Shown piece by piece: positions 1 to 64,000 of a stretch of 64,000 nucleotides of DNA. The DNA is from Bacteroidetes bacterium GWF2_38_335 (GTDB lineage: Bacteria > Bacteroidota > Bacteroidia > Bacteroidales > GWF2-38-335). The notes under the pieces were generated by a model. That model saw only the letters and a program-made list of their open reading frames with translations, was not told the origin of the DNA and made no database searches. The stretch is taken from contig MEOH01000016.1 of NCBI GenBank assembly GCA_001769535.1, positions 1 through 64,000 of the forward strand, written 5' to 3'. The translations under genes were made by a program, and so were the position numbers. The stretch's first letter is position 1. Each line of letters starts with the position of its first letter.

Positions 1-106
1 CAACCTGAAAACACAAAAATTCGAAATTCGAATATCGGTGTTCCTTGTTCGACATTCCTTTTTTCGGGGATTACTTCGTGATCCGCTTCGCTACGGGGGA
101 AATGCC
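1..106. other. Intergenic, no gene seen
   Basis: No open frame or RNA gene is evident. The stretch has TTCGA-rich direct repetition near 20-60 and a short inverted pair around 68-80 (ATTACTTCGTGAT). It probably belongs to the 3' region of a gene lying left of the window. Confidence 0.5.
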
Positions 107-233
107 ACAAGATTTTAAGCCTGACCAATGCTCCGCATTGGTTCGGGCTTTTTTGTTGGCAAAAAATTAAAAGCTTGGCTTTTATTTTTTGCCAACAAAA
201 AAGCCCGTCCTTCGGACAGGCTTAAAACCTTGT
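107..233. repeat. Nested palindrome with two facing terminators, 3' of tRNA-Lys
   Basis: Outer arms at 107-123 and 217-233 are inverted copies with one mismatch, and the right arm abuts the tRNA-Lys 3' end. Inner arms at 144-167 and 184-207 are inverted copies of 24 bp, closed by a short AAAAGC/GCTTTT hairpin. Between outer and inner arms lie two different GC-rich hairpins followed by T runs: one reads on + (117-154), one on - (198-224, terminating tRNA-Lys). The terminator role is inferred from hairpin plus T tract. The same architecture recurs 3' of tRNA-Pro at 59531-59667. Confidence 0.85.
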
Positions 234-305
234 GATCCAGCTGGGATTCGAACCCAGGACCCCATCCTTAAAAGGGATGTGCTCTACCGACTGAGCTACT
301 GAATC
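233..305 (-). tRNA. tRNA-Lys (anticodon TTT)
   Basis: Read on the minus strand it folds into a standard cloverleaf. The acceptor stem is GATTCAG/CTGGATC with discriminator A, followed by T8-A9, a D arm, anticodon stem CATCC/GGATG around loop CTTTTAA (anticodon TTT), and a TTCGAAT T loop. CCA is not encoded. A good promoter lies just upstream and a terminator hairpin directly follows the 3' end. Confidence 0.97.
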
Positions 306-326
306 AGCTTTTTAAAAAAGCGACTG

Positions 327-358
327 CAAAGGTATAATCTATTTTTTATTATCCAAAA
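327..358 (-). promoter_or_regulatory. Promoter of tRNA-Lys
   Basis: On the minus strand a TTTTG box (354-358) is separated by 19 bp from TACCTTTG (327-334). This fits the Bacteroidota housekeeping sigma consensus TTTG-N19-TAnnTTTG. It lies about 22 bp upstream of the mature tRNA 5' end. Confidence 0.8.
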
Positions 359-466
359 GGTTTTTTTCATTTTTGGCGAATATTTTTGTTTTAAATTTAT
401 AATGTTTTGATTACTAATGATCAACATTTTTATACATTCAAATTTTTATTACCCAATTGCAATATT

Positions 467-474
467 TACTTTTG
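467..474 (+). promoter_or_regulatory. -7 box upstream of the SDR gene
   Basis: TACTTTTG matches TAnnTTTG and sits 20 bp before the ATG. The -33 region is only a T-rich stretch near 445, so the promoter is plausible but not strong. Confidence 0.55.
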
Positions 475-494
475 TGGTCTAATTTTTTATAACC

Positions 495-1304
495 ATGAAA
501 GATAAAGTTATTATTATTACGGGTGCTTCTTCGGGTATCGGACTGGCTTGTGCAAAGGAATTCGCTCAGCGTGGCGCTAAAATAGTTCTGTCGGCACGCC
601 GGATTGAGGTACTGCAGGAAATTAAAAAAAATGAACTCGATCCAAATAATTTCGACTCGCTTATTGTTCAGGCCGACGTTAGCGTTGAACAGGATTGCAA
701 AAATATTATTGAAAAAACGGTTGAAAAATACGGAAAAGTTGATGTTCTGATCAATAACGCCGGGATATCTATGAGAGCTCTTTTTGAAGATCTGGACCTG
801 GATGTGATACGCCGACTTATGGACACAAATTTCTGGGGTACCGTTTATTGTACCAAATATGCCCTGCCTCATCTTCTTAAAACTAAAGGATCGCTGGTTG
901 CTGTTTCTTCTATTGCAGGTTTTTCAGGACTTCCCGGAAGAACCGGTTATTCTGCTTCTAAATTCGCCATCCACGGATTCATGGAAACCCTGCGCATCGA
1001 AAACCTGAAAAAAGGTCTGCATGTCCTTATTGCCGCTCCGGGCTTCACCGCCTCTAACATCAGAAAAACTGCGCTGTCGAAAGATGGTTCTGCTCAGGGC
1101 GAGACTCCCCGCAACGAGGAAAAAATGATGTCCTCCGAAACCGTGGCCAAACACATGGCTAAAGCCATTATTAAAAGAAAACGTACCATGGTGCTGACTC
1201 CCATCGGAAAAATTACCGTTACCCTGAAGAAATTCTTCCCGAAAATGCTCGATAAAATGACCTATAACCACATGGCCAAGGAACCCGATTCACCTTTAAA
1301 GTAA
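495..1304 (+). CDS. SDR-family oxidoreductase
   Basis: A 269-residue classical short-chain dehydrogenase/reductase, a cytosolic NAD(P)H-dependent enzyme. The Rossmann glycine motif TGASSGIG is at residues 9-16, an acidic Asp is at 61, NNAG is at 87-90, and the catalytic set is Ser139 with Tyr152-x-x-x-Lys156. The length is normal for the family and no signal peptide is present. The C-terminal basic, hydrophobic tail (about 230-260) resembles SDRs acting on lipid-like substrates, but the substrate cannot be read from sequence. A thioesterase gene follows after 6 bp, so the pair is probably one operon and may act on acyl or polyketide-like molecules; that is inference. Confidence 0.92.
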   Translation: MKDKVIIITGASSGIGLACAKEFAQRGAKIVLSARRIEVLQEIKKNELDPNNFDSLIVQADVSVEQDCKNIIEKTVEKYGKVDVLINNAGISMRALFEDLDLDVIRRLMDTNFWGTVYCTKYALPHLLKTKGSLVAVSSIAGFSGLPGRTGYSASKFAIHGFMETLRIENLKKGLHVLIAAPGFTASNIRKTALSKDGSAQGETPRNEEKMMSSETVAKHMAKAIIKRKRTMVLTPIGKITVTLKKFFPKMLDKMTYNHMAKEPDSPLK

Positions 1305-1310
1305 AAAATT

Positions 1311-1718
1311 ATGTTTTCGCACGAAATTCAACTCAGAATACGCTACGAGCACACCGACCGCATGGGATATTGCTATTATGGCAATTATCCCTCGTTTTAT
1401 GAGGCCGGACGAACCGAAATGATGCGGGATCTCGGAATGTCATACAGAGATTTGGAGGATTCGGGCATCCTCATGCCTGTAATCAACATGAACATCGAGT
1501 ACCATTCACCTGCTTTTTATGATGATCTCATCACCGTGCGAACAATCCTTAAAAAACTTCCTTCATCACGCATCTTTTTTGACTATGAGATTTATAACCA
1601 GCAGGGAAAACTAATAAACTCAGCCACAACCACCCTTGTATTTCTTAATGCCCAGACCAACAAACCCCAGCGGGTGCCTGAATTTTTTCTGAATAAAATT
1701 GCGGAGAAGTTTAGGTAA
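1311..1718 (+). CDS. Acyl-CoA thioesterase, YbgC/FadM type
   Basis: A 135-residue single hot-dog-fold protein of the 4-hydroxybenzoyl-CoA thioesterase family. The N-terminal RIRYEHTDRMGYCYYGNY segment carries the family pattern, with Asp16 in the position of the catalytic acid and the following Gly and Asn-Tyr. The length matches YbgC/FadM proteins, which hydrolyse acyl-CoA thioesters in the cytosol. It starts 6 bp after the SDR stop, which indicates translational coupling. The chain-length preference cannot be inferred. A heptamer repeat begins just after the stop codon. Confidence 0.88.
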   Translation: MFSHEIQLRIRYEHTDRMGYCYYGNYPSFYEAGRTEMMRDLGMSYRDLEDSGILMPVINMNIEYHSPAFYDDLITVRTILKKLPSSRIFFDYEIYNQQGKLINSATTTLVFLNAQTNKPQRVPEFFLNKIAEKFR

Positions 1719-1720
1719 GA

Positions 1721-1755
1721 GGGTTATGGGTTATGGGTTATGGGTTATGGGTTAT
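1721..1755 (+). repeat. Tandem heptamer GGGTTAT, 5 copies
   Basis: Five perfect adjacent copies of GGGTTAT, then degenerate GGTGAT units to about 1780. The array starts 3 bp after the thioesterase stop codon. It looks like a simple-sequence expansion; no function is evident. Confidence 0.9.
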
Positions 1756-1843
1756 AGGTGATGGGTGATGGGTTGGGGGGAATTGGTGTTTGGAATTGGA
1801 AGCCGGGAGTATTGATTTACCCTTTAAATTCCAAGAAACCAAC

Positions 1844-1998
1844 GGCCTGAAAGGCCAGCTCAATTCAGCCCCGGCTTGAAAGCCGGGGGTTAATAATATG
1901 ATTAGCCATACCGCCCATCGGTCGCCATAGGCTTGCCGACGGTGATACGGCTACGAGCACCTTAGAATGAAAAACCCTCTTCCGGCGGAAATGAATGA
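1844..1998 (+). repeat. Dispersed intergenic repeat, copy A
   Basis: Two blocks match, in inverse orientation, the element at 40557-40679. Block 1 includes CTCAATTCAGCCCCGGCTT; block 2 includes CACCTTAGAA and TTCCGGCGGAAATGAATGA. Copy A has about 35 extra internal bases (about 1912-1955). Each copy contains short palindromes (GGCCTGAAAGGCC, CCGGCTTGAAAGCCGG, TTCCGGCGGAA). No ORF is preserved, so this is a noncoding repeat family. Confidence 0.85.
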
Positions 1999-2141
1999 AG
2001 AGCTTTAGAGTTGGGAGTTTTGGTTACCATCAAAAGCCGAATTAATTGGACCGCAGGTTAATTGCCCTCGAAAATTTCATTTTCAGGACTATTAAAAAAC
2101 CAAAAACATCAAAGCTTCATCAGGGTATCAGTCTTTTCAAG

Positions 2142-2174
2142 TGTAATATATCCGGTAAAAATTAAAATCTATTT
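2142..2174 (+). promoter_or_regulatory. Shared 33-bp upstream element, copy 1
   Basis: This 33-bp stretch matches 4613-4645 at 27 of 33 positions without gaps. It begins with an identical 12-mer TGTAATATATCC and ends with an identical 9-mer AATCTATTT. It ends 53 bp before the TonB receptor ATG; the other copy ends 45 bp before the DUF4249 ATG. No TAnnTTTG box is seen here. TGTAA and TCTA about 20 bp apart could be -35 and -10 boxes of an ECF-sigma promoter; that is inference. Confidence 0.55.
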
Positions 2175-2226
2175 GCTTAAATAATAAATTATATCCACCT
2201 TCGTTAGTGCTAAAAACTAAAACTAT

Positions 2227-4593
2227 ATGAAACTACATTTATTATTATTTCTGATTATCTTCTCTCTTTGCTCCCTTGCGCAGAAATACACCATAAGCGG
2301 CTATGTAACCGACTTAAAAACAGGCGAAAAGCTTATCGGCGCAAGTGTTTATGATGCTGAATCAATGAAAGGTACCATCACAAACAATTACGGTTTTTTC
2401 AGTTTAACCCTCCCAGCCAGCAAGGTTAAATTCACCGTATCTTTTATTGGATATAACAGCTTTGTTAAAGAGTTTGATCTGAAAGAAAATATTGTTATCA
2501 ATGTTAATATTGATCCGACTTTATTGCTTCAGGAAGTGGTTGTTGTAGAATCCAGATCTGAAAAAAAGGTGAAATCCACAGAGATGAGTGTCATGGAAAT
2601 GCCGATAAAAGACATCAAAACTTTACCGGTTTTACTTGGTGAAGTGGATGTGTTAAAAGCAATCCAGCTTATGCCGGGGGTGCAGTCGGGCAATGAAGGA
2701 ACCTCTGGATTTTACGTGCGCGGTGGCGGCCCCGACCAAAACCTTATTCTGCTCGATGGTGTTCCTGTTTACAATGCCGACCATCTTTTTGGTTTCTTTT
2801 CGGTGTTTAATGCAGATGCCATCTCCAGCGTAAAACTGATCAAAGGTGGTTTTCCGGCCAGATATGGCGGCAGACTATCATCTGTACTGGACATCAGGAT
2901 GAAGGAAGGAAATAAAAAGGAATTCCATGTTGAAGGATCGGTCGGGATTATCTCCTCTAAACTTACTGTTGAAGGACCAATCATCAAAGATAAAACTTCT
3001 TTTATTGTTTCGGGAAGGAGGACTTATTTGGATTTGTTACTCAGACCATTAATCAAAGCAGCATATTCCAGTGAGGATCCGGATGCTACTGCAGGTTACT
3101 ATTTTTATGATCTCAACGGTAAAATAAATCACAAATTCTCTGACAGAAGCCATTTGTATCTGAGCGTTTACAACGGACAGGATAAAGCTTATTTCAGGTT
3201 AAATGATGAACACACCGAAGATGATGTCAAATACGAATACAGCAACAACTCCAAACTTCAGTGGGGCAACACCACAACGGCAGCCCGCTGGAATTATGAA
3301 TTAAATAAAAAGCTTTTCAGCAATACAACCTTAACCTATTCAAAATACAAGTTCTTAATTGGTGACGAGATGACCTTTAAAACCATAGAAGGTGGCTCTA
3401 CCAAAAAGGATCTTTACAGTATGGAGTATTCATCAGGAATTGATGATATTGCCGGAAGAATTGATTTTGAATTTATTCCAGACCCTGATAATTATATTAG
3501 ATTTGGGGTCAGTCAGATTTACCACACATTTAATCCGGGTATAAACGCAATCCAAATGTCTATTGGAGATGGTGTTTCTGAAATTGATACTTCAATCGGC
3601 AATTCAAAAATCTATGCCAATGAATTTCAGGCTTATATTGAAGATGATTTAAGAATTACCGGATTACTTAAGGCCAATGTTGGCTTGCATTATAGTGGTT
3701 TTTATGTAAACAATACTTATTATCAGTCATTACAGCCCAGAGCTTCGGCAAGATACATGTTTACCGAAAAGTTTTCATTAAAGGCAGCTTATTCCAGAAT
3801 GAATCAGTATATACTGCTGCTTTCAAATTCCGGGATCGGACTACCAACAGATCTATGGTTGCCGGTTACAGATTCTATCAAACCTCAAAACTCAACCCAA
3901 TATGTAATTGGAGGTGTTTATGCCCTCAAGAAAAATCTTGACATAAGCATTGAATGTTTTTATAAGAAAATGAATAATATTATTGAATATAAAGAAGGTG
4001 CTACTTTTTTCTCATCAGCATCTTCATGGGAGTCAAAAGTTGAAATGGGACAAGGATGGTCATACGGAGCCGAATTCCTGATCCACAAACATATCGGAAA
4101 GTTAACTGGATGGGTAGGTTATACTTATGCCAAGACTGAAAGACAATTTGATAACATCAGCTTCGGTGAAAAATTCCCTTACCGTTACGATCGCAGACAT
4201 GATATTAGCATCACATGTTCGTATGAAATAAACGATGAAATTGATATTTCAGGTGTTTGGGTTTTTGGAACCGGAAATGCCGTTACATTAGGTTTGGAAA
4301 AATATTCAACCGCCTATGACCTTACGAATCCATACTGGTATAGTGAGCCAGTCGAATATTTTGAATCAAGAAACAACTACAGAATGCCGTCCTATCACAG
4401 AATGGATTTAGGCGTTAATTTCAAAAAGGTGAAAAAATGGGGCGTAAGAACCTGGAGTGTCGGAGTTTATAATATTTATAACAGGAAAAACCCATTCTAT
4501 TTATTCTTTGATTATGAAGAAAATGAAAGGGTTCTTAAGCAGTTAAGTTTATTCCCGATTATCCCTTCGATCAGATATGATTTTAAATTTTAA
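2227..4593 (+). CDS. TonB-dependent outer-membrane receptor
   Basis: A 788-residue outer-membrane transporter. It has a signal peptide (about 1-18, ending SLAQ), a carboxypeptidase-regulatory-like beta-sandwich (about 20-105), a plug domain (about 130-245, with VRGGGPDQNLILLDGVPVYN typical of plugs) and a 22-strand-type barrel to the end. The final residues are aromatic (RYDFKF), as expected for BAM-recognised barrels. It is too short for SusC and no SusD follows. Instead a DUF4249 lipoprotein follows 96 bp later, a pairing common in Bacteroidota. The substrate is unknown. A 33-bp element upstream is repeated before the partner gene, which suggests joint control. Confidence 0.93.
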   Translation: MKLHLLLFLIIFSLCSLAQKYTISGYVTDLKTGEKLIGASVYDAESMKGTITNNYGFFSLTLPASKVKFTVSFIGYNSFVKEFDLKENIVINVNIDPTLLLQEVVVVESRSEKKVKSTEMSVMEMPIKDIKTLPVLLGEVDVLKAIQLMPGVQSGNEGTSGFYVRGGGPDQNLILLDGVPVYNADHLFGFFSVFNADAISSVKLIKGGFPARYGGRLSSVLDIRMKEGNKKEFHVEGSVGIISSKLTVEGPIIKDKTSFIVSGRRTYLDLLLRPLIKAAYSSEDPDATAGYYFYDLNGKINHKFSDRSHLYLSVYNGQDKAYFRLNDEHTEDDVKYEYSNNSKLQWGNTTTAARWNYELNKKLFSNTTLTYSKYKFLIGDEMTFKTIEGGSTKKDLYSMEYSSGIDDIAGRIDFEFIPDPDNYIRFGVSQIYHTFNPGINAIQMSIGDGVSEIDTSIGNSKIYANEFQAYIEDDLRITGLLKANVGLHYSGFYVNNTYYQSLQPRASARYMFTEKFSLKAAYSRMNQYILLLSNSGIGLPTDLWLPVTDSIKPQNSTQYVIGGVYALKKNLDISIECFYKKMNNIIEYKEGATFFSSASSWESKVEMGQGWSYGAEFLIHKHIGKLTGWVGYTYAKTERQFDNISFGEKFPYRYDRRHDISITCSYEINDEIDISGVWVFGTGNAVTLGLEKYSTAYDLTNPYWYSEPVEYFESRNNYRMPSYHRMDLGVNFKKVKKWGVRTWSVGVYNIYNRKNPFYLFFDYEENERVLKQLSLFPIIPSIRYDFKF

Positions 4594-4612
4594 CAATATT
4601 AATTGTCTTTAT

Positions 4613-4645
4613 TGTAATATATCCCTGAAAAGTAACAATCTATTT
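4613..4645 (+). promoter_or_regulatory. Shared 33-bp upstream element, copy 2
   Basis: Second copy of the element at 2142-2174 (27/33 identical, ungapped), placed between the receptor and the DUF4249 gene. A promoter here would let the lipoprotein be transcribed separately but under the same regulator. Confidence 0.55.
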
Positions 4646-4689
4646 AAAATCAGGGCCAAACAGAGATAATAAATAACAAAAGTAAACAG

Positions 4690-5598
4690 ATGAAAACGAA
4701 AACTTACATATTCACAAACGGACTTACATTAAAGTCTTTAAAATTTATCTTTTTAGTGCTTCTTGCAGGATTGTTTTCCTGTGAAAAGATTATTGATATA
4801 AATATCCCCGATAAAGAGAAAAAAATAGTTTTGAACAGCATCATCACAAATGACAGCAGCATGGTTATCAATCTAAGTAAAAGCATGAGTGTATTAGATG
4901 ATGATGAGATAACATTCATTGATGATGCAACAGTAAAGTTATATGAAGATGGTGTTTTAGTAGCTGAGCCGGTTAACGCCGGCGGCGGCAATTATCCTGT
5001 GACCGGCTTTACTCCGGTTAAAGGTAAAAAATATAAGGTAACTGCTTCAAACAGCACACTTAAGTCAATTTCTGCAGAAGATAAAATACCAAATTCCATT
5101 GAAATTTTATCAATTGATACTATTTCAACTGAAATTGAAGGAACGCCTTCAATAGAATGTTCTATTGAGTTTGAAGACCCTTCGGGTGTCGAAAATTATT
5201 ATATCTTAACAGCTAATATCTCATCAGGAGGATACACATCACCGGTAAATATTTATACTATGGATATCAATATTGAGGATTATCTTGACATTAAATACGG
5301 TATAATGATCAGAGATGATGTTTTTAATGGGAATAAATATAAACTGATAATTAACTTTGATAAATACAACTTTTCCGGATTAGTAAACAAGGTTGATTTT
5401 CAATTGCAATCAGTTTCAAAGGATTTATATTTATATTCACTTTCCTATACCAGAAATGCTAGAACAGGAAACAATTTATTTTCCGAACCTGTCCAGGTTT
5501 ATTCAAATGTAAAAGATGGTTTGGGTATCTTCGGAGCGTACTCTGTTTCACAAAAATCTGTCACTTTTGTTGGATATGGTGGAGGAGAGGTTTATTAA
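4690..5598 (+). CDS. DUF4249 family lipoprotein
   Basis: A 302-residue predicted lipoprotein. The signal peptide ends in a lipobox with Cys31 (GLFSC), followed by a segment (NIPDKEKKIVLNSIITND) and a beta-rich body (FIDDATVKLYEDGVLV) typical of DUF4249. Members are usually encoded next to a TonB-dependent receptor with a carboxypeptidase-like N-terminus, as here, and probably act as a surface or periplasmic partner of that receptor; their molecular role is not established. The stop overlaps the convergent GH92 gene by 4 bp, with no room for a separate terminator. Confidence 0.85.
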   Translation: MKTKTYIFTNGLTLKSLKFIFLVLLAGLFSCEKIIDINIPDKEKKIVLNSIITNDSSMVINLSKSMSVLDDDEITFIDDATVKLYEDGVLVAEPVNAGGGNYPVTGFTPVKGKKYKVTASNSTLKSISAEDKIPNSIEILSIDTISTEIEGTPSIECSIEFEDPSGVENYYILTANISSGGYTSPVNIYTMDINIEDYLDIKYGIMIRDDVFNGNKYKLIINFDKYNFSGLVNKVDFQLQSVSKDLYLYSLSYTRNARTGNNLFSEPVQVYSNVKDGLGIFGAYSVSQKSVTFVGYGGGEVY

Positions 5599-7937
5599 TT
5601 GCTCACTGAATAAGGCAGATCACCACCCATCCCCCATTTTTTATTTGGCTCTGCTCCCATTTCAAAAACAAGGTTTCCGCCCTTCATGATTTCATCATGG
5701 GTGATAAACGTTCTGTTTAATTGCTTGCCATTTAAATTTGCCGACTGGATGTAAATGTTGTCTTTACTCAAATTCTTTGCTTCCATTACAAATGTTTTTC
5801 CTTCGTCCACCGTAATGGTTGCTTTTGGGATGCACGGACTGCCGATGATGTACTCCAGGGAACCCGGACAAACAGGGTAAAAGCCCATGGAACTGAAAAT
5901 ATACCATGACGACATCTGACCGCAATCATCATTCCCCGACAAGCCATACGGAGTGTTGCTGAACAATCCCTTCATGATTTCATGAATCTTTTCCTGGGTT
6001 TTCCACGGTGCGCCGGCATAGTTATATAGATACGCTATGTGATGCGAGGGCTCATTGCCATGGGCATACTGACCAATCAGTCCGGCGATGTCTTCAACAT
6101 GCTTAAACTGATCTTCATCGCCTTTTAAAGTGAACAAACTGTCAAGCTTTTCAATAAAAGCCTCATTCCCTCCCATCATGTCAATGAGTCCGGCCACATC
6201 ATGCGGAACATACCAGCTGTACTGCCAGGCATTTCCCTCGGTGTAGTCACTTCCATATTGGGCAAACATCGGATCAAAGGTTTCTTTCCATTTCAAATCT
6301 GAATTCTTAGGTCTCATGAATTTCGTTACAGGATCAAAAATATTTTTGTAAGAAACCGCTCTCTGAAGAAAAGTATGATATTCCTTTTTATCCATGCTTT
6401 TAGCCATTTGCGCTATACACCAGTCATCATAAGCATATTCCAGGGTTTTGGAAACCGATTCATTTTCCAGATCGGCAGGCATGTAGCCAAATTTAATGTA
6501 GTGCTTTAATCCACCGTATTCGCCATAATTTGCGCTGGCCAAAACTGCTTCGTAAGCTTCATCAACATCATAATTTCTGATTCCCTTCAGATAGGCATCC
6601 GCAATCACAGAAACACCATGATAACCAATCATGCACCAGGTTTCATTTCCATGAAAAGCCCACACAGGCAATATTTTATGAACCGATTGTTCGCGGTGTT
6701 TCAGCATGGACGCAATCATATCTCCCACCCTTTCTTTGTTGATGATGGTAAAAAGCGGATGCTCGGCCCGGTATGTGTCCCAAAGTGAATACAGAGTATA
6801 ATTAACAAATCCGCGGGCTTTGTGGATTCCATTATCTATTCCGCGGTAGCGCCCGTCAACATCCATATAAACGGTGGGAGCCAGCATGGTGTGGTACATG
6901 GCTGTGTAAAAATTCTGCTTTTGCTCATCACTTCCTTCAATGATGATTTTTTGCATTTCGACGGTCCACTGTTCCCATGCATCCTTTTTAACCTTTTCAA
7001 AATCGAAATCCGGAATTTCTTTATCAAGGTTTCTTTTTGCTCCTTCAATATCCACTGCAGAAATGCCAACTTTAACCAGCAACTGTTCATTTTCCTTCAG
7101 ATCAAAATTAAACCATGCCATCAAATCCTGACCCGACATCACAGGATAGTTTTTAAGTCTGTTCGATCGATTGCCAAATCCCATATACTCAAATTGTTTG
7201 TCTCTTTTTATTTCGTAGGATTTTATTGGCTTTGAGAATTTCATGGAAAAAAACACAAAGCGGTTTTCACCCCACCCCTTTGTTTGTCTGTATCCTGTTA
7301 CGGTACTGTCGTTTTCAATCCTGATCTGAGAAAAAAGTACTTTTCCGGAATAATTATAGATACTTGATTTCAAATCGAGTAAAACATACGAACTATCCTT
7401 TTTTGTAAAAGTGTACCGGTGAATTCCTGCACGTGTTGTGGCCGAAAGTTCTGCCTTAATACCGTAATCATCAAGAAAAACCGAATAATATCCCGGCTTA
7501 GCCGATTCATTTTCATGTGAGAATTTTGATTTATAACCCGGATTGGGATCTTTTTCGTTTCCCGGCTGCAAATTAAATTTTCCGCATACAGGCATGATGA
7601 GTACATCGCCCATATCGGAATGTCCTGTTCCCGAAAAATGCGTGTGGCTGAACCCGTTTACTGTGCTGTCGCCATACTGATAGCCTGCACACCATTTGTA
7701 ACTCTTGCTGAAATGGTCGATTCGGGTATCCGGACTAACCTGCACCATGCCGAAGGGAACCGTGGCTCCCGGATAGGTGTGACCATCACCACCGGTACCG
7801 ATAAAGGGGTTGATGTAATTGCAGGGGTTGTCTTTGATTGATGAATCTGATTTAATCTCTTTATCCTGATCTTTTGTTCCGCACCCTGAAAACAAAACAA
7901 ATACGGTTATAATTAACGATAATAAACAAGTTTTCAT
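5595..7937 (-). CDS. GH92 family alpha-mannosidase lipoprotein
   Basis: A 780-residue exo-acting glycoside hydrolase family 92 enzyme; the family is Ca2+-dependent and removes alpha-mannose from N-glycans or mannans. A lipoprotein signal (FSGC, Cys19) places it at the envelope. Family hallmarks include NPFIGTGGDGHTYPGATVPF near the N-terminus, EGNAWQYSW near residue 565 (general acid Glu) and GNDDCGQMSSWY near 664 (Asp pair of the general base). The length is normal. It is divergent from the lipoprotein genes to its right and convergent with DUF4249. No SusC/SusD pair is adjacent, so it is not in a classical polysaccharide utilisation locus here. Exact linkage specificity is not readable. Confidence 0.94.
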   Translation of the reverse strand: MKTCLLSLIITVFVLFSGCGTKDQDKEIKSDSSIKDNPCNYINPFIGTGGDGHTYPGATVPFGMVQVSPDTRIDHFSKSYKWCAGYQYGDSTVNGFSHTHFSGTGHSDMGDVLIMPVCGKFNLQPGNEKDPNPGYKSKFSHENESAKPGYYSVFLDDYGIKAELSATTRAGIHRYTFTKKDSSYVLLDLKSSIYNYSGKVLFSQIRIENDSTVTGYRQTKGWGENRFVFFSMKFSKPIKSYEIKRDKQFEYMGFGNRSNRLKNYPVMSGQDLMAWFNFDLKENEQLLVKVGISAVDIEGAKRNLDKEIPDFDFEKVKKDAWEQWTVEMQKIIIEGSDEQKQNFYTAMYHTMLAPTVYMDVDGRYRGIDNGIHKARGFVNYTLYSLWDTYRAEHPLFTIINKERVGDMIASMLKHREQSVHKILPVWAFHGNETWCMIGYHGVSVIADAYLKGIRNYDVDEAYEAVLASANYGEYGGLKHYIKFGYMPADLENESVSKTLEYAYDDWCIAQMAKSMDKKEYHTFLQRAVSYKNIFDPVTKFMRPKNSDLKWKETFDPMFAQYGSDYTEGNAWQYSWYVPHDVAGLIDMMGGNEAFIEKLDSLFTLKGDEDQFKHVEDIAGLIGQYAHGNEPSHHIAYLYNYAGAPWKTQEKIHEIMKGLFSNTPYGLSGNDDCGQMSSWYIFSSMGFYPVCPGSLEYIIGSPCIPKATITVDEGKTFVMEAKNLSKDNIYIQSANLNGKQLNRTFITHDEIMKGGNLVFEMGAEPNKKWGMGGDLPYSVSN

Positions 7938-8404
7938 GTTCTTTTAATTGTATTACAAATAAAAGAATAAAGATAATAATTAGATCTACTTTACCAGATT
8001 AAAAAATGCATTACAGTTGTTTTTTTTATAAGATTTTCACCTCTGATACCAATGGCATATTAATGTAAAAACCATGTTGTGGTTTATTTGTGTTCGTGTT
8101 TGTTCTGTATTGGTTCCTGGCTTATTAATGGCTTTCGCCCTTACAGGGCTGATAATCCCATCACTTGCACACACAGGGCGGTTGCCCTGTGTTGTTGCTT
8201 GGACCCTTTCAGGGTCTTGATTTCGACTGGTAACATGTGGAAAGACATTAAATTAAACCAAATACGATAGACCCCAAAAGGGGTCAAAGCACAAACACAG
8301 GGCAACGCCCTGTGAATCGGCCAAGGACAATTAGCCCTGTAAGGGCAAAAGCCATTCAAAATAAGTTAGTTATTAATCTGTCAAATTTGAATTAGAAAGC
8401 ATTT
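7938..8404. other. Intergenic region holding a large imperfect inverted repeat
   Basis: About 470 bp between GH92 and the next minus-strand gene. The left 190 bp are AT-rich upstream sequence of the GH92 gene; the rest is mostly the inverted repeat at 8127-8356. Small open frames on both strands are translations of the repeat arms and are not counted as genes. Confidence 0.7.
8127..8356. repeat. Imperfect inverted repeat with internal palindromes
   Basis: The left arm (8127-8216) and right arm (8270-8356) are diverged inverted copies. Both contain GCCCTTACAGGGCT-like, CACAGGGCnnnnGCCCTGTG-like and gacCCCTTTnnGGGGtc-like palindromes in the same order. About 50 bp of unique sequence lies between. 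The arms translate to related peptides on opposite strands, which explains the two apparent small ORFs. The shape suggests a palindrome-rich intergenic repeat family inserted head to head. Confidence 0.8.
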
Positions 8405-9136
8405 CTAATATATTGGTAAGGCCAAACAACCAGCGCCAAGAAGTCCAATTAACTGAAAAGGAGAAGTGACAATATCACCTAAAAAAGATAAAGGCAAATA
8501 GAAACAACGATTATACCTTTTTTCCCCAGATGGTTCTATATTAATAATTATGCTGTCACATTCATATTGATAACGATAAATACCATCATAATGGTGTTTA
8601 AAAGCAAATGTAAAATGTCTTGCTGTTAAATCAGGGGTATTAAATGAAAAAGACCAATAAGCACCATACTCAAATAACTTTTCTGAATTATTTATCACTG
8701 TAACTGAATCATTTATATTTGCCGCATCAGAGAAATAGTCTCCTTTTTTTAAAGCTGTTCGTTTTAAGTCAACCTTAATAAAATCCCAAAATAAATCCCA
8801 TTGAATTTTATGGTAATCAGGATGAATCGTGAAAGCAGAATCCAAATAAAGAAATCTTTTCTTAACTGGCTCAGGTTCACCATATCTATTAATTATTTGA
8901 AACAAACTATCAGTATTTAAAATAAAATAATAATGATAAATTGTGTCAACTCTCGGGCTTTTACCTGTAAAATTAATAATCAGGTTTGTATTATTATCAA
9001 AAAAAGCACTTTCTACACTAACAACCTCTTCATGTCTTCGGTCTTTTTTAATTTTATCAACTGTATTTAACGTGATACATCCGTTAAAAGCAATTAGTAG
9101 AATTAAGAAAACAAAATTGGTTTTACTTATACTCAT
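8405..9136 (-). CDS. Lipoprotein of unknown function
   Basis: A 243-residue predicted lipoprotein with lipobox FNGC (Cys20) after an 18-residue hydrophobic signal. The body is polar, beta-rich and Tyr/Phe-rich. The C-terminus is hydrophobic (LPLSFLGDIVTSPFQLIGLL, about 213-232, then a Gly/Ala-rich tail). That tail loosely recalls the end of YceK/YidQ-like lipoproteins, but I do not recognise the family. It is monocistronic; the nearest gene, to the right, is on the same strand 79 bp away. Confidence 0.7.
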   Translation of the reverse strand: MSISKTNFVFLILLIAFNGCITLNTVDKIKKDRRHEEVVSVESAFFDNNTNLIINFTGKSPRVDTIYHYYFILNTDSLFQIINRYGEPEPVKKRFLYLDSAFTIHPDYHKIQWDLFWDFIKVDLKRTALKKGDYFSDAANINDSVTVINNSEKLFEYGAYWSFSFNTPDLTARHFTFAFKHHYDGIYRYQYECDSIIINIEPSGEKRYNRCFYLPLSFLGDIVTSPFQLIGLLGAGCLALPIY

Positions 9137-9214
9137 TTTGTAATTGAATTAACCTTCAACAAAACAAATATACTAAAACCAATTAAAGAATTCAGTAAAA
9201 TATTTTGAATACTA

Positions 9215-9640
9215 TTATGCAGTCTTATAAACCCATTGCCCATTCTCAAAAACATACATACTCATAAGATTTTTAAAAGCGTTTACCACGGTTTCTTTTT
9301 TCAGATCATCGGTGAGGTCAACCTGCATCATTTTGGAAGCGTCCATCTGATAGCCAACACCTGCATGGCTTGCCGCACTGCCAATCAGACTTCCTGCGCC
9401 GGGCACTCCGGTCAGGTTTCCCAATGCACTGGAAGCCGCACCCACAGCCATTCCGGATGCCATCATTTTAGCTATTTCAGCATTCATCTTTTTCATCATT
9501 TCCTCCTGATTGCCCATGGCAATTCCAATGGTTTCTATCGGCTGGTCCTGATTGGATGCCTTGATTTTAATTTTTACCTGATTGCCTGTCCACACTTCTT
9601 CAATAAGTATTGACTTTATTGATTCATACGTTGGTTCCAT
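9215..9640 (-). CDS. Hypothetical protein with a Gly/Ala-rich hydrophobic centre
   Basis: A 141-residue protein without a signal peptide. An N-terminal beta-rich part (1-40) is followed by a Met-rich helix (about 44-62) and a Gly/Ala/Ser-rich stretch (62-92, with GMAVGAASSALG), which could be a glycine-zipper-like membrane-inserting segment. The C-terminal 45 residues end in a short beta motif (YVFENGQWVYKTA). I do not recognise the family. The gene is divergent from the GH3 gene and does not obviously share its function. Confidence 0.6.
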   Translation of the reverse strand: MEPTYESIKSILIEEVWTGNQVKIKIKASNQDQPIETIGIAMGNQEEMMKKMNAEIAKMMASGMAVGAASSALGNLTGVPGAGSLIGSAASHAGVGYQMDASKMMQVDLTDDLKKETVVNAFKNLMSMYVFENGQWVYKTA

Positions 9641-9745
9641 ATTCGTTAATTTTAGTTTCTATAAAAATACAAAAAAAAATCAAATAAAGAGTCGATTGTC
9701 TTCTATTAAGTTTTTATAAGCAGATAATTTTACCAACATTTATTC

Positions 9746-9753
9746 TAAATTTG
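9746..9753 (+). promoter_or_regulatory. -7 box of the GH3 gene
   Basis: TAAATTTG fits TAnnTTTG and lies 23 bp before the ATG at 9776. The -33 region is only a T-rich tract near 9725. Confidence 0.55.
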
Positions 9754-9775
9754 AATCCGTTAAATATATCATCAA

Positions 9776-11932
9776 ATGACAATTCGATTATTTTTTCTTA
9801 TAATACTGTCTGCATTTCAGCTTTCAAATGCACAGGACACCCTTCCCTTGTTTAATCCAGAACTTCCGGTCGAATTACGAATTGACGATCTCATCAAACG
9901 GCTTACTTTAAAGGAAAAGGCATCCCTTATGCTTCACAATAACCCGGCCATTGAACGACTCGGAATACCCGAATACAACTGGTGGAATGAATGTTTGCAT
10001 GGCGTGGGACGAGCAGGGAAAGCCACTGTTTTTCCCCAGGCAACCGGACTGGCAGCCAGTTTTGATGAAGATCTTTTGTTCAGGGTAGCCACCGCAATTT
10101 CGGATGAAGCACGTGCAAAACACAACGAAGCATTAAAAAAGAACAGCAGGCTTCAATATACCGGACTCAGTTTCTGGACACCAAACGTGAATATTTTCAG
10201 GGATCCGAGGTGGGGGCGCGGACAAGAGACTTATGGTGAAGATCCCTATCTTACATCCAGTCTAGGTGTTGCCTTTGTAAAAGGACTGCAGGGCAATAAT
10301 CCTAAATACCTGAAAACAGCAGCCTGCGCCAAGCATTTTGCCGTACACAGCGGCCCTGAAGAATCGCGTCACCATTTTAATGTTTTACCTGAAAGCCGTG
10401 ATTTCAGAGAAACTTACCTGCCCGCTTTTAAATCATTGTCGGATGCCGGAGTTGAAGCCATCATGTGTGCATACAACAGAGTTTATGACGAGCCCTGTTG
10501 CGGAAGCAATCTGTTACTGAAAAAAATCCTCAGGGATGAATGGAAATTTCAGGGCCATATCGTTTCAGACTGTTGGGCTCTGGATGATTTCTGGCTCAGA
10601 CACAAAGTGACCGAAACCCAGGTTGAATCAGCTGTTTTGGCTGCCAATGCAGGCGTCAATCTTAATTGTGGATATATTTATGGTTATCTGCCCGAAGCAG
10701 TTGAAAAGGGACTTATTCCTGAATCACTTGTTGATGAAAACCTCAGGCCTGTTTTGCGCACACGTTTTAAACTTGGGTTATTCGATCCTATCGGAATGAA
10801 TCCATATGATACTTTAAGTGCCGGAATTGTAAACTGCAAAAAACATAAAGCGCTGGCTTTGGAATCGGCCTGCAAATCGATGGTGCTGCTTAAAAACAAA
10901 AACAACATTCTGCCCCTTGACAAATCAAAAATTAAAAGTCTTTTCGTAAGCGGTCCGGCTGCCGCAAACTTCGAAGTGCTTGTTGGAAATTACAATGGCT
11001 TTTCAGGCGAAATGGTCACTGTACTCGAGGGAATAGTTAACCGGTGCGATGCAGGCACGGTGGTTGACTACAGCATGGGATGCCTGTTCAACACCGACAG
11101 CGTTTTTCATGGAGAGTGGCAGGCAGGATATGCAGAAGTAACCATCGCAGTGATCGGATTGTCAAGGTTACTTGAAGGCGAAAACGGAGACGCCATGCTT
11201 TCAGATCACGGAGGCGACAGAAAAGAAATTGGTCTGCCCGCCAACCAGATAGAGTTTATAAGGAAAATGAGAAAAGCGGCCGGAGAAAAGCCTCTTATTG
11301 TGGTCATCACCGCAGGAAGTGCTGTGTCGGTTCCCGAAATAGCCGAAATGGCTGATGCCCTCATTTATGCCTGGTATCCCGGCGAGCAGGGAGGCAATGC
11401 TGTGGCAGATGTCATTTTTGGAAATTATAATCCGGCCGGAAGGTTACCGGTAACCATTTATGAAAAAACAACCGATCTTCCTGCTTTCGATGATTACAGC
11501 ATGGAAAACCGCACCTATAGATATTTTAAAGGAAAACCGCTTTATCCATTCGGATTTGGCTTGAGCTACACAAAGTTTGACTATTCCGATTTGAAAACTG
11601 ACAAAAGCTCTTATAACACAAAAAATGATACGATTAAAATAAAAGTATTAGTTAAAAATTCAGGCATTACCGACGGCGAAGAAGTTATCCAGTTGTATAT
11701 CAAAAATATAACCTCCAAAGAAAAAATGCCAAATAAAATGCTGAAAGGATTTAAAAGACTGCCTATAAAAACCGGAAAACAGGATATTATTGAATTCAAT
11801 GTGCCTGTCAAAAGTCTTGAAATATGGAATGAAACAAAACAACAATATGAAATTTTAAAAGGAAAATATGAACTTCAGGCAGCAAGTTCATCTGAAGATG
11901 TAAAACAAAAACTAATAATAGAAATAAAATGA
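9776..11932 (+). CDS. GH3 family beta-glycosidase
   Basis: A 718-residue exported glycoside hydrolase family 3 enzyme, probably a beta-glucosidase or beta-xylosidase. The signal peptide ends about residue 19 (LSNAQ). Next come a (beta/alpha)8 domain with WWNECLHGVGR (about 64-74) and the nucleophile Asp265 in IVSDCWALDDFW, an alpha/beta sandwich domain (about 370-580) and a fibronectin-III-like C-terminal domain (about 625-715). The two-Trp WWNE motif is like the xylosidase/glucosidase branch with plant-type architecture. A small lipoprotein gene overlaps its stop by 4 bp (ATGA), so they are cotranscribed. Substrate preference is not determinable from sequence. Confidence 0.93.
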   Translation: MTIRLFFLIILSAFQLSNAQDTLPLFNPELPVELRIDDLIKRLTLKEKASLMLHNNPAIERLGIPEYNWWNECLHGVGRAGKATVFPQATGLAASFDEDLLFRVATAISDEARAKHNEALKKNSRLQYTGLSFWTPNVNIFRDPRWGRGQETYGEDPYLTSSLGVAFVKGLQGNNPKYLKTAACAKHFAVHSGPEESRHHFNVLPESRDFRETYLPAFKSLSDAGVEAIMCAYNRVYDEPCCGSNLLLKKILRDEWKFQGHIVSDCWALDDFWLRHKVTETQVESAVLAANAGVNLNCGYIYGYLPEAVEKGLIPESLVDENLRPVLRTRFKLGLFDPIGMNPYDTLSAGIVNCKKHKALALESACKSMVLLKNKNNILPLDKSKIKSLFVSGPAAANFEVLVGNYNGFSGEMVTVLEGIVNRCDAGTVVDYSMGCLFNTDSVFHGEWQAGYAEVTIAVIGLSRLLEGENGDAMLSDHGGDRKEIGLPANQIEFIRKMRKAAGEKPLIVVITAGSAVSVPEIAEMADALIYAWYPGEQGGNAVADVIFGNYNPAGRLPVTIYEKTTDLPAFDDYSMENRTYRYFKGKPLYPFGFGLSYTKFDYSDLKTDKSSYNTKNDTIKIKVLVKNSGITDGEEVIQLYIKNITSKEKMPNKMLKGFKRLPIKTGKQDIIEFNVPVKSLEIWNETKQQYEILKGKYELQAASSSEDVKQKLIIEIK

Positions 11933-12288
11933 AAAACCAATTTAAAAAAATCACGCTCCTTGCCACATCATTGGTTATAATGGCAATAAGCAGCTGCAAA
12001 GAATGCAAAAATGAAGATCCAAGAGCCCGAATCATCAATGAAGGGACTGACGTTGCCAGTGTTCAGATAAAAACAACCGGGGGTAACACTGAAAACATTA
12101 ACAATATTGAACCGGGTACCGCATCGGAGTTTAGAAGTTATGCACCCGGAATGATAAAGTTTACAGTTTCAATTGACACATCTGATTATGTGATCGAAGT
12201 TGAAATGAGCGAATGCTTTGAGTATGATATTAAAATTGATGAAAACAATAATCTGACTTCTGTTCCGACAGACCGTAATGAAAAATAA
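11929..12288 (+). CDS. Small lipoprotein of unknown function
   Basis: A 119-residue predicted lipoprotein (lipobox ISSC, Cys23) followed by a CKECKNEDPRARIINEG start and a small beta-rich domain. Its start codon overlaps the GH3 stop (ATGA), which indicates translational coupling. The mature part, with alternating strands around a PG-containing turn, resembles small envelope beta-sandwich proteins, but I do not recognise the family. The clpX terminator hairpin at 12290-12313 starts just after its stop. Confidence 0.7.
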   Translation: MKNQFKKITLLATSLVIMAISSCKECKNEDPRARIINEGTDVASVQIKTTGGNTENINNIEPGTASEFRSYAPGMIKFTVSIDTSDYVIEVEMSECFEYDIKIDENNNLTSVPTDRNEK

Positions 12289-12289
12289 A

Positions 12290-12313
12290 AGAGACGCAAT
12301 TTCTTGCGTCTCT
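12290..12313 (-). terminator. Intrinsic terminator of clpX
   Basis: Perfect 10-bp stem AGAGACGCAA/TTGCGTCTCT with a 4-nt loop. On the minus strand it is followed by a T-rich tract (TTTTATTTTT), so it terminates clpX; on the plus strand it may also stop the lipoprotein transcript. Confidence 0.9.
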
Positions 12314-12315
12314 AA

Positions 12316-13530
12316 CTATGCGACTTTCAGGCGTTTTATGTTTATTTTTTCAAATTTTCGATGTGCATAATCCAATGTGACATCCACTTTTTCGATCTTT
12401 TTTGAGGGTAATTCAAACATGGCATCCATCATAATTGCTTCGCAAATCGAACGCAATCCACGTGCTCCCAGCTTAAATTCCATAGCTTTATCAACAATGT
12501 AATTGAGTGCATCCTCATGAAAATTCAATTTGATCCCATCCATTTCAAACAACTTTTCATATTGTTTGATAATAGAATTTTTAGGTACAGTAAGAATGTT
12601 TCTCAGGGCTCCTTTATCAAGCGGATTTAAATAAGTCAGAACAGGTAAACGACCAATAATTTCGGGGATCAGCCCGAATGATTTCAGGTCTTGCGGAGCA
12701 ATATACTGTAAAAGATTAACCCTGTCAATACGTTCAGCGTCCTTTGTGGCCCCATAACCTATAATTTTGGTATTCAGTCTGTTTCCAATTTTCTTTTCAA
12801 TACCGTCAAAAGCACCGCCACAAACGAACAGAATATTTTTAGTATCAACCGGAATCATTTTTTGTTCGGGATGTTTTCGTCCGCCCTGCGGGGGCACATT
12901 GACTATGGAACCCTCGAGGAGTTTCAGCAATCCCTGTTGAACACCTTCGCCCGACACATCGCGGGTAATTGAAGGGTTATCGCTTTTTCGTGCAATTTTA
13001 TCAATTTCATCAATGAAAACAATGCCTTTTTCGGCATGTTTCACATCGTAATCTGCCACCTGGAGCAATCTGGTGAGAATACTTTCAATATCCTCGCCCA
13101 CATAACCGGCTTCGGTAAGCACAGTGGCGTCAACAATGGTAAAAGGTACATGGAGCATTTTGGCAATGGTGCGTGCAAGAAGCGTTTTTCCTGTACCTGT
13201 TTCACCAACCATAATTATATTTGACTTCTCGATTTCGACCTCATCGTTTTTCCTTGACTGCTTTAATCTTTTATAATGATTGTAAACAGCCACAGACAAG
13301 TATTTTTTTGCCTCATCCTGTCCGATGACATATTGATCAAGAAATTCTTTGATCTCTTTTGGTTTTGGCAAAGGCAGAGCATCAACATTAAAATCAGTTT
13401 TACTGCGGAGTTCCTCATCAACAATACCATGAGCCTGCTCAACACAGCTATCGCAAATGTGGCCTGAAATTCCGGCTATCAGCAATTGGGTATCTTTTTT
13501 ATCTCTTCCGCAAAATGAACATTTATCCAT
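12316..13530 (-). CDS. clpX: ATP-dependent Clp protease ATP-binding subunit ClpX
   Basis: A 404-residue AAA+ unfoldase that feeds tagged substrates to ClpP. The N-terminal zinc-binding domain has Cys4, Cys7, Cys26 and Cys29. Walker A is GETGTGKT at 109-116, Walker B VFIDEID at 171-177, the pore loop GYVGED at 142-147, the RKH loop GGRKHP at 216-221, and the sensor-2 arginine lies in GARGLR (355-360). The length is typical. It stands alone here: clpP and tig are not adjacent, unlike in many bacteria. A TATTTTTG box on the minus strand at 13556-13563 is a likely -7 element. Confidence 0.98.
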
Positions 13531-13631
13531 TGTTCGGTATGTTTTATTAAAGATGCAAAAATACGAAATTTTTTAATATCAAAAGCAAGAAAAACGGGAT
13601 TGGGTAAACTCTGTTATAAGTTGCAAACTCC

Positions 13632-13682
13632 TGTTCCAAGTTGCAACTTCTCTCATGACCGAAGGGAATAAACTTGGAACAG
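13632..13682. repeat. Dispersed 51-bp inverted-repeat element, copy 1
   Basis: Ends TGTTCCAAGTT and AACTTGGAACA are inverted copies around a central block that includes GACCGAAGGGA. A near-identical copy is at 33636-33686 and a partial one at 52961-52991. All three lie shortly downstream of a stop codon, here about 45 bp past the lipoprotein gene that ends at 13727. Hairpin formation in mRNA is likely, but there is no T tract. Confidence 0.8.
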
Positions 13683-13726
13683 CTATCAACAGCTATCAAT
13701 AATCAAAGCATCGAACATTCAATTTC

Positions 13727-14662
13727 TTATTTTTTTTCTTTCGAAAGTTCAAGGTTTGAATTAAGTTCGTAACTGAAAAGTTTCATAAAAGAATCAGAAA
13801 TACTGTCAATGCGGTACATGGTTCTTGGTTTTCCGGTAAACAAGTCATTAATGAGTAAAAAGTCTGCAGTACTGTTGTATTCCCATCTGAAAATCATGGT
13901 ATCGGATGTTGACTTCACGCAAAAAAGTGTGTCGGCAATTTCGACCCGGACACCGTTGCCTTTCCATATTCCGCTCAAATCATATTTTTTTAGATCCTCA
14001 TTTGCAGGAGAAAGCATCAGGTCATATCTGATTTCCTGAGCATTTTCCTCCATCAGAGTAAGAAACTCACCGAAGTTACTTACATGAAAAAGTCTGCGTT
14101 TTTCACCGGCAAAAAGCAAAAAAAGTTCCTCATTCACTGTGTCCAAGGTCCAACTTCCTGCCGATTGATCAGTAAGGTTGATCATGAGGTTGTCTCGAAA
14201 TTCACAGCTGAATTCTTTCTGACCTTTACGGGAAACATTTACCGGCATTTTTTTCAAATACCGGGAAACTTCTTCAATCATTTTTGCCATTCTGTATTTT
14301 TTCATCGGTTTGAGTACAATCGTTATGTCGCTATTCAGGGGGTTAAGCACCAGACTGTCGGGACACATAACCATGATATTATGCGTGTCAATTTTTTCTT
14401 TTGAAAACTCAAGAATTAACAAGTCATCTTCAATTTTCCATGTTCCCGGCGAATTATATATTTTTTGTTTAGGAAAATCACTATACACTCTCATTTTAAA
14501 CCTTTTATTCATGAAATTAAAAATCACATTAAAAGGAATTTTTGCATCCTCACCTTTTACCTGAATATAACTTCCCTGCCAGTAACCCTTTAATTCATCC
14601 TCCCTGCCCCCGCATGAAACAAGAAAAACAACTGCCAAAACAATAAGTATTAATTTGTACAT
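13727..14662 (-). CDS. Lipoprotein with lipocalin-like modules
   Basis: A 311-residue predicted lipoprotein (lipobox LVSC, Cys17). The mature part appears to contain repeated small beta-barrel-like units opening with LKGYWQGS (about 24), GSWTLDT (about 170) and LSGIWKGNG (about 234), each reminiscent of the G-x-W start of lipocalin-like domains. The family is not recognised. It lies 1 bp after an HTH regulator gene on the same strand, so the two are almost certainly cotranscribed. A regulator coupled to a sensor-like lipoprotein is a reasonable guess but not shown. Confidence 0.72.
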   Translation of the reverse strand: MYKLILIVLAVVFLVSCGGREDELKGYWQGSYIQVKGEDAKIPFNVIFNFMNKRFKMRVYSDFPKQKIYNSPGTWKIEDDLLILEFSKEKIDTHNIMVMCPDSLVLNPLNSDITIVLKPMKKYRMAKMIEEVSRYLKKMPVNVSRKGQKEFSCEFRDNLMINLTDQSAGSWTLDTVNEELFLLFAGEKRRLFHVSNFGEFLTLMEENAQEIRYDLMLSPANEDLKKYDLSGIWKGNGVRVEIADTLFCVKSTSDTMIFRWEYNSTADFLLINDLFTGKPRTMYRIDSISDSFMKLFSYELNSNLELSKEKK

Positions 14663-14663
14663 A

Positions 14664-15689
14664 TCACTTAATTTTTTCCTTTAACTGTTGAATCTTTTCT
14701 TTAACTGATTTAAAAAACTGATACCGTTGTTTTTCAGAAACTCCGCTTATCAGATTTGACTTTTTGATCAGGTTGTTAATCCATTCGGCTGTACCTTCAC
14801 AAAAACCCGGATTTAAGGTTACAATTTTATTAAAAGTACTGTGACTCAGATAAACAGCCTTCATATCCCCGGCAGTTGCCAGAATACAGTTATTGCCAAT
14901 TTCTATTTCACTGAAGTACATGGTAAAATTATTGGGCTCGCCTCCCGGATGGTTCTCATCAAGCAGTTTTCTGCTTATTTCAGCCTGACGCTGAATCAAA
15001 TTCATTTCCTGTTCAAGTTGATTGCAAAGTTCAAGAGCATCTTCAGATGATTCAAACAATCCGGATTCCCAATAATAGCCTATTTGTTTAACCAGACTGG
15101 AAACGCTGCCTTCATTCCATATTTCAACAGAAGGAATGGCTGAATATATTTTAAAAACATCCTTTCCCAATTCACTGATTTCAGGGTCGGCAAAATCGCG
15201 GCTAAACTTCATGGCAGCCATTTCAGGGTTATTTACCACCGATTTGAGCCAATAAAAAGATTTGAAAAGGGAAACCAGAGGAAAATTAAAATTGTAAAAA
15301 ACAGGTATATCAACAGCCGCATAATAAATAACCCTTTCCCTTGCGGCTAAAATTTTGCCAAGTTCACTTTTTATCGTTTCAAGGTATTTTTTATATTCAT
15401 CCCTGTTCTTTATGAAATGATAATTGAATGTTACTGTTTCAGACTCGTAACTGCCTACCGAATCGAGAGAAATTCTGTAATGTTTGCACAAAATGGCCAC
15501 TTCATCAATAGTCAGGGCTGTTTCTCCTCTCAGTCTTCGATAAGCACTGTCGGAGCTTATTCCCAAAAGGTCGCACAATTCATCGGCAAGAGATAAATTT
15601 GAGGGAACAAGGTCTTTGATTTTACTCAAAAACAATTTTTGAAGCGTTGCAGTTTCATTTTTTTCCATGATCGGTAAATCTTTTAGCAC
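14664..15689 (-). CDS. Helix-turn-helix transcriptional regulator
   Basis: A 341-residue cytosolic protein. An N-terminal helix-turn-helix (about 30-85, LADELCDLLGISSDSAYRRL then LTIDEVAILCKHYRISLDSV) resembles XRE/BetR-type DNA-binding domains. The long, helical remainder (about 90-340) has no domain I recognise, and such N-terminal-HTH proteins of this size recur in Bacteroidota. The alternative start Met8 (15668) is possible. It precedes a lipoprotein gene with only 1 bp between, and is divergent from the RNA methyltransferase gene. It may regulate its own operon; no operator was identified. Confidence 0.75.
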   Translation of the reverse strand: MLKDLPIMEKNETATLQKLFLSKIKDLVPSNLSLADELCDLLGISSDSAYRRLRGETALTIDEVAILCKHYRISLDSVGSYESETVTFNYHFIKNRDEYKKYLETIKSELGKILAARERVIYYAAVDIPVFYNFNFPLVSLFKSFYWLKSVVNNPEMAAMKFSRDFADPEISELGKDVFKIYSAIPSVEIWNEGSVSSLVKQIGYYWESGLFESSEDALELCNQLEQEMNLIQRQAEISRKLLDENHPGGEPNNFTMYFSEIEIGNNCILATAGDMKAVYLSHSTFNKIVTLNPGFCEGTAEWINNLIKKSNLISGVSEKQRYQFFKSVKEKIQQLKEKIK

Positions 15690-15896
15690 TTTTTTCGAAA
15701 AAAAACAAGAACTTTTTAATCACAATCTTATTTAATTATTTCGTTTACAAATAAATGTGTGTCATTGTCAATAAGTCAGTTATGCTTTTTTCAATCCAGG
15801 CTCAATTCATATACAGTTGCAAGATATAATAATTTTACGGATATGAGTTGCAAAATTCGCAAATAAATGTTTTTAGGTTCTGTTGATTTGATTTTC

Positions 15897-15904
15897 TACC
15901 TTTG
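15897..15904 (+). promoter_or_regulatory. -7 box of the RNA methyltransferase gene
   Basis: TACCTTTG matches TAnnTTTG, with a TTG about 19 bp upstream (TTCTGTTGATTT). Transcription would start around 15911, so a TTG start codon at 15902 cannot be used; this decides the GTG start at 15920. Confidence 0.65.
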
Positions 15905-15919
15905 TCAAAAATCAATATT

Positions 15920-17089
15920 GTGATAGAAAAAACATTTAACAGTTTCACAGCAAAAACTCAGTTTGGACTAGAGGATGTGCTGGCAGAAGAAATCAGGAAA
16001 GCAGGCGGAAAAAACATCAGGGTTTTGAGAAGGGCTGTCAGTTTTGATGGTGATCTTGACCTTTTATACAAAGCAAACCTGTGTTTGCGAACAGCCGTGA
16101 AGATACTGATGCCTATCGGCAGTTTCAATGCCAGGAATGAAGACGCTCTTTATATGGGAATTCAAAGAATCAACTGGAGCAAGTACATGACCACATCCGA
16201 CACTTTATCAATAGACGGTGTGGTATTTTCCGATTATTTCAATCACTCAAAATACGTTGCCCTTAAATGCAAGGATGCCATAGTTGACCAGTTCAGAAAA
16301 AACACCGGTATCAGGCCCAACGTGGATATAATGAACCCGGATATTAAAATAAACATACACATAAGCGACGATTTATGCACCGTATCGCTCGACAGCAGTG
16401 GCGAATCGCTTAACCGCAGGGGGTACAGACTTGAGCACAACCAGGCACCCCTGAATGAGAATCTTGCCGCCGGGTTGATATTATTAACCGGATGGAACGG
16501 CGAAAGCAATTTCACAGATTTCATGTGTGGATCGGGCACATTGCTCATCGAAGCGGCAATGATTGCAACCAACACACCGCCTAACCTCAGAAGAAGTGAA
16601 TTTGCGTTTCAGAAATGGAAAAACTACGATGAAAATAAATTCAGGTTAATTATTGAAAATCTGAAAAATGAGATACGACCGTCAAAAGTTACCATTCAGG
16701 GATCAGATGTATCAGCCAGAGCCATGGAAATAACTTCTGAAAATATAAAAAGGTCGGGAATAAAAGGAATAAACTTCAAACTTGAGCAAAAATCATTTAC
16801 TGATGCTGTTCCGGCTGGAGATCCCGGAATCATTGTTACAAACCCTCCCTATGATGAAAGGATGAAAGAGCAGGATATTGCAGGTTTTTATAAAGAAATT
16901 GGCAATACCCTGAAAAAGAATTTCTCGGGTTATGATGCCTGGATTATCAGTGGCAATGCCGAGGGCACAAAAAGTATTGGGTTAAAGACATCAAGAAAAA
17001 TATCTTTAATCAACGGGACTATTGAATGCAAATTTTTGAAGTTTGAGATGTATATGGGATCCAGAAAACACCCTGAAAGCAAAACGTAA
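15920..17089 (+). CDS. THUMP-domain class I SAM-dependent RNA methyltransferase (RlmL/YpsC-like)
   Basis: About 389 residues. A THUMP-containing N-terminal half (about 45-165) is followed by a Rossmann methyltransferase domain. The SAM-binding region contains DFMCGSGTLLIEAA, and the catalytic NPPY motif of base N-methyltransferases is present (IVTNPPYDER, near 16841). This matches the RlmL N-half/YpsC group that makes m2G in 23S rRNA; the target is inferred. I chose GTG at 15920 because the only upstream candidate, TTG at 15902, lies inside the promoter box. The gene ends 1 bp before the stop of the convergent histidine kinase gene. Confidence 0.88.
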   Translation: MIEKTFNSFTAKTQFGLEDVLAEEIRKAGGKNIRVLRRAVSFDGDLDLLYKANLCLRTAVKILMPIGSFNARNEDALYMGIQRINWSKYMTTSDTLSIDGVVFSDYFNHSKYVALKCKDAIVDQFRKNTGIRPNVDIMNPDIKINIHISDDLCTVSLDSSGESLNRRGYRLEHNQAPLNENLAAGLILLTGWNGESNFTDFMCGSGTLLIEAAMIATNTPPNLRRSEFAFQKWKNYDENKFRLIIENLKNEIRPSKVTIQGSDVSARAMEITSENIKRSGIKGINFKLEQKSFTDAVPAGDPGIIVTNPPYDERMKEQDIAGFYKEIGNTLKKNFSGYDAWIISGNAEGTKSIGLKTSRKISLINGTIECKFLKFEMYMGSRKHPESKT

Positions 17090-20000
17090 TCAGATCACTT
17101 CCTTTTTGAGTTCCTCAACAACAACATCAATTATCCTGATTATCTCATCGTTATTTTTTTCAAGAATTACGATATCTTTTGTTGTCTGGGCAATGTTTTC
17201 ACATTCGATAAGAAGTTTTTCAGCTTTCTTCATGCCCATATAGGAAAAAGAAGGTTTCAACTTGTGGGCCAGTCTGGCAAAAGTCACAAAATTAGATGCT
17301 TCAAGGTGTTCCTTCATTGTTTGTGCCTCTGAAGCAGTTTTTTCGATGAAAATATCTATCATTTCCCTCAAAAATTCCTTATTACCCTTTGCCGCTTCTT
17401 TAATAAGTTTGAGATCATATAGCTCACCCGGCTTTTCGGGGCGGACAGGCACTTCCTTTTTTATCTTTTTCGGGAGAATCGGATCCTGTTTTGTAATGGC
17501 TGTTTTTGAAATATTTATATTCTTTACAATTTTATTAAACAGATCTTTTTCCTTGAAGGGTTTTGAAATGGTGTCAGACATTCCCTCAAGAAGGTATTGC
17601 TGATGATCCTCTTTAAAAGCATTGGCAGTAAGTGCGATAATGGGGATGTTTTTTCCATGTTCTCCAAAATTTTCACGAATATACCTTGTTGCCTCAACAC
17701 CGCTCATAATTGGCATTTGAATATCCATCAAGACAAGGTCGTACTTTTGTTGTTTGATTTTTTCAACGGCTTCTTTTCCATCAGAAGCAACATCAAGTTT
17801 ACATCCCCAGTCGCGCATAAGAGCCCTGATCATCATTTGGTTGAATTCCTGATCCTCGGCAAGCAGAATATCCACACCTTTCAAAGCTTCATGGAATGGT
17901 TCGTTTTCAAATGTTTCATTTTGATAATTGAGCTCATCAATGTTAGCTACCTCAAATGTTAGCTCAAACCAAAAATGAGAGCCTTTTCCAACAACGCTTT
18001 CAACACTTAAAGTGCCACCAAATCTGGAAACCAATCTTTTTGATATTGAAAGTCCCAACCCGGTTCCCCCATACTTTCGGGTAGTACTGGGATCGGCCTG
18101 TGTAAAACTGTCAAAAATATATTCGGTTTTATCGGTAGGGATTCCGATTCCGGTATCTTTAACTTCAAATCTGAGGGTAATTTTATCTTCAGATTTAGAA
18201 ACATATTTCACGTCGATAATAACCTTTCCTTTTTCGGTGAATTTAATGGCATTATCGGTAAGGTTAAGAAGCACCTGGTTAATCCGAACCGGATCGCTTT
18301 TTAGCAGATAATCGAAACCGGTTGTAAGATACGGACATTCAAGAGAAAGTCCTTTTTGAGTAGCCCTTAGAGACACAAGGTTTATCAAAGAGCGGATGAG
18401 ATCCTTCAATCTGAAGCCGATTTTTTCAAAATGCAATTCACCCGATTCAATTTTAGAAATATCAAGGATATCATTGATGATGACCAACAGGTTGTCGGCA
18501 GATTTGGAGATGATATTCAGGTAATTAATCTGGTCATCGGTAAGAGGTGTTTTCTTCATCAGTTCTGACATTCCCAGAATTGAATTCATTGGAGTACGAA
18601 GTTCGTGGCTCATATTAGCCAGAAAAGCAGATTTGGATTTATTAGCCGACTCAGCTGCCTCCTTGGCTAAACGAAGTGCTTCTTCAGCTTTTTTTCTTTC
18701 TGAAATATCCTCGACCAGTGCCACACCGCCCACCACATTATTATTTTCATCAAACACAGGTGCAAAATCCACCCTGATCATCACTTTGTTTTCACCTTGT
18801 TGTACCCTGAAATTTCCTTCCCAATGAGTATAATGACCTTCCAGTGATTCGATAAGCTTTTCTCTGAGCTCACGGTTTTTCAGTGACCGCATTTTAAATC
18901 CGATCACCATATCCTTCGTCATTCCTAAAATATCGAGATGTGCATTATTACACATGGTAACCACACCTTCCTTGTCATACCTTAAAATACCAATGGGCGA
19001 TTTTTCAAAAATCATCCGGTATTTTTCCTCACTTTCCCTGATTGCTTTTTCAGCCCTTTTTTGGTCGGTAATATCCACCACAATACCCCTGAACCCCATT
19101 TTTTTCCCTTCTTTTATCACGGGGTTTGAGTAAACGATTACCGGGAATCTGGTTCCATCCTTTTTAACGGCGTTGAATTCTCTAACCAGAATATCCTCAG
19201 AGTTCACTGCTTCCATAATCCCTTTCAAGGCAATATCTCTTTCTTCAGGAATTACAATTTCATGGGCATATTTGCCTTTTGTCATATCCTCAAGTGAATA
19301 GCCAAATGTTTTCAGTCCGTTGTTGTTCACATAAACAAACCTGCCTGTAACGTCACATTCAAAAATACTTTGGGGAAGCAAAGTTGCCAATTCCCTGAAC
19401 TTTTCCTCACTTTCACGCATTGCCTCTTCGGCATTAACTCTGGCTATTACACCACCAATCCTTCCGGCAATTGATTCGAGGGCATTACGCACATTCACGC
19501 TTATCTCTGATTGCGAATAAGATCCCAATGCAACAGCAGCCACTACTTTTCCTTTATGATGAACAGGAATTACACCGAGAGCTTTCATTTTTTCGGTTGC
19601 TTCCTTACTCAGATCAGTGTTTCTGGTTATTTCTTCAGCAGTACCATAAACAGGTTTTCCTTTAATTACAAGCCGTGCCAGATAGGTATTTGACTCAATG
19701 ATTGAAATGCCCTTAAGTATGTCATCGGGTAAATTAATATGAGATTTGAGGTCGAGATCATAGGTAACTTCATTGACAAAATATATACCTCCGTAATCGA
19801 TACCCTCAATTTCAATAGTCGCACCAAGAATAATCCTTAATGCCTCATCCAGATTGCTTACCAGTCCGAGCGAAATACCCAAATCTCTTTGTATATGAAG
19901 CAATCCCTGAGTTTGTTTCCTCTCGGTAATATCAAAGGCTGTGCCCAGAATAGCGTTTTCGCCATGGAATTCGAATAAAGAAGCCGAAAAGTCAATCCAT

Positions 20001-21664
20001 CGTGAACCGGTTTTTGGGTTCATGATCATGAATTCGTACTTCGACACAACATTATCTCCCCTTAAACGGGCAAAAGCCCTTTCCTGAACCAAACCCCTGA
20101 AATCGGGATGAATCAGTTCCCAGAATTTTATCTGACTGATTTGCTCATTTGAATAACCCGACATTTCCAAACCCGCCTTGTTTACATACACCAAGTGCTC
20201 ACCCTGAATAATAAAAATGGCGGTTGATGCTGTATCGGTCAAAACTTTGAATCTGAATTCAGAGGATTGCAGAGCAGTCTGTGAATAAACCCGCTCAGTT
20301 ACATCCCTGACAATTGCCTGAATGTACATTTCCCCAAAGATTTCAATGCGGTTCAGACTTACCTCGGCGTCAAACAGGGAACCATCAGCGCGCATGTGCT
20401 TCCATTCAAAAAACTGAGGAATGCCTTCATATGCAAGTTTAAGATATTCTTTTGCCTTTTCATTTGAGTTTCTACCATCAGGCTGATTTTCAGGAGAAAA
20501 CTTATATGGCGGTGCCCCAATAATTTCTTCCTCAAGACAGTTAAACAACTCCATTGTTTTTCTGTTGCAATCAATAAACTCATCACCTTTCATAATAAAA
20601 ATGGAGTCATTGGCATTTTCAAACAGCGTTCTGTATTTTTTTTCGCGCTCTTTAATTTGTTCGTCCAGAAAATAATTTTCAGTGATATCGGTAAAAGCAA
20701 CCAAAACACCGATAATCTCACCATCAGGCCTTTTAACAGGTGATACTTTTTTATAAATCCGGTGTTTTTCATAATCCCTTGAAACCAAAACCAGGTTACG
20801 ATGCCTTTCGTATTTATCATTTCTTTCAATGGTTTTGCTAACTGTATCGGATATTTTAAGTTCGGTTTCTGAATCATAAATATTGAAAACATCCTCAAGC
20901 TTTTTACCAATGGCTTCGTCTTGTTTCCACCCACAAAGCTCTTCGGCAGCAGGGTTAATAATTTCAATTACACCCTCCTTGCTGACAACAATCACGGCAT
21001 CCGCAATACTTCTGATTGTTACAAGGAGGTTTTCATGACTTTCAGCTAACTCCTCCTGTGCTTTTTTAATATTCGAAATATCGTGAATGTTCAATAAAAC
21101 ACCAGAAATAATATTATTTGTATGAATGGGGACCAATATATACCGCAGAAAAAGATCCTTTCCCCATTTGGATTTGTAAAATGAGTCATTTATAACAGAA
21201 ATATCCGTTTTTACACACTTTCTGAAATCATCGGCAAAACCATTTTCAACCAACGATTTAAATTTCAATACATTAATTTTCTTTGTTTCCTCAGCTGAAG
21301 GGGAACCCAGCACAGCCACCATTGTTTTATTCAGTTCCAATATATTACCTTCAAGATCAAAAAATGCGATGCCAACCGGTGAGCTTTCCATCAGACTTTG
21401 ATACCTGCCATGGCTGATGTCGTTTGAATCATTATGTGCCTGAATATTTTTTAAAGCAATTGTTGATTTTGAAAATTTCAGAAACAGCATCGTATAAATT
21501 CCCGAAACCAATGCAAAAAATAAAAATGAAATAATTTTTTGAGTCAGGCCATAATCAGAAGTAAAAAAGGAAAAAAGTTTTCTACCGCCAAAAAACCACA
21601 ACATAGCAAGAAACAAATAGCCGCCAAGTAAAATAACAATTTGCTTTAATCCAATTCGATACAC
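17090..21664 (-). CDS. Multi-PAS hybrid sensor histidine kinase with receiver and HPt domains
   Basis: A 1524-residue membrane-anchored phosphorelay protein. Two N-terminal membrane helices (about 10-30 and 42-62) are followed by four PAS domains (starting near 88, 213, 344 and 470), a GAF domain (about 595-735) and two more PAS domains (near 755 and 880). Then come HisKA with His1020 in [11 protein letters not shown], a HATPase (N box [12 protein letters not shown] boxes present), a receiver with phospho-acceptor Asp1314 (LMDIQMP) and an HPt domain with His1467 (LAHKLKPS). A full His-Asp-His relay is therefore in one chain; the final response regulator is not nearby. The stimulus is unknown. 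Multiple PAS/GAF modules suggest cytosolic redox or small-ligand sensing. Confidence 0.95.
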
Positions 21665-21771
21665 CTTAAAAATATTTTAGAATTAACAAAACTATCAAAG
21701 ATAGTAATTTTGGCATATTCTTAAAAAGAATCTGCTCATTTTTTGGGATACGTAGAAGTTGAAAAACTGTT

Positions 21772-22803
21772 TCAGAAAGTAAATCTGGCTAAAGGAATTG
21801 CTTCGTGCGAAGAAAAATCATTTCTAAGGTACTTATAATATCCGGTTATAGCAATCATTGCTGCATTGTCAGTGGTAAATGCAATATCCGGGACAAATAA
21901 TTTCCATTTTCGTTTTGATGCCTCTGCACGCAACCGGTCCCTGAGTCCTGAATTTGCCGACACACCCCCACCAACAGCAATTGTATTAATTCCGGTAATC
22001 GTTATTGCATTAAGAAGTTTCTCGACCAATATATCTATTATCGTTTTTTGAAGTGATGCACACAAATCAGCTTTGTTTTTTTCTATAAAATCCTGATCTT
22101 TAGCCATTTCATCTCTCAGAAAATACAAAAAACTTGTTTTAAGCCCGCTAAAACTGTAATCCAGTCCGGGTATCCTTGGCTTTGCAAATTTAAACCTGTT
22201 TTGATCTCCTTCTTTTGCAAGTTTGTCAATTAATGGTCCGCCCGGATACTCCATTCCCATCACCTTGGCACACTTATCAAATGCCTCACCTGCAGCGTCA
22301 TCAATAGTATTTCCGACAACTTCCATCTCAAAAAAATCTTTAACAATTATAATCTGTGAATGGCCACCTGAAACGAGCAGACACAGAAATGGAAACTCAG
22401 GAATTTCATTATCCTTATCGGGATGCAGAATAAAATGAGACAAGACATGGCCCTGAAGATGGTTTACCTCAACCAATGGCACATCCAGAGCCAGGGCAAA
22501 ACCCTTGGCAAAAGAGGTACCAACAAGCAATGAACCCAACAATCCGGGTCCACGGGTATACGCTACCGCATTGATTTCATTGCGGTTAATGCCAGCCAGA
22601 CTGATTGCCTGATCGACAACCGGAATGATGTTCTGCTGGTGTGCCCTTGAGGCAAGTTCAGGCACCACCCCTCCATAGGCCTTGTGCACTTTTTGTCCGG
22701 CCATTACATTCGACAACATAAAACCGTTGCGAATCAGAGAAGCAGAGGTATCATCGCATGATGATTCAATGCCCAGAATTGTTATGTTTTTGTTTTGAAG
22801 CAT
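21772..22803 (-). CDS. tsaD: tRNA N6-adenosine threonylcarbamoyltransferase TsaD
   Basis: About 343 residues; transfers threonylcarbamoyl to A37 of ANN-decoding tRNAs. Hallmarks are GIESSCDDTSASL near the N-terminus, the metal-ligand VNHLQGHVLSHF (two His), LVSGGHSQI, DDAAGEAFDKCAKVMG and a C-terminal TDNAAMIA with the metal-binding Asp. I chose Met at 22803 (MLQNKNITILGIESS), which fits family N-termini; an in-frame Met at 22821 adds six residues. Its partner TsaC/Sua5 is at 49231-49794; TsaB and TsaE are not in the window. It stands alone between the hybrid kinase and the divergent TamB-like gene. Confidence 0.97.
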   Translation of the reverse strand: MLQNKNITILGIESSCDDTSASLIRNGFMLSNVMAGQKVHKAYGGVVPELASRAHQQNIIPVVDQAISLAGINRNEINAVAYTRGPGLLGSLLVGTSFAKGFALALDVPLVEVNHLQGHVLSHFILHPDKDNEIPEFPFLCLLVSGGHSQIIIVKDFFEMEVVGNTIDDAAGEAFDKCAKVMGMEYPGGPLIDKLAKEGDQNRFKFAKPRIPGLDYSFSGLKTSFLYFLRDEMAKDQDFIEKNKADLCASLQKTIIDILVEKLLNAITITGINTIAVGGGVSANSGLRDRLRAEASKRKWKLFVPDIAFTTDNAAMIAITGYYKYLRNDFSSHEAIPLARFTF

Positions 22804-22913
22804 CCGGGCAAAATTAATCAATCATTTTGTATCATTTGCAGATGGAATCAAAAAATCCGGGATCCGCCATTAGAAAAAATACTTTCGACTGGCTTACATT
22901 CATGCAACATCCT

Positions 22914-22944
22914 TTTTGGTTTACCGTTAATAATCGTATTTTTG
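22914..22944 (+). promoter_or_regulatory. Promoter of the TamB-like gene
   Basis: TTGG (22914-22917), a 19-bp spacer and TATTTTTG (22937-22944) fit the Bacteroidota consensus well. The expected transcript would start near 22951 and includes an in-frame region without ATG before 23028. Confidence 0.65.
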
Positions 22945-23027
22945 TGGTAAATTAAAAGATTATCAACAAGGCAGGTAAAATACTAAAACTCATTTACAGA
23001 ATACTCCTAAGGTTTGTTACCGGAGTA

Positions 23028-26000
23028 ATGATTCTGTTATTTATCTGTTATCTCGTTTTGCAATCATCAGCAGTGCAAACTTATCTTGCGCGACAACTTA
23101 CCGGATATCTCTCTGACCGTACCGGAACTATCATCTCAATCGGACGGGTTGAGATCACTTTTTTTGCTGACATCAATCTGTATGATGTCTATGTTGAAGA
23201 TCAAAGAAACGACACCCTGCTTTATATTCCTGAAGCAAATGCTGAAATAAACAGCTTCAGTCTTGAAGATAAAAACATTGATATCAGTAAAATAACCATC
23301 TCTGAATCAGCAATAAATATTTTTCGTAACAAGGAAAACAAACTGAATTTTCAGTTCATCATTGATTCCCTGATGTCAAAAGAAGAAGAACCCGAACAAC
23401 AAGCATCATGGAATTTCACAGTTGATGAACTGGTAATAAAAAACTCCAGACTTTCATACAAAACATTCGATTCGAAGCCAAAAGATGAACTAATCAACTT
23501 CAAAGATATTGCACTGACAGAATTCGGAGTTACCCTGAGTGATTTTTATATTATAGACAGCATTACCCATATTCAGATAAACCGGCTTGAGTTCAGAGAA
23601 AAAAGCGGCTTTATACTCGGAACCATGAAAGCCGGAGCTGAGATAAGCAATAAGGAAATATATCTTTCCTCGATGCTTTTGGTTACGCCCAATTCATCCA
23701 TTGATGCCGACAGCCTGAAACTGAACTATAAATCGATGGCCGATTTCAATGATTTTATCAAAAAGGTAAAAATTAGTTCGAATTTCGGTCCCAGCACTCT
23801 CGGATTAAGAGATATCGGGTATTTCGCAGGAGATTTCAGAAAATACAATGAAAAAGTCCGGTTTTCGGGACAGGTAAATGGGAAGATTAAGGACATCCGG
23901 ACAAAAAATTTTCATCTTGAAGCAGGTGAATCAACTATTTTCAAAGGTAAACTTACACTTACAGGATTGCCTAATCCTGATGAAACATTTATTATTGCAG
24001 AAATTGATGAGCTTCAAACCAACAAAGAAGATCTTGAGTTGTTTTATAAACCCGGTGACAGCGGAGGCAAAGACTATCTCATGCCTGAACTGACCTCTCT
24101 GGGAAAAATAAAATACCGGGGCAATATTACCGGTTTGCTTAATGACTTTGTAGCCTATGGCACTTTCACAACCAATTTAGGAACAATTACCTGTGACGCT
24201 TCACTGAAAAGGGAATCGAAAACCGGTCGGCTTATCTACAATGGTAAAGTAATAACCAATGATTTTCATCTGGGAAAATTCCTGTATATGGAAAAAGATC
24301 TTGGAATTATTGCTGTTAATACCAATATTAAAGGCAGTTCAGGCAATGGAAAAACCACCGCCAAACTTGATGGAAACATCAACAGCATCGAATACAAGGG
24401 GTACAATTATAAGAACATAGAAATTAACGGAGAGCTGGTAGAAAAGAAATTTGAAGGCAGGTTCTCAATCAATGATGATAATCTTGACCTTGCTTTCAGA
24501 GGTAAAATGGACTTCAATGGTAAAGTTCCGGAATTTGACATTGTTGCCAGCATCAATGATGCCCAGTTATACAATCTGAATATTGACCTGTCAGATAAAA
24601 GCTCCACGCTGACATCTATTGTTAAAGCAAATTTCACAGGCAGTAATCCTGATAATATTGCGGGTTCAATCAGACTTTCAGGAACTTCACTTACCAATTC
24701 ATCCGGAATCTTTTATGCTGACAGCATCAATCTGATTGCATCCAGTGATGGAAAAGAAAGAAAACTATCACTCGAATCTGATTTTGCCGATGGTGAAATC
24801 ACCGGAAACTACACCATCAAATCCCTCGAAAATTCAGTTGCCTATTTCATCAAAGAATATCTGCCATCTTATCTGAGTTCCACAGAACGTGAAATTGTTC
24901 AGCAACAAAATGAATTCAACTTTGTGTTCAGGTTTAAAAATTTAAACGGACTACTCAGTCTGCTTAAAAACAATTACTATCTTGAACCCAACTCATCCAT
25001 TTCGGGTTATTACAATTCTGTATCAGGGATAATTTCTATAAAAGGTAAATCAAAGCTGATAACCTATGATGATTTCAACCTAAACAACTTTCTTGTTTCA
25101 GCCAATACAATCGACAGCATACTTTCCTTTTCAACAGAATGTCAATCAGTATATTATAAGAAATTTCATCTGGATGACATTATCTTTAAATCCAGGATAA
25201 AAAACGATAGTGTAGACTATAAACTTACCTGGTTAACACAAGACACTGTTACTTACAGCGGTGATATTAAAGGCACCGCAATAATTGCATCAAACCCCTT
25301 CAATAACAAGCCTGTTTTCAGAATTGGCTCCGCCCCTTCTTCATTTGTTATTGCAGACACTGTCTGGCATATTAACGACTGCCATCTGAGTATTGACAGC
25401 ACTTCCATTGCAGTATCTAATCTGGTAATAAACAATAATTATCAACGTATTTTTGCTCAGGGTACCGTTTCCGAAATCAAGCAGGACACCCTCAATATTG
25501 TGTTTAATGCGCTTAATCTGAAAAACCTGAACCAGATTACCCAGGAATATGGAATCAAGGCCAGCGGCATCATGAACGGAAAAGCTTCATTGTCCAATAT
25601 TTACAATCAGGCCCTGTTCACATCAGATCTTAACATTGACAACCTTGTAATAAACGACGAAACCTTTGGCAACACCTACGTGAAAAGCAAATGGATGCCC
25701 GAAAAAACCAACCTGTACTGCGAAGCCTATACCCTGAAAAATAAAAACAAGGAATTTGATGCCAGCGGATATTATACACCCGAAAACGGCAAGCTTGATT
25801 TTGATATCAGGGTCAAAGACTTTAATCTGGCAATCCTGGAACCCTACCTCAAAGAAAACCTCTCAGACATAGAAGGTTTATCAACAGGAAGGGTTTTTCT
25901 AAAAGGAGATATTTCAGAACCCGCTATCAATGGGTACCTGAACATTTTGGGGGCAACTTTTACGGTAAATTATCTGCAAACAAGATACAAGGTAAAAGAC

Positions 26001-27422
26001 AGCAGAATAGACATTACAAAAGACTCGGTTTATCTGAAAAAAGTGATTCTTGAAGACTATGACAAACAAGGAAACCATGCAGATGTAAACGGATGGTTAA
26101 GCCATCACAATTTCAAGGATTTCAAATTCAATGTGCTCATGAATGCCAAAAACTTTATGTTCCTTAATACCACTGCCAAAGACAACAGTCTGTATTACGG
26201 AAAGGCATTTGCAACCGGAGTTGTAGGAATCAAAGGAAATCCCGAGAACATTAAAATTGACATTTCTGCAAAATCAGAGAAAAATACCCGATTGTTTATT
26301 CCGCTTAACTCAACAGGAGAAATAAGCGAATACGATTTTATTACTTTCGTTGATAAAAGTGGTTTAGCGGTAAACAAAGCCGAAGATTACAAAGTGAACC
26401 TCTCGGGCATTGAAATGAATTTTGACCTTGAAGTTACGCCCGATGCCGAAATGCAGATTATTTTTGATTCCAAAGCCGGCGACATCATGAAAGGAAGAGG
26501 CTCGGGCAACCTGAAAATGGAAATCAACACCCTTGGAACTTTCAGTATGTATGGAGATTATGTAATTGAAGAAGGGGATTATCTGTTCACACTTGAAAAT
26601 GTGATCAACAAAAAATTCAAGGTAGAAAAGGGAGGTGTCATAAAATGGAATGGCGATCCTTATGATGCTTATATGGAAATCAACGCCATTTACCGTACAA
26701 AGGCAAAACCCTATGATCTTTTCGTAAACCTGATCGATTCTGCGCAGGCAACAGCCTACCGGCAAAGAATTCCGGTCGACTGCAATCTTCTTATGACAGG
26801 CAGTCTGATGGCACCAAGCATTAAGTTTGACATTACCATGCCAACTGCCAATGACGACACTCAGGAAAAACTGAAAATGGTGCTTAATTCAGATGAAATC
26901 ATCAACAAACAGATTTTGGCCCTGCTGGTGCTAAACAGGTTTTTGGCAAATAATCCCGACGGAGTGGCCTCAACCAATTCAAACGGCGCACTGGGATCGA
27001 ACTCATCGGAGTTGTTATCTAACCAGCTTTCACACTGGCTTTCACAAATAAGCAATGATTTTGACATCGGAGTAAATTACAGGCCGGGTGATGAAATATC
27101 AAGTGATGAAGTAGAAGTGGCTCTGTCAACACAGATATTCAATGACCGGGTTAGCATCAATTCAAACCTTGGTGTGGGCGGGAACCATGAAAACACCAAC
27201 GGTTTTGGGGGTGATTTTGTAATTGACTGGAAAATAAACAACTCAGGAAAACTCCGGGCCAAAGGTTATACCAAAACCAACGACAACCTTGTGTATGACT
27301 CTCCAACTACCCAGGGCATCGGACTTTTTTACCGTGAAGAATTTGACAGTTGGGGGCAGCTGATACGGAAGTATTGGTTTGGGAAGAAGCCGGAGGAAAC
27401 GAAAGAAACTATTGAGGAGTAA
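23028..27422 (+). CDS. TamB-like translocation/assembly module (DUF490)
   Basis: A protein of at least 1464 residues: one N-terminal membrane anchor, a very long repetitive beta-rich periplasmic body and a C-terminal DUF490/TamB domain (about 1100-1464, with DYLFTLENVINKKF and a terminal barrel-like segment). TamB-type proteins bridge inner and outer membranes and are implicated in envelope assembly and phospholipid transport. The ATG at 23028 falls inside the hydrophobic anchor; the frame stays open for 24 codons upstream to TAA 22953-22955 and encodes a basic leader (KIINKAGKILKLIYRILL). The true start may therefore be a non-ATG codon such as ATT 22959. TamA is not adjacent. Length and domain order are typical. 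Confidence 0.9.
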   Translation: MILLFICYLVLQSSAVQTYLARQLTGYLSDRTGTIISIGRVEITFFADINLYDVYVEDQRNDTLLYIPEANAEINSFSLEDKNIDISKITISESAINIFRNKENKLNFQFIIDSLMSKEEEPEQQASWNFTVDELVIKNSRLSYKTFDSKPKDELINFKDIALTEFGVTLSDFYIIDSITHIQINRLEFREKSGFILGTMKAGAEISNKEIYLSSMLLVTPNSSIDADSLKLNYKSMADFNDFIKKVKISSNFGPSTLGLRDIGYFAGDFRKYNEKVRFSGQVNGKIKDIRTKNFHLEAGESTIFKGKLTLTGLPNPDETFIIAEIDELQTNKEDLELFYKPGDSGGKDYLMPELTSLGKIKYRGNITGLLNDFVAYGTFTTNLGTITCDASLKRESKTGRLIYNGKVITNDFHLGKFLYMEKDLGIIAVNTNIKGSSGNGKTTAKLDGNINSIEYKGYNYKNIEINGELVEKKFEGRFSINDDNLDLAFRGKMDFNGKVPEFDIVASINDAQLYNLNIDLSDKSSTLTSIVKANFTGSNPDNIAGSIRLSGTSLTNSSGIFYADSINLIASSDGKERKLSLESDFADGEITGNYTIKSLENSVAYFIKEYLPSYLSSTEREIVQQQNEFNFVFRFKNLNGLLSLLKNNYYLEPNSSISGYYNSVSGIISIKGKSKLITYDDFNLNNFLVSANTIDSILSFSTECQSVYYKKFHLDDIIFKSRIKNDSVDYKLTWLTQDTVTYSGDIKGTAIIASNPFNNKPVFRIGSAPSSFVIADTVWHINDCHLSIDSTSIAVSNLVINNNYQRIFAQGTVSEIKQDTLNIVFNALNLKNLNQITQEYGIKASGIMNGKASLSNIYNQALFTSDLNIDNLVINDETFGNTYVKSKWMPEKTNLYCEAYTLKNKNKEFDASGYYTPENGKLDFDIRVKDFNLAILEPYLKENLSDIEGLSTGRVFLKGDISEPAINGYLNILGATFTVNYLQTRYKVKDSRIDITKDSVYLKKVILEDYDKQGNHADVNGWLSHHNFKDFKFNVLMNAKNFMFLNTTAKDNSLYYGKAFATGVVGIKGNPENIKIDISAKSEKNTRLFIPLNSTGEISEYDFITFVDKSGLAVNKAEDYKVNLSGIEMNFDLEVTPDAEMQIIFDSKAGDIMKGRGSGNLKMEINTLGTFSMYGDYVIEEGDYLFTLENVINKKFKVEKGGVIKWNGDPYDAYMEINAIYRTKAKPYDLFVNLIDSAQATAYRQRIPVDCNLLMTGSLMAPSIKFDITMPTANDDTQEKLKMVLNSDEIINKQILALLVLNRFLANNPDGVASTNSNGALGSNSSELLSNQLSHWLSQISNDFDIGVNYRPGDEISSDEVEVALSTQIFNDRVSINSNLGVGGNHENTNGFGGDFVIDWKINNSGKLRAKGYTKTNDNLVYDSPTTQGIGLFYREEFDSWGQLIRKYWFGKKPEETKETIEE

Positions 27423-27432
27423 AGGTTTTAAT

Positions 27433-27471
27433 AATAGTCAGGGCGCGGCTCCAAGTCGCACTCTGACTATT
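27433..27471. terminator. Bidirectional terminator hairpin
   Basis: The outer stem AATAGTCAG/CTGACTATT with an inner GCG/CGC extension sits between the convergent TamB-like and lipoprotein genes and touches the latter's stop codon. T-rich sequence flanks it on the plus side and AATAATT on the other, so it could serve both genes. Confidence 0.7.
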
Positions 27472-27974
27472 TATTTTACCTCTTTCATAATCACCTCATC
27501 ATCAATCTTGCAGGTTTTGTTATCTCTAACCCATTGAATAACTCTTGCTTTGGCTTTGTTTTCGGCATCTATTCTGAATGCCAGTTCCATTTCCTTGGTT
27601 TCAATAACATATTCATTGGCAGGATAGGCTCCATCTTCGTCTTCATCAATTTCAGTTCCCATATCTGTATTTATATTGCCTGCCTTTCCGGTAAGTTCCA
27701 AAACACAATCGCCCTTTGAATACGTAAAGCGATATTCGATTTCGGTTTCAGAAAGCCAGTTAACCCCAAGTTTTTGGATATGGCCATCCTTTTCAAAATT
27801 ATAAACTTTTTCAAATTTTGCCCATTCTGCTTCGTCTGTATCGTTTTCGTCATTAACGATTGTATCTGTTTTTAGAGTATCGGTCTTACCCGAATCTTCT
27901 TTTTTTTCTTCTTTGTCAGAGCATGAAAAAAATGCCAGTGAGGCTGCTGCGAAAATTAAAAATAGTTTTTTCAT
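27471..27974 (-). CDS. Small acidic lipoprotein, unknown function
   Basis: A 167-residue predicted lipoprotein (lipobox FFSC, Cys18). A low-complexity Lys/Glu/Asp/Thr linker (19-50) is followed by a beta-rich domain of about 115 residues with two Cys (CVLEL and KTCKI), which could pair by disulfide. The family is not recognised. It follows the DEAD-box helicase gene after 12 bp on the same strand and may be cotranscribed, though a functional link is unlikely. Confidence 0.7.
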   Translation of the reverse strand: MKKLFLIFAAASLAFFSCSDKEEKKEDSGKTDTLKTDTIVNDENDTDEAEWAKFEKVYNFEKDGHIQKLGVNWLSETEIEYRFTYSKGDCVLELTGKAGNINTDMGTEIDEDEDGAYPANEYVIETKEMELAFRIDAENKAKARVIQWVRDNKTCKIDDEVIMKEVK

Positions 27975-27986
27975 ATTTTAAGGTTG

Positions 27987-29255
27987 TTAATGTTTGTTGC
28001 TTTTATTCTCATTTCTTTTGTTGCTCATATTTGCACCTTTTTTTCTGAAGGGTTTTCCTTTACCTGAAAATTTTCTGTGTGGCTTTTCTGAACCATGTTC
28101 CATCCATTCGGGTCCCTTATCAAAACCCTCAGGAAGCGGAATTTTCGGAACTTCTCTTTCAATCAAAGATTCTATTCTTTTAAATTTCAGCATATCATCG
28201 GGATTGACGAAAGTAAGTGCCACTCCGCTAGTCTCGGCTCTGGCAGTACGTCCCACACGATGCACATAATCCTCAGCATCACCCGGAACGTCAAAATTAA
28301 TTACCAGATTAATATCTTTCACATCAATACCTCTGGACAGCACGTCTGTGGCAACCAAAACCCTTATTTTTCTTGACTTAAACCGCAAAAGCACGTCTTC
28401 CCTTTCGCTCTGCTCAAGGTCTGAGGATATTTTTTCCACAGGATATCCTTTACCTTTTAAGGTACGTGCAATTTCGGATACTTTTTTCTTTGTAGAGCCA
28501 AAAATAAGTATGCTTTTATAATCAGGTTTATCGTTGATCAGTTTATTAATGAGGGGTATTTTCTGGTTATCATAAACAAGGTAGGCAGCCTGCAACACAC
28601 CTTCGGCCGGCTTTGACATGGAAATACTCACTTCGGCGGGATCAGACAAAATCATCTTTGCCATTGATTTTATCCTTGAAGGCATGGTTGCCGAAAACAT
28701 GAGGGTTTGTCTCTTTTTTGGCAAGGCAGCTATTATTTTCATGATATCATCATAAAAACCTATATCCAGCATACGGTCGGCTTCATCTAGCACGAGGTGT
28801 TTAAGATCTGAAAAATCCACATATCCCATGTTGATGTGGGAAATCAGCTTTCCGGGCGTAGCCACGATGATATCAGCGCCTTCGGTGAGTGCTTTTTTTT
28901 GCGTTACCCATGAAAGTCCGTCATTATCACCACCGTAAACAGCGAGCGAACCGATAGTTGTTGAGTAGGCAATTCCCTGAATCTCCTGATCAATTTGTAT
29001 TGCCAATTCTCTTGTAGGAACCAATACCAACGTGTTAATCTTACCTAAACGGTCTTTAAGAATATTATTCAATATAGGCAGTAAAAATGCGGCAGTTTTG
29101 CCGGTTCCTGTTTGCGCACAGGCAATCAAATCTTTTCCTGCAATAATTTGAGGAATTGCAAGTTCCTGAATCGGGGTTGCTTTTTCAAATCCCATGTATG
29201 ATATAGCTTCCAGAAGAGACGGAGCCAGTTTTAAATCATCAAACCTCATAAACAC
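27987..29255 (-). CDS. DEAD-box ATP-dependent RNA helicase (RhlE-like)
   Basis: A 422-residue helicase with the two RecA-like domains in order: Q motif GFEKATPIQ, Walker A AQTGTGKT, PTRELA, DEAD in LVLDEADRMLDIGF, SAT (MFSATMP), then ARGxD-like LSRGIDVKD and HRVGRTAR. The basic C-terminal tail (about 385-422, KKGANMSNKRNENKSNKH) is typical of RhlE-type proteins and probably binds RNA. Such helicases act in ribosome assembly and mRNA turnover, particularly in the cold. The start could be Met1 or Met3; both give the same core. Confidence 0.94.
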   Translation of the reverse strand: MFMRFDDLKLAPSLLEAISYMGFEKATPIQELAIPQIIAGKDLIACAQTGTGKTAAFLLPILNNILKDRLGKINTLVLVPTRELAIQIDQEIQGIAYSTTIGSLAVYGGDNDGLSWVTQKKALTEGADIIVATPGKLISHINMGYVDFSDLKHLVLDEADRMLDIGFYDDIMKIIAALPKKRQTLMFSATMPSRIKSMAKMILSDPAEVSISMSKPAEGVLQAAYLVYDNQKIPLINKLINDKPDYKSILIFGSTKKKVSEIARTLKGKGYPVEKISSDLEQSEREDVLLRFKSRKIRVLVATDVLSRGIDVKDINLVINFDVPGDAEDYVHRVGRTARAETSGVALTFVNPDDMLKFKRIESLIEREVPKIPLPEGFDKGPEWMEHGSEKPHRKFSGKGKPFRKKGANMSNKRNENKSNKH

Positions 29256-29306
29256 CTGATTTCTTAATTTTTTATGGCGGTAAAGATAGCTTTTTTTGAT
29301 GGTTTT

Positions 29307-30419
29307 CTATAATTCCTCTGCCAGGGCCTCAAAAACATCTTCCCATACCACTTTGCCTTTTGATTTTCCGAATCTGACGATAATTAGATTTTTATCGGGG
29401 TACACATAAATATATTGACCAAGAATTCCGGCAGCCATAAAATCATTAGATTTTCGGTTCATAAGCCACCACTGATAGCGGTAATTAACCATTTTGCCTT
29501 TAGCCTCGTCAAAGCAAATGCTTGCCCATTTTTCAGGAACGATTTGCTTGCCTTCCCAATTTCCTTTTCTGAGAAACAATCTTCCAAACCTGGCGAAATC
29601 ACGTGCCCTGCCGTTAAGACAACAATAAGCTTTTTCCATTCCGTGCCGTTTGCTGTCAACGCTCCATTTGGCAGAATATTCCATCCCCAGAGGTTTCCAG
29701 ATTTTTTCTTCAAGGTATTGGGATAGATTTTTTCCGGTTGCCCGCATAATAATGATTCCCAAAATCTGGGTATTGTAATTCATATATCTGAAAAAACCTC
29801 TCGGATTTTCAACATCGATGTACAGTTTTTTAATAATTTTTTCAAGGTTTGAACCAAAATAAGCCTTTCCCAGATCACTGAATGGATTCATATAATTTTC
29901 ATTCATCCCAATTCCCGATTCCATATTCAGAACATCCTCTATTGTAATGCAATGGAAAGTTGAATCAATTTCACCAAGTTCGGGAATATACCTGGTTATT
30001 GCATCATTCACGCTGCCTACAGCACGTTCCTCAATGGCAATGCCCATGAGGGCCGAGACGAATGATTTTACCATTGAAAAAGTTGTGACATAAGAATCGC
30101 GGTCGTAATTATTGAAATATTTCTCGTACAAAACCGAATCATTGCGGATAATAATAAAAGCGGATGTTTTATGATCTTCAAAAAAAGTGTTCATCCCATA
30201 TTTTGATGACTGGTACCAAAAAGAGTCGGGAACCAGCTTATTGCAGGTCTTTTCATCAGGATAAATAAAGTTGAAATTCGGATCACCGGGAGAAATTTTA
30301 TGATCAGCAAAAAACCGGTGATCCTTAACCGATGGCACATTAACAAAAAATACCCTTCCCATATAGCATGAAGAAAGCGCCAAAGAAAAAATGATTAAAA
30401 TAGCTGTTATGGTTTTCAT
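29307..30419 (-). CDS. Serine hydrolase, class C beta-lactamase fold
   Basis: A 370-residue predicted lipoprotein (SLALSSC, Cys18) with a beta-lactamase/penicillin-binding-protein-like domain. The S-x-x-K motif is Ser115-Met-Val-Lys118. The second motif is Tyr212-Met-Asn214 or the adjacent Tyr-Asn (YMNYNTQ), as in the esterase/DD-peptidase-like branch. The family covers esterases, DD-peptidases and 6-aminohexanoate-dimer-hydrolase-like enzymes, so the substrate is open. An envelope location is supported by the lipobox. It is 41 bp from the photolyase gene on the same strand; cotranscription is possible. Confidence 0.88.
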   Translation of the reverse strand: MKTITAILIIFSLALSSCYMGRVFFVNVPSVKDHRFFADHKISPGDPNFNFIYPDEKTCNKLVPDSFWYQSSKYGMNTFFEDHKTSAFIIIRNDSVLYEKYFNNYDRDSYVTTFSMVKSFVSALMGIAIEERAVGSVNDAITRYIPELGEIDSTFHCITIEDVLNMESGIGMNENYMNPFSDLGKAYFGSNLEKIIKKLYIDVENPRGFFRYMNYNTQILGIIIMRATGKNLSQYLEEKIWKPLGMEYSAKWSVDSKRHGMEKAYCCLNGRARDFARFGRLFLRKGNWEGKQIVPEKWASICFDEAKGKMVNYRYQWWLMNRKSNDFMAAGILGQYIYVYPDKNLIIVRFGKSKGKVVWEDVFEALAEEL

Positions 30420-30460
30420 GGCAGAAAATTACTCAAAAACAAATTGGTTTGCAAAAAATT

Positions 30461-31768
30461 TTATTCTGCCAAAGCTTTTTTGTAAGTTTTAATTGCCCTG
30501 TCCCTGGCAAATGAGTGTTCGACTATTGGACTGATGTACTTATTCTTTTCAAATTCAGGAATCCATTTATTAATGTACAAAAAATCTTTATCGAATTTTT
30601 TCTGTTGAGTTTCGGGGTTAAACACCCTGAAATATGGAGCCGCATCACAACCGCAACCTGCTGCCCACTGCCAGTTTCCATTATTGGATGACAATTCATA
30701 ATCGAGCAGTTTTTCGGCAAAATAAGCTTCGCCCCACCGCCAATCAATAAGTAAATGCTTGCATAAAAAAGATGCTACAACCATGCGCACCCGGTTGTGC
30801 ATATATCCGGTTTCGTTAAGCTGACGCATTCCGGCATCAACCAAAGGATAGCCGGTTTTTCCCTCACACCAGCATCTAAAATCCTTTTCATTGTTGATCC
30901 ATGAAATGTTGTCATACTTTTTTCTGAAACTTCCGGTAACGACATAAGGAAAATGATAGAGTATCTGCATAAAAAACTCACGCCAGATTAATTCACTCCT
31001 GAAAACCTCACTCTTTTCAGATTGTTTGATCAAATCTCTGACAGAAATGGTTCCGAACCGAAGATGAGCACCGGCATATGTTCCGGCATCCAGCGAAGGT
31101 AAATCTCTGTTTAAAGCATAACTTTTGATATTGTTGCGACAGAATTGTTTTACTTCGATGCTGCTCTCAGAAAATCCAATTTCACTTAGTGATGGAAAAG
31201 TGAATTTTTTTTGAAAAAAATTTTCTTTTCGGGTTCTATACGCTTTTGGCAATCCGGCTTCATTAAACTTTTTGATCCACATTTTTTTATATGGTGTAAA
31301 AACCGTGTATGGTTTTCCTGAAGCGTTTAATATTTCTGCCTGATCAAAAATCACCTGATCTTTAAAAAGATTAAATTCAATACCTTTTTTTTTCATTAAT
31401 CCGGCAATCTCCTGATCACGTTTAATGGCTGAAGGTTCATAATCACGATTAGCAAAAACCGCATTCACCTCATATTTTTCGAGTACCCGGGTCCATACAT
31501 CCTTTACATTTCCCTTAATTGCCAACAGGGAGCTGTTTGATTTAGAAAGTTCATCATTTAATTTCTGTAAACAGGAATAAATAAAGCTCACTCTGGCATC
31601 ATTTGCAGGTAAATCATCAAGTATTTCCTCATCGAAAATAAAAAGCGGAATGCAAGGCAAGCCATCTGAAAGAGCAATATTCAAGGCGGTATTGTCATCA
31701 ATTCGCAAGTCTCTCCTAAACCAGAATACATTCACCTTTTTTTTGAAATCACTTTGCATAAACACCAT
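30461..31768 (-). CDS. Deoxyribodipyrimidine photolyase, class I type
   Basis: A 435-residue flavoprotein of the photolyase/cryptochrome family that repairs UV-induced cyclobutane pyrimidine dimers with blue light. It has an N-terminal alpha/beta antenna domain (VFWFRRDLRIDDNTAL) and a C-terminal FAD domain with GAHLRFGTISVRDL, WREFF, TGYPLVDAGMRQL, HNRVRM and NNGNWQWAAGCGCDAAPYFR followed by FNP. These favour class I CPD photolyase over DASH cryptochrome. The start may be Met1 or Met4 (31759). It is divergent from the Gly-rich Tim44-like gene. The antenna pigment is unknown. Confidence 0.94.
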   Translation of the reverse strand: MVFMQSDFKKKVNVFWFRRDLRIDDNTALNIALSDGLPCIPLFIFDEEILDDLPANDARVSFIYSCLQKLNDELSKSNSSLLAIKGNVKDVWTRVLEKYEVNAVFANRDYEPSAIKRDQEIAGLMKKKGIEFNLFKDQVIFDQAEILNASGKPYTVFTPYKKMWIKKFNEAGLPKAYRTRKENFFQKKFTFPSLSEIGFSESSIEVKQFCRNNIKSYALNRDLPSLDAGTYAGAHLRFGTISVRDLIKQSEKSEVFRSELIWREFFMQILYHFPYVVTGSFRKKYDNISWINNEKDFRCWCEGKTGYPLVDAGMRQLNETGYMHNRVRMVVASFLCKHLLIDWRWGEAYFAEKLLDYELSSNNGNWQWAAGCGCDAAPYFRVFNPETQQKKFDKDFLYINKWIPEFEKNKYISPIVEHSFARDRAIKTYKKALAE

Positions 31769-31841
31769 TTAATTTATGTAACCAATTAATGAGAAAAATC
31801 AAAATTAAGATTAAATTTGATACCCATAAATTATTTCAACC

Positions 31842-33620
31842 ATGAAAAACAAATTTAAAAGACTATTCACCATTCTGTTTTTTCTCCTTTTAACCTGTGA
31901 AGAGCTGTATGCCAGAGTTGGCGGCGGTGGTGGCGGAGGCGGAGGCGGTGGTGGCGGTGGTTCTCATGGTGGCGGTGGCTCCCATGGCGGTGGCGGTGGC
32001 GGAGGAAGCATGCCTCCCTGGATGGTCATTGTGATCATTGCCCTTATTATACTTTTTGTGATTTACGGTAAGCAAAATGCAAAAAAAGAGCGCGAACGAA
32101 GCATTTTAAATCAGATCAATAAAAATAAGCGACCGGGGTTGGAAGAAAGAATGTCTGCTTTTTTAGCTAACAATCCCGAATATAATGAACAGGAGTTTTT
32201 TTCCAAAGTGGAAAAAGCTTTTTACGGAATGCAGGATGCATGGACCAGCAAAAATCTCGTCAAGGCCAGAATGTTCATGTCTGACGGCATGTACCAACGT
32301 CTGAACACCCAAATCGTGATGATGGATAAACTGCAACAGACCAACAGACTTAAGAATATTAAAATTGAAAAAGTATTTCTTGCAGATATTGAGTCTGATG
32401 GTCATTTAGACATTGCCCACGTAGCCATAATGGCATTTATTCAGGATGAATTCATCTCGAAAAAATACCCAAAACTGAATTCGGGTGGTGCAGAATATTT
32501 CACTGAATACTGGAGTTTCATTAAAAAACGCGGTGCAGGCGAAAAAGATATTTATGATTCCAATACTTGTCCCAATTGCGGAGCTCCGCTGGAAGAAAAC
32601 ATCAACGATATATGCCGGTGCAAGGCATGTAATGCACTGGTCAACTCTGGCGAGTATGGCTGGGTGCTTTCAGAAATTACTCAGGCCGATGATTTTGCAG
32701 CAAACAGTCAAAATCCGGTTAATGCCAATATTGAAAATTATCTGAAAAATCCTGAAGATCATTCAAAGCAAGTTATTGAAGATAAGGTAAGCAACGGATT
32801 CCTTCAGTACAAAACAGCTTTTGCTTTTAATGATCCGTTGAAGCTGAAACGGTTTGTGAGTGATGAATTTTATAACAGATTTGCTGAAAGCTGCAAAACC
32901 AACAAACCATTCATTTACAACCGGCTTTTCATCAGGGATGTTTCTGTTTCTCTTATTGTGAGAGTAGGTGAATTTGCCTATGCAGCTGTGAAAGTTTATT
33001 ACTCTTTTCAGAGAATATGGGAAAAGGACAATAAAATTATCGAAATGGATCAGGTTATCAAATCATTCTCTCAGATGGTTTTGGCCAAAAGAAAAATTGA
33101 AACCGGCGCATCAAAAGGTTCTGTTTATAACTTTAAATGTCCAAACTGTGGTGGTCCGGTTGCCGAAACCCCCGATCTGACATGCAGTTTCTGTGGTGCC
33201 ATTTTAAACAGTCCGGATTACGACTGGGTTATTGATGACATCATCAATGTGGAAGATTATAGTGCTGCGATGCAAAAAATCACCAGCAATCTAAAAGGTG
33301 TCGTCATATCAAATGCTTATAAAAGGAGAGATTATGCACTAAACAACATGCTTGTTATATTGGCAGCCGACGGAGTGTTCCAGGAAAAGGAAACCATGTT
33401 TGCCGACGGGGTTGCAAAAAAATGGAATTACAAACCAGAGCAGTTGAAAGAGCTTTATGAGATGGCGAAATCAAAAAGATTAACCATCAGAATGCCCGAC
33501 GACAAAAAGGAAAGGAAAGTTATTTACGAAATGATGGAAACCGCAGCAAAAATTGATGGTGCAATCCAACCCGAAGAACAAGTAATTCTTGATGAAATAA
33601 GGAAGGAGTATCTGGACTAA
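31842..33620 (+). CDS. Gly-rich membrane protein with duplicated Tim44-like/zinc-ribbon modules and TerB-like tail
   Basis: A 592-residue protein. Signal peptide (about 1-25); a Gly run with SHGGGG spacers (26-56); one transmembrane helix (about 60-76); a Tim44/NTF2-like domain (about 95-235); a zinc ribbon CPNC...CKAC (about 243-262) ending GEYGWVLSEI; a second NTF2-like domain (about 290-425); a second ribbon CPNC...CSFC (about 433-450) ending SPDYDWVIDDI; and a helical TerB-like domain (about 485-592). The repeated module-plus-ribbon order shows internal duplication. It resembles proteins named zinc-ribbon transport proteins; the function is not established. ExbB/ExbD/TonB genes follow after 174 bp. 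Confidence 0.8.
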   Translation: MKNKFKRLFTILFFLLLTCEELYARVGGGGGGGGGGGGGGSHGGGGSHGGGGGGGSMPPWMVIVIIALIILFVIYGKQNAKKERERSILNQINKNKRPGLEERMSAFLANNPEYNEQEFFSKVEKAFYGMQDAWTSKNLVKARMFMSDGMYQRLNTQIVMMDKLQQTNRLKNIKIEKVFLADIESDGHLDIAHVAIMAFIQDEFISKKYPKLNSGGAEYFTEYWSFIKKRGAGEKDIYDSNTCPNCGAPLEENINDICRCKACNALVNSGEYGWVLSEITQADDFAANSQNPVNANIENYLKNPEDHSKQVIEDKVSNGFLQYKTAFAFNDPLKLKRFVSDEFYNRFAESCKTNKPFIYNRLFIRDVSVSLIVRVGEFAYAAVKVYYSFQRIWEKDNKIIEMDQVIKSFSQMVLAKRKIETGASKGSVYNFKCPNCGGPVAETPDLTCSFCGAILNSPDYDWVIDDIINVEDYSAAMQKITSNLKGVVISNAYKRRDYALNNMLVILAADGVFQEKETMFADGVAKKWNYKPEQLKELYEMAKSKRLTIRMPDDKKERKVIYEMMETAAKIDGAIQPEEQVILDEIRKEYLD

Positions 33621-33635
33621 AGAAGTGTTATTCAC

Positions 33636-33686
33636 TGTTCCAAGTTACAACTTCTCTCACGACCGAAGGGAGTAAACTTGGAACAG
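33636..33686. repeat. Dispersed inverted-repeat element, copy 2
   Basis: Near-identical to 13632-13682: same TGTTCCAAGTT/AACTTGGAACA arms and centre, with few substitutions. It starts 16 bp after the stop of the Tim44-like gene, so it again sits at a gene's 3' end. Confidence 0.8.
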
Positions 33687-33794
33687 CAGCTATACAATAA
33701 ACCCATTTCAACACACCAATGTTGATAAGTTTACCAAATCACGATTTCAGGGATATTTATTGTATTTAATTTTATTCCCGAATATAATAATATT

Positions 33795-34505
33795 ATGTCT
33801 ATGAATTTTATATTTCTTATTCAACTACTTGGCGTGAATGTTGCCAACGGAGCAGCAGAGAAAACTGTAGAAAATACCGGTGAAGGTTTTTCTTTTTTTG
33901 ACATGGCTTTAAAAGGCGGCTGGATTATGATTCCACTTGCCATTCTTTCAGTTATTGCCGTGTATATTTTTGTGGAAAGGTATCTTGCTATTAATAAAGC
34001 AGCAAAAGAAGAGACCTTATTCATGAACAGTATTAAAGACCATATTTCAAATGGAAGGGTTGACTCAGCACTGTCTGCTTGTAAGTCAACCGAAGGACCC
34101 TTAGCCAGAATGATTGAAAAAGGAATTACCCGATTGGGAAAACCGCTCGAAGATATCAATGCTGCCATTGAAAACGTTGGCAAACTTGAAATTTATAAAC
34201 TCGAAAAAGGTCTGCCCACCTTGGCAACTGTTGCCGGCGGAGCACCAATGCTTGGGTTCCTTGGTACCGTGTTGGGTATGATTACTGCCTTTTATGACAT
34301 GTCAAACGCAGGCGCTAATCTGGATGTTTCACTGCTTTCAAGCGGTATTTATACTGCTTTGGTTACAACAGTTGCCGGACTTATAGTTGGTATTATTGCA
34401 CTGTTCGGATATAATATCCTGGTTGCCCGTGTGGATAAAGTGGTTAACAAACTTGAAGCAAGTTCAACCGATTTCATGGACCTGCTGAATGAACCTGTAA
34501 AATAA
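33795..34505 (+). CDS. exbB: MotA/TolQ/ExbB proton channel family protein
   Basis: A 236-residue inner-membrane protein with three predicted membrane helices (about 40-60, 130-160 and 175-200) and the ExbB/TolQ signature region (PTLATVAGGAPMLGFLGTVL then YTALVTTVAGLIVGI). With ExbD it forms the proton channel that powers TonB or Tol systems. An ExbD gene begins 5 bp later and a TonB-like gene follows, which favours ExbB over TolQ. The N-terminus may act as a signal anchor. Confidence 0.92.
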   Translation: MSMNFIFLIQLLGVNVANGAAEKTVENTGEGFSFFDMALKGGWIMIPLAILSVIAVYIFVERYLAINKAAKEETLFMNSIKDHISNGRVDSALSACKSTEGPLARMIEKGITRLGKPLEDINAAIENVGKLEIYKLEKGLPTLATVAGGAPMLGFLGTVLGMITAFYDMSNAGANLDVSLLSSGIYTALVTTVAGLIVGIIALFGYNILVARVDKVVNKLEASSTDFMDLLNEPVK

Positions 34506-34510
34506 TCAGT

Positions 34511-34918
34511 ATGAACATCAAATCAAGAAATAAAGTTACTGCACAATTCAGTATGTCATCAATGACCGATATTGTTTTCCTGCTCCTGATATTCTTCATG
34601 ATCACCTCTACCCTTGTGCATCCCAATGCCCTGAAGCTTTTGCTGCCAAAAAGCGACGGACAGGTAAGCACCGAAAAACCCATTATTTCCATATCAATTG
34701 ACGACCAGGGCAATAACACATATAGTTATGCCGTTGGTAATGATAGAGTTCCATTTGAAAATGTGGAACAATTATTGAAGGAAAGAATTGGAACCGAAGA
34801 AACCCCAACTGTAGCGCTGCATGTTGACAAGTCGGTTCCGATGGAAGAAGTGGTCAAGGTAATGAATATTGCCAAAGAAAATAAATACAGACTTATCCTG
34901 GCCACTGAAGCAAATTAA
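34511..34918 (+). CDS. exbD: ExbD/TolR biopolymer transport protein
   Basis: A 135-residue protein with a single N-terminal membrane helix (about 17-37) that carries the conserved Asp in SMTDIVFLLLIFFMIT, essential for proton use in this family. A periplasmic ExbD domain follows. It is 5 bp after exbB and 16 bp before the TonB-like gene, a compact energy-transducing operon. Confidence 0.93.
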   Translation: MNIKSRNKVTAQFSMSSMTDIVFLLLIFFMITSTLVHPNALKLLLPKSDGQVSTEKPIISISIDDQGNNTYSYAVGNDRVPFENVEQLLKERIGTEETPTVALHVDKSVPMEEVVKVMNIAKENKYRLILATEAN

Positions 34919-34934
34919 CTTAAAACATTGAGCC

Positions 34935-35645
34935 ATGGAAAAAATTTGGAAAAACAATCGCAGGGGAATTTTAGGAACGTTGGCCTTTCACGGTCTGCTT
35001 GCTTTAATCCTCATCTTTATGTCTTTTAATGCTCCGGAACCTCAGATCGAAGAAGGAATTCTGATTGATTTTGGAACTCAGGACATGGGAAACGACGGGG
35101 GTGGTTCTGACTCTGAAGCGTCAAACTCCGAAACAAACCAAAATGTAGAGGAAAGCGATGGCAATCTTGCTCAGGACTTTGAAGAATCTGCTTTCATTAA
35201 GAAAAACAATAACACTTCCAACAAAACCAATAGCACAAATACCAATAACACAAATACCAATAACGAAAGCAAACTGACATGGGGTCAGGGTAATAATGGA
35301 AATGGCAATAATGGCGGTGATGGTGATGGCGACGGAGATGGCGACGGCGACGGTGACGGCGATGGTGATGGCGACGGACCAAAAGGCAGTCAGACAGTAG
35401 GTGACGGCGCACTGGTTTTTAAACCAAAACCTCCTTGCAATGTGGATGAAACCGGATGGGTGATCATTGAAGTGGAAATTGACAAATCAGGTAAGGTAAC
35501 AAGAGCATATCAGGGCCAAAAGAAAAATATCACAGACCAAAGACAGATTGATTGCGTGAAAAAATCCGCTTATGATGCACGCTATGTGCCCATTTCTGAA
35601 AACATACTCAGAAAACACAATCTGAAATTTGTGTTTGAGCATTAA
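34935..35645 (+). CDS. TonB-like energy transducer with Gly-Asp repeat linker
   Basis: A 236-residue protein. A cytosolic start and one membrane helix (about 13-32, GTLAFHGLLALILIFMSF) lead to a periplasmic linker rich in Asn/Thr and then about ten consecutive Gly-Asp dipeptides (about 131-152). A C-terminal TonB-like domain (about 155-236, with GWVIIEVEIDKSGKV) follows. The linker replaces the usual Pro-rich spacer. With the two upstream genes it forms an ExbB-ExbD-TonB set that would energise outer-membrane receptors. The codon pattern of the Gly-Asp run is an imperfect GATGGC/GACGGC hexamer repeat, prone to in-frame length change. Confidence 0.85.
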   Translation: MEKIWKNNRRGILGTLAFHGLLALILIFMSFNAPEPQIEEGILIDFGTQDMGNDGGGSDSEASNSETNQNVEESDGNLAQDFEESAFIKKNNNTSNKTNSTNTNNTNTNNESKLTWGQGNNGNGNNGGDGDGDGDGDGDGDGDGDGDGPKGSQTVGDGALVFKPKPPCNVDETGWVIIEVEIDKSGKVTRAYQGQKKNITDQRQIDCVKKSAYDARYVPISENILRKHNLKFVFEH

Positions 35646-35667
35646 CATCAAAATTGATCTTCATATG

Positions 35668-35700
35668 AAAATCCAGGTCTGCAGACTTGGATTTTTTTTT
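35668..35700 (+). terminator. Intrinsic terminator of the exbB-exbD-tonB operon
   Basis: Stem AAATCCA/TGGATTT with an inner TCTGCAGA palindrome, followed by nine T residues. It lies 23 bp after the TonB-like stop. Confidence 0.9.
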
Positions 35701-35728
35701 TACTTTTACCCCATAAAAAAATCGTTTC

Positions 35729-38700
35729 ATGATTACCATCAAAGGCGCATCTGAAAACAATCTGAAAAACATTGATGTTTCGATTCCGGAAAATAAACTT
35801 ACTGTTATTACAGGTGTTTCAGGATCTGGTAAGTCCTCGCTGGCCTTTGACATTTTATTCAACGAAGGCCAACGCCGATATCTCGAATCATTTTCATCAT
35901 ACGCCGGTCAATACTTAAAAAAACTGAAACGCCCTGCTTTTGAAAGCATTTCCGGATTGTCCCCTGCTATCTCAATCAGCCAGTCTGTGGTCAATAACAA
36001 TCCACGCAGCACGGTAGGTACTTTATCTGAAATTTATGATTTTCTGCGACTTCTCTTTGCCCGGCTGGGTAAATCTGAAAATAACAATACCAATCCTTCT
36101 CTCAGTCTCTTTTCGTTCAACTCACATGTTGGCGCCTGTCCAAAGTGCAAAGGCATAGGTGTTGAAGATGAAATTGACTTGGAAACCCTGATCAGTGATC
36201 CTGAACTGACTATCAGACAGGGCGCTCTGACACTAACCACTCCCAACGGATATATTATTTATTCGCAGGTAACCATGGATGTGCTCGATCAGGTTTGTCA
36301 TGCCGAAGGTTTTAATGTGGATATCAAGTGGAAGGATCTTACAGAATATCAGAAAAATATCATCCTTTACGGTACCGGAAAAATAAAAATTCCTTTTGGA
36401 AAACATACACTTGAATCCAGAATGAAATGGAGTGGGATTACTGCCAAACCCAGAGAAGAAGGTTATTACAGGGGTATTGTTCCCATCATGTCTGAAATTC
36501 TGAAACGCGACCGGAATCCGAACATCCTGCGATTTGCCAAATCTGTTCCATGCACTGAATGTGGCGGAACCCGGCTGAACAAAGATGCTCTGAAATATGA
36601 GATCTCAGGAATGAACATAGCCCGGTTTAACGAATTGAGTATTGAAAGCTTAAATATTATTATTCAGAATTTATCGCTGCCCGATAAACAGATGGCTGTT
36701 GCCAATCCAGTGATAAAATCTATTCTCAAACGAACAGGATTGCTGGTTGAACTCGGATTGGGGTACCTGACTTCTCACCGCGAATCCTCATCACTTTCTG
36801 GAGGCGAGTCGCAGAGGATCAGATTGGCAAAGCAGATTTGCTCAGAATTGCACGGACTACTATATGTTCTTGATGAACCATCGGTCGGACTTCATCAGCA
36901 TGACAATGAAAAGTTGATTAAAGTGCTGCGGATGCTTGTCAACCACGGAAACACTGTGGTGGTGGTTGAACATGACGAAGAAACCATACGCAATGCCGAC
37001 TGGATCATTGATATCGGTCCGGATGCCGGTATAAACGGTGGTGAAGTGATTTTCTGCGGTGAAGCATCTGATTTTTTCAATAAAAAACATGTGCCGGGCA
37101 GTAAAACACACGAATATTACCTGACAGATAAAGTGCGTGAAATAAACAGAATGATTGCAAACGGCGAGCCCTTTCATATTGACCAAGCCGACGCCCATAA
37201 TCTTAAAAATATTTCAGCCACATTTATTTCAGGTGCCCTCAATGTCATCACAGGGGTTTCGGGTGCTGGAAAATCCAGTCTGGTTGAAGAATTAATAAAA
37301 AAGACCCTGAACCGGAAAGTTAATGGAGGCGGGCTGTTTGACAGACTGATTCACATTGACCAGTCGCCCATCGGACGAACACCCCGATCAAATCCGGCAA
37401 CTTACACAAAGCTTTTCGATTACATCAGGGATATTTTTGGAAAATTACCCGAATCAGTGTCACTTGGGTGGGATAAAAGCCGCTTTTCGTTCAATAATAC
37501 AGGCGGCAGGTGCGAAGCATGCGAGGGAGCCGGTGTCATCAGCATTGGCATGCACTTTCTTGGTAATGTGGATGTGCTGTGCGAAAAATGCAACGGAAAA
37601 AGATTCAATGATGAAACACTTGAGATAAAATACAAAGGTTATAATATTTTTGACATTCTTGAACTGTCATTCAGCGAGGCAGAAAAAGTTTTTGAAGATC
37701 ATCCCAACGCTTTAAGGATTATCAAAACCATAAATGAGCTCGGGCTCTCCTATTTAAAACTCGGGCAATCCGCCATGACCATTTCAGGTGGAGAAGCCCA
37801 AAGGGTAAAGCTGGCCGCCGAACTGGCTAAATCTGCCAAAGGGAAAGTCATTTATATTTTAGACGAACCTACCACCGGTTTGCATGCGTATGATATTGAA
37901 ATTCTGATAGATTCATTAAAAAAACTTATCAAAAAAGGTCATACCGTCCTGGTGATTGAGCACAGCATGGAAATCATTTCGTGTGCCGACAGAATCATTG
38001 ATCTGGGTCCGGGCAGCGGAAATAACGGAGGCGAGATTGTAGCCCAGTGCACGCCTGAAAAACTTATTGAAGTAAAAGCATCCAAAACCGGAAAAGCATT
38101 ACAGTATTATTTGAAAAGAAAAATCAGGAAAATTGATTTTTTATCAGATCAAAAAAGCAATGCTCAAATTGAATTTACGGGAATCACAACTAACAATCTC
38201 AAAAAAATTGATGTCAGTATTCCGGTAAACAAAATTACTGTCGTAACCGGTTTATCAGGCAGTGGTAAATCATCTCTGGCATTCGATACCATTTATTCAG
38301 AGGGACAGAACAGGTATCTTGAAAATTTCCCATCATGGGTTCGCCGACATATATCAAAATCCGGTCAGGGCAGCTTCGAAACCTGCAATGGACTTATGCC
38401 TGCCATTGCCATCAGTCAGCAATTCAGAATAAAAAACCCGCGATCAACGGTTGGAACGGTCTCAGAAATCTATGATTTATACAGATTGTTATACTCACGG
38501 GCAGGCGTTTCAGAAAAAAAATTCCCTGCATCTGCATTCTCCTTCAATAATGAATCAGGTGCCTGTGAACATTGTAAGGGATTGGGATTTATCAGAACTG
38601 TGGACCCTGATAAATTTGTGAGTTTTCCTGAAAAATCAATCTACGAAGGAGCTTTTGGCAATCATAAAGCCGGGAAATTTTATGGTGATCCTTACGGACA

Positions 38701-40492
38701 ATATATTGCCACACTATTAACTATAGAAAAAAAGTTGGGCAATGATTTTTCGGTCTCCTGGAAAAACCTTGATCAAAAATCCAAAGAAATCATTTTTGAG
38801 GGAACAGGTGAAACTGAATACGAGGTAGATTGGAATTACAAAAGAAAAGATCGCACCGGAACTTTTAAGTTCAAAACAAAATGGCCCGGATTGCGTCAGC
38901 ATATTTCTGAGGAATATAAAAGAAAGCATGCCGATAAAAGGGCTGGTGCACTCGAAGACATCATGTCAGATACAACTTGTCCATTCTGTAAAGGAATGAA
39001 ACTAAAACCCGAAGTTCTTGATGTATCCTTTGCCGGAAAAAATATTTCAGAACTGGGAAATATGTCCTTTAAATCAGCTTCCGTTTTTTTAAACATGTTG
39101 ACAAATAAATCATTAGCTCAAAATCAACTGGATATTTTAAATGAGATTCTACCATCACTGAACCTAAAATTTGAATCATTCAGCGATTTGGGAATTGCTT
39201 ATCTCTCAGCAAACCGCACCATCTCATCACTTTCAGGAGGCGAATTACACAGATGCCGGCTTGCTACGCAACTTTATTCAGGACTTTCAAACCTCATTTA
39301 CATTTTAGATGAGCCCACGGCAGGACTTCATGATAAAGACACTTCCAATCTACTTAAACTGATCAGAAAACTTCAGAAAAACAACAACACCATCATCATT
39401 TCAGAACATGACCCGATTGTGATCAGCGAAGCCGATTACATAATAGATATTGGTCCGGGCAGCGGAACCAACGGAGGAAAAATTGTTGCCAAAGGCAGTT
39501 TTGAAAGCATCCTGAATCATCCAGAATCAGTTACAGGCAAAGCCATTTTACAAAATCTGAAGCCGCAAAAAGGAATTCGCAAACAAGGCCAGGGAATTGT
39601 CATAAAAGGAGCCAGGGCCAACAATCTCAAAAACATTGATGTTTCGATATCTTCGGGAATCCTCACCGTAATAACAGGAGTTTCGGGCAGTGGAAAAACC
39701 AGTCTGCTTGAAGAAGTGATTAACGGATCCTTTGAAAAAAGAAAAGCTCAGCATTGCGTGTCAATTGATGGCATGGAAAACTTTGACAAAGTCATTGCCA
39801 TTATCTCCGGAGCAACAACATTCGGCAATTCCGGAACAGTAGGAACATATTCAGGTTTGTGGGATCTGGTCAGGGATGAGATGGCCTCATTAAAAGAAGC
39901 AAAGGAAAAAGGGCTGACAAAAAATCATTTTTCGCATAATTCTGCATTGGGAAAATGCCCGCATTGTAAAGGTCAGGGAGAAATAAAAATGAGCATGGAT
40001 TTTATGGCTGATGTTTTTATTACCTGTGATGAATGTAATGGAGACAGATTTAATGCCGAAGTGCTTGGGTTCGAACACAAGGGAAAGAATATCCGGGAAA
40101 TTATGGACCTGAGTATTTCTGAATTGTCAGCATTTTTCAGTGAGAACAGAGCCATTAAATCATTGGCTCAATTATTCAGGAAAGCCGGACTTGATTATTT
40201 ATGTGCTGGTCAGTCCACCAACACGCTGTCAGGAGGAGAAAAGCAAAGATTAAAATTGGTTTCGGCGTTAGCCGGAAATATCAAATCAAACTGTTTATTT
40301 TTGTTTGATGAACCCACAACCGGTTTGCACATCAACGACACAATAAAATTACTGGAGTTTTTCAACGAACTACTTGTCCAGGGGCACACCATCATTGTCA
40401 CAGAGCACAACCGTCAGGTCATTGATTATGCTGATTATATTATTGAAATGGGGCCCGGAGCGGGAGAAGAAGGGGGAAGCATTGTTAATTGA
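35729..40492 (+). CDS. Double-length UvrA-like ABC ATPase lacking UvrB-binding domains
   Basis: A 1587-residue protein made of two UvrA-like units in tandem (about 1-790 and 805-1587), hence four ABC ATPase halves. Walker A motifs start at residues 29, 509, 841 and 1317. Each half has its zinc-finger Cys pairs, an LSGGE-type signature (MTISGGE in the second) and an intact DEP-T/S-x-GLH Walker B. Walker A spacing within each unit is about 480 residues instead of about 610 in canonical UvrA, because the sequence passes directly from EIYDFLRLLFARLG to the FSFNS...CPKC region; the UvrB-binding domain is absent from both units. Half 4 is most divergent (GATTFGNSGTVGTYS replaces SPIGRTPRSNPATYT). 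Probably not the repair UvrA; a resistance or nucleic-acid-surveillance role is possible. Confidence 0.92.
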   Translation: MITIKGASENNLKNIDVSIPENKLTVITGVSGSGKSSLAFDILFNEGQRRYLESFSSYAGQYLKKLKRPAFESISGLSPAISISQSVVNNNPRSTVGTLSEIYDFLRLLFARLGKSENNNTNPSLSLFSFNSHVGACPKCKGIGVEDEIDLETLISDPELTIRQGALTLTTPNGYIIYSQVTMDVLDQVCHAEGFNVDIKWKDLTEYQKNIILYGTGKIKIPFGKHTLESRMKWSGITAKPREEGYYRGIVPIMSEILKRDRNPNILRFAKSVPCTECGGTRLNKDALKYEISGMNIARFNELSIESLNIIIQNLSLPDKQMAVANPVIKSILKRTGLLVELGLGYLTSHRESSSLSGGESQRIRLAKQICSELHGLLYVLDEPSVGLHQHDNEKLIKVLRMLVNHGNTVVVVEHDEETIRNADWIIDIGPDAGINGGEVIFCGEASDFFNKKHVPGSKTHEYYLTDKVREINRMIANGEPFHIDQADAHNLKNISATFISGALNVITGVSGAGKSSLVEELIKKTLNRKVNGGGLFDRLIHIDQSPIGRTPRSNPATYTKLFDYIRDIFGKLPESVSLGWDKSRFSFNNTGGRCEACEGAGVISIGMHFLGNVDVLCEKCNGKRFNDETLEIKYKGYNIFDILELSFSEAEKVFEDHPNALRIIKTINELGLSYLKLGQSAMTISGGEAQRVKLAAELAKSAKGKVIYILDEPTTGLHAYDIEILIDSLKKLIKKGHTVLVIEHSMEIISCADRIIDLGPGSGNNGGEIVAQCTPEKLIEVKASKTGKALQYYLKRKIRKIDFLSDQKSNAQIEFTGITTNNLKKIDVSIPVNKITVVTGLSGSGKSSLAFDTIYSEGQNRYLENFPSWVRRHISKSGQGSFETCNGLMPAIAISQQFRIKNPRSTVGTVSEIYDLYRLLYSRAGVSEKKFPASAFSFNNESGACEHCKGLGFIRTVDPDKFVSFPEKSIYEGAFGNHKAGKFYGDPYGQYIATLLTIEKKLGNDFSVSWKNLDQKSKEIIFEGTGETEYEVDWNYKRKDRTGTFKFKTKWPGLRQHISEEYKRKHADKRAGALEDIMSDTTCPFCKGMKLKPEVLDVSFAGKNISELGNMSFKSASVFLNMLTNKSLAQNQLDILNEILPSLNLKFESFSDLGIAYLSANRTISSLSGGELHRCRLATQLYSGLSNLIYILDEPTAGLHDKDTSNLLKLIRKLQKNNNTIIISEHDPIVISEADYIIDIGPGSGTNGGKIVAKGSFESILNHPESVTGKAILQNLKPQKGIRKQGQGIVIKGARANNLKNIDVSISSGILTVITGVSGSGKTSLLEEVINGSFEKRKAQHCVSIDGMENFDKVIAIISGATTFGNSGTVGTYSGLWDLVRDEMASLKEAKEKGLTKNHFSHNSALGKCPHCKGQGEIKMSMDFMADVFITCDECNGDRFNAEVLGFEHKGKNIREIMDLSISELSAFFSENRAIKSLAQLFRKAGLDYLCAGQSTNTLSGGEKQRLKLVSALAGNIKSNCLFLFDEPTTGLHINDTIKLLEFFNELLVQGHTIIVTEHNRQVIDYADYIIEMGPGAGEEGGSIVN

Positions 40493-40556
40493 AAGATTGG
40501 GGTTGTGGGTTTTTGGCTTGATGGGACTTTATAATCTTACCTTCTAATTAATTTAA

Positions 40557-40679
40557 TCATTCATTTCCGCCGGAAAAAGGTTTTTTGTTCTAAGGTGGTT
40601 ATGGTCGGCGGTTTGGTTTCTTTAATTTATTAAACTCCAGCTTGAAAGCCGGGGCTGAATTGAGCCGGCCTTACAGGCA
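40557..40679 (-). repeat. Dispersed intergenic repeat, copy B
   Basis: The reverse complement of this segment matches the two blocks of copy A at 1844-1998, but without about 35 bp of its interior. Shared stretches include CTCAATTCAGCCCCGGCTT and TTCCGGCGGAAATGAATGA. It lies between the UvrA-like gene and mutS. Confidence 0.85.
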
Positions 40680-40708
40680 TGGATTGCGGGAGATAAAACT
40701 TCATCTAC

Positions 40709-40787
40709 TTTAATGACTTTCAACTTTATGGACTTTCGACTTTAATGACTTTCGACTTTATGGACTTTCAACTTTATAGACTTCCCC
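40709..40787 (+). repeat. 16-bp tandem repeat, about 4.6 units
   Basis: Units of 16 bp of the form TTTAATGACTTTCAAC and TTTATGGACTTTCGAC alternate (AATG/ATGG), followed by a partial unit and a run of eight or nine C. The alternation suggests that a 32-bp pair was duplicated. It ends about 55 bp upstream of the mutS -7 box. Confidence 0.88.
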
Positions 40788-40842
40788 CCCAATATTTATT
40801 AACATTAAATCAACCCTGCTATTAATCAATAATCAATAATCA

Positions 40843-40850
40843 TATATTTG
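40843..40850 (+). promoter_or_regulatory. -7 box of mutS
   Basis: TATATTTG matches TAnnTTTG and lies 18 bp before the mutS ATG, which implies a very short leader. Confidence 0.6.
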
Positions 40851-40867
40851 CAAACCAATATAATGAC

Positions 40868-43486
40868 ATGTCAAAAAGCGGAACCGAAGTTAAAACGCCT
40901 TTAATGGATCAATACAACAGGATCAAGGCACAACATCCTGAGGCAATTTTATTGTTCAGAGTGGGCGATTTTTACGAAACCTTTGGTTCAGATGCGGTAA
41001 AAGCAAGCGAAATACTTGGAATTACACTGACAAAAAGAGCAAACGGAGCAGCAACATTTGTTGACCTTGCAGGCTTTCCGTACCATGCGCTGGACACCTA
41101 TCTGCCTAAGTTAGTGCGGGCCGGACAAAGAGTTGCAATCTGCGAACAGCTTGAGGATCCAAAAATGACAAAAACGATTGTCAAAAGAGGCGTTACCGAA
41201 TTGGTTACACCCGGGGTTTCCTTTAACGACCATGTTTTGGACCACCGTGAAAATAATTTCCTTGCGGCTGTCCATCTCGATAAAAATTTTGCGGGTGTTG
41301 CTTTCCTCGATATTTCCACCGGTGAGTTTTTAACTTCACAAGGCAATTTTGAATATATTGACAAGCTCCTGCAAAGTTTTCAACCCAAAGAAGTGCTTTT
41401 TGAAAGAAACAAGAAAAACCTGTTCAGGGATCTTTTCGGCGACAAATTTTATACCTTCATGATGGATGACTGGGTTTTTACCCGCGAGTCGGCTACCGAA
41501 AGACTGCATAAGCAATTCGAAGTCAAATCACTAAAAGGCTTTGGTGTTCAAGAACTTGACTACGGAGTAATTGCTTCAGGGGCAATTCTTCTTTATCTTG
41601 ACCTTACCCAGCATAACCAAATTCAACACCTGACTAATTTATCAAGAATAGAGGAAGACAAATACGTTTGGCTCGATAAATTTACCATCAGGAATCTGGA
41701 ACTTTTTCACAGTGTTCATGAAGGTGCAAAAACACTTACTGATGTAATTGACCGAACATCATCCCCTATGGGTGCCCGAATGTTGAAAAGGTGGATTGCA
41801 CTTCCCATGAAAGACATTCAGCCAATTGAAGAGCGTTTGGATGTGGTTGAATATTTTTTCAAAAACCATGAGATTAAAGATTATATTTCTTCACAGATAA
41901 AAGTGGTGGGCGACCTTGAAAGATTGATATCCAAGGTTGCGGCGATGCGAATAAATCCAAGGGAAATAGTGCAGTTGTCACGATCACTTGATGCCATTAT
42001 TCCGGTTAAAGATCACTGCCTTCAATCTGACAACATCAACCTGAAGAAACTTGGCGAGCAGCTCCACGATTGTCAGTTCATCAGGGAGAAAATCAAAAAA
42101 GAAATCAGTACAGATCCACCCAACCTTATAAACAAGGGAAATGTAATTGCTGCGGGAGTATCTGTCGAATTGGATGATCTCAGGAATATACAGAATTCAG
42201 GCAAGGATTATCTGATCGAAATGCAGCAGCGAGAGATTGAAAGAACAGGAATCCCAAGTCTGAAAATAACATTTAACAATGTGTTCGGATACTATATTGA
42301 AGTCCGCAACACCCACAAAGACAAGGTTCCCACCGATTGGATCAGAAAACAAACTTTAGTCAGTGCAGAAAGGTACATCACATCAGAACTAAAGGAATAT
42401 GAATCAAAAATCCTTGGTGCTGAAGAAAAAATTCAGGAGCTTGAAAACAGAATTTATAATGATTTGGTCATGTCACTGGCCGACTATATAATGCCTGTTC
42501 AGCTAAATGCTTCGGTTATTGCGCGACTTGACTGTCTGCTTTCGTTTGCCACAATTGCATTGGCGAATAATTACTGCAGACCAGTGATAAACGATTCCGA
42601 AATCATCGATATAAAAGATGGCCGTCACCCGGTTATTGAAAAGCAATTACCACCCGGCGAAGCTTATGTTCCCAATGATGTGTTTCTTGACCGCGACGAC
42701 CAGCAAATCATTATAATTACCGGTCCGAATATGGCAGGAAAATCAGCTCTGCTCAGGCAGGTTGCGCTGATAACCCTAATGGCCCAGATGGGAAGTTTTG
42801 TTCCGGCTCAATCGGCAGCAATCGGACTGGTTGACAAAATATTTACCAGAGTTGGGGCTTCAGACAATATTTCGTTAGGGGAATCAACCTTTATGATGGA
42901 AATGAACGAAGCCGCCAGCATTCTCAATAATATTTCCACCAGAAGTCTGATTTTACTCGATGAAATAGGCCGGGGTACCAGCACCTACGATGGCATCTCT
43001 ATTGCCTGGGCAATTGTTGAATACATCCATGAACATCCTACAGCCAGGGCAAAAACCCTGTTTGCTACCCATTACCATGAACTGAATGAAATGGAAAAAA
43101 CATTTTTCAGGATAAAAAATTACAATGTAACGGTAAAAGAGGTCAAGAACAAAGTAATATTTCTCAGGAAGCTTGAACGGGGCGGTGTTGAACACAGTTT
43201 CGGCATCCATGTCGCACGCATGGCAGGCATGCCCAAATCGGTAGTGAAAAGAGCCGGAGAAATCCTCAAGACACTTGAAAAGACTGATGATAATAAAAAT
43301 ATAACCAAAGAAGTAGACGCTATAGCAGGCTCACGCGAAGGAATGCAGCTAAGTTTCTTTCAGCTTGACGACCCTGTTTTAAAACAAATCAGGGATGAGA
43401 TTGCCGGAATGGATATCAACACCCTTACTCCGCTTGAAGCTTTAAATAAGCTAAATGAGATAAAGAAGATATCCGGATTGAAATAA
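40868..43486 (+). CDS. mutS: DNA mismatch repair protein MutS
   Basis: An 872-residue mismatch-recognition ATPase. The mismatch-binding F-x-E motif is Phe35-Tyr-Glu37 (GDFYETFG). Connector, lever and clamp domains follow. The C-terminal ATPase has Walker [14 protein letters not shown], Walker [17 protein letters not shown] and the [10 protein letters not shown] segment, and a helix-turn-helix tail. Length and motif set indicate MutS1 rather than MutS2. MutL is not adjacent. Two close ATGs exist (40863 in another frame; 40868 used). Confidence 0.98.
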
Positions 43487-43537
43487 CATGAGTACGGGGA
43501 TGTAAATAATAAGAGCGAAATCTTTTTTAAAAAATAT

Positions 43538-43567
43538 TTTGCATTATTGAAAAAATTAGTATTTTTG
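43538..43567 (+). promoter_or_regulatory. Promoter of the tRNA-Gly/tRNA-Leu unit
   Basis: TTTG (43538-43541), an 18-bp spacer and TATTTTTG (43560-43567), close to consensus, 10 bp before the tRNA-Gly 5' end. Confidence 0.8.
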
Positions 43568-43577
43568 CAATCCCAAT

Positions 43578-43650
<73 letters not shown>

Positions 43651-43651
43651 C

Positions 43652-43677
43652 AAACCCGGTTTTCGGGGTTTTTTTTT
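43652..43677 (+). terminator. Terminator-like hairpin after tRNA-Gly
   Basis: AAACCCG/CGGGGTTT stem with a short loop and a long T run. It may end tRNA-Gly transcripts or separate tRNA-Gly from tRNA-Leu. Confidence 0.75.
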
Positions 43678-43704
43678 ACTGAAAACAGGATTGTTCTTTA
43701 AAAT

Positions 43705-43790
43705 GCCTTGGTGGCGGAATTGGTAGACGCGCAGGACTTAAAATCCTGTGGTTTGTAAAGACCGTGCCGGTTCGATTCCGGCCCGAGGTA
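43705..43790 (+). tRNA. tRNA-Leu (anticodon TAA)
   Basis: An 86-nt class II tRNA. Acceptor GCCTTGG/CCGAGGT (one G-T pair) with discriminator A, anticodon stem CAGGA/TCCTG around CTTAAAA (anticodon TAA), a long variable arm (TGGTTTGTAAAGACCG) and T arm GCCGG/CCGGC. CCA is not encoded. A damaged second copy lies at 44149-44274. Confidence 0.96.
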
Positions 43791-43795
43791 CAGAA

Positions 43796-43820
43796 AGCAG
43801 AGAATTGTCTCTGCTTTTTT
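43796..43820 (+). terminator. Terminator of tRNA-Leu
   Basis: AAGCAGAG/CTCTGCTT stem with loop AATTGT, then a T run, immediately 3' of the tRNA. Confidence 0.88.
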
Positions 43821-43864
43821 ATTATCACTTTTTTGATATTATGATAAATAATAATTTATAATAA

Positions 43865-44149
43865 ATGGCTACTGTTTATATCCTTTTCTCAGAAAATCTT
43901 AATGCTTTTTATACAGGAAGTTGTTTAAATATGGAACAAAGGTTTATTGACCATTTAACCCATAAATTCATTGATTCTTTTACTTCCAAAGCTTCTGATT
44001 GGGTTATTTTTCTTTCAATTGACAATTTGGAGTACCAGCAGGCCCGAAATATTGAAAAGCACATTAAATCAATGAAAAGCAAAAAATATATTATAAGTCT
44101 GAAAAATTACCCCGATTTAGTCAACAAATTAACTCACAGATTCTTATAG
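43865..44149 (+). CDS. GIY-YIG family endonuclease-like protein
   Basis: A 94-residue single-domain GIY-YIG protein. VYILFS near residue 4 and FYTGS near 15-19 form the divergent GIY...YIG pair. Arg26 follows in MEQRFIDHL, and the C-terminal half contains an acidic/helix segment (ARNIEKHIKSMKSKKY) typical of the small URI/UPF0213-like group. The size is that of stand-alone bacterial GIY-YIG proteins of unclear role. It lies between an intact tRNA-Leu and a broken tRNA-Leu copy, and its stop codon overlaps the start of the latter, which suggests that it arrived with, or mobilised, a tRNA segment. Confidence 0.85.
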   Translation: MATVYILFSENLNAFYTGSCLNMEQRFIDHLTHKFIDSFTSKASDWVIFLSIDNLEYQQARNIEKHIKSMKSKKYIISLKNYPDLVNKLTHRFL

Positions 44150-44274
44150 GTAGCGACCACGATAGCTTTCGGGGTGGTAGACGCGCTGGTCCCGATAGCT
44201 ATCGGGATAAAATCCTGTGGTTTGTAAAGACCGTGCCGGTTCGTCCCGATAGCTTTCGGTACCGGCCCGAGGTA
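44149..44274 (+). pseudogene. tRNA-Leu pseudogene with three palindromic insertions
   Basis: Aligns with tRNA-Leu (43705-43790) over nearly its full length. The variable arm and flanks (AAAATCCTGTGGTTTGTAAA) and the 3' acceptor half are unchanged, but three 16-bp palindromes interrupt it: CACGATAGCTTTCGGG (44158-44173) in the D loop, CCCGATAGCTATCGGG (44191-44206) in the anticodon loop and CCCGATAGCTTTCGGT (44245-44260) in the T loop. Each lies in a loop of the cloverleaf. The anticodon is destroyed and the 5' acceptor strand is replaced by the end of the GIY-YIG gene, so it cannot decode Leu. Confidence 0.88.
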
Positions 44275-44281
44275 GAATTTT

Positions 44282-44328
44282 AAGCGTGTATGTAATGCCA
44301 TGAATTGCATTGCATACACGCTTTTTTT
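44282..44328 (+). terminator. Strong terminator hairpin after the tRNA-Leu pseudogene
   Basis: Stem AAGCGTGTATG/CATACACGCTT extended by AATGC/GCATT across a T-G mismatch, 8-nt loop, then seven T residues. Confidence 0.9.
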
Positions 44329-44481
44329 ATTCCATTTATTACGAACATCAATTGTGCTTCATAAACAGAACTTAAATAATCTCAACCTGAAATAGTTTCA
44401 TAATTGAGAAAAAATGTATATTTGTTATTATATTCTTGTTTTTAAATGAAATACATCCCATACAGTTAAAACCAAAAATAA

Positions 44482-45354
44482 ATGAAAAATGCAGTACTTA
44501 TAACAATAACCCTAACTGCCTTTTTATACTCAAAAAGTCAAAATATTATCACTTGGTGTTATGCCAATGACAATACTTTTTATGGAATGACATACAACAA
44601 TTCATTTTTGGCAGGTTCTTTATTGACTGATTCTATTTCAGAATCTGATTACTACTTCGTCAATTATGATGGAGAACCAGTTTTATGCGCATATGTCCGT
44701 TCTGACAGTACCGGTAAAGTTTTTGCAGAATTTCCGGAAATGGGTAGTGCGCCTCCTGAAATAATGCTATATGATTTTTCCTTGCAAACTGGCGATACCA
44801 TTCATTATTATTACGGAGGATTTCCTCCAGATAATATAATTTATTTTCACCATTATAAAGTTGTTATTTCAACTGATTCTGTGTTGGTTAATTGCCAAAA
44901 AAGAAAAACACTTCTTTTGGAATCCTTTGGAGGAATGTACTATGAATCTCCACTTCATTTTTGGGTAGAAGGTTATGGCAGTTTGACCAGCAGGGGCTTT
45001 TTAAACCCTTTGGAGACTGATATTATTTTGGACGGAAGCTCATTCTTCTTCAATTGTCTTACAGAGAACGACACCTTACTATTTGGAACAGACCCCTGCT
45101 TTTGTAATTTATCAGATAATATTGTCAAACCCGAATTCCAAATTCCAAAAGTTTCTTTTTACAACTCAAACATAAGAACTGAATATGATTGGAAATATAC
45201 CGTCAAGGTTTTTGATGTCGCAGGAAGATTAAAATACAATGAAAAATGCGAGGGCAATCAGACAATAAATATCAACAAATTTGGCAAAGGATTATTCCTG
45301 ATAAATATTCAGACAGAAAAGCAATCTGCAAATTACAAATTTTTAATTGAGTAG
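44482..45354 (+). CDS. T9SS type A sorting-domain protein, unknown passenger
   Basis: A 290-residue secreted protein. A short N-terminal signal (about 1-19, ending SKSQ) is followed by a beta-rich passenger (20-215) with several Cys, of no recognised family. The C-terminal domain of about 75 residues (YTVKVFDVAGRLKY, then KGLFLINIQTEKQSANYKFLIE-like ending) is a typical type IX secretion sorting signal, so the protein should cross the outer membrane and be attached or released. A lipoprotein gene starts 2 bp after its stop; cotranscription is likely. Confidence 0.82.
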   Translation: MKNAVLITITLTAFLYSKSQNIITWCYANDNTFYGMTYNNSFLAGSLLTDSISESDYYFVNYDGEPVLCAYVRSDSTGKVFAEFPEMGSAPPEIMLYDFSLQTGDTIHYYYGGFPPDNIIYFHHYKVVISTDSVLVNCQKRKTLLLESFGGMYYESPLHFWVEGYGSLTSRGFLNPLETDIILDGSSFFFNCLTENDTLLFGTDPCFCNLSDNIVKPEFQIPKVSFYNSNIRTEYDWKYTVKVFDVAGRLKYNEKCEGNQTININKFGKGLFLINIQTEKQSANYKFLIE

Positions 45355-45356
45355 CT

Positions 45357-45770
45357 ATGATAAAAATTTCTATACTAATCTTTGGGGTATTGCTATTTTA
45401 TGGTTGCAACTCATTTCCGGAAAAAAAAGAATTAGTTGGGAAATGGAAAGTTATAAAATTTGATTCTGAAATTAAAGATATTTCCCCTGTTATAATAGAA
45501 TTAGGCAACAAGGAAGCCCTGTCAACAATGTATATTTTCAATGATGACAACTCAATGATTCTATCAAGCAGGTCAAATCCAAATTTAACAGGAAAATATG
45601 AGCTTAATGCTGAAAAAAAAACTCTTACTTTTTATTATAAAGATGAAAATACAGGCGAGGACTTTACAGATATATTTACAATTAAAAACTTTGATGACGC
45701 CACTATGACATTAGAACAAAGTTTGGGAGAACAGGATTTCATAATCTTGACTTTAAATAAGCTTGAATAG
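45357..45770 (+). CDS. Lipocalin-like lipoprotein
   Basis: A 137-residue predicted lipoprotein (lipobox FYGC, Cys17). The mature part starts with ELVGKWKVIKF and continues as alternating strands (LTGKYELNAEKKTLTFYYKD), a pattern of small Bacteroidota lipocalin-like proteins. Ligand and role are unknown. It sits 2 bp after a T9SS cargo gene. Confidence 0.75.
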   Translation: MIKISILIFGVLLFYGCNSFPEKKELVGKWKVIKFDSEIKDISPVIIELGNKEALSTMYIFNDDNSMILSSRSNPNLTGKYELNAEKKTLTFYYKDENTGEDFTDIFTIKNFDDATMTLEQSLGEQDFIILTLNKLE

Positions 45771-46001
45771 ATAAAAAACTTAATTGATCAACTCTTCGAA
45801 TAAATATTATTGTCAACCACAACAATTCTAATGTAAATAGTCCACCACCCGGCAAATAGAAAAAAGTAATCTTCGCATTTCTTTAAAATCATAATGGCCT
45901 TACTTTTGAATGTTACAATCCATTTGCTTAACAAAAAAATCTATTTTTTTTCAAACAAAAAAAAACAAAAATCGTAAGTTTACAGTGTAATTAATAAAAT
46001 A

Positions 46002-46823
46002 ATGAACTTTTTCACAGGCGTAAAAATTGGCATAGTATCTCATTTCAAAGCTGTCGAACTGATTATCAGACACAACCTTTATTTTTATTTTCTTATTCCG
46101 GTTGGCTTATCAATCGGAATATATTTTTGGGGAGAGTATATGTTTGAGAATTTTATTAAAAATTTTGACTTTAGTAAAATTCAGCAGCTTGAATATGAAA
46201 CACTCAACAAATCGGATCAACTAACTGACATGCTCATTCTGGGAATTGAGCTCACTATGGTTTATGTAATAGTTAAATTATGGAGTTATCTGGTTCTCAA
46301 TTTACTTACTCCTCTCAACACTTTTCTTTCGACCAAAACAGATACAGTTATTACAGGTAATGTATATCCCATAACAACCAAACAGTATATTGATGACACT
46401 TTCAGGGCATGGAGAATAATGGGGAAAAATATGGTGATCTGGATGATCCTTCTTGGTGTTTGGTATTTAATTGCCAAGCTGCTTTATTTGTTTATTGACG
46501 GGGAAACGGTTGGTATAATAAGTGGAATTGTACAGCCTGCAATCGGTTTTTATTTCTTTGGCTTTTCCCTGCTTGATTACACAAGTGAACGAAGGAGGCT
46601 CAAACAAAGAGAAAGCGTCATATTTGTCAAGAAAAATCTGGGATTAACAATCACATTGGGCGCCATATATTATTTCTTTTTCAGGATTCCGGAATACGGT
46701 ACTTATATAGGTGTGGTTTTTGCCCCAATTATCGGAGTAATTGCAGCAACTATTGCAACTGATAAAGTGATAAAAGGCGGATTAAAGTCAAATCCTTACG
46801 GCGTTTCAAAAAAAGAAAAGTAA
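46002..46823 (+). CDS. EI24 domain (CysZ-like) membrane protein
   Basis: A 273-residue integral membrane protein with about four or five helices (near 28-50, 85-105, 145-168, 175-195 and 215-245) and an N-terminal FFTGVKIGIVSHFKAVELI typical of EI24/CysZ proteins. CysZ is a sulfate permease in proteobacteria, but no sulfur-assimilation genes are near, so sulfate transport is not supported by context. It is convergent with the thioesterase gene (7 bp). Confidence 0.82.
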   Translation: MNFFTGVKIGIVSHFKAVELIIRHNLYFYFLIPVGLSIGIYFWGEYMFENFIKNFDFSKIQQLEYETLNKSDQLTDMLILGIELTMVYVIVKLWSYLVLNLLTPLNTFLSTKTDTVITGNVYPITTKQYIDDTFRAWRIMGKNMVIWMILLGVWYLIAKLLYLFIDGETVGIISGIVQPAIGFYFFGFSLLDYTSERRRLKQRESVIFVKKNLGLTITLGAIYYFFFRIPEYGTYIGVVFAPIIGVIAATIATDKVIKGGLKSNPYGVSKKEK

Positions 46824-46830
46824 CTACAAC

Positions 46831-47274
46831 TCAACCAGCCAATTCATTATTTTCATATTTCCTGATTACTTCTTTCCAAATCTCCGGAATCAGTGCTGAA
46901 TTTCCTGTTCTGCGATCATATCCTGATAAGATAGAGTTACTCAGACTGTGAATCACTGGTATTCCGTTTTTTTCAGAAACAACCCTTTGTACCATTTCCA
47001 GACTTTTATTTCCAAGTCTGTTTATTTTAGTTTCAACAAAAATTTTGTCTTCCAGATGAACAGGCGCGAAATATTCAGTGGTGATTTTAACTAAAACCAC
47101 AGAAATTTCATCCCACTTTATCATATCCTTCAGAACATTATCAAAATAATACAACCTTCCAAGATCATAATAATGCTGATACATCACATTGTTCACATGC
47201 CCAACAATATCAACATCATTAAATCTGATCTGAACCGGGTCTTTTCTGTAAAAATTTATTGCGAAACTATCCAT
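46831..47274 (-). CDS. Acyl-CoA thioesterase, hot-dog fold
   Basis: A 147-residue single hot-dog protein of the YbgC/FadM group. The pattern VQIRFNDVDIVGHVNNVMY carries the catalytic-position Asp and the GHVNN motif. The start overlaps the end of the nucleotide-sugar dehydratase gene by 8 bp, indicating one operon, although a functional link is not obvious. It is not closely similar to the other hot-dog protein at 1311-1718. Confidence 0.9.
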   Translation of the reverse strand: MDSFAINFYRKDPVQIRFNDVDIVGHVNNVMYQHYYDLGRLYYFDNVLKDMIKWDEISVVLVKITTEYFAPVHLEDKIFVETKINRLGNKSLEMVQRVVSEKNGIPVIHSLSNSILSGYDRRTGNSALIPEIWKEVIRKYENNELAG

Positions 47275-49159
47275 TCTGTTCGATATCTAATTCCTCGAAA
47301 ACCGAGTTTTTACTTAAATATTCAGGAACCATCTTTTTCATAGATGAAACAATAGAAAAACTGTCTCCCTTAATTACAAGCTCAATCAACAAATCAATTT
47401 CATTTACAACTGTTTCCCTTTCGTATTTTCTTACGTGTGCAATCATGATTTTTTCGTGGGGAGTAGGAATGGTGTTTTCCCTATCATTGAGCAATTCCTC
47501 ATAAAGTTTTTCACCGGGTCGCAGACCAGTAAAAGTAATATGAATATCTTTTCCAAGGGTAAGTCCCGAAAGCTTAACCATGTTTTTTGCCAAATCGAGT
47601 ATTTTAACCGATTGGCCCATATCAAAAATAAATATTTCGCCCCCCTGCCCTATTGTGCTTGCTTCGAGAACTAACTGGCACGCCTCGGGAATAGTCATAA
47701 AATATCTTGTGATTTCGGGGTGGGTGATTGTAAGTGGTCCACCTTCTTCAATCTGCTTTTTAAACCTTGGTATCACAGATCCATTTGATCCAAGGACATT
47801 TCCGAATCTTGTTGTGATGAATTTTGTGCCCTCAGAGGAATTCAACGACTGGCAATATATTTCAGCTATTCTTTTACTCGCGCCCATCACACTGGTAGGA
47901 TTTACAGCCTTATCGGTCGAAATCATCACAAATCTTTTCACCTTGTATTTCACCGATAAGTCCGCAATAATTTTAGTCCCCATAACATTTGTCCTGACTG
48001 CCTCACCGGGAAATTTTTCCATCATGGGCACATGTTTGTATGCTGCAGCATGAAAAACCATCTCAATGTTGTTTTCTGCAAAAACTTTTTCCAGGGCATT
48101 TTGATTGGTCACATCACCAATAATGACTTCAAACTCATTAAATTTATGAATTTCAGACAATTCCATCTCAATTTCATATAAAGGGGACTCGGCCTGATCA
48201 AAAAGTATGAGTTTCTTTGGTTTGTAATTAGTAATCTGCCTGACAATTTCACTTCCAATTGAACCTGCAGCACCGGTAACCAGTATTGTTTTATTAAGAA
48301 TTTTTTTACGGATGTTTTCTTCCGACAAATGTATTGGTTCCCTGCCCAGCAAATCTTCAATTCGGACATCCCTGATCTGGTTAATACTAAGTTCACCATT
48401 TATCCATTTTGCAGGCGGAGGAACGGTGAGGACTTTAACATTATGATTCAGGCACGATTCAATTATTTCGGCTTTTCTGTTGGGAACAATCTGTGATTTG
48501 GCAATAATTAATTTTGATACTTCATATTTGGTTAAAAGATGCTCCAGCTGGTCAGCATTATAAATATTAACACCCTCAAGCTTTTTACCCACATTTCTTT
48601 TAGAAATTTCAATAAAAGCAACTACTCTGACAGGTTCATCCTGACTTCGATCCAAAGTTTTTTTTGTGATTATGGCAGATTGATCGGTACCATAAATAAT
48701 CACATTCACCCTGTCTTTTTTAGGGTGATTATATTCCATATACAGCATTTTCACTAACAACCTGAATGCAGTAAGTCCGAATATCGTAATTATAAACTCA
48801 AGTATAATAATTGAAAAAGGCACAAGGAAAACTCCATCAATCAGATAATACCAAAACATATTAAGAGCAACAAAGAATACCGAACCTGAGGTAATGACCA
48901 AAAATATTCTTTCTGCATCCTTGCTGCTGGTGTATCTGACAATTCCTGCATAGGTTTTTCCAACAAATAAACTTAGAGCTCTTACCCCCAATACTATTGG
49001 CAAAACATGATCAAGAGCATTGATTTCTACTTCGGGGACTTTAAAATTAAACCTTAAGGAATAGGATAAAACCAGAGAAAACAGACATATAAATATATCC
49101 AGTGTATAAATAACCCAGCGTGGGGTGTGCTTCCGTAAAAGGTTTATATTAAGAAACAT
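47267..49159 (-). CDS. Membrane-anchored nucleotide-sugar 4,6-dehydratase (CapD/WbpM/PglF type)
   Basis: A 630-residue protein. Four N-terminal membrane helices (about 12-130) are followed by a first Rossmann-like domain (about 140-250, VNVIIYGTDQSA) and a catalytic extended-SDR domain (about 280-600) with VTGAAGSIGSE near 295 and TDKAVNPTSVMGASKR near 411, where this subfamily uses Met and Lys in place of the usual Tyr-containing catalytic triad. Such enzymes convert UDP-GlcNAc to a 4-keto-6-deoxy sugar for surface glycans. Length and topology are typical. It overlaps the downstream thioesterase gene by 8 bp. Confidence 0.93.
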   Translation of the reverse strand: MFLNINLLRKHTPRWVIYTLDIFICLFSLVLSYSLRFNFKVPEVEINALDHVLPIVLGVRALSLFVGKTYAGIVRYTSSKDAERIFLVITSGSVFFVALNMFWYYLIDGVFLVPFSIIILEFIITIFGLTAFRLLVKMLYMEYNHPKKDRVNVIIYGTDQSAIITKKTLDRSQDEPVRVVAFIEISKRNVGKKLEGVNIYNADQLEHLLTKYEVSKLIIAKSQIVPNRKAEIIESCLNHNVKVLTVPPPAKWINGELSINQIRDVRIEDLLGREPIHLSEENIRKKILNKTILVTGAAGSIGSEIVRQITNYKPKKLILFDQAESPLYEIEMELSEIHKFNEFEVIIGDVTNQNALEKVFAENNIEMVFHAAAYKHVPMMEKFPGEAVRTNVMGTKIIADLSVKYKVKRFVMISTDKAVNPTSVMGASKRIAEIYCQSLNSSEGTKFITTRFGNVLGSNGSVIPRFKKQIEEGGPLTITHPEITRYFMTIPEACQLVLEASTIGQGGEIFIFDMGQSVKILDLAKNMVKLSGLTLGKDIHITFTGLRPGEKLYEELLNDRENTIPTPHEKIMIAHVRKYERETVVNEIDLLIELVIKGDSFSIVSSMKKMVPEYLSKNSVFEELDIEQNG

Positions 49160-49230
49160 CCTGCAAATTTAGTATTTATACCTGTAAATAGTCTTAAAAG
49201 CAAAAGAAAAATAACCAGCAGACAACTATT

Positions 49231-49794
49231 TCATTTTCTGATGATTTGCACTTCACCCTTTAATCCAATCCTGATTATCTCTGATGGTTTTCGCGGCATT
49301 TTATCAGTTTGTCGATGTTCAACAACGTAATCGACTCCGTTTATAATCTCCTCATCAATTTGATCAAAAAACCCAGGTGTAAGTTTCCCTTCAATATTTG
49401 CCGATGTGGAAACCAATGGTCGTCCAAGTTTAAATATCAGATTTCTGCAAAAGTCATCATTTGTAATTCTGATTCCGATTGACCCGTCTGCCGCAATCAG
49501 TTGGGGAGCAAGGTTTATCGCTCCGGGATAAATAATTGTCACAGGTTCTTCCGTTGCGGCAAGTAACTCAATTGCCATTTCAGGTATTTCCTTAACATAC
49601 CTGCCAAGATTATCAATATGATCAAGCAAAATAAGCATTGATTTGTTCAAATTTCTCTTTTTAAGATCAATGATTTTCTTAACCGCAGCTGAATTAGTTG
49701 CGTCACAGCCAATTCCCCAGATGGTATCAGTCGGGTAAAGAATAATTCCTCCCTTTCGGAGTACTTTTAAAGAATTTTCAATATCCTGGTTCAT
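49231..49794 (-). CDS. Threonylcarbamoyl-AMP synthase (TsaC/Sua5/YrdC family)
   Basis: A 187-residue YrdC-domain protein that makes threonylcarbamoyl-AMP from Thr, bicarbonate and ATP for tRNA t6A, used by TsaD (21772-22803). Motifs are GGIILYPTDTIWGIGCDA near the N-terminus, KKRNLNKSM and RPLVSTSANIEG. It is short like TsaC and lacks the Sua5 C-terminal domain. The start lies 1 bp after the stop of the GT9 gene, so they are cotranscribed. Confidence 0.94.
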   Translation of the reverse strand: MNQDIENSLKVLRKGGIILYPTDTIWGIGCDATNSAAVKKIIDLKKRNLNKSMLILLDHIDNLGRYVKEIPEMAIELLAATEEPVTIIYPGAINLAPQLIAADGSIGIRITNDDFCRNLIFKLGRPLVSTSANIEGKLTPGFFDQIDEEIINGVDYVVEHRQTDKMPRKPSEIIRIGLKGEVQIIRK

Positions 49795-49795
49795 A

Positions 49796-50773
49796 TCAGA
49801 CAGTTAAATTATTTATATCCATTTCATTTCCACACCTGAAATGCTTTTCGGGGCATTCCCTTTTACCGTGCAATCCGCATGGTTTGCATTTTAATCCGGA
49901 TACTTGTTGGACTACCGATTTATCCGATAAAGGGCCAAAACCAAAATCCGGTATGGTTGAGCAGAAAAATGCTGTAACAGGTGCATTAACAGATGAAGCA
50001 ATGTGAAGGGGTGCAGAATCATTTACAAAATTCATTGCAGCATCCTTCATAAGTGCAGCCGATTCAAGAAAACTCAGTTTTCCGGCCAGATTAACAACTG
50101 AACCGAAACCTGATTTCAAAATCATTTTTTCGTATTCCTCTTTATCCTCTTTTCCACCAATCATATAAATCATATAATTGCCGGAGAATTTTTCAAAAAG
50201 TTGAATCCATTTATCTTCAGGCATTCTCTTGGTAAACCAAACGGATGCTGGAGCAACCACAATATAAGGTTTGGATTTATAAACTGCCGTTTTTTCGAAA
50301 TGATCCTGACAAGGATACAATTTCGGTTTTAAACCTGTGTTTTCCAGCGACATATCCACAAGTTCGAGATTTCTGTCTGCTTCATGGTGTGAATCACCAA
50401 TAATATGGCGTATAGTTTTCGAATAAGAAAAAGAAAACGGATTTTTATCGAATCCCGCCTTTACCCTTGCCGAAGAAAACAATGTAATCAGTCCGGAAGA
50501 TGCAAATCTGTGAAGGTTATAAACCATATCATATTTTTCACTTCTCACCTTTCTGATCAGGTTAAAAAGGTTACGAAGCTTATTCTTTTTCTTATCCCAA
50601 ATGAGAATATTAGAAATTTTCGGATGTTGTTCAAGCAACCCCTCATTGCCTTTTCTAAGCAGAAAATCAATGTTTGAGCCGGGGTATTTTTTATTTAGCG
50701 CCTCAACCAATGGAGTAGCTAAAATCACATCCCCGATAAATGCAGTTTGAATAATAAGTATTTTCACATCCAA
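49796..50773 (-). CDS. Glycosyltransferase family 9 (heptosyltransferase-like)
   Basis: A 325-residue GT-B-fold enzyme like ADP-heptose:LPS heptosyltransferases. It has ILIIQTAFIGDVILATPLVEAL at the N-terminus, VVAPASVWFTKRMPEDKW in the middle and NFVNDSAPLHIASSVNAPV in the nucleotide-sugar-binding part. The C-terminal Cys cluster (CKPCGLHGKRECPEKHFRC) is common in this family. Likely role: LPS core or other surface glycan assembly at the inner membrane. It is cotranscribed with TsaC; a dehydratase gene for surface glycans lies just beyond. Confidence 0.93.
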   Translation of the reverse strand: MDVKILIIQTAFIGDVILATPLVEALNKKYPGSNIDFLLRKGNEGLLEQHPKISNILIWDKKKNKLRNLFNLIRKVRSEKYDMVYNLHRFASSGLITLFSSARVKAGFDKNPFSFSYSKTIRHIIGDSHHEADRNLELVDMSLENTGLKPKLYPCQDHFEKTAVYKSKPYIVVAPASVWFTKRMPEDKWIQLFEKFSGNYMIYMIGGKEDKEEYEKMILKSGFGSVVNLAGKLSFLESAALMKDAAMNFVNDSAPLHIASSVNAPVTAFFCSTIPDFGFGPLSDKSVVQQVSGLKCKPCGLHGKRECPEKHFRCGNEMDINNLTV

Positions 50774-50837
50774 ATATTACAGTACAAAAATAAAAAAAGC
50801 CGACGAATGTCAGCTTTTCTTTTAGGTTAATATTTTT

Positions 50838-51554
50838 TTAATCGTTACTTCCTGCAAAAATCATGATATAATAAAGCAGTGTAGCAAGAGAAGCAAGAGC
50901 AGCCACCACATAGGTGTATGCAGCCCAACGCAAGGCGTCCTGTGACTTGTAATGTGTTCGTGAATCAGTAATACCTGAATCTTTTATCCAAACCAAAGCT
51001 CTCTGACTTGCATTCACCTCTACAGGCAGGGTAATAAATGCAAACAAAGTAAACACCCCATAACAAGCTATGATGACAGCCAGTGCAGTGTTCCAGTCCA
51101 TAAATGAAGGCAGAACGCCTGCAAAAAGGAACATTCCGATAAACATGGCATTAATAATCCATCCGCTTATACTCTGCACAGGAACCAATGCAGATCTGAA
51201 TTCAAGCCAGGCATAAGCATTGGCGTGCTGAATGGCATGTCCGCATTCATGGGCAGCAACTGCAGCGGCAGCCACACTGTTGCTTCCATAAACACCACTG
51301 CTGAGGTTAACGGTTTTTGTCCTTGGGTTATAATGATCAGTAAGTGTTCCGGCAACCGAAACAACTTTTACATCATAAACGCCATGATCAGCCAGCATTT
51401 TCTCGGCTACTTGCCTACCAGTCATTCCATTAGCATTAGGAACTTTTGAGTAAGTTTTAAATTTTGATTTCAGGGTTTGGCCAACAATCAGACTCAGAAT
51501 AAAAAAAACTCCGAAAATGATCAACAAAACAGGGTCAAATGGTATTCCGTACAT
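50838..51554 (-). CDS. Membrane zinc metallopeptidase (YugP-like)
   Basis: A 238-residue membrane protein with an N-terminal helix (about 8-25), a HECGH zinc motif (His102, Glu103, His106 in AAHECGHAIQH) and three C-terminal helices (about 125-150, 155-175 and 210-232). It belongs to the YugP-type putative neutral zinc metallopeptidases, whose substrate is not known. Its length is typical. It is a single gene on the minus strand between dapD and GT9. Confidence 0.9.
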   Translation of the reverse strand: MYGIPFDPVLLIIFGVFFILSLIVGQTLKSKFKTYSKVPNANGMTGRQVAEKMLADHGVYDVKVVSVAGTLTDHYNPRTKTVNLSSGVYGSNSVAAAAVAAHECGHAIQHANAYAWLEFRSALVPVQSISGWIINAMFIGMFLFAGVLPSFMDWNTALAVIIACYGVFTLFAFITLPVEVNASQRALVWIKDSGITDSRTHYKSQDALRWAAYTYVVAALASLATLLYYIMIFAGSND

Positions 51555-51678
51555 ATTTTCAATTTTTTAGTTTAATCAGTTTTGTACAAAAATAAAACCA
51601 TTTTAAGTAAAAGCCAAAAATCTGACTTAATGTCGGTTTTATTTTAACAATTATTAATAATACATGCAATAATGACAT

Positions 51679-52497
51679 TTAAGCCGATACGTTAAAATCT
51701 CTTAATGCATTGTTCAATGAAGTTTTTTTATCGGTTGATTCTTTTCTTTTTCCAATTATCAAGGCGCATGAAACCTGGTAATCGCCTGCCGGAAATTTTT
51801 TCGTATAGGATCCAGGAATAACAACGGACCTTGCAGGAACCAGACCTGAATACTCAACAGGTTTTGCTCCAGATACATCAATAATTTTAGTTGATTGGGT
51901 TATAACCACGTTTGCGCCCAATACTGCTTCATGTTCAATTTTAACACCTTCCACAACAATGCTTCTTGATCCGATAAAGCAATTATCTTCAATAATTACA
52001 GGGGCAGCCTGCACCGGTTCCAAAACACCCCCAATGCCAACTCCGCCGCTCAAATGCACATTTTTCCCTATTTGTGCACATGAACCCACTGTTGCCCAAG
52101 TATCAACCATAGTTCCTTCGTCAACATATGAGCCAATGTTCACATAAGAAGGCATCATTATCACACCGGGCGAAATATAAGCACCATATCGGGCTATGGC
52201 ATGCGGAACAACTCTTACGCCCAACACGTCATAGTTCCTTTTTAATGGAATTTTGTCGTGAAACTGTAATGGTCCCGCTTCCATTACCTCCATTTTCATT
52301 ATAGGAAAATACATGATTACAGCTTTTTTTACCCATTCATTCAGCTTCCAGCCATTTTCTGACGGTTCGGCTACCCTCAGATTCCCCTTATCCAGAAAAT
52401 CAATAACCTCTTTTATAGTTTCCTGAATGGAAACATCTTTAAGCATGTCTCTGTCATCCCATGCTTTTTCAACTATAAATTGATATTCTTCAAACAT
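51679..52497 (-). CDS. dapD: 2,3,4,5-tetrahydropyridine-2,6-dicarboxylate N-succinyltransferase
   Basis: A 272-residue left-handed beta-helix acyltransferase of the succinylase branch of lysine/diaminopimelate synthesis. The hexapeptide-repeat region includes GAYISPGVIMMPSYVNIGSY, GGVGIGGVLEPVQAAPV, and VEGVKIEHEAVLGANVVI. Length and order match DapD. The N-terminal helical domain (1-95) is also typical. It is divergent from a small lipoprotein gene, with overlapping promoters in a 37-bp gap. Confidence 0.96.
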   Translation of the reverse strand: MFEEYQFIVEKAWDDRDMLKDVSIQETIKEVIDFLDKGNLRVAEPSENGWKLNEWVKKAVIMYFPIMKMEVMEAGPLQFHDKIPLKRNYDVLGVRVVPHAIARYGAYISPGVIMMPSYVNIGSYVDEGTMVDTWATVGSCAQIGKNVHLSGGVGIGGVLEPVQAAPVIIEDNCFIGSRSIVVEGVKIEHEAVLGANVVITQSTKIIDVSGAKPVEYSGLVPARSVVIPGSYTKKFPAGDYQVSCALIIGKRKESTDKKTSLNNALRDFNVSA

Positions 52498-52502
52498 TTT
52501 CT

Positions 52503-52527
52503 TAAATTTGTATACTCAACAAAAATA
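52503..52527. promoter_or_regulatory. Overlapping divergent -7 boxes
   Basis: TAAATTTG (52503-52510, plus strand) for the lipoprotein gene and TATTTTTG (complement of 52520-52527) for dapD both fit TAnnTTTG. They face away within 25 bp, so RNA polymerase binding at one should block the other. Confidence 0.55.
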
Positions 52528-52534
52528 CATAAAC

Positions 52535-52972
52535 ATGAATAATAAAAATGCAATTCTTTTTATATACTTATTACTTTTTTCAGCAATAATATTAACAGGC
52601 TGCAAAAAAGAAGAAGATACCGAACTGCCTGTAATTTCAAACCTTACCATTGGTCCCGATAATGAATCGGTACTATACAAAGGGGAAACGATCAACTTTA
52701 AATTCGACGCATCCGACAATAAAGAACTGGCCTCATATCAATTGAGAATATATAAAGATTCCAAGGGAGATCCTCCTGCTTCTGAAGGATGGACTTTCAC
52801 TAAAACATGGACCATACCATCGGGTAAAACCACTTTTTCTGCAGATAATTCAGAAATAATAGTCCCTGCTGATGCATTAAGCTCAAATTACATTTTCCGG
52901 ATAACTGTTTACGATGCAGCAGGAAATTTCAGCAAAACTGAAGTTATTGTGCCGTTGGGTGAGAGAGAGTAG
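52535..52972 (+). CDS. DUF4625-like lipoprotein
   Basis: About 145 residues. Starting at the ATG 52535 gives a clean lipoprotein signal with lipobox ILTGC; an in-frame ATG at 52508 would add nine residues and lie almost inside the promoter box. The mature part (PVISNLTIGPDNE, then FDASDNKELASYQLRIY) is an immunoglobulin-like beta-sandwich like DUF4625 domains in Bacteroidota surface lipoproteins. No function is established. It is divergent from dapD. Confidence 0.78.
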   Translation: MNNKNAILFIYLLLFSAIILTGCKKEEDTELPVISNLTIGPDNESVLYKGETINFKFDASDNKELASYQLRIYKDSKGDPPASEGWTFTKTWTIPSGKTTFSADNSEIIVPADALSSNYIFRITVYDAAGNFSKTEVIVPLGERE

Positions 52973-52991
52973 AAGTTAAGGGACTTGGAAC
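52961..52991. repeat. Dispersed inverted-repeat element, partial copy 3
   Basis: GAGAG...GAAGTT...ACTTGGAACA matches the reverse complement of the left part of copies 1 and 2 (13632, 33636) but lacks the centre. It overlaps the lipoprotein stop codon, so all three copies are at gene 3' ends. Confidence 0.5.
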
Positions 52992-53105
52992 AAAGTGTTT
53001 TGACCAACAAAAAAACCTTTAACTTTTCTTTAACCACAATGAATTCGGCAATTTCCTAATTTCATCCCTTGAAAAACCGAATTTACGAACCAAAAGATTT
53101 ACACG

Positions 53106-54968
53106 ATGAAAAAAGCTATCTTTTTTGTATTAATTCTGAGCTTTGGAACACTAATGGCTCAACAGATCAAAATCGACAAAAACAAGGCTCTAAACTGGAC
53201 TTTTCATGAAAAGGTGAAAATTTCAAAGGAACAACTGATGCGACAAATTGAACAGTCACCTGAGTTGAAAGAAAAATATCTTAAAGAAACAAAAGGCGTC
53301 AAAGCAGTTGAAACAAACATTACCAATTCCGAAAAACTTGAAGCCGAAATTCATGCTGCTATCAATCCGACCGACTCTACCAACATTGTAGTTAGTCCGA
53401 TCAGACAAGATCCCTCGGCCGGATCAATGTCCTGCCCTGTTTATTACACAAAAGATTTTGGAACTACCTGGAACGAGAGTTCATTTGTGAATATGCCATA
53501 TGAAGCCGGACTGATGTCGGGTGGTGGCGGAGACCCTGTTTTTGCATTTGATTCAAACGGAAAATTATATTTTACCTGGATTGATTTATATGGCGACATC
53601 ATGGGATTTTTATTTGGCACAGTAAACATGGGTATTTTCTGGGCTTATTCAGAAGATGGTGGCGAAACATGGATTAAACCTACCCGCGATACTGTTCTTC
53701 TTGGTTCACTGAATATGACCATGGGATCAATTTCGGGAATAAATTCAGCAATTTCTGATAAACAATGGATGGCTTGTGACCTTTCCGGGGGTACATACGC
53801 AAACAACTTATATATTTCTTATGTAACAATTGATCAGGATGGTGATGGCAATGCCATTTACTCGATTAAATGCAAAACCAAACCCGCTGCTGAAGATTAT
53901 TTCACACATGAAACAGCCGTTTCCCTACCAGCAAGTTTCCCCTTTGTTCAGTTTTCCAGTCTGACCGTTGATAACACCGGAAATGTTCATGTGGTATTTT
54001 ACGGCATAGATGCCATGCAAACACATTTGGGACTGTGGCATTCTGTTTCAACTGATGGCGGACTCACTTTTTCGGAACCAAACCTGATTTCGGATGTTTG
54101 TCTGAACCTTCCGATACTCGGAATTGAACCACAGCACGAAATTCCGGGCATTGACACCAACCGCCTGTATCCTTGCCCATATATGTCGGGCGACCCTGTA
54201 GGCGGGAATCTTTATGTTACCTGGACTGCTTTTGGTGCTTTGACTGATGCCGGACATGGAGCTGAAATTTTCTTCTCCAAATCATCGGATAACGGAGCAT
54301 CCTGGTCATTTCCACTGAGGGTAAACAGCGACCCCTTTACTACAGAAGCTCATAACTACTATTCAAGCATTTTTGTAAAACCAAATGGTGACATAAAAGT
54401 ATCATGGTATGACCGCCGCGACGACCCCACCAACAACCTGATCACACATTACTATTACGCAACCTCATCAAACTTTGGGTCAAGCTTTGGGACCAACTAT
54501 CAGGCATCCTCGGTACCCACTGATTTTTCAACAATAGGCAGTCAGAATTCAAACTTCGGGATTGGTGAATATACTCAGGTTCTTGCCAGCTCGGGTTATA
54601 CCATTCCGGTTTGGTGCGATGGCCGTGGAAACGATGGACTTGTAAATGTTTATATGGCTTTTATTAACGACAATCCAACCGGAATTTATGAAGTTAGTCC
54701 GGTTACCGACAAACTGAGTGTTTCAACAATTTTCCCAAATCCGGTGTCTGATGAAATCAATTTCAATATTACACTTGCAGAAGCATCCGAAGTGGATTTA
54801 ACTATTGTTGACATCACAGGAAAAGCCATCTCCAGTGTTTCAAAAGGAACTTATACCAAAGGAAAACATACAATTAATCTTAAAGCTGAAGAACTGAGTG
54901 CTGGCAAGTACTTTTTAAATGTACGTACCTCACTGGGAAATTCGGTAAGAGCATTTATGGTTAAGTAA
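53106..54968 (+). CDS. T9SS-exported Asp-box (BNR/sialidase-like) protein
   Basis: A 620-residue secreted protein. A signal peptide (about 1-18, LMAQQ) and a helical pro-like region (20-80) precede a beta-propeller-like body with Asp-box motifs (SEDGGETW, STDGGLTF, SSDNGASW). A C-terminal T9SS type A sorting domain of about 75 residues (IFPNPVSDEINFNI ... GKYFLNVRTSLGNSVRAFMVK-like end) follows. Asp-box propellers occur in sialidases and in non-enzymatic proteins; the catalytic Arg triad and FRIP motif of sialidases are not evident, so enzymatic activity is unproven. A perfect-palindrome terminator follows. Confidence 0.85.
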   Translation: MKKAIFFVLILSFGTLMAQQIKIDKNKALNWTFHEKVKISKEQLMRQIEQSPELKEKYLKETKGVKAVETNITNSEKLEAEIHAAINPTDSTNIVVSPIRQDPSAGSMSCPVYYTKDFGTTWNESSFVNMPYEAGLMSGGGGDPVFAFDSNGKLYFTWIDLYGDIMGFLFGTVNMGIFWAYSEDGGETWIKPTRDTVLLGSLNMTMGSISGINSAISDKQWMACDLSGGTYANNLYISYVTIDQDGDGNAIYSIKCKTKPAAEDYFTHETAVSLPASFPFVQFSSLTVDNTGNVHVVFYGIDAMQTHLGLWHSVSTDGGLTFSEPNLISDVCLNLPILGIEPQHEIPGIDTNRLYPCPYMSGDPVGGNLYVTWTAFGALTDAGHGAEIFFSKSSDNGASWSFPLRVNSDPFTTEAHNYYSSIFVKPNGDIKVSWYDRRDDPTNNLITHYYYATSSNFGSSFGTNYQASSVPTDFSTIGSQNSNFGIGEYTQVLASSGYTIPVWCDGRGNDGLVNVYMAFINDNPTGIYEVSPVTDKLSVSTIFPNPVSDEINFNITLAEASEVDLTIVDITGKAISSVSKGTYTKGKHTINLKAEELSAGKYFLNVRTSLGNSVRAFMVK

Positions 54969-55008
54969 GATATCATTTTCTGATTTAAACCCTTTACGCT
55001 TAAAGCAG

Positions 55009-55034
55009 GAGCCCCATATGGGGCTCTTTTTTTT
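55009..55034 (+). terminator. Intrinsic terminator after the Asp-box protein
   Basis: GAGCCCCATATGGGGCTC is an 18-nt perfect palindrome followed by eight T residues. It also lies at the 3' end of the convergent LytTR regulator gene. Confidence 0.92.
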
Positions 55035-55779
55035 ATCCTTCAAGCCAGTTTTTAAAATCAGCAACCCTTTCCCTGCTGACAATTACTTCAACCTCAGCAG
55101 AAGGTTGCAATTCAAGCTTCAAGCGGCTGTTAAAATAAGTATGTATTTTTTTTACCGAGATATGGCTGACAATAATCTTTCTGTTTACCCTGAAAAACCT
55201 TGCCGGATCGGTCATCCTTTCAAGCTGATCAAGCGAAAAATCCAGTGGGTATCTTGAACCGTTATTCAGAACAGCAAATACCAGACCTTCTTCAGAAATC
55301 AAAAAAGAAATTTCATCAATTGCAATATTTTTATATTGTTCCCCGATTTTCACTAAAAACCTTTTTTTATAATTCCCCTGAATTTGTTTCATCAGTAGGC
55401 TCTGCAACTCAGAAAACTGCCGCATTTGATGTTTGATGAATTTATCAAGGGCAGATTTCAGGTCAGAAAAATTAATTGGTTTCAGAAGATAATCAATGCT
55501 GTTGACCTTAAATGCCTGAAGAGAATATTCATCGTAGGCTGTTGTAAATATGACCGGCACCTCAATATTTCTTGTTTCAAAAATTTCAAAACACAATCCG
55601 TCAGCCAGATGTATATCCATAAAAATAAGATCGGGCAATTTATTGCTTTCAAACCAAATCAGTCCGGCCTTAATAGATTCCAAAACTCCGGCAATTTCAA
55701 TATCCCCGTCATATCTTTTAACCAGATCCTGCAAGTGGTCTGCATTAATTTTTTCATCTTCGAATATCAGAACTCTCAT
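55033..55779 (-). CDS. LytTR-family response regulator
   Basis: A 248-residue two-component regulator: receiver domain (1-118, acidic pocket Glu7-Asp8, phospho-acceptor Asp55 in IFMDIHL, Lys in DYLLKPI) and LytTR DNA-binding domain (about 145-248). It starts 10 bp after the stop of its cognate LytS-type kinase. The kinase in turn follows a TonB receptor gene, so the three genes form one operon. Confidence 0.95.
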   Translation of the reverse strand: MRVLIFEDEKINADHLQDLVKRYDGDIEIAGVLESIKAGLIWFESNKLPDLIFMDIHLADGLCFEIFETRNIEVPVIFTTAYDEYSLQAFKVNSIDYLLKPINFSDLKSALDKFIKHQMRQFSELQSLLMKQIQGNYKKRFLVKIGEQYKNIAIDEISFLISEEGLVFAVLNNGSRYPLDFSLDQLERMTDPARFFRVNRKIIVSHISVKKIHTYFNSRLKLELQPSAEVEVIVSRERVADFKNWLEG

Positions 55780-55789
55780 TGTTTGAAAA

Positions 55790-56824
55790 TTAAATTATCG
55801 GCATTTTGACAATAAAAACACCATTTTCATCTGAAATAACAACTTTGCCTTTACCAATCAGTTCATATCTTTTCGAAATATTACCTAAACCAAGTCCGGT
55901 TGTTCGTTGCCCCTGATTCCGAAGGTTAATCCTGTTTTCTATGATAATATATCCGGGTGAAAAGCGAATTTTTATCAGCAATGGCTCCTCTGTAGTGGCA
56001 ATATTGTGTTTAATGGCATTTTCCACTGGAATCTGAAGCGAATTGGGAGGCAGAAAAGCATTTCTAATTTCGATTTTTTCGTAATCAAAAACAACATTGC
56101 TTCCGTGCCTTACTTTAAGCAGATACATATAGGACTCCAGAAATTCCAATTCTTTTTCGATTTCCACAAGCATTTTATCCCTGTTATCAAGAATGTACCT
56201 GTATAATTTTGAAAGCTGATTGATATACTCCTCCGATTTTTCAGCGTCCTGATGAACAAGTCCTGACAAAACACTTAAGCTGTTGAAGAAAAAATGCGGA
56301 TCGATTTGATTTTTGAGCGCTTCAAATTTGGCCTGATAGTTTTCTTTCATCAACTGAATATTTTTTACCTCATTTTCCTTTAGAGTATTGAATACATAAA
56401 TCTGGCCTTTGAAAAGCAAAAAGGCCAGATAACCAAAATACATACCTATGTTGGCATCCAGATCAAAATAACTGCCAGGATAATGCTCCAGATCAAACAG
56501 AATTTCATCCATAACTGCGTAAGACACACTAAAAGCAATTGTGACAAAAACCCCGTAAATCAGAAAAATAATAAACAGATAAATAAATTTCCGGTTTGTT
56601 CCGGAGCTCTTTAGCCACTTTTCATTTGAAATCCTGAAAATTAAATCGCTTATTTCCCAGACTACCAGAACAAACAAAACCATAAATAAAATAAACACTA
56701 TGGCCCTTTGATCAAAAATCAGATACCTTCCGGCAAATGAATGATCATAAATTTTGATCATAAAGCTTAGAATAACAGCAAATAATATTCTGACCAGATA
56801 CTTATTTATCAATTTATTCATCAT
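55790..56824 (-). CDS. LytS-type sensor histidine kinase
   Basis: A 344-residue membrane kinase with four N-terminal helices (about 8-25, 40-62, 80-105 and 128-145). A His_kinase domain has His177 in QIDPHFFFNSLSVLSGL, and an ATPase half has LPPNSLQIPVENAIKHN and GLGLGNISKRYELI. There is no large extracytoplasmic sensor domain; the stimulus may be membrane-borne or come from the cotranscribed receptor. The TonB receptor gene ends 23 bp upstream and the LytTR gene starts 10 bp downstream. Confidence 0.94.
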   Translation of the reverse strand: MMNKLINKYLVRILFAVILSFMIKIYDHSFAGRYLIFDQRAIVFILFMVLFVLVVWEISDLIFRISNEKWLKSSGTNRKFIYLFIIFLIYGVFVTIAFSVSYAVMDEILFDLEHYPGSYFDLDANIGMYFGYLAFLLFKGQIYVFNTLKENEVKNIQLMKENYQAKFEALKNQIDPHFFFNSLSVLSGLVHQDAEKSEEYINQLSKLYRYILDNRDKMLVEIEKELEFLESYMYLLKVRHGSNVVFDYEKIEIRNAFLPPNSLQIPVENAIKHNIATTEEPLLIKIRFSPGYIIIENRINLRNQGQRTTGLGLGNISKRYELIGKGKVVISDENGVFIVKMPII

Positions 56825-56847
56825 CTTACAAATATAAGGTTTTTGTA

Positions 56848-59187
56848 TTAAAACATGATTTTATAGCTCAGGTAAGGAATGAAAAACGGATCTTCATTTT
56901 TTTCAATCCTTTGTTTTTCCTTATTGAAGGTATAACCTTCAAATTCATTTTCCTGCAGAGCATTGATCAGGTGAATTGACCAGAATGAAGAATGTTTCTT
57001 TTTATTAATCCGGTAATTTATGCTAAAACTGAGTATCTGTGCACTTTCTTCAGAATCTTTAAATGCTCTGGAATAATCATAAACCATCTCCTGTGAAAGA
57101 AAAGTAGCTTCTTCATCAACAGGATGTAAACGGTCACCTCCATATATACTTATTTTTCCGTTAATACTAAAAAGGTTGTTTTCAGATTTTCCTGTTTTCC
57201 ATTCTTTTCCCGCAAGGAAATTAACTACATAGTTCTTATTAAATCTGGTGTTTCTAACTATTCCATCACCTCCTTTATATCTTGAGTCGAATAATGAAAT
57301 GGTTGCAAGATAATAGAGTCCCTTTTGTAAAAACCTTTCATAAGTTAAATCTATTCCCATATTTCTACCGGTACCTTCATTCACCAGCGACTCATTAAAA
57401 TACCAATCAATTTCAAGGTTAAGCATTGAAAACCATGAGTTTTCGACAACCGGAATATCAAATAACAATTGAAAATAAGGTTCAACCATTATTCTTGTAA
57501 ACTCACCAATTTGCTTTTCGTAGCTCAGAACAAAATGATGTGCCTTTGAAAATTCAAGGTTTATATTTGGTTTGGTAATTATTTCGGCTTCTGCCTTTTC
57601 AGCCAGATAGTAATTTATTGGTTCCAAACGACTGTGTTTACCATATGCAAAACTCAATGAGTGAGATGGAAGAAAATTCCATTTGATTCCCAACCGCGGT
57701 TCGACGGAGTAATTTTCGTTCAAGGCAAAATACATAAAACTGACTCCCGGATTAAGACAAATTTTGTCTGATATATTTACCGTTGACTGGTAGTATGTTC
57801 TGTACAACATTGCTGAGCCTTCTTCAGAAATATAGTTTGTAAGGAAGTCCTCCTCAGGATTTTGCCTGCTTGATATATCAATGTCGTAACACATATCAGT
57901 TGCTGAAAACCCGGCTCTGAAATTGTGTGTGGGAGAAAATCTGTGATTGAAAACCGAATTGAAAGTATAATTCCAGGCGTTATTTAATAATTTCTGAACA
58001 GGGGCCAGTTTTCCGTTATCATATTCCTTTTCGGTAACATTCATAAGATTTCCGGATAAAGCCAGAGTGGTAGCAAGGTTTGAATTTTTGGAAAGAATTA
58101 TTTTATGGCTAACGCCCGAAGCTCCAAATCCCAGATTATACTTATTTTCATTATTATCAGATGGAATCAACCAGTCAAGGGAATCTTCCTTGGCTTTGTG
58201 GATCTGGTTATCGGTGGCACCCAATCCCCAAAAACTAAAAACCCCTGCTCCTTTTACCGGAAAGTTCAATTTTAAAGAAAGGTCCTGGTATTTAATTATT
58301 CCGGCCTCCTCGGGTAATATGGGCTGAATCAGGGCCAGCGTGGAATATCTGTAATTAAAAAGATAGGATGATTTTTTTCCTTTTATAAAAGGTCCTTCAG
58401 ATGAAAAATCTATGCCATTTGAACCAATAAGAAAAGCATGTTCCCGTTTTTCATCGTTTCCGGTACGCATTTTAAGATCGAAAACACCCGAAATGGCATT
58501 TCCATATTCAGCAGGAAAAGCCCCGGTAAGAAATCCAGAATTTGACATCATCTGAGCCGAAAGCGCTGTCATTCCTCCACCCCCAAGTGTAGCCAGATTC
58601 GCAAAATGATTGGGGTTTGAAATTTCCACACCTTCAATAAGCCAAAGCAAACCTTTTGGTGCATTTCCCCTGATTACAATTCCATTGCTTTGCAAACCTG
58701 TTGCAACACCTGCATACCCTGAAGCAAGTCGGGCCGGATCATCCCCGCCCCCGGCAAATCTTTGTGTTTCCTCAACAGTAAATGTACGTGCAGAAAGTGT
58801 CGTCATTTTGTTAATCGATTCCCTTTTGTCCTTTTGTGCTTTCACAACCACTGTATTCAGCTCGGTGTATTTTTCCTCCATTTCCAAATCAATAACAAGT
58901 TCTTTGGCTGAGCTTAATATGAGATCACCGAAAGTTATTGTTTTGTATCCCAGGGTGGTAATTTGAATTGACACCCTGCCTACAGGTACTTTATCGAGAC
59001 GAAACTTTCCATCCATATCGGAGGTGGTTCCTTTTATCGGATCTGAGTTTAATATTACAATATTGGCTCCTGGCAGTGGCATCCCTGAATATTTATCAGA
59101 TATCTTTCCCCGGATAGTTTGTGAAAGTTCCTGCGATTGAATGTTGGCAGAAATAATAATAAGCAGAAAATAAAATATCTTTTTCAT
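56848..59187 (-). CDS. TonB-dependent outer-membrane receptor
   Basis: About 779 residues. Starting at Met 59187 gives a clean signal peptide (MKKIFYFLLIIISANIQSQ); an in-frame Met at 59205 adds six polar residues. A carboxypeptidase-regulatory domain (about 20-105), a plug (about 120-235, ARLASGYAGVATGLQSNGIVIRGN-like) and a barrel follow, ending in an aromatic residue (SYKIMF). It lacks SusC length and a SusD partner. It is first in an operon with a LytS kinase and LytTR regulator, so its substrate uptake or occupancy may be linked to signalling; that is inference. Confidence 0.92.
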   Translation of the reverse strand: MKKIFYFLLIIISANIQSQELSQTIRGKISDKYSGMPLPGANIVILNSDPIKGTTSDMDGKFRLDKVPVGRVSIQITTLGYKTITFGDLILSSAKELVIDLEMEEKYTELNTVVVKAQKDKRESINKMTTLSARTFTVEETQRFAGGGDDPARLASGYAGVATGLQSNGIVIRGNAPKGLLWLIEGVEISNPNHFANLATLGGGGMTALSAQMMSNSGFLTGAFPAEYGNAISGVFDLKMRTGNDEKREHAFLIGSNGIDFSSEGPFIKGKKSSYLFNYRYSTLALIQPILPEEAGIIKYQDLSLKLNFPVKGAGVFSFWGLGATDNQIHKAKEDSLDWLIPSDNNENKYNLGFGASGVSHKIILSKNSNLATTLALSGNLMNVTEKEYDNGKLAPVQKLLNNAWNYTFNSVFNHRFSPTHNFRAGFSATDMCYDIDISSRQNPEEDFLTNYISEEGSAMLYRTYYQSTVNISDKICLNPGVSFMYFALNENYSVEPRLGIKWNFLPSHSLSFAYGKHSRLEPINYYLAEKAEAEIITKPNINLEFSKAHHFVLSYEKQIGEFTRIMVEPYFQLLFDIPVVENSWFSMLNLEIDWYFNESLVNEGTGRNMGIDLTYERFLQKGLYYLATISLFDSRYKGGDGIVRNTRFNKNYVVNFLAGKEWKTGKSENNLFSINGKISIYGGDRLHPVDEEATFLSQEMVYDYSRAFKDSEESAQILSFSINYRINKKKHSSFWSIHLINALQENEFEGYTFNKEKQRIEKNEDPFFIPYLSYKIMF

Positions 59188-59205
59188 GTTGTTGTTTTTC
59201 TGCAA

Positions 59206-59530
59206 ATTTGGTTCTTAGGCCAATAGAAATAAAGAGAAAAAAAAGGAATTGCTTAATCTGTGGGTTGAATTGTATAAAAACACAATTGAACCGGATGACA
59301 ATGTTTTTTTTACCGTTGAATGTTTTTGTTTTGTTTAATTGCATGCAGGAAATGGGCATTTATTGTTTTTACCAGTTATTCATTTGAAAGCGGAGATTAC
59401 TTGCAGTGATCTCATTGGGGGGTGATTCAATGAATTGATACAAAGAATGCCCTTGGGGGGCAATTTTTTTTTTACCAGTTATTCATTTGAAAGCAGAGAT
59501 TACTTCCAGTGATCTCATTGGGGGTTGTTT
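59206..59530. other. Intergenic region with 103-bp direct repeats
   Basis: The stretch upstream of the TonB receptor gene has AT-rich sequence (59206-59350), then repeated units up to the tRNA-Pro palindrome. No gene is seen. Confidence 0.7.
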
Positions 59531-59563
59531 CAATGAATTGATACAAAGAATGCCCTTGGGGGC
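59354..59563 (+). repeat. Two direct repeats of 103 bp beside the tRNA-Pro palindrome
   Basis: The marker ACCAGTTATTCATTTGAAAG occurs at 59371, 59474 and 59577, a constant spacing of 103 bp. Units 1 and 2 share their whole length (AGATTACTTNCAGTGATCTC, CAATGAATTGATACAAAGAA, TGCCCTTGGGGG) with few changes. The third copy is cut short and turns into the inner hairpin of the palindrome. Confidence 0.9.
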
Positions 59564-59667
59564 ATTTTTTGTTTTTACCAGTTATTCATTTGAAAGCTTT
59601 GCTTTCATGAATAACTGGTAAAAACAAAAAAAACTGCTAAAGCAGTTTTCTTTGTATCAATTCATTG
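59531..59667. repeat. Nested palindrome with two facing terminators, 3' of tRNA-Pro
   Basis: Outer arms are CAATGAATTGATACAAAG (59531-59548) and its inverse (59650-59667), the latter abutting the tRNA 3' end. Between them lie two different terminator hairpins: AATGCCC/GGGCATT with T run on + (59549-59570), and AAAACTGC/GCAGTTTT with T run on - (59625-59649, for tRNA-Pro). The inner arms are about 25 bp (59565-59589/59607-59631) closed by GAAAGC/GCTTTC. The layout is the same as at 107-233, although the sequences are unrelated. Confidence 0.88.
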
Positions 59668-59742
59668 TCGGGATGGAGAGATTCGAACTCTCGGCCTCCA
59701 CGTCCCGAACGTGGCGCGCTAACCTGGCTGCGCTACATCCCG
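59668..59742 (-). tRNA. tRNA-Pro (anticodon CGG)
   Basis: A 75-nt cloverleaf on the minus strand. Acceptor CGGGATG/CATCCCG with discriminator A, anticodon stem CCACG/CGTGG around TTCGGGA (anticodon CGG), T arm GAGAG/CTCTC with TTCGAAT. CCA is not encoded. Confidence 0.97.
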
Positions 59743-59753
59743 ATTCTGGTCCG

Positions 59754-59783
59754 CAAATTTAATAATTTCTGTTTGATATCCAA
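59754..59783 (-). promoter_or_regulatory. Promoter of tRNA-Pro
   Basis: On the minus strand TTG (59781-59783), a 19-bp spacer and TAAATTTG (59754-59761) match the consensus, 11 bp from the tRNA 5' end. Confidence 0.75.
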
Positions 59784-59925
59784 TGGATGCAGCCACACAA
59801 TCTACCGTATTATTTATGTCTTTTCTGAATATGCCAACTGGACAAGTTGTATCATCAGTTGACATTAATAATACTGTAACACAAATATTTTCAGATAATA
59901 ATATCTTTTTATCTGTTTTTTATTG

Positions 59926-59933
59926 TATTTTTG
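59926..59933 (+). promoter_or_regulatory. -7 box of the small membrane protein gene
   Basis: TATTTTTG, a full TAnnTTTG match, 46 bp before the ATG at 59980. The rest of 59784-59979 has no other recognised feature. Confidence 0.55.
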
Positions 59934-59979
59934 AATCTATTTTTATTTAGTCTGCGTATATTTAATAAAATGACGATTT

Positions 59980-60180
59980 ATGAGAACAAGAAGATATATT
60001 GACATGATGATTGCGGTTTTGTTCTTGTTGATAATTGGCGTATTCATGTACAGGACATCCGGAATGGTCAGGGAAAGGTTTGGTGAAAACAAATTTAACA
60101 GCGATAGTTTAAATTACGCAATAAGAGATGGCGAAAACATTCCTGAGGAAGAAAACAGAACTTTTTCCACATTTAAATAA
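59980..60180 (+). CDS. Small single-pass membrane protein, unknown function
   Basis: A 66-residue protein with a basic start (MRTRRYID), one membrane helix (about 9-24, MMIAVLFLLIIGVFMY) and a polar, acidic C-terminal tail ending EEENRTFSTFK. No family is recognised. A consensus -7 box upstream and absence of a better reading frame support it as real. It is convergent with the minus-strand gene 3 bp away. Confidence 0.55.
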   Translation: MRTRRYIDMMIAVLFLLIIGVFMYRTSGMVRERFGENKFNSDSLNYAIRDGENIPEEENRTFSTFK

Positions 60181-60182
60181 AG

Positions 60183-60881
60183 CTATTCAGAAGGAATGAT
60201 GACATCAATGCAAAAGCCATGATATAATACCAATTCGGGGCAAATTATTTCATTCCTGAATTGCAGGAGTTTTTTCATCTGATCTTTCATATCGGTGCTT
60301 TCAACTTCTCCTGTTCCCACATTTACAATTTTCCACTTTACATTCTCGCTGCTCAACGACCTGACAGAGTTAATCCTGAACGGTTCACTCCATCCCCCTA
60401 CAAATACCAATTGCCGTGAAGCTTCCGTATTGTCAGGTAGTTTAACAGGAAATGATTTACTGCCTTCGTTTAGTGAAAACTGAGTTTCTGAGTCTCTTTT
60501 TATTGATACTGATTCAGATTTTTCTTTATGAAAGACATATTTAACTGAAACACTTTCATAAAACTGTATACCGGATATTGAATCCAGAGATTTTTTAGCA
60601 AGATGATATTGTTTCTCAATATCGGTGGTGTAATTATCTCCTGAAACAGAAACCGAATCCTTTGACCCAACCATTACATAATCAGTCCCGTCATACTTGA
60701 GAATGCATTTAACACCCTTCCAGAGGTTCTTGTTTTCTGCTTGCCTTACCAGTTCGACCTGCATAAAATACATTTCGGCCTTTACGTAACCTACAGGAAA
60801 TAATCTGCATTGGTAAGTCTGATAACAGGAAAAGCCACTAATAGAAACGGCCAAAAACAATGTTATAAATAAAATTTTCAT
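60183..60881 (-). CDS. Exported protein of unknown function
   Basis: A 232-residue protein with an N-terminal signal (about 1-19, AVSISGFSC; the Cys19 could be a lipobox cysteine). The remainder is beta-rich with repeated Lys/Ser segments and a C-terminal FRINSVRSLSSENVKW region. No family is recognised. It follows the outer-membrane protein gene by 5 bp and belongs to the operon with the PorE-like gene, so a type IX secretion or envelope role is possible. Confidence 0.65.
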   Translation of the reverse strand: MKILFITLFLAVSISGFSCYQTYQCRLFPVGYVKAEMYFMQVELVRQAENKNLWKGVKCILKYDGTDYVMVGSKDSVSVSGDNYTTDIEKQYHLAKKSLDSISGIQFYESVSVKYVFHKEKSESVSIKRDSETQFSLNEGSKSFPVKLPDNTEASRQLVFVGGWSEPFRINSVRSLSSENVKWKIVNVGTGEVESTDMKDQMKKLLQFRNEIICPELVLYHGFCIDVIIPSE

Positions 60882-60886
60882 GGGAA

Positions 60887-61456
60887 TTACCTCATTGAAG
60901 GCATTAAGAAGGAGCCCTGTGGCGCATAAGGATTTGAAAACATTCCAATTGGCATATTAGAATTGATGTATTTCATTTCAATACCCACACTAAAATTATC
61001 ATTAAACTTATATTCCAGTCCGAGCTCATAAATATCAAGCACAGGTGAATTGGAAGAATATGAGTTGCTCCTTACAGATTTAAACACAGTTCCTGATACA
61101 ACAAGCTTAGAACTCAGCTCATAAGAACCGCTCAAATATAAAAAAGTACTGAATGCTCCATTGGAAACAGCATAACCTGATGAACTTGTTTCATCGGGTT
61201 GAACGCCAAACAGATTTGTATTTACCAACATCCCCCCAACATTTATTCTGAATCTTGAAGTGAGGTCATATTCTACATGGGGTGCAAAGTAACTGCAATA
61301 CATTGTTTTTCCGTTTCCGGCAGAAATAAATGAGGTTCCGACAGTTATCCCGGAGCCAATTCTATTGGATTCAATTCTCAGAGAATCACTGCCAGGCTGA
61401 GCAAACAGACCAACAGAAAAAATAAAAGCTAATATCAAAAACAGAATTTTCATCAT
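60887..61456 (-). CDS. Small outer-membrane beta-barrel-like protein
   Basis: A 189-residue protein with a signal peptide (about 1-19, SVGLFAQ) and a predicted small barrel with alternating aromatic strands (YSSNSPVLDIYELGLEYKF, NFSVGIEMKYINS). It may be an 8-stranded outer-membrane barrel. It lies 38 bp after the PorE-like gene on the same strand. The short C-terminal tail (PYAPQGSFLMPSMR) is not a usual barrel end, so the topology is tentative. Confidence 0.65.
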   Translation of the reverse strand: MMKILFLILAFIFSVGLFAQPGSDSLRIESNRIGSGITVGTSFISAGNGKTMYCSYFAPHVEYDLTSRFRINVGGMLVNTNLFGVQPDETSSSGYAVSNGAFSTFLYLSGSYELSSKLVVSGTVFKSVRSNSYSSNSPVLDIYELGLEYKFNDNFSVGIEMKYINSNMPIGMFSNPYAPQGSFLMPSMR

Positions 61457-61494
61457 TTACTTTTTTGTAAAGATACAAAAACTATGCCTGCCTG

Positions 61495-63498
61495 TCAAAA
61501 CATTTTTGAAATATAATCAGTTCTAAGAACTCTGAAGTCGGTTCGTCTGTTTATCTGGTTTGCGGCCTCTTTTTCTTCATCGTTGTCTAGTCCTTTAATA
61601 AATTCAGGTGTCAGAACAACACCTTCTTCAAAAATCGACCCGGCTGCAATTTTCTTTGTAATGGCTTTGGGCACCGATTCGCCATATCCTTTTGCAGTAA
61701 GTCGTTCCTTTTCAATTCCTTTTGAAATAAGGTATTCAACAACTGATTGTGCTCTTTTTTGAGACAGAACAAGGTTGTCGGCATCAGAACCAACCATATC
61801 GGTATGAGAACCAATTTCTATTGTAATATTGGGATTTGAAACGAGTGTTTTAACCAATTTATCGAGTTCAACCTTTGACTCTTCCCTGAGTGTAAAATCT
61901 CCAAAGTCATAATAAATGTTGGGCAGATCAATCGATTTAGCAAGTGGAGCCAGTGTGACGTCATTCATAAAAGCATAACTGTCGGCCAGATCAGAAGTAG
62001 AAGCTTTTCCTTTTCCCTTCAGATAACCATCCTTTGAAACCACAAAAACATAGTCTGTATTTTTCTGCAAATTATATTTAAAAGTACCGTCTTCGATGGT
62101 GGAGATTTCAATATCTGAACCATCAGAACCAAAAATCTTAATTTTTGCTCCGGCAATAGGATCATCTGTGGTTGCATCTTTCACTTTCCCCTGCAATGAA
62201 AATTCAAGAGGAGGAAGTTCAAAGAAATATATATCATCACCGCCTTTTGATCCTGTGATTCTGCGAGAAGATGAAAAATATCCCTTTTCATCCCTGCCCA
62301 TAAAAATAATTCCGAAATCATCTGAAGATGAATTGACCGGGTATTTCATATTTTCAACCTTCCATTTGCCATCAATCTGTTTTTCTGCTCTGAAAATATC
62401 CAAACCACCCATTCCAAGATGGGTATTAGAAGCAAAATACAGTGCGCCGTCTTCACGAATAAAAGGGAACATTTCATTTCCGGGTGTATTGATTTCCTTT
62501 CCCATGTTAACAGGCTTTGTCCATGGGGCACCTTTGCCCGACCTTTCGATCATCCATATATCATAACCACCCTGTCCGGTTATCTTGTTTGAAGAAAAGA
62601 ATAACTGGGTTCCATCGGCCGACAATGAAGGATGATAGGCACTGATTGTGTCGCCGAATATTTCAACCAACTGGGTAGTTTCCCAATCGCTTCCAGCTTG
62701 TCTCACAGACTGGTATACCTGACAAGCATTGGTTTCATTCTTTTTATTTACACAGCGGTTAAAGAACAGCTCTGTTCCATCAGAAGACAAGGTTGGAGAA
62801 GCTTCATCATAATCGCTGTTTATTGTATCGTTTAGAGGCTCGGGAATTGACCATGCAAGCTTTTTTGTGAACTGGCTCATGAAAATATCAGAAAAATATT
62901 CACCCGAAATGGGATTAATCTTTGTTGATGGCTTTGCCTGTCTGCTCGAAGTAAAATAAATTGTTTTATAATCCTGATCTGCGAATGAAGGCGAAAAATC
63001 AAGCTGTTTTGAATTGAATTCCTTTTGGTTTAATATCTCGTAACGGGTTGGCAGCTCGACCCATTTTGCTGCAAGCTCACAGGATTTTTCTCCTGTTTCA
63101 CCTCTGGGATCTTTGGGCACCAATGTTCTGTATTTCTGATATTCAGGAATTGCCTCCTCGTATTTCTGATTAATTTTCAGCGCATCAGCAAAATACAATA
63201 CAGCAACAGGATCTGCATAGCCCTTCATGATCGCTTTTCTGTAAAAGCTTTCTGCCTTATTAGGATTGTTAATAATTCTGTAGCATTCGGCAGTTTTAAA
63301 TAATATTTCAGCTTTCTCAGGATTATTGGTAGACTTTTTCACTGCTTCATCATATAATTCTATGGCTTTGAAGAATTCACCTTCGCTAAACGCCTCATCC
63401 CCTCTTTCTTTGTACTTATTCTGGGAAAAAACTGAAAAAGATAATAAAACAAAAACAACCGGTAATAATATTTGTTTTGTATTCGGTAAAAAACTCAT
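61495..63498 (-). CDS. PorE-like OmpA-family protein (T9SS periplasmic component)
   Basis: About 667 residues in the PorE order: signal peptide (about 1-26), TPR repeats (about 30-130), a WD40/PD40-like beta-propeller (about 155-430; blades with SSDGTELFF, SADGTQLFF, REDGALYF), a carboxypeptidase-regulatory-like domain (about 435-520) and a C-terminal OmpA peptidoglycan-binding domain (about 540-655, IEIGSHTDMVGSDADN...SQKRAQSVVEYL). PorE anchors T9SS periplasmic rings to peptidoglycan. Met 63498 gives a clean signal; an upstream in-frame Met at 63546 would add 16 unlikely residues. Paralogues with this architecture exist in Bacteroidota, so PorE identity is probable, not certain. Confidence 0.82.
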   Translation of the reverse strand: MSFLPNTKQILLPVVFVLLSFSVFSQNKYKERGDEAFSEGEFFKAIELYDEAVKKSTNNPEKAEILFKTAECYRIINNPNKAESFYRKAIMKGYADPVAVLYFADALKINQKYEEAIPEYQKYRTLVPKDPRGETGEKSCELAAKWVELPTRYEILNQKEFNSKQLDFSPSFADQDYKTIYFTSSRQAKPSTKINPISGEYFSDIFMSQFTKKLAWSIPEPLNDTINSDYDEASPTLSSDGTELFFNRCVNKKNETNACQVYQSVRQAGSDWETTQLVEIFGDTISAYHPSLSADGTQLFFSSNKITGQGGYDIWMIERSGKGAPWTKPVNMGKEINTPGNEMFPFIREDGALYFASNTHLGMGGLDIFRAEKQIDGKWKVENMKYPVNSSSDDFGIIFMGRDEKGYFSSSRRITGSKGGDDIYFFELPPLEFSLQGKVKDATTDDPIAGAKIKIFGSDGSDIEISTIEDGTFKYNLQKNTDYVFVVSKDGYLKGKGKASTSDLADSYAFMNDVTLAPLAKSIDLPNIYYDFGDFTLREESKVELDKLVKTLVSNPNITIEIGSHTDMVGSDADNLVLSQKRAQSVVEYLISKGIEKERLTAKGYGESVPKAITKKIAAGSIFEEGVVLTPEFIKGLDNDEEKEAANQINRRTDFRVLRTDYISKMF

Positions 63499-63565
63499 AT
63501 AAATATTTTTTAATGTACAAACGGTATTAACTGAAATATATTGCAAACCTATTGTGAACCATCAG

Positions 63566-64000
63566 TTACTTGCTCTTAACTGATTTATAATACTCCTTCA
63601 TCTCATCCACCGAAATATATGCTGCTTCCTGTGCTGATGCAAATTCTTCATTTTCGATGCTGATTTCCTTACGGTCGTTATCAAGCCAGAAATACAATTT
63701 GCCATCGTAAAAATAATATCGGTTCTGGACTATTTTATCCTTTGACGAATCATAGGCCTCGGTACCATTTTCCTCCGCCATCTTTTCATCCACAAAATAA
63801 GGTGCATTGTAGGTAAAATCTCGTGTAAACATGAAGATCAGCTCGTTTTCATTGAAATAATACTCTTCTTCAAAATGGCCACCTTCGCCATAAACTTTAT
63901 GATGTATCTTCACTATATTTCCACTTTTATCAGTAAAATAATCAATTTCTCCTCCCTCGCTGGATGGCAGATATGATTCAAAAGTTTCCTTTTTTAGTGC
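63566..64000 (-). CDS. Hypothetical protein, 5' end beyond the window
   Basis: The minus-strand frame ends at 63566 and stays open to the window edge. The GTG at 63913 lies mid-frame, and 29 further codons upstream read without a stop (ESYLPSSEGGEIDYFTDKS), so the gene is truncated by the window rather than starting there. The visible 145 residues are acidic and Tyr/Phe-rich (YYFYDGKLYFWLDND) and resemble small secreted beta proteins; no family is recognised. It lies upstream of the PorE-like gene on the same strand. Confidence 0.7.
   Translation of the reverse strand, partial: ALKKETFESYLPSSEGGEIDYFTDKSGNIVKIHHKVYGEGGHFEEEYYFNENELIFMFTRDFTYNAPYFVDEKMAEENGTEAYDSSKDKIVQNRYYFYDGKLYFWLDNDRKEISIENEEFASAQEAAYISVDEMKEYYKSVKSK

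Follow-up and report, generated by a model that had tools for sequence, protein, structure and literature searches.

Mitochondrial homing elements of the gene-splitting kind split a gene and supply the part that is lost. Palindromic units lying within genes, RNA genes included, are represented by the Rickettsia palindromic elements, and the double-hairpin elements of mitochondrial DNA are short hairpin units that enter the loops of tRNA and rRNA genes. Among free-standing nucleases, SegB of the T-even phages is a GIY-YIG homing endonuclease that lies beside tRNA genes of many isotypes; it reportedly cleaves DNA containing tRNA genes and, by way of recombination, brings about tandem amplification (PMC13096335). 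Short, mostly intergenic, dispersed palindromes are a feature of the REP/RAYT systems (PMC3733652).

The locus considered here lies in a 64,000-nt stretch of DNA (the window; positions 1 to 64,000 of contig MEOH01000016.1) from Bacteroidetes bacterium GWF2_38_335, in which an intact tRNA-Leu(TAA) gene is followed by an ORF for a GIY-YIG protein and then by a tRNA-Leu copy bearing hairpins (Table 1). As in the mitochondrial gene-splitting elements, a split would be combined with a replacement, but theirs are organelle protein genes, whereas here the genes are bacterial tRNA genes. The Rickettsia elements are longer than the unit found here, in which 18 nt stand for 3 nt and whose copies lie, by eye, mostly outside genes; the mitochondrial double-hairpin elements differ from it in that the present unit is bacterial, consists of a single hairpin, shows an exact 3-nt exchange and is linked to a GIY-YIG gene. 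A GIY-YIG gene adjoining tRNA genes of many isotypes is common to SegB and to the cassettes described below, but SegB belongs to phages, whereas the window protein had no match among 50,697 phage records at an E value of 1e-3, and hairpin-armed tRNA copies, a feature of the cassettes, are not mentioned for SegB in the available portion of its description (PMC13096335). The unit is likewise a short, dispersed and mostly intergenic palindrome in the manner of REP sequences, but no GTAG/CGTC tag was seen on it, and it does not flank the genome's own Y1_Tnp genes and shows an exact loss of 3 nt. Free-standing GIY-YIG genes at tRNAs and short dispersed palindromes are known parts; the locus joins dispersed Bacteroidota palindromes with small tRNA-side GIY-YIG genes, and no literature pairing them was found. 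The cassette layout was not described in the titles or abstract openings of open-licence papers on GIY-YIG, tRNA and Bacteroidetes/Flavobacterium, and its recurrence beside many tRNA genes in Bacteroidota suggests that tRNAs are exploited by a selfish gene of a type not yet described.

Table 1. Features of the tRNA-Leu locus, in coordinates of the window
Feature	Position	Strand	Basis
Intact tRNA-Leu(TAA)	43705..43791	+	ARAGORN; Rfam tRNA match at the same place in L131
Hairpin and T run, terminator-like, 3' of the intact tRNA	43794..43819	+	By eye
94-aa GIY-YIG ORF, on the tRNA's own strand	43865..44149	+	Pfam PF01541 match
tRNA-Leu 3' copy; 5' end matched poorly, overlapping the end of the ORF	44144..44274	+	Sequence alignment
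Unit 1, degenerate, D loop, replaces AAT	44157..44174	+	Sequence alignment, motif scan
Unit 2, perfect TCCCGATAGCTATCGGGA, anticodon arm, replaces ACT	44190..44207	+	Alignment, motif scan, automatic gap test
Unit 3, degenerate, T loop, replaces ATT	44244..44261	+	Alignment, motif scan, automatic gap test
Hairpin and T run, terminator-like, 3' of the copy	44282..44328	+	By eye

The initial annotation had described the copy as a tRNA-Leu pseudogene interrupted by 16-bp palindromes in its D, anticodon and T loops. The placement stood, and the unit was sharpened to 18 nt (TCCCGATAGCTATCGGGA type), each unit replacing 3 nt for a net gain of 15. Lengths agree with this exchange, 43705-43790 measuring 86 nt and 86 + 3 x 15 giving 131 nt, the length of 44144-44274. 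In the anticodon arm, the lost triplet consisted of the final base of the stem and two bases of the loop. The losses of ACT and ATT were both recovered by the automatic gap test described below, which did not recover the D-loop unit, the most mutated of the three. The palindromes had also been called near-identical, which is exact for the middle unit; the outer two are approximate and contain mismatches. A scan of the window for the 16-mer CCCGATAGCTATCGGG with up to three mismatches returned only the three units (at 44158 with two mismatches, 44191 with none and 44245 with two) against 0.04 expected from shuffles, in agreement with the earlier statement that the motif occurs nowhere else in the window. 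The presence of an intact tRNA-Leu some 400 bp away was confirmed by ARAGORN, and BLAST alignment of this gene with the copy gave identity at 36/36 bases over tRNA positions 35-70 and at 13/13 over positions 74-86. As the first of these stretches begins in the anticodon loop, takes in the variable arm and ends in the T stem, the variable arm of the copy is indeed untouched. Only the first 13 nt or so of the copy, where it overlaps the end of the ORF, matched the tRNA poorly, and ARAGORN made no tRNA call on the copy. No upstream 5' tRNA-Leu copy was found in the window, and no integrase gene was found between the intact tRNA and the 3' copy, where the GIY-YIG ORF is the only notable feature of the + strand.

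What the initial annotation had overlooked was this 94-aa gene between tRNA and copy, together with the occurrence of hairpin-armed tRNA copies beside GIY-YIG genes in many Bacteroidota. The ORF matched the Pfam GIY-YIG family PF01541 with an E value of 5.6e-7 (30.2 bits against a cut-off of 22.6), whereas its match to a group I intron endonuclease model of NCBIfam fell short of that model's cut-off. Relatives of the protein were found in 108 of 395 Bacteroidota genomes, and a search by sequence found none of solved structure. A reading of the protein as a defence gene was set aside, the PADLOC match being marginal (E 0.0076).

Several of the GIY-YIG genes in five genomes adjoined tRNAs with partial tRNA copies. 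In all, 97 GIY-YIG loci were assembled: 30 from the protein search, the window included, 60 taken by place from its list and 7 from the five-genome survey. A nearby tRNA was present at 78 of them; partial tRNA copies accompanied it at 71 (26 from the protein search, 39 by place and 6 from the five-genome survey) and were absent at 7, while the remaining 19 had no ARAGORN tRNA in the flank examined. Partial duplicates, judged by their place, were removed before the copies were counted. In the source genome, the GIY-YIG loci L116, L128 and L133 gave no tRNA match. Location at the putative target gene was thus seen at 71 of the 78 tRNA loci, and relatives lacking the cassette were found: at 29 tRNA-Gly-region loci from other genomes within the order, 27 of which have tRNA-Leu(TAA) close by, the window protein had no match in the flank examined, some flanks being cut short by contig ends. 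Units consisting of a GIY-YIG gene and a tRNA copy were repeated in tandem at L276, L312 and L324, and a further tandem GIY-YIG array, in G285, was seen without a tRNA. The same anatomy was present in a type strain, Gillisia limnaea DSM 15749.

An interior hairpin absent from the tRNA was present in 122 of 135 copies at a stem length of at least 5, compared with 52% of size-matched random windows, and in 116 of 135 at a stem length of at least 6, compared with 25%. Hairpins ending in TCCCG, CCCCG or TCCG (TCC(C)G...C(G)GGA or CCCCG...CGGGG) were found at 52 of the 71 loci, with 16 loci having only other hairpins and 3 having none. The whole anticodon arm had been exchanged for a hairpin at 18 loci representing 7 isotypes, with the break at positions 27/45 or no more than about 2 nt away, although some of these exchanged arms, those of Lys above all (L318 and L277, for example), may be natural arms that have changed. 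The T loop was struck in copies of Asp, Asn and Phe tRNAs, and the anticodon loop or its 3' side in Met copies. The copies also showed a polarity: among downstream copies, 39 locus-sides matched the tRNA better to the right of the hairpin, 14 showed the opposite and 4 were equal, and among upstream copies 20 matched better to the left, 4 showed the opposite and 2 were equal. In the sequences compared, the 5' half is mostly the better preserved one in upstream copies and the 3' half in downstream copies, the pattern that would be expected if a tRNA gene had been split at the arm, with the intact tRNA within. As a control, 29 tRNA-Gly/Leu loci without a GIY-YIG gene (59 tRNAs, all from one neighbourhood of one order) gave five BLAST matches of 13-19 nt, two of which represented antisense tRNA, while in another (L365) a 15-nt duplicate precedes an inverted stretch; the hairpin test covers the cassette copies rather than these control matches.

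Palindromes in tRNA copies were also found without a GIY-YIG search, at seven places (the window, L061, L082, L170, L216, L242 and L252). A GIY-YIG gene lay beside the copy at four of them (the window, L061, L216 and L252) and was absent from the flank examined at L082, L170 and L242. The first of these three (L082 1376-2235) is the corresponding tRNA-Gly/tRNA-Leu(TAA) site in a genome from a different family within the order, where six 5' tRNA-Leu copies set 89 bp apart, each with a D-loop palindrome, precede an intact tRNA-Leu and a 3' copy with a T-loop palindrome; it contains no GIY-YIG gene, nor room for one. Such armed copies lacking the gene may be relics, or may indicate that the gene is dispensable.

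The best explanation is a SegB-like, tRNA-associated GIY-YIG homing cassette whose tRNA remnants become hairpin-armed, and this was judged to have about even chances of being correct. It draws upon the GIY-YIG domain, the tRNA copies at 71 loci, the near absence of such copies at the control loci, the armed copies, their polarity, the 3-for-18 exchange treated below and the tandem units, as well as upon the Gillisia limnaea anatomy and the four of seven palindrome-bearing tRNA copies that lie beside a GIY-YIG gene. Such an element would split a tRNA gene and bring with it an intact replacement. By analogy with SegB, its nuclease would cut tRNA-gene DNA, and recombinational repair would spread the cassette and amplify it in tandem. 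Palindromes from the genome's pool would then enter the dispensable copy at breaks or at extruded arms, through break repair or loop exchange. The hairpins would persist since, by removing the target, the anticodon or the homology, they keep the copy from being cut, from serving as a tRNA or from recombining with the intact gene. Should the cassette be mobile, a selfish nuclease obliged to provide a substitute tRNA would repeatedly target tRNA genes throughout the phylum and would shape the number and sequence of tRNAs. Against this explanation stand several observations. The model gives no reason for the intact tRNA to escape cutting; three of the seven palindrome-bearing tRNA copies, L082 among them, have no GIY-YIG gene; the window has no upstream 5' copy and the G285 array no tRNA; the protein has no phage match; and most occurrences of the dispersed palindrome are away from tRNA copies. 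Furthermore, random windows have a high background of hairpins, some arms may be natural ones that have been altered, the 19 loci with other hairpins or none depart from the common type, and the polarity is reversed in 14 downstream locus-sides.

The palindrome itself proved to be a dispersed repeat, both in the source genome and in other Bacteroidota. In the source genome (5.27 Mb), CCCGATAGCTATCGGG occurred 28 times exactly and 54 times within two mismatches, with none for the reversed control. The palindrome was present in 12 of 60 genomes searched, the source genome included, in up to 48 copies, and a scan of a sequence collection gave at least 118 stretches containing it; among the matches listed, 117 were titled as Bacteroidota taxa and one as 'uncultured bacterium'. 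The exact palindrome was absent from the same-genus genome G001, and no occurrence of CCCGATAGCTATCGGG was found in the open-licence literature searched. Palindromes used by the cassettes differ in sequence. The TCCGYTRGCYARCGGA class occurred at 11 places in the source genome (two within tRNA-Val copies on contig C14, two at the flanks of a GIY-YIG gene on contig C18 and seven elsewhere), 10 times in G294, 7 times in G247 and 6 times in G421, five of the latter within its own cassette, and not at all in G303 and G245. The more general pattern TCCCG-N2-9-CGGGA was found in 391 of 395 genomes, in many cases well above its reversed control, as in G433 (90/0) and G285 (80/0), though not in all, with 22/108 in G131 and 87/54 in the source genome. 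In a second GIY-YIG locus of the source genome, on C18 (L116 1235-1991), the gene lies between direct repeats that each hold TCCGCTAGCCAGCGGA. On C16 (246248-247394; L011-L013), direct repeats some 560-570 bp apart, one of which includes a run of N, each have TCCCGATAGCTATCGGGA soon after an CGCTAGCTAGCGG palindrome, and an intergenic repeat, ATTCGCGCATTAGCGGC, on C4, C6, C16 and C18 often forms close inverted pairs and so potential long hairpins.

Filled and empty sites were found within one genome. The pattern ATTCGCGC-N-GCGGC occurred at 63 places in the source genome, spanning 17 nt at 55 of these, 18 nt at one, 28 nt without a palindrome at another and 32 nt, exactly 15 more, at six, of which three had TCCC...GGGA ends and three ATCC...GGAT ends. 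The automatic gap test took the 9-nt flanks of 225 copies with up to three mismatches to the 18-mer, dropped low-complexity flanks, and searched the source genome itself, or the same locus for copies from other genomes, for both flanks with one mismatch each and 0-17 nt apart. A counterpart with 3 nt in place of 18 was found for 36 of the 225 sites, as opposed to 2 of 1125 random pseudo-sites; these sites are partly non-independent, many of the source genome's own belonging to two repeat families and two coming from the L082 array. Spacings of 2, 4 and 5 nt were each found five times, and 11 nt 14 times, the latter arising from repeats with an 8-nt period. The counterparts indicate that three bases were lost and none duplicated, so the target-site duplication typical of IS elements and MITEs was not seen at sites with a counterpart. 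The triplet lost was often ANT (28 of 38 triplets), but no target rule is claimed, given that two repeat families account for many of the sites and that the alignment is biased against T as the first base and against A as the last. The 3-for-18 exchange of palindromes, read here from filled and empty sites, makes the spread of very short palindromes directly testable. A more specific form of the cassette explanation, in which selfish cassettes of Bacteroidota split tRNA genes, supply an intact tRNA and leave behind arms exchanged by an undescribed, precise 3-for-18 or arm-for-arm reaction, is put forward only tentatively and is rather doubtful. Another hairpin would here replace an extruded or cut hairpin loop, its source being the genome's own pool of palindromes.

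As the dispersed copies are mostly outside tRNA copies, the palindrome need not be moved by the GIY-YIG gene. A mobile palindromic unit of the non-autonomous kind was considered, along the lines of the initial proposal; it would insert into single-stranded DNA or the loops of hairpins by means of a RAYT/IS200-like or other enzyme. On this view the GIY-YIG gene would be a bystander and the tRNA copy merely a convenient target. Besides the dispersed copies with filled and empty sites and the armed copies without a GIY-YIG gene, the recurrence of particular positions is in keeping with this. D-loop units were found in tRNA copies of the window, L170 (tRNA-Gly), L216 (tRNA-Phe), L242 (tRNA-Ala), L061 (tRNA-Pro, with a loss of 4 nt) and L082, and T-loop units in those of the window and, as a variant, L082. 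Outside the loops, palindromes lay at the junction of anticodon arm and variable region in L126, in the D stem in L033 and in the variable region of the Gillisia limnaea tRNA-Asn copies. Strong hairpin tips held 13 of 186 exact palindrome copies compared with 1.1% of control positions, terminator-like loops in L204 and L224 among them. Palindromes were also found in variable parts of two full-length rnpB genes: in L234 (7144-7607) one forms the first variable helix, which we take to be helix P3, and another lies in the variable stretch before ACAGAA, where the single palindrome of L163 (4440-4846) is also found. In a sample not selected for tRNAs, 3 of 122 palindromes lay in tRNA-like sequence compared with 9 of 2440 control positions, a modest enrichment in a test whose threshold L242 does not reach. 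The initial proposal was upheld in part, by the dispersed repeat with its filled and empty sites and by the units in D and T loops of other tRNA copies; the majority of copies lie away from hairpin tips, and a genome-wide preference for loops is but weakly indicated. Three nucleotides are lost rather than duplicated, and the many different hairpin sequences arming the copies beside GIY-YIG genes are left unexplained. Overall, a mobile unit of this kind is unlikely.

The single-strand transposase that had been suggested as its mover found no support in the source genome, where hairpins of other kinds lie near the four Y1_Tnp genes found and this palindrome is absent within about 1.5 kb of each. 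A RAYT/IS200 link was accordingly rejected for this genome, with contrary hints in two others. In G003, one of 4 to 6 Y1_Tnp genes has related CCGATAGCTATCGG palindromes, set within a longer repeat, on both sides (L100 1344 and 2417), and in G013 a Y1_Tnp gene lies about 400 bp from CCCGATAATTATCGGG (L094). No constant GTAG/CGTC tag was seen by eye at the foot of the hairpins, the usual flanking bases being T and A.

It was also considered that selection alone is at work, partial tRNA copies being made by recombination and gene-converted repeat hairpins being kept as inactivating or recombination-blocking, with no targeting. The hairpins do remove the anticodon arm in many copies, their sequence varies while pairing is kept, both in the Gillisia copies (where the ends vary from T-A to C-G) and in the tRNA-Met copies of L265, and the palindromes of the cassettes occur elsewhere too in the source genome, G294 and G247. 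However, simple deletions or point changes would suffice for inactivation, and the exact 3-for-18 exchange was also seen in ordinary intergenic repeats. Overall, this explanation is improbable.

A further suggestion, that the armed copy is a functional tRNA-like RNA which processes or regulates the tRNA/GIY-YIG transcript or serves as a decoy, would fit the swapping of arms hairpin for hairpin and the helix that a palindrome forms in full-length rnpB. The window copy, however, lacks a 5' acceptor strand that would match, and mismatches occur in two of its hairpins; such a role appears very unlikely. Folding was uninformative on this point: unit 2 of the copy was predicted to pair with unit 3, but nothing is concluded from this as the intact tRNA was itself not folded as a cloverleaf. 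An assembly artefact, for which the repetitive nature of the unit speaks and nothing more, is barely conceivable, similar anatomy having been found in Gillisia limnaea, L082 and many unrelated genomes.

Elsewhere in the window, positions 35729-40492 contain a 1587-aa ORF that appears by eye to consist of two UvrA-type ATPases fused in one chain.
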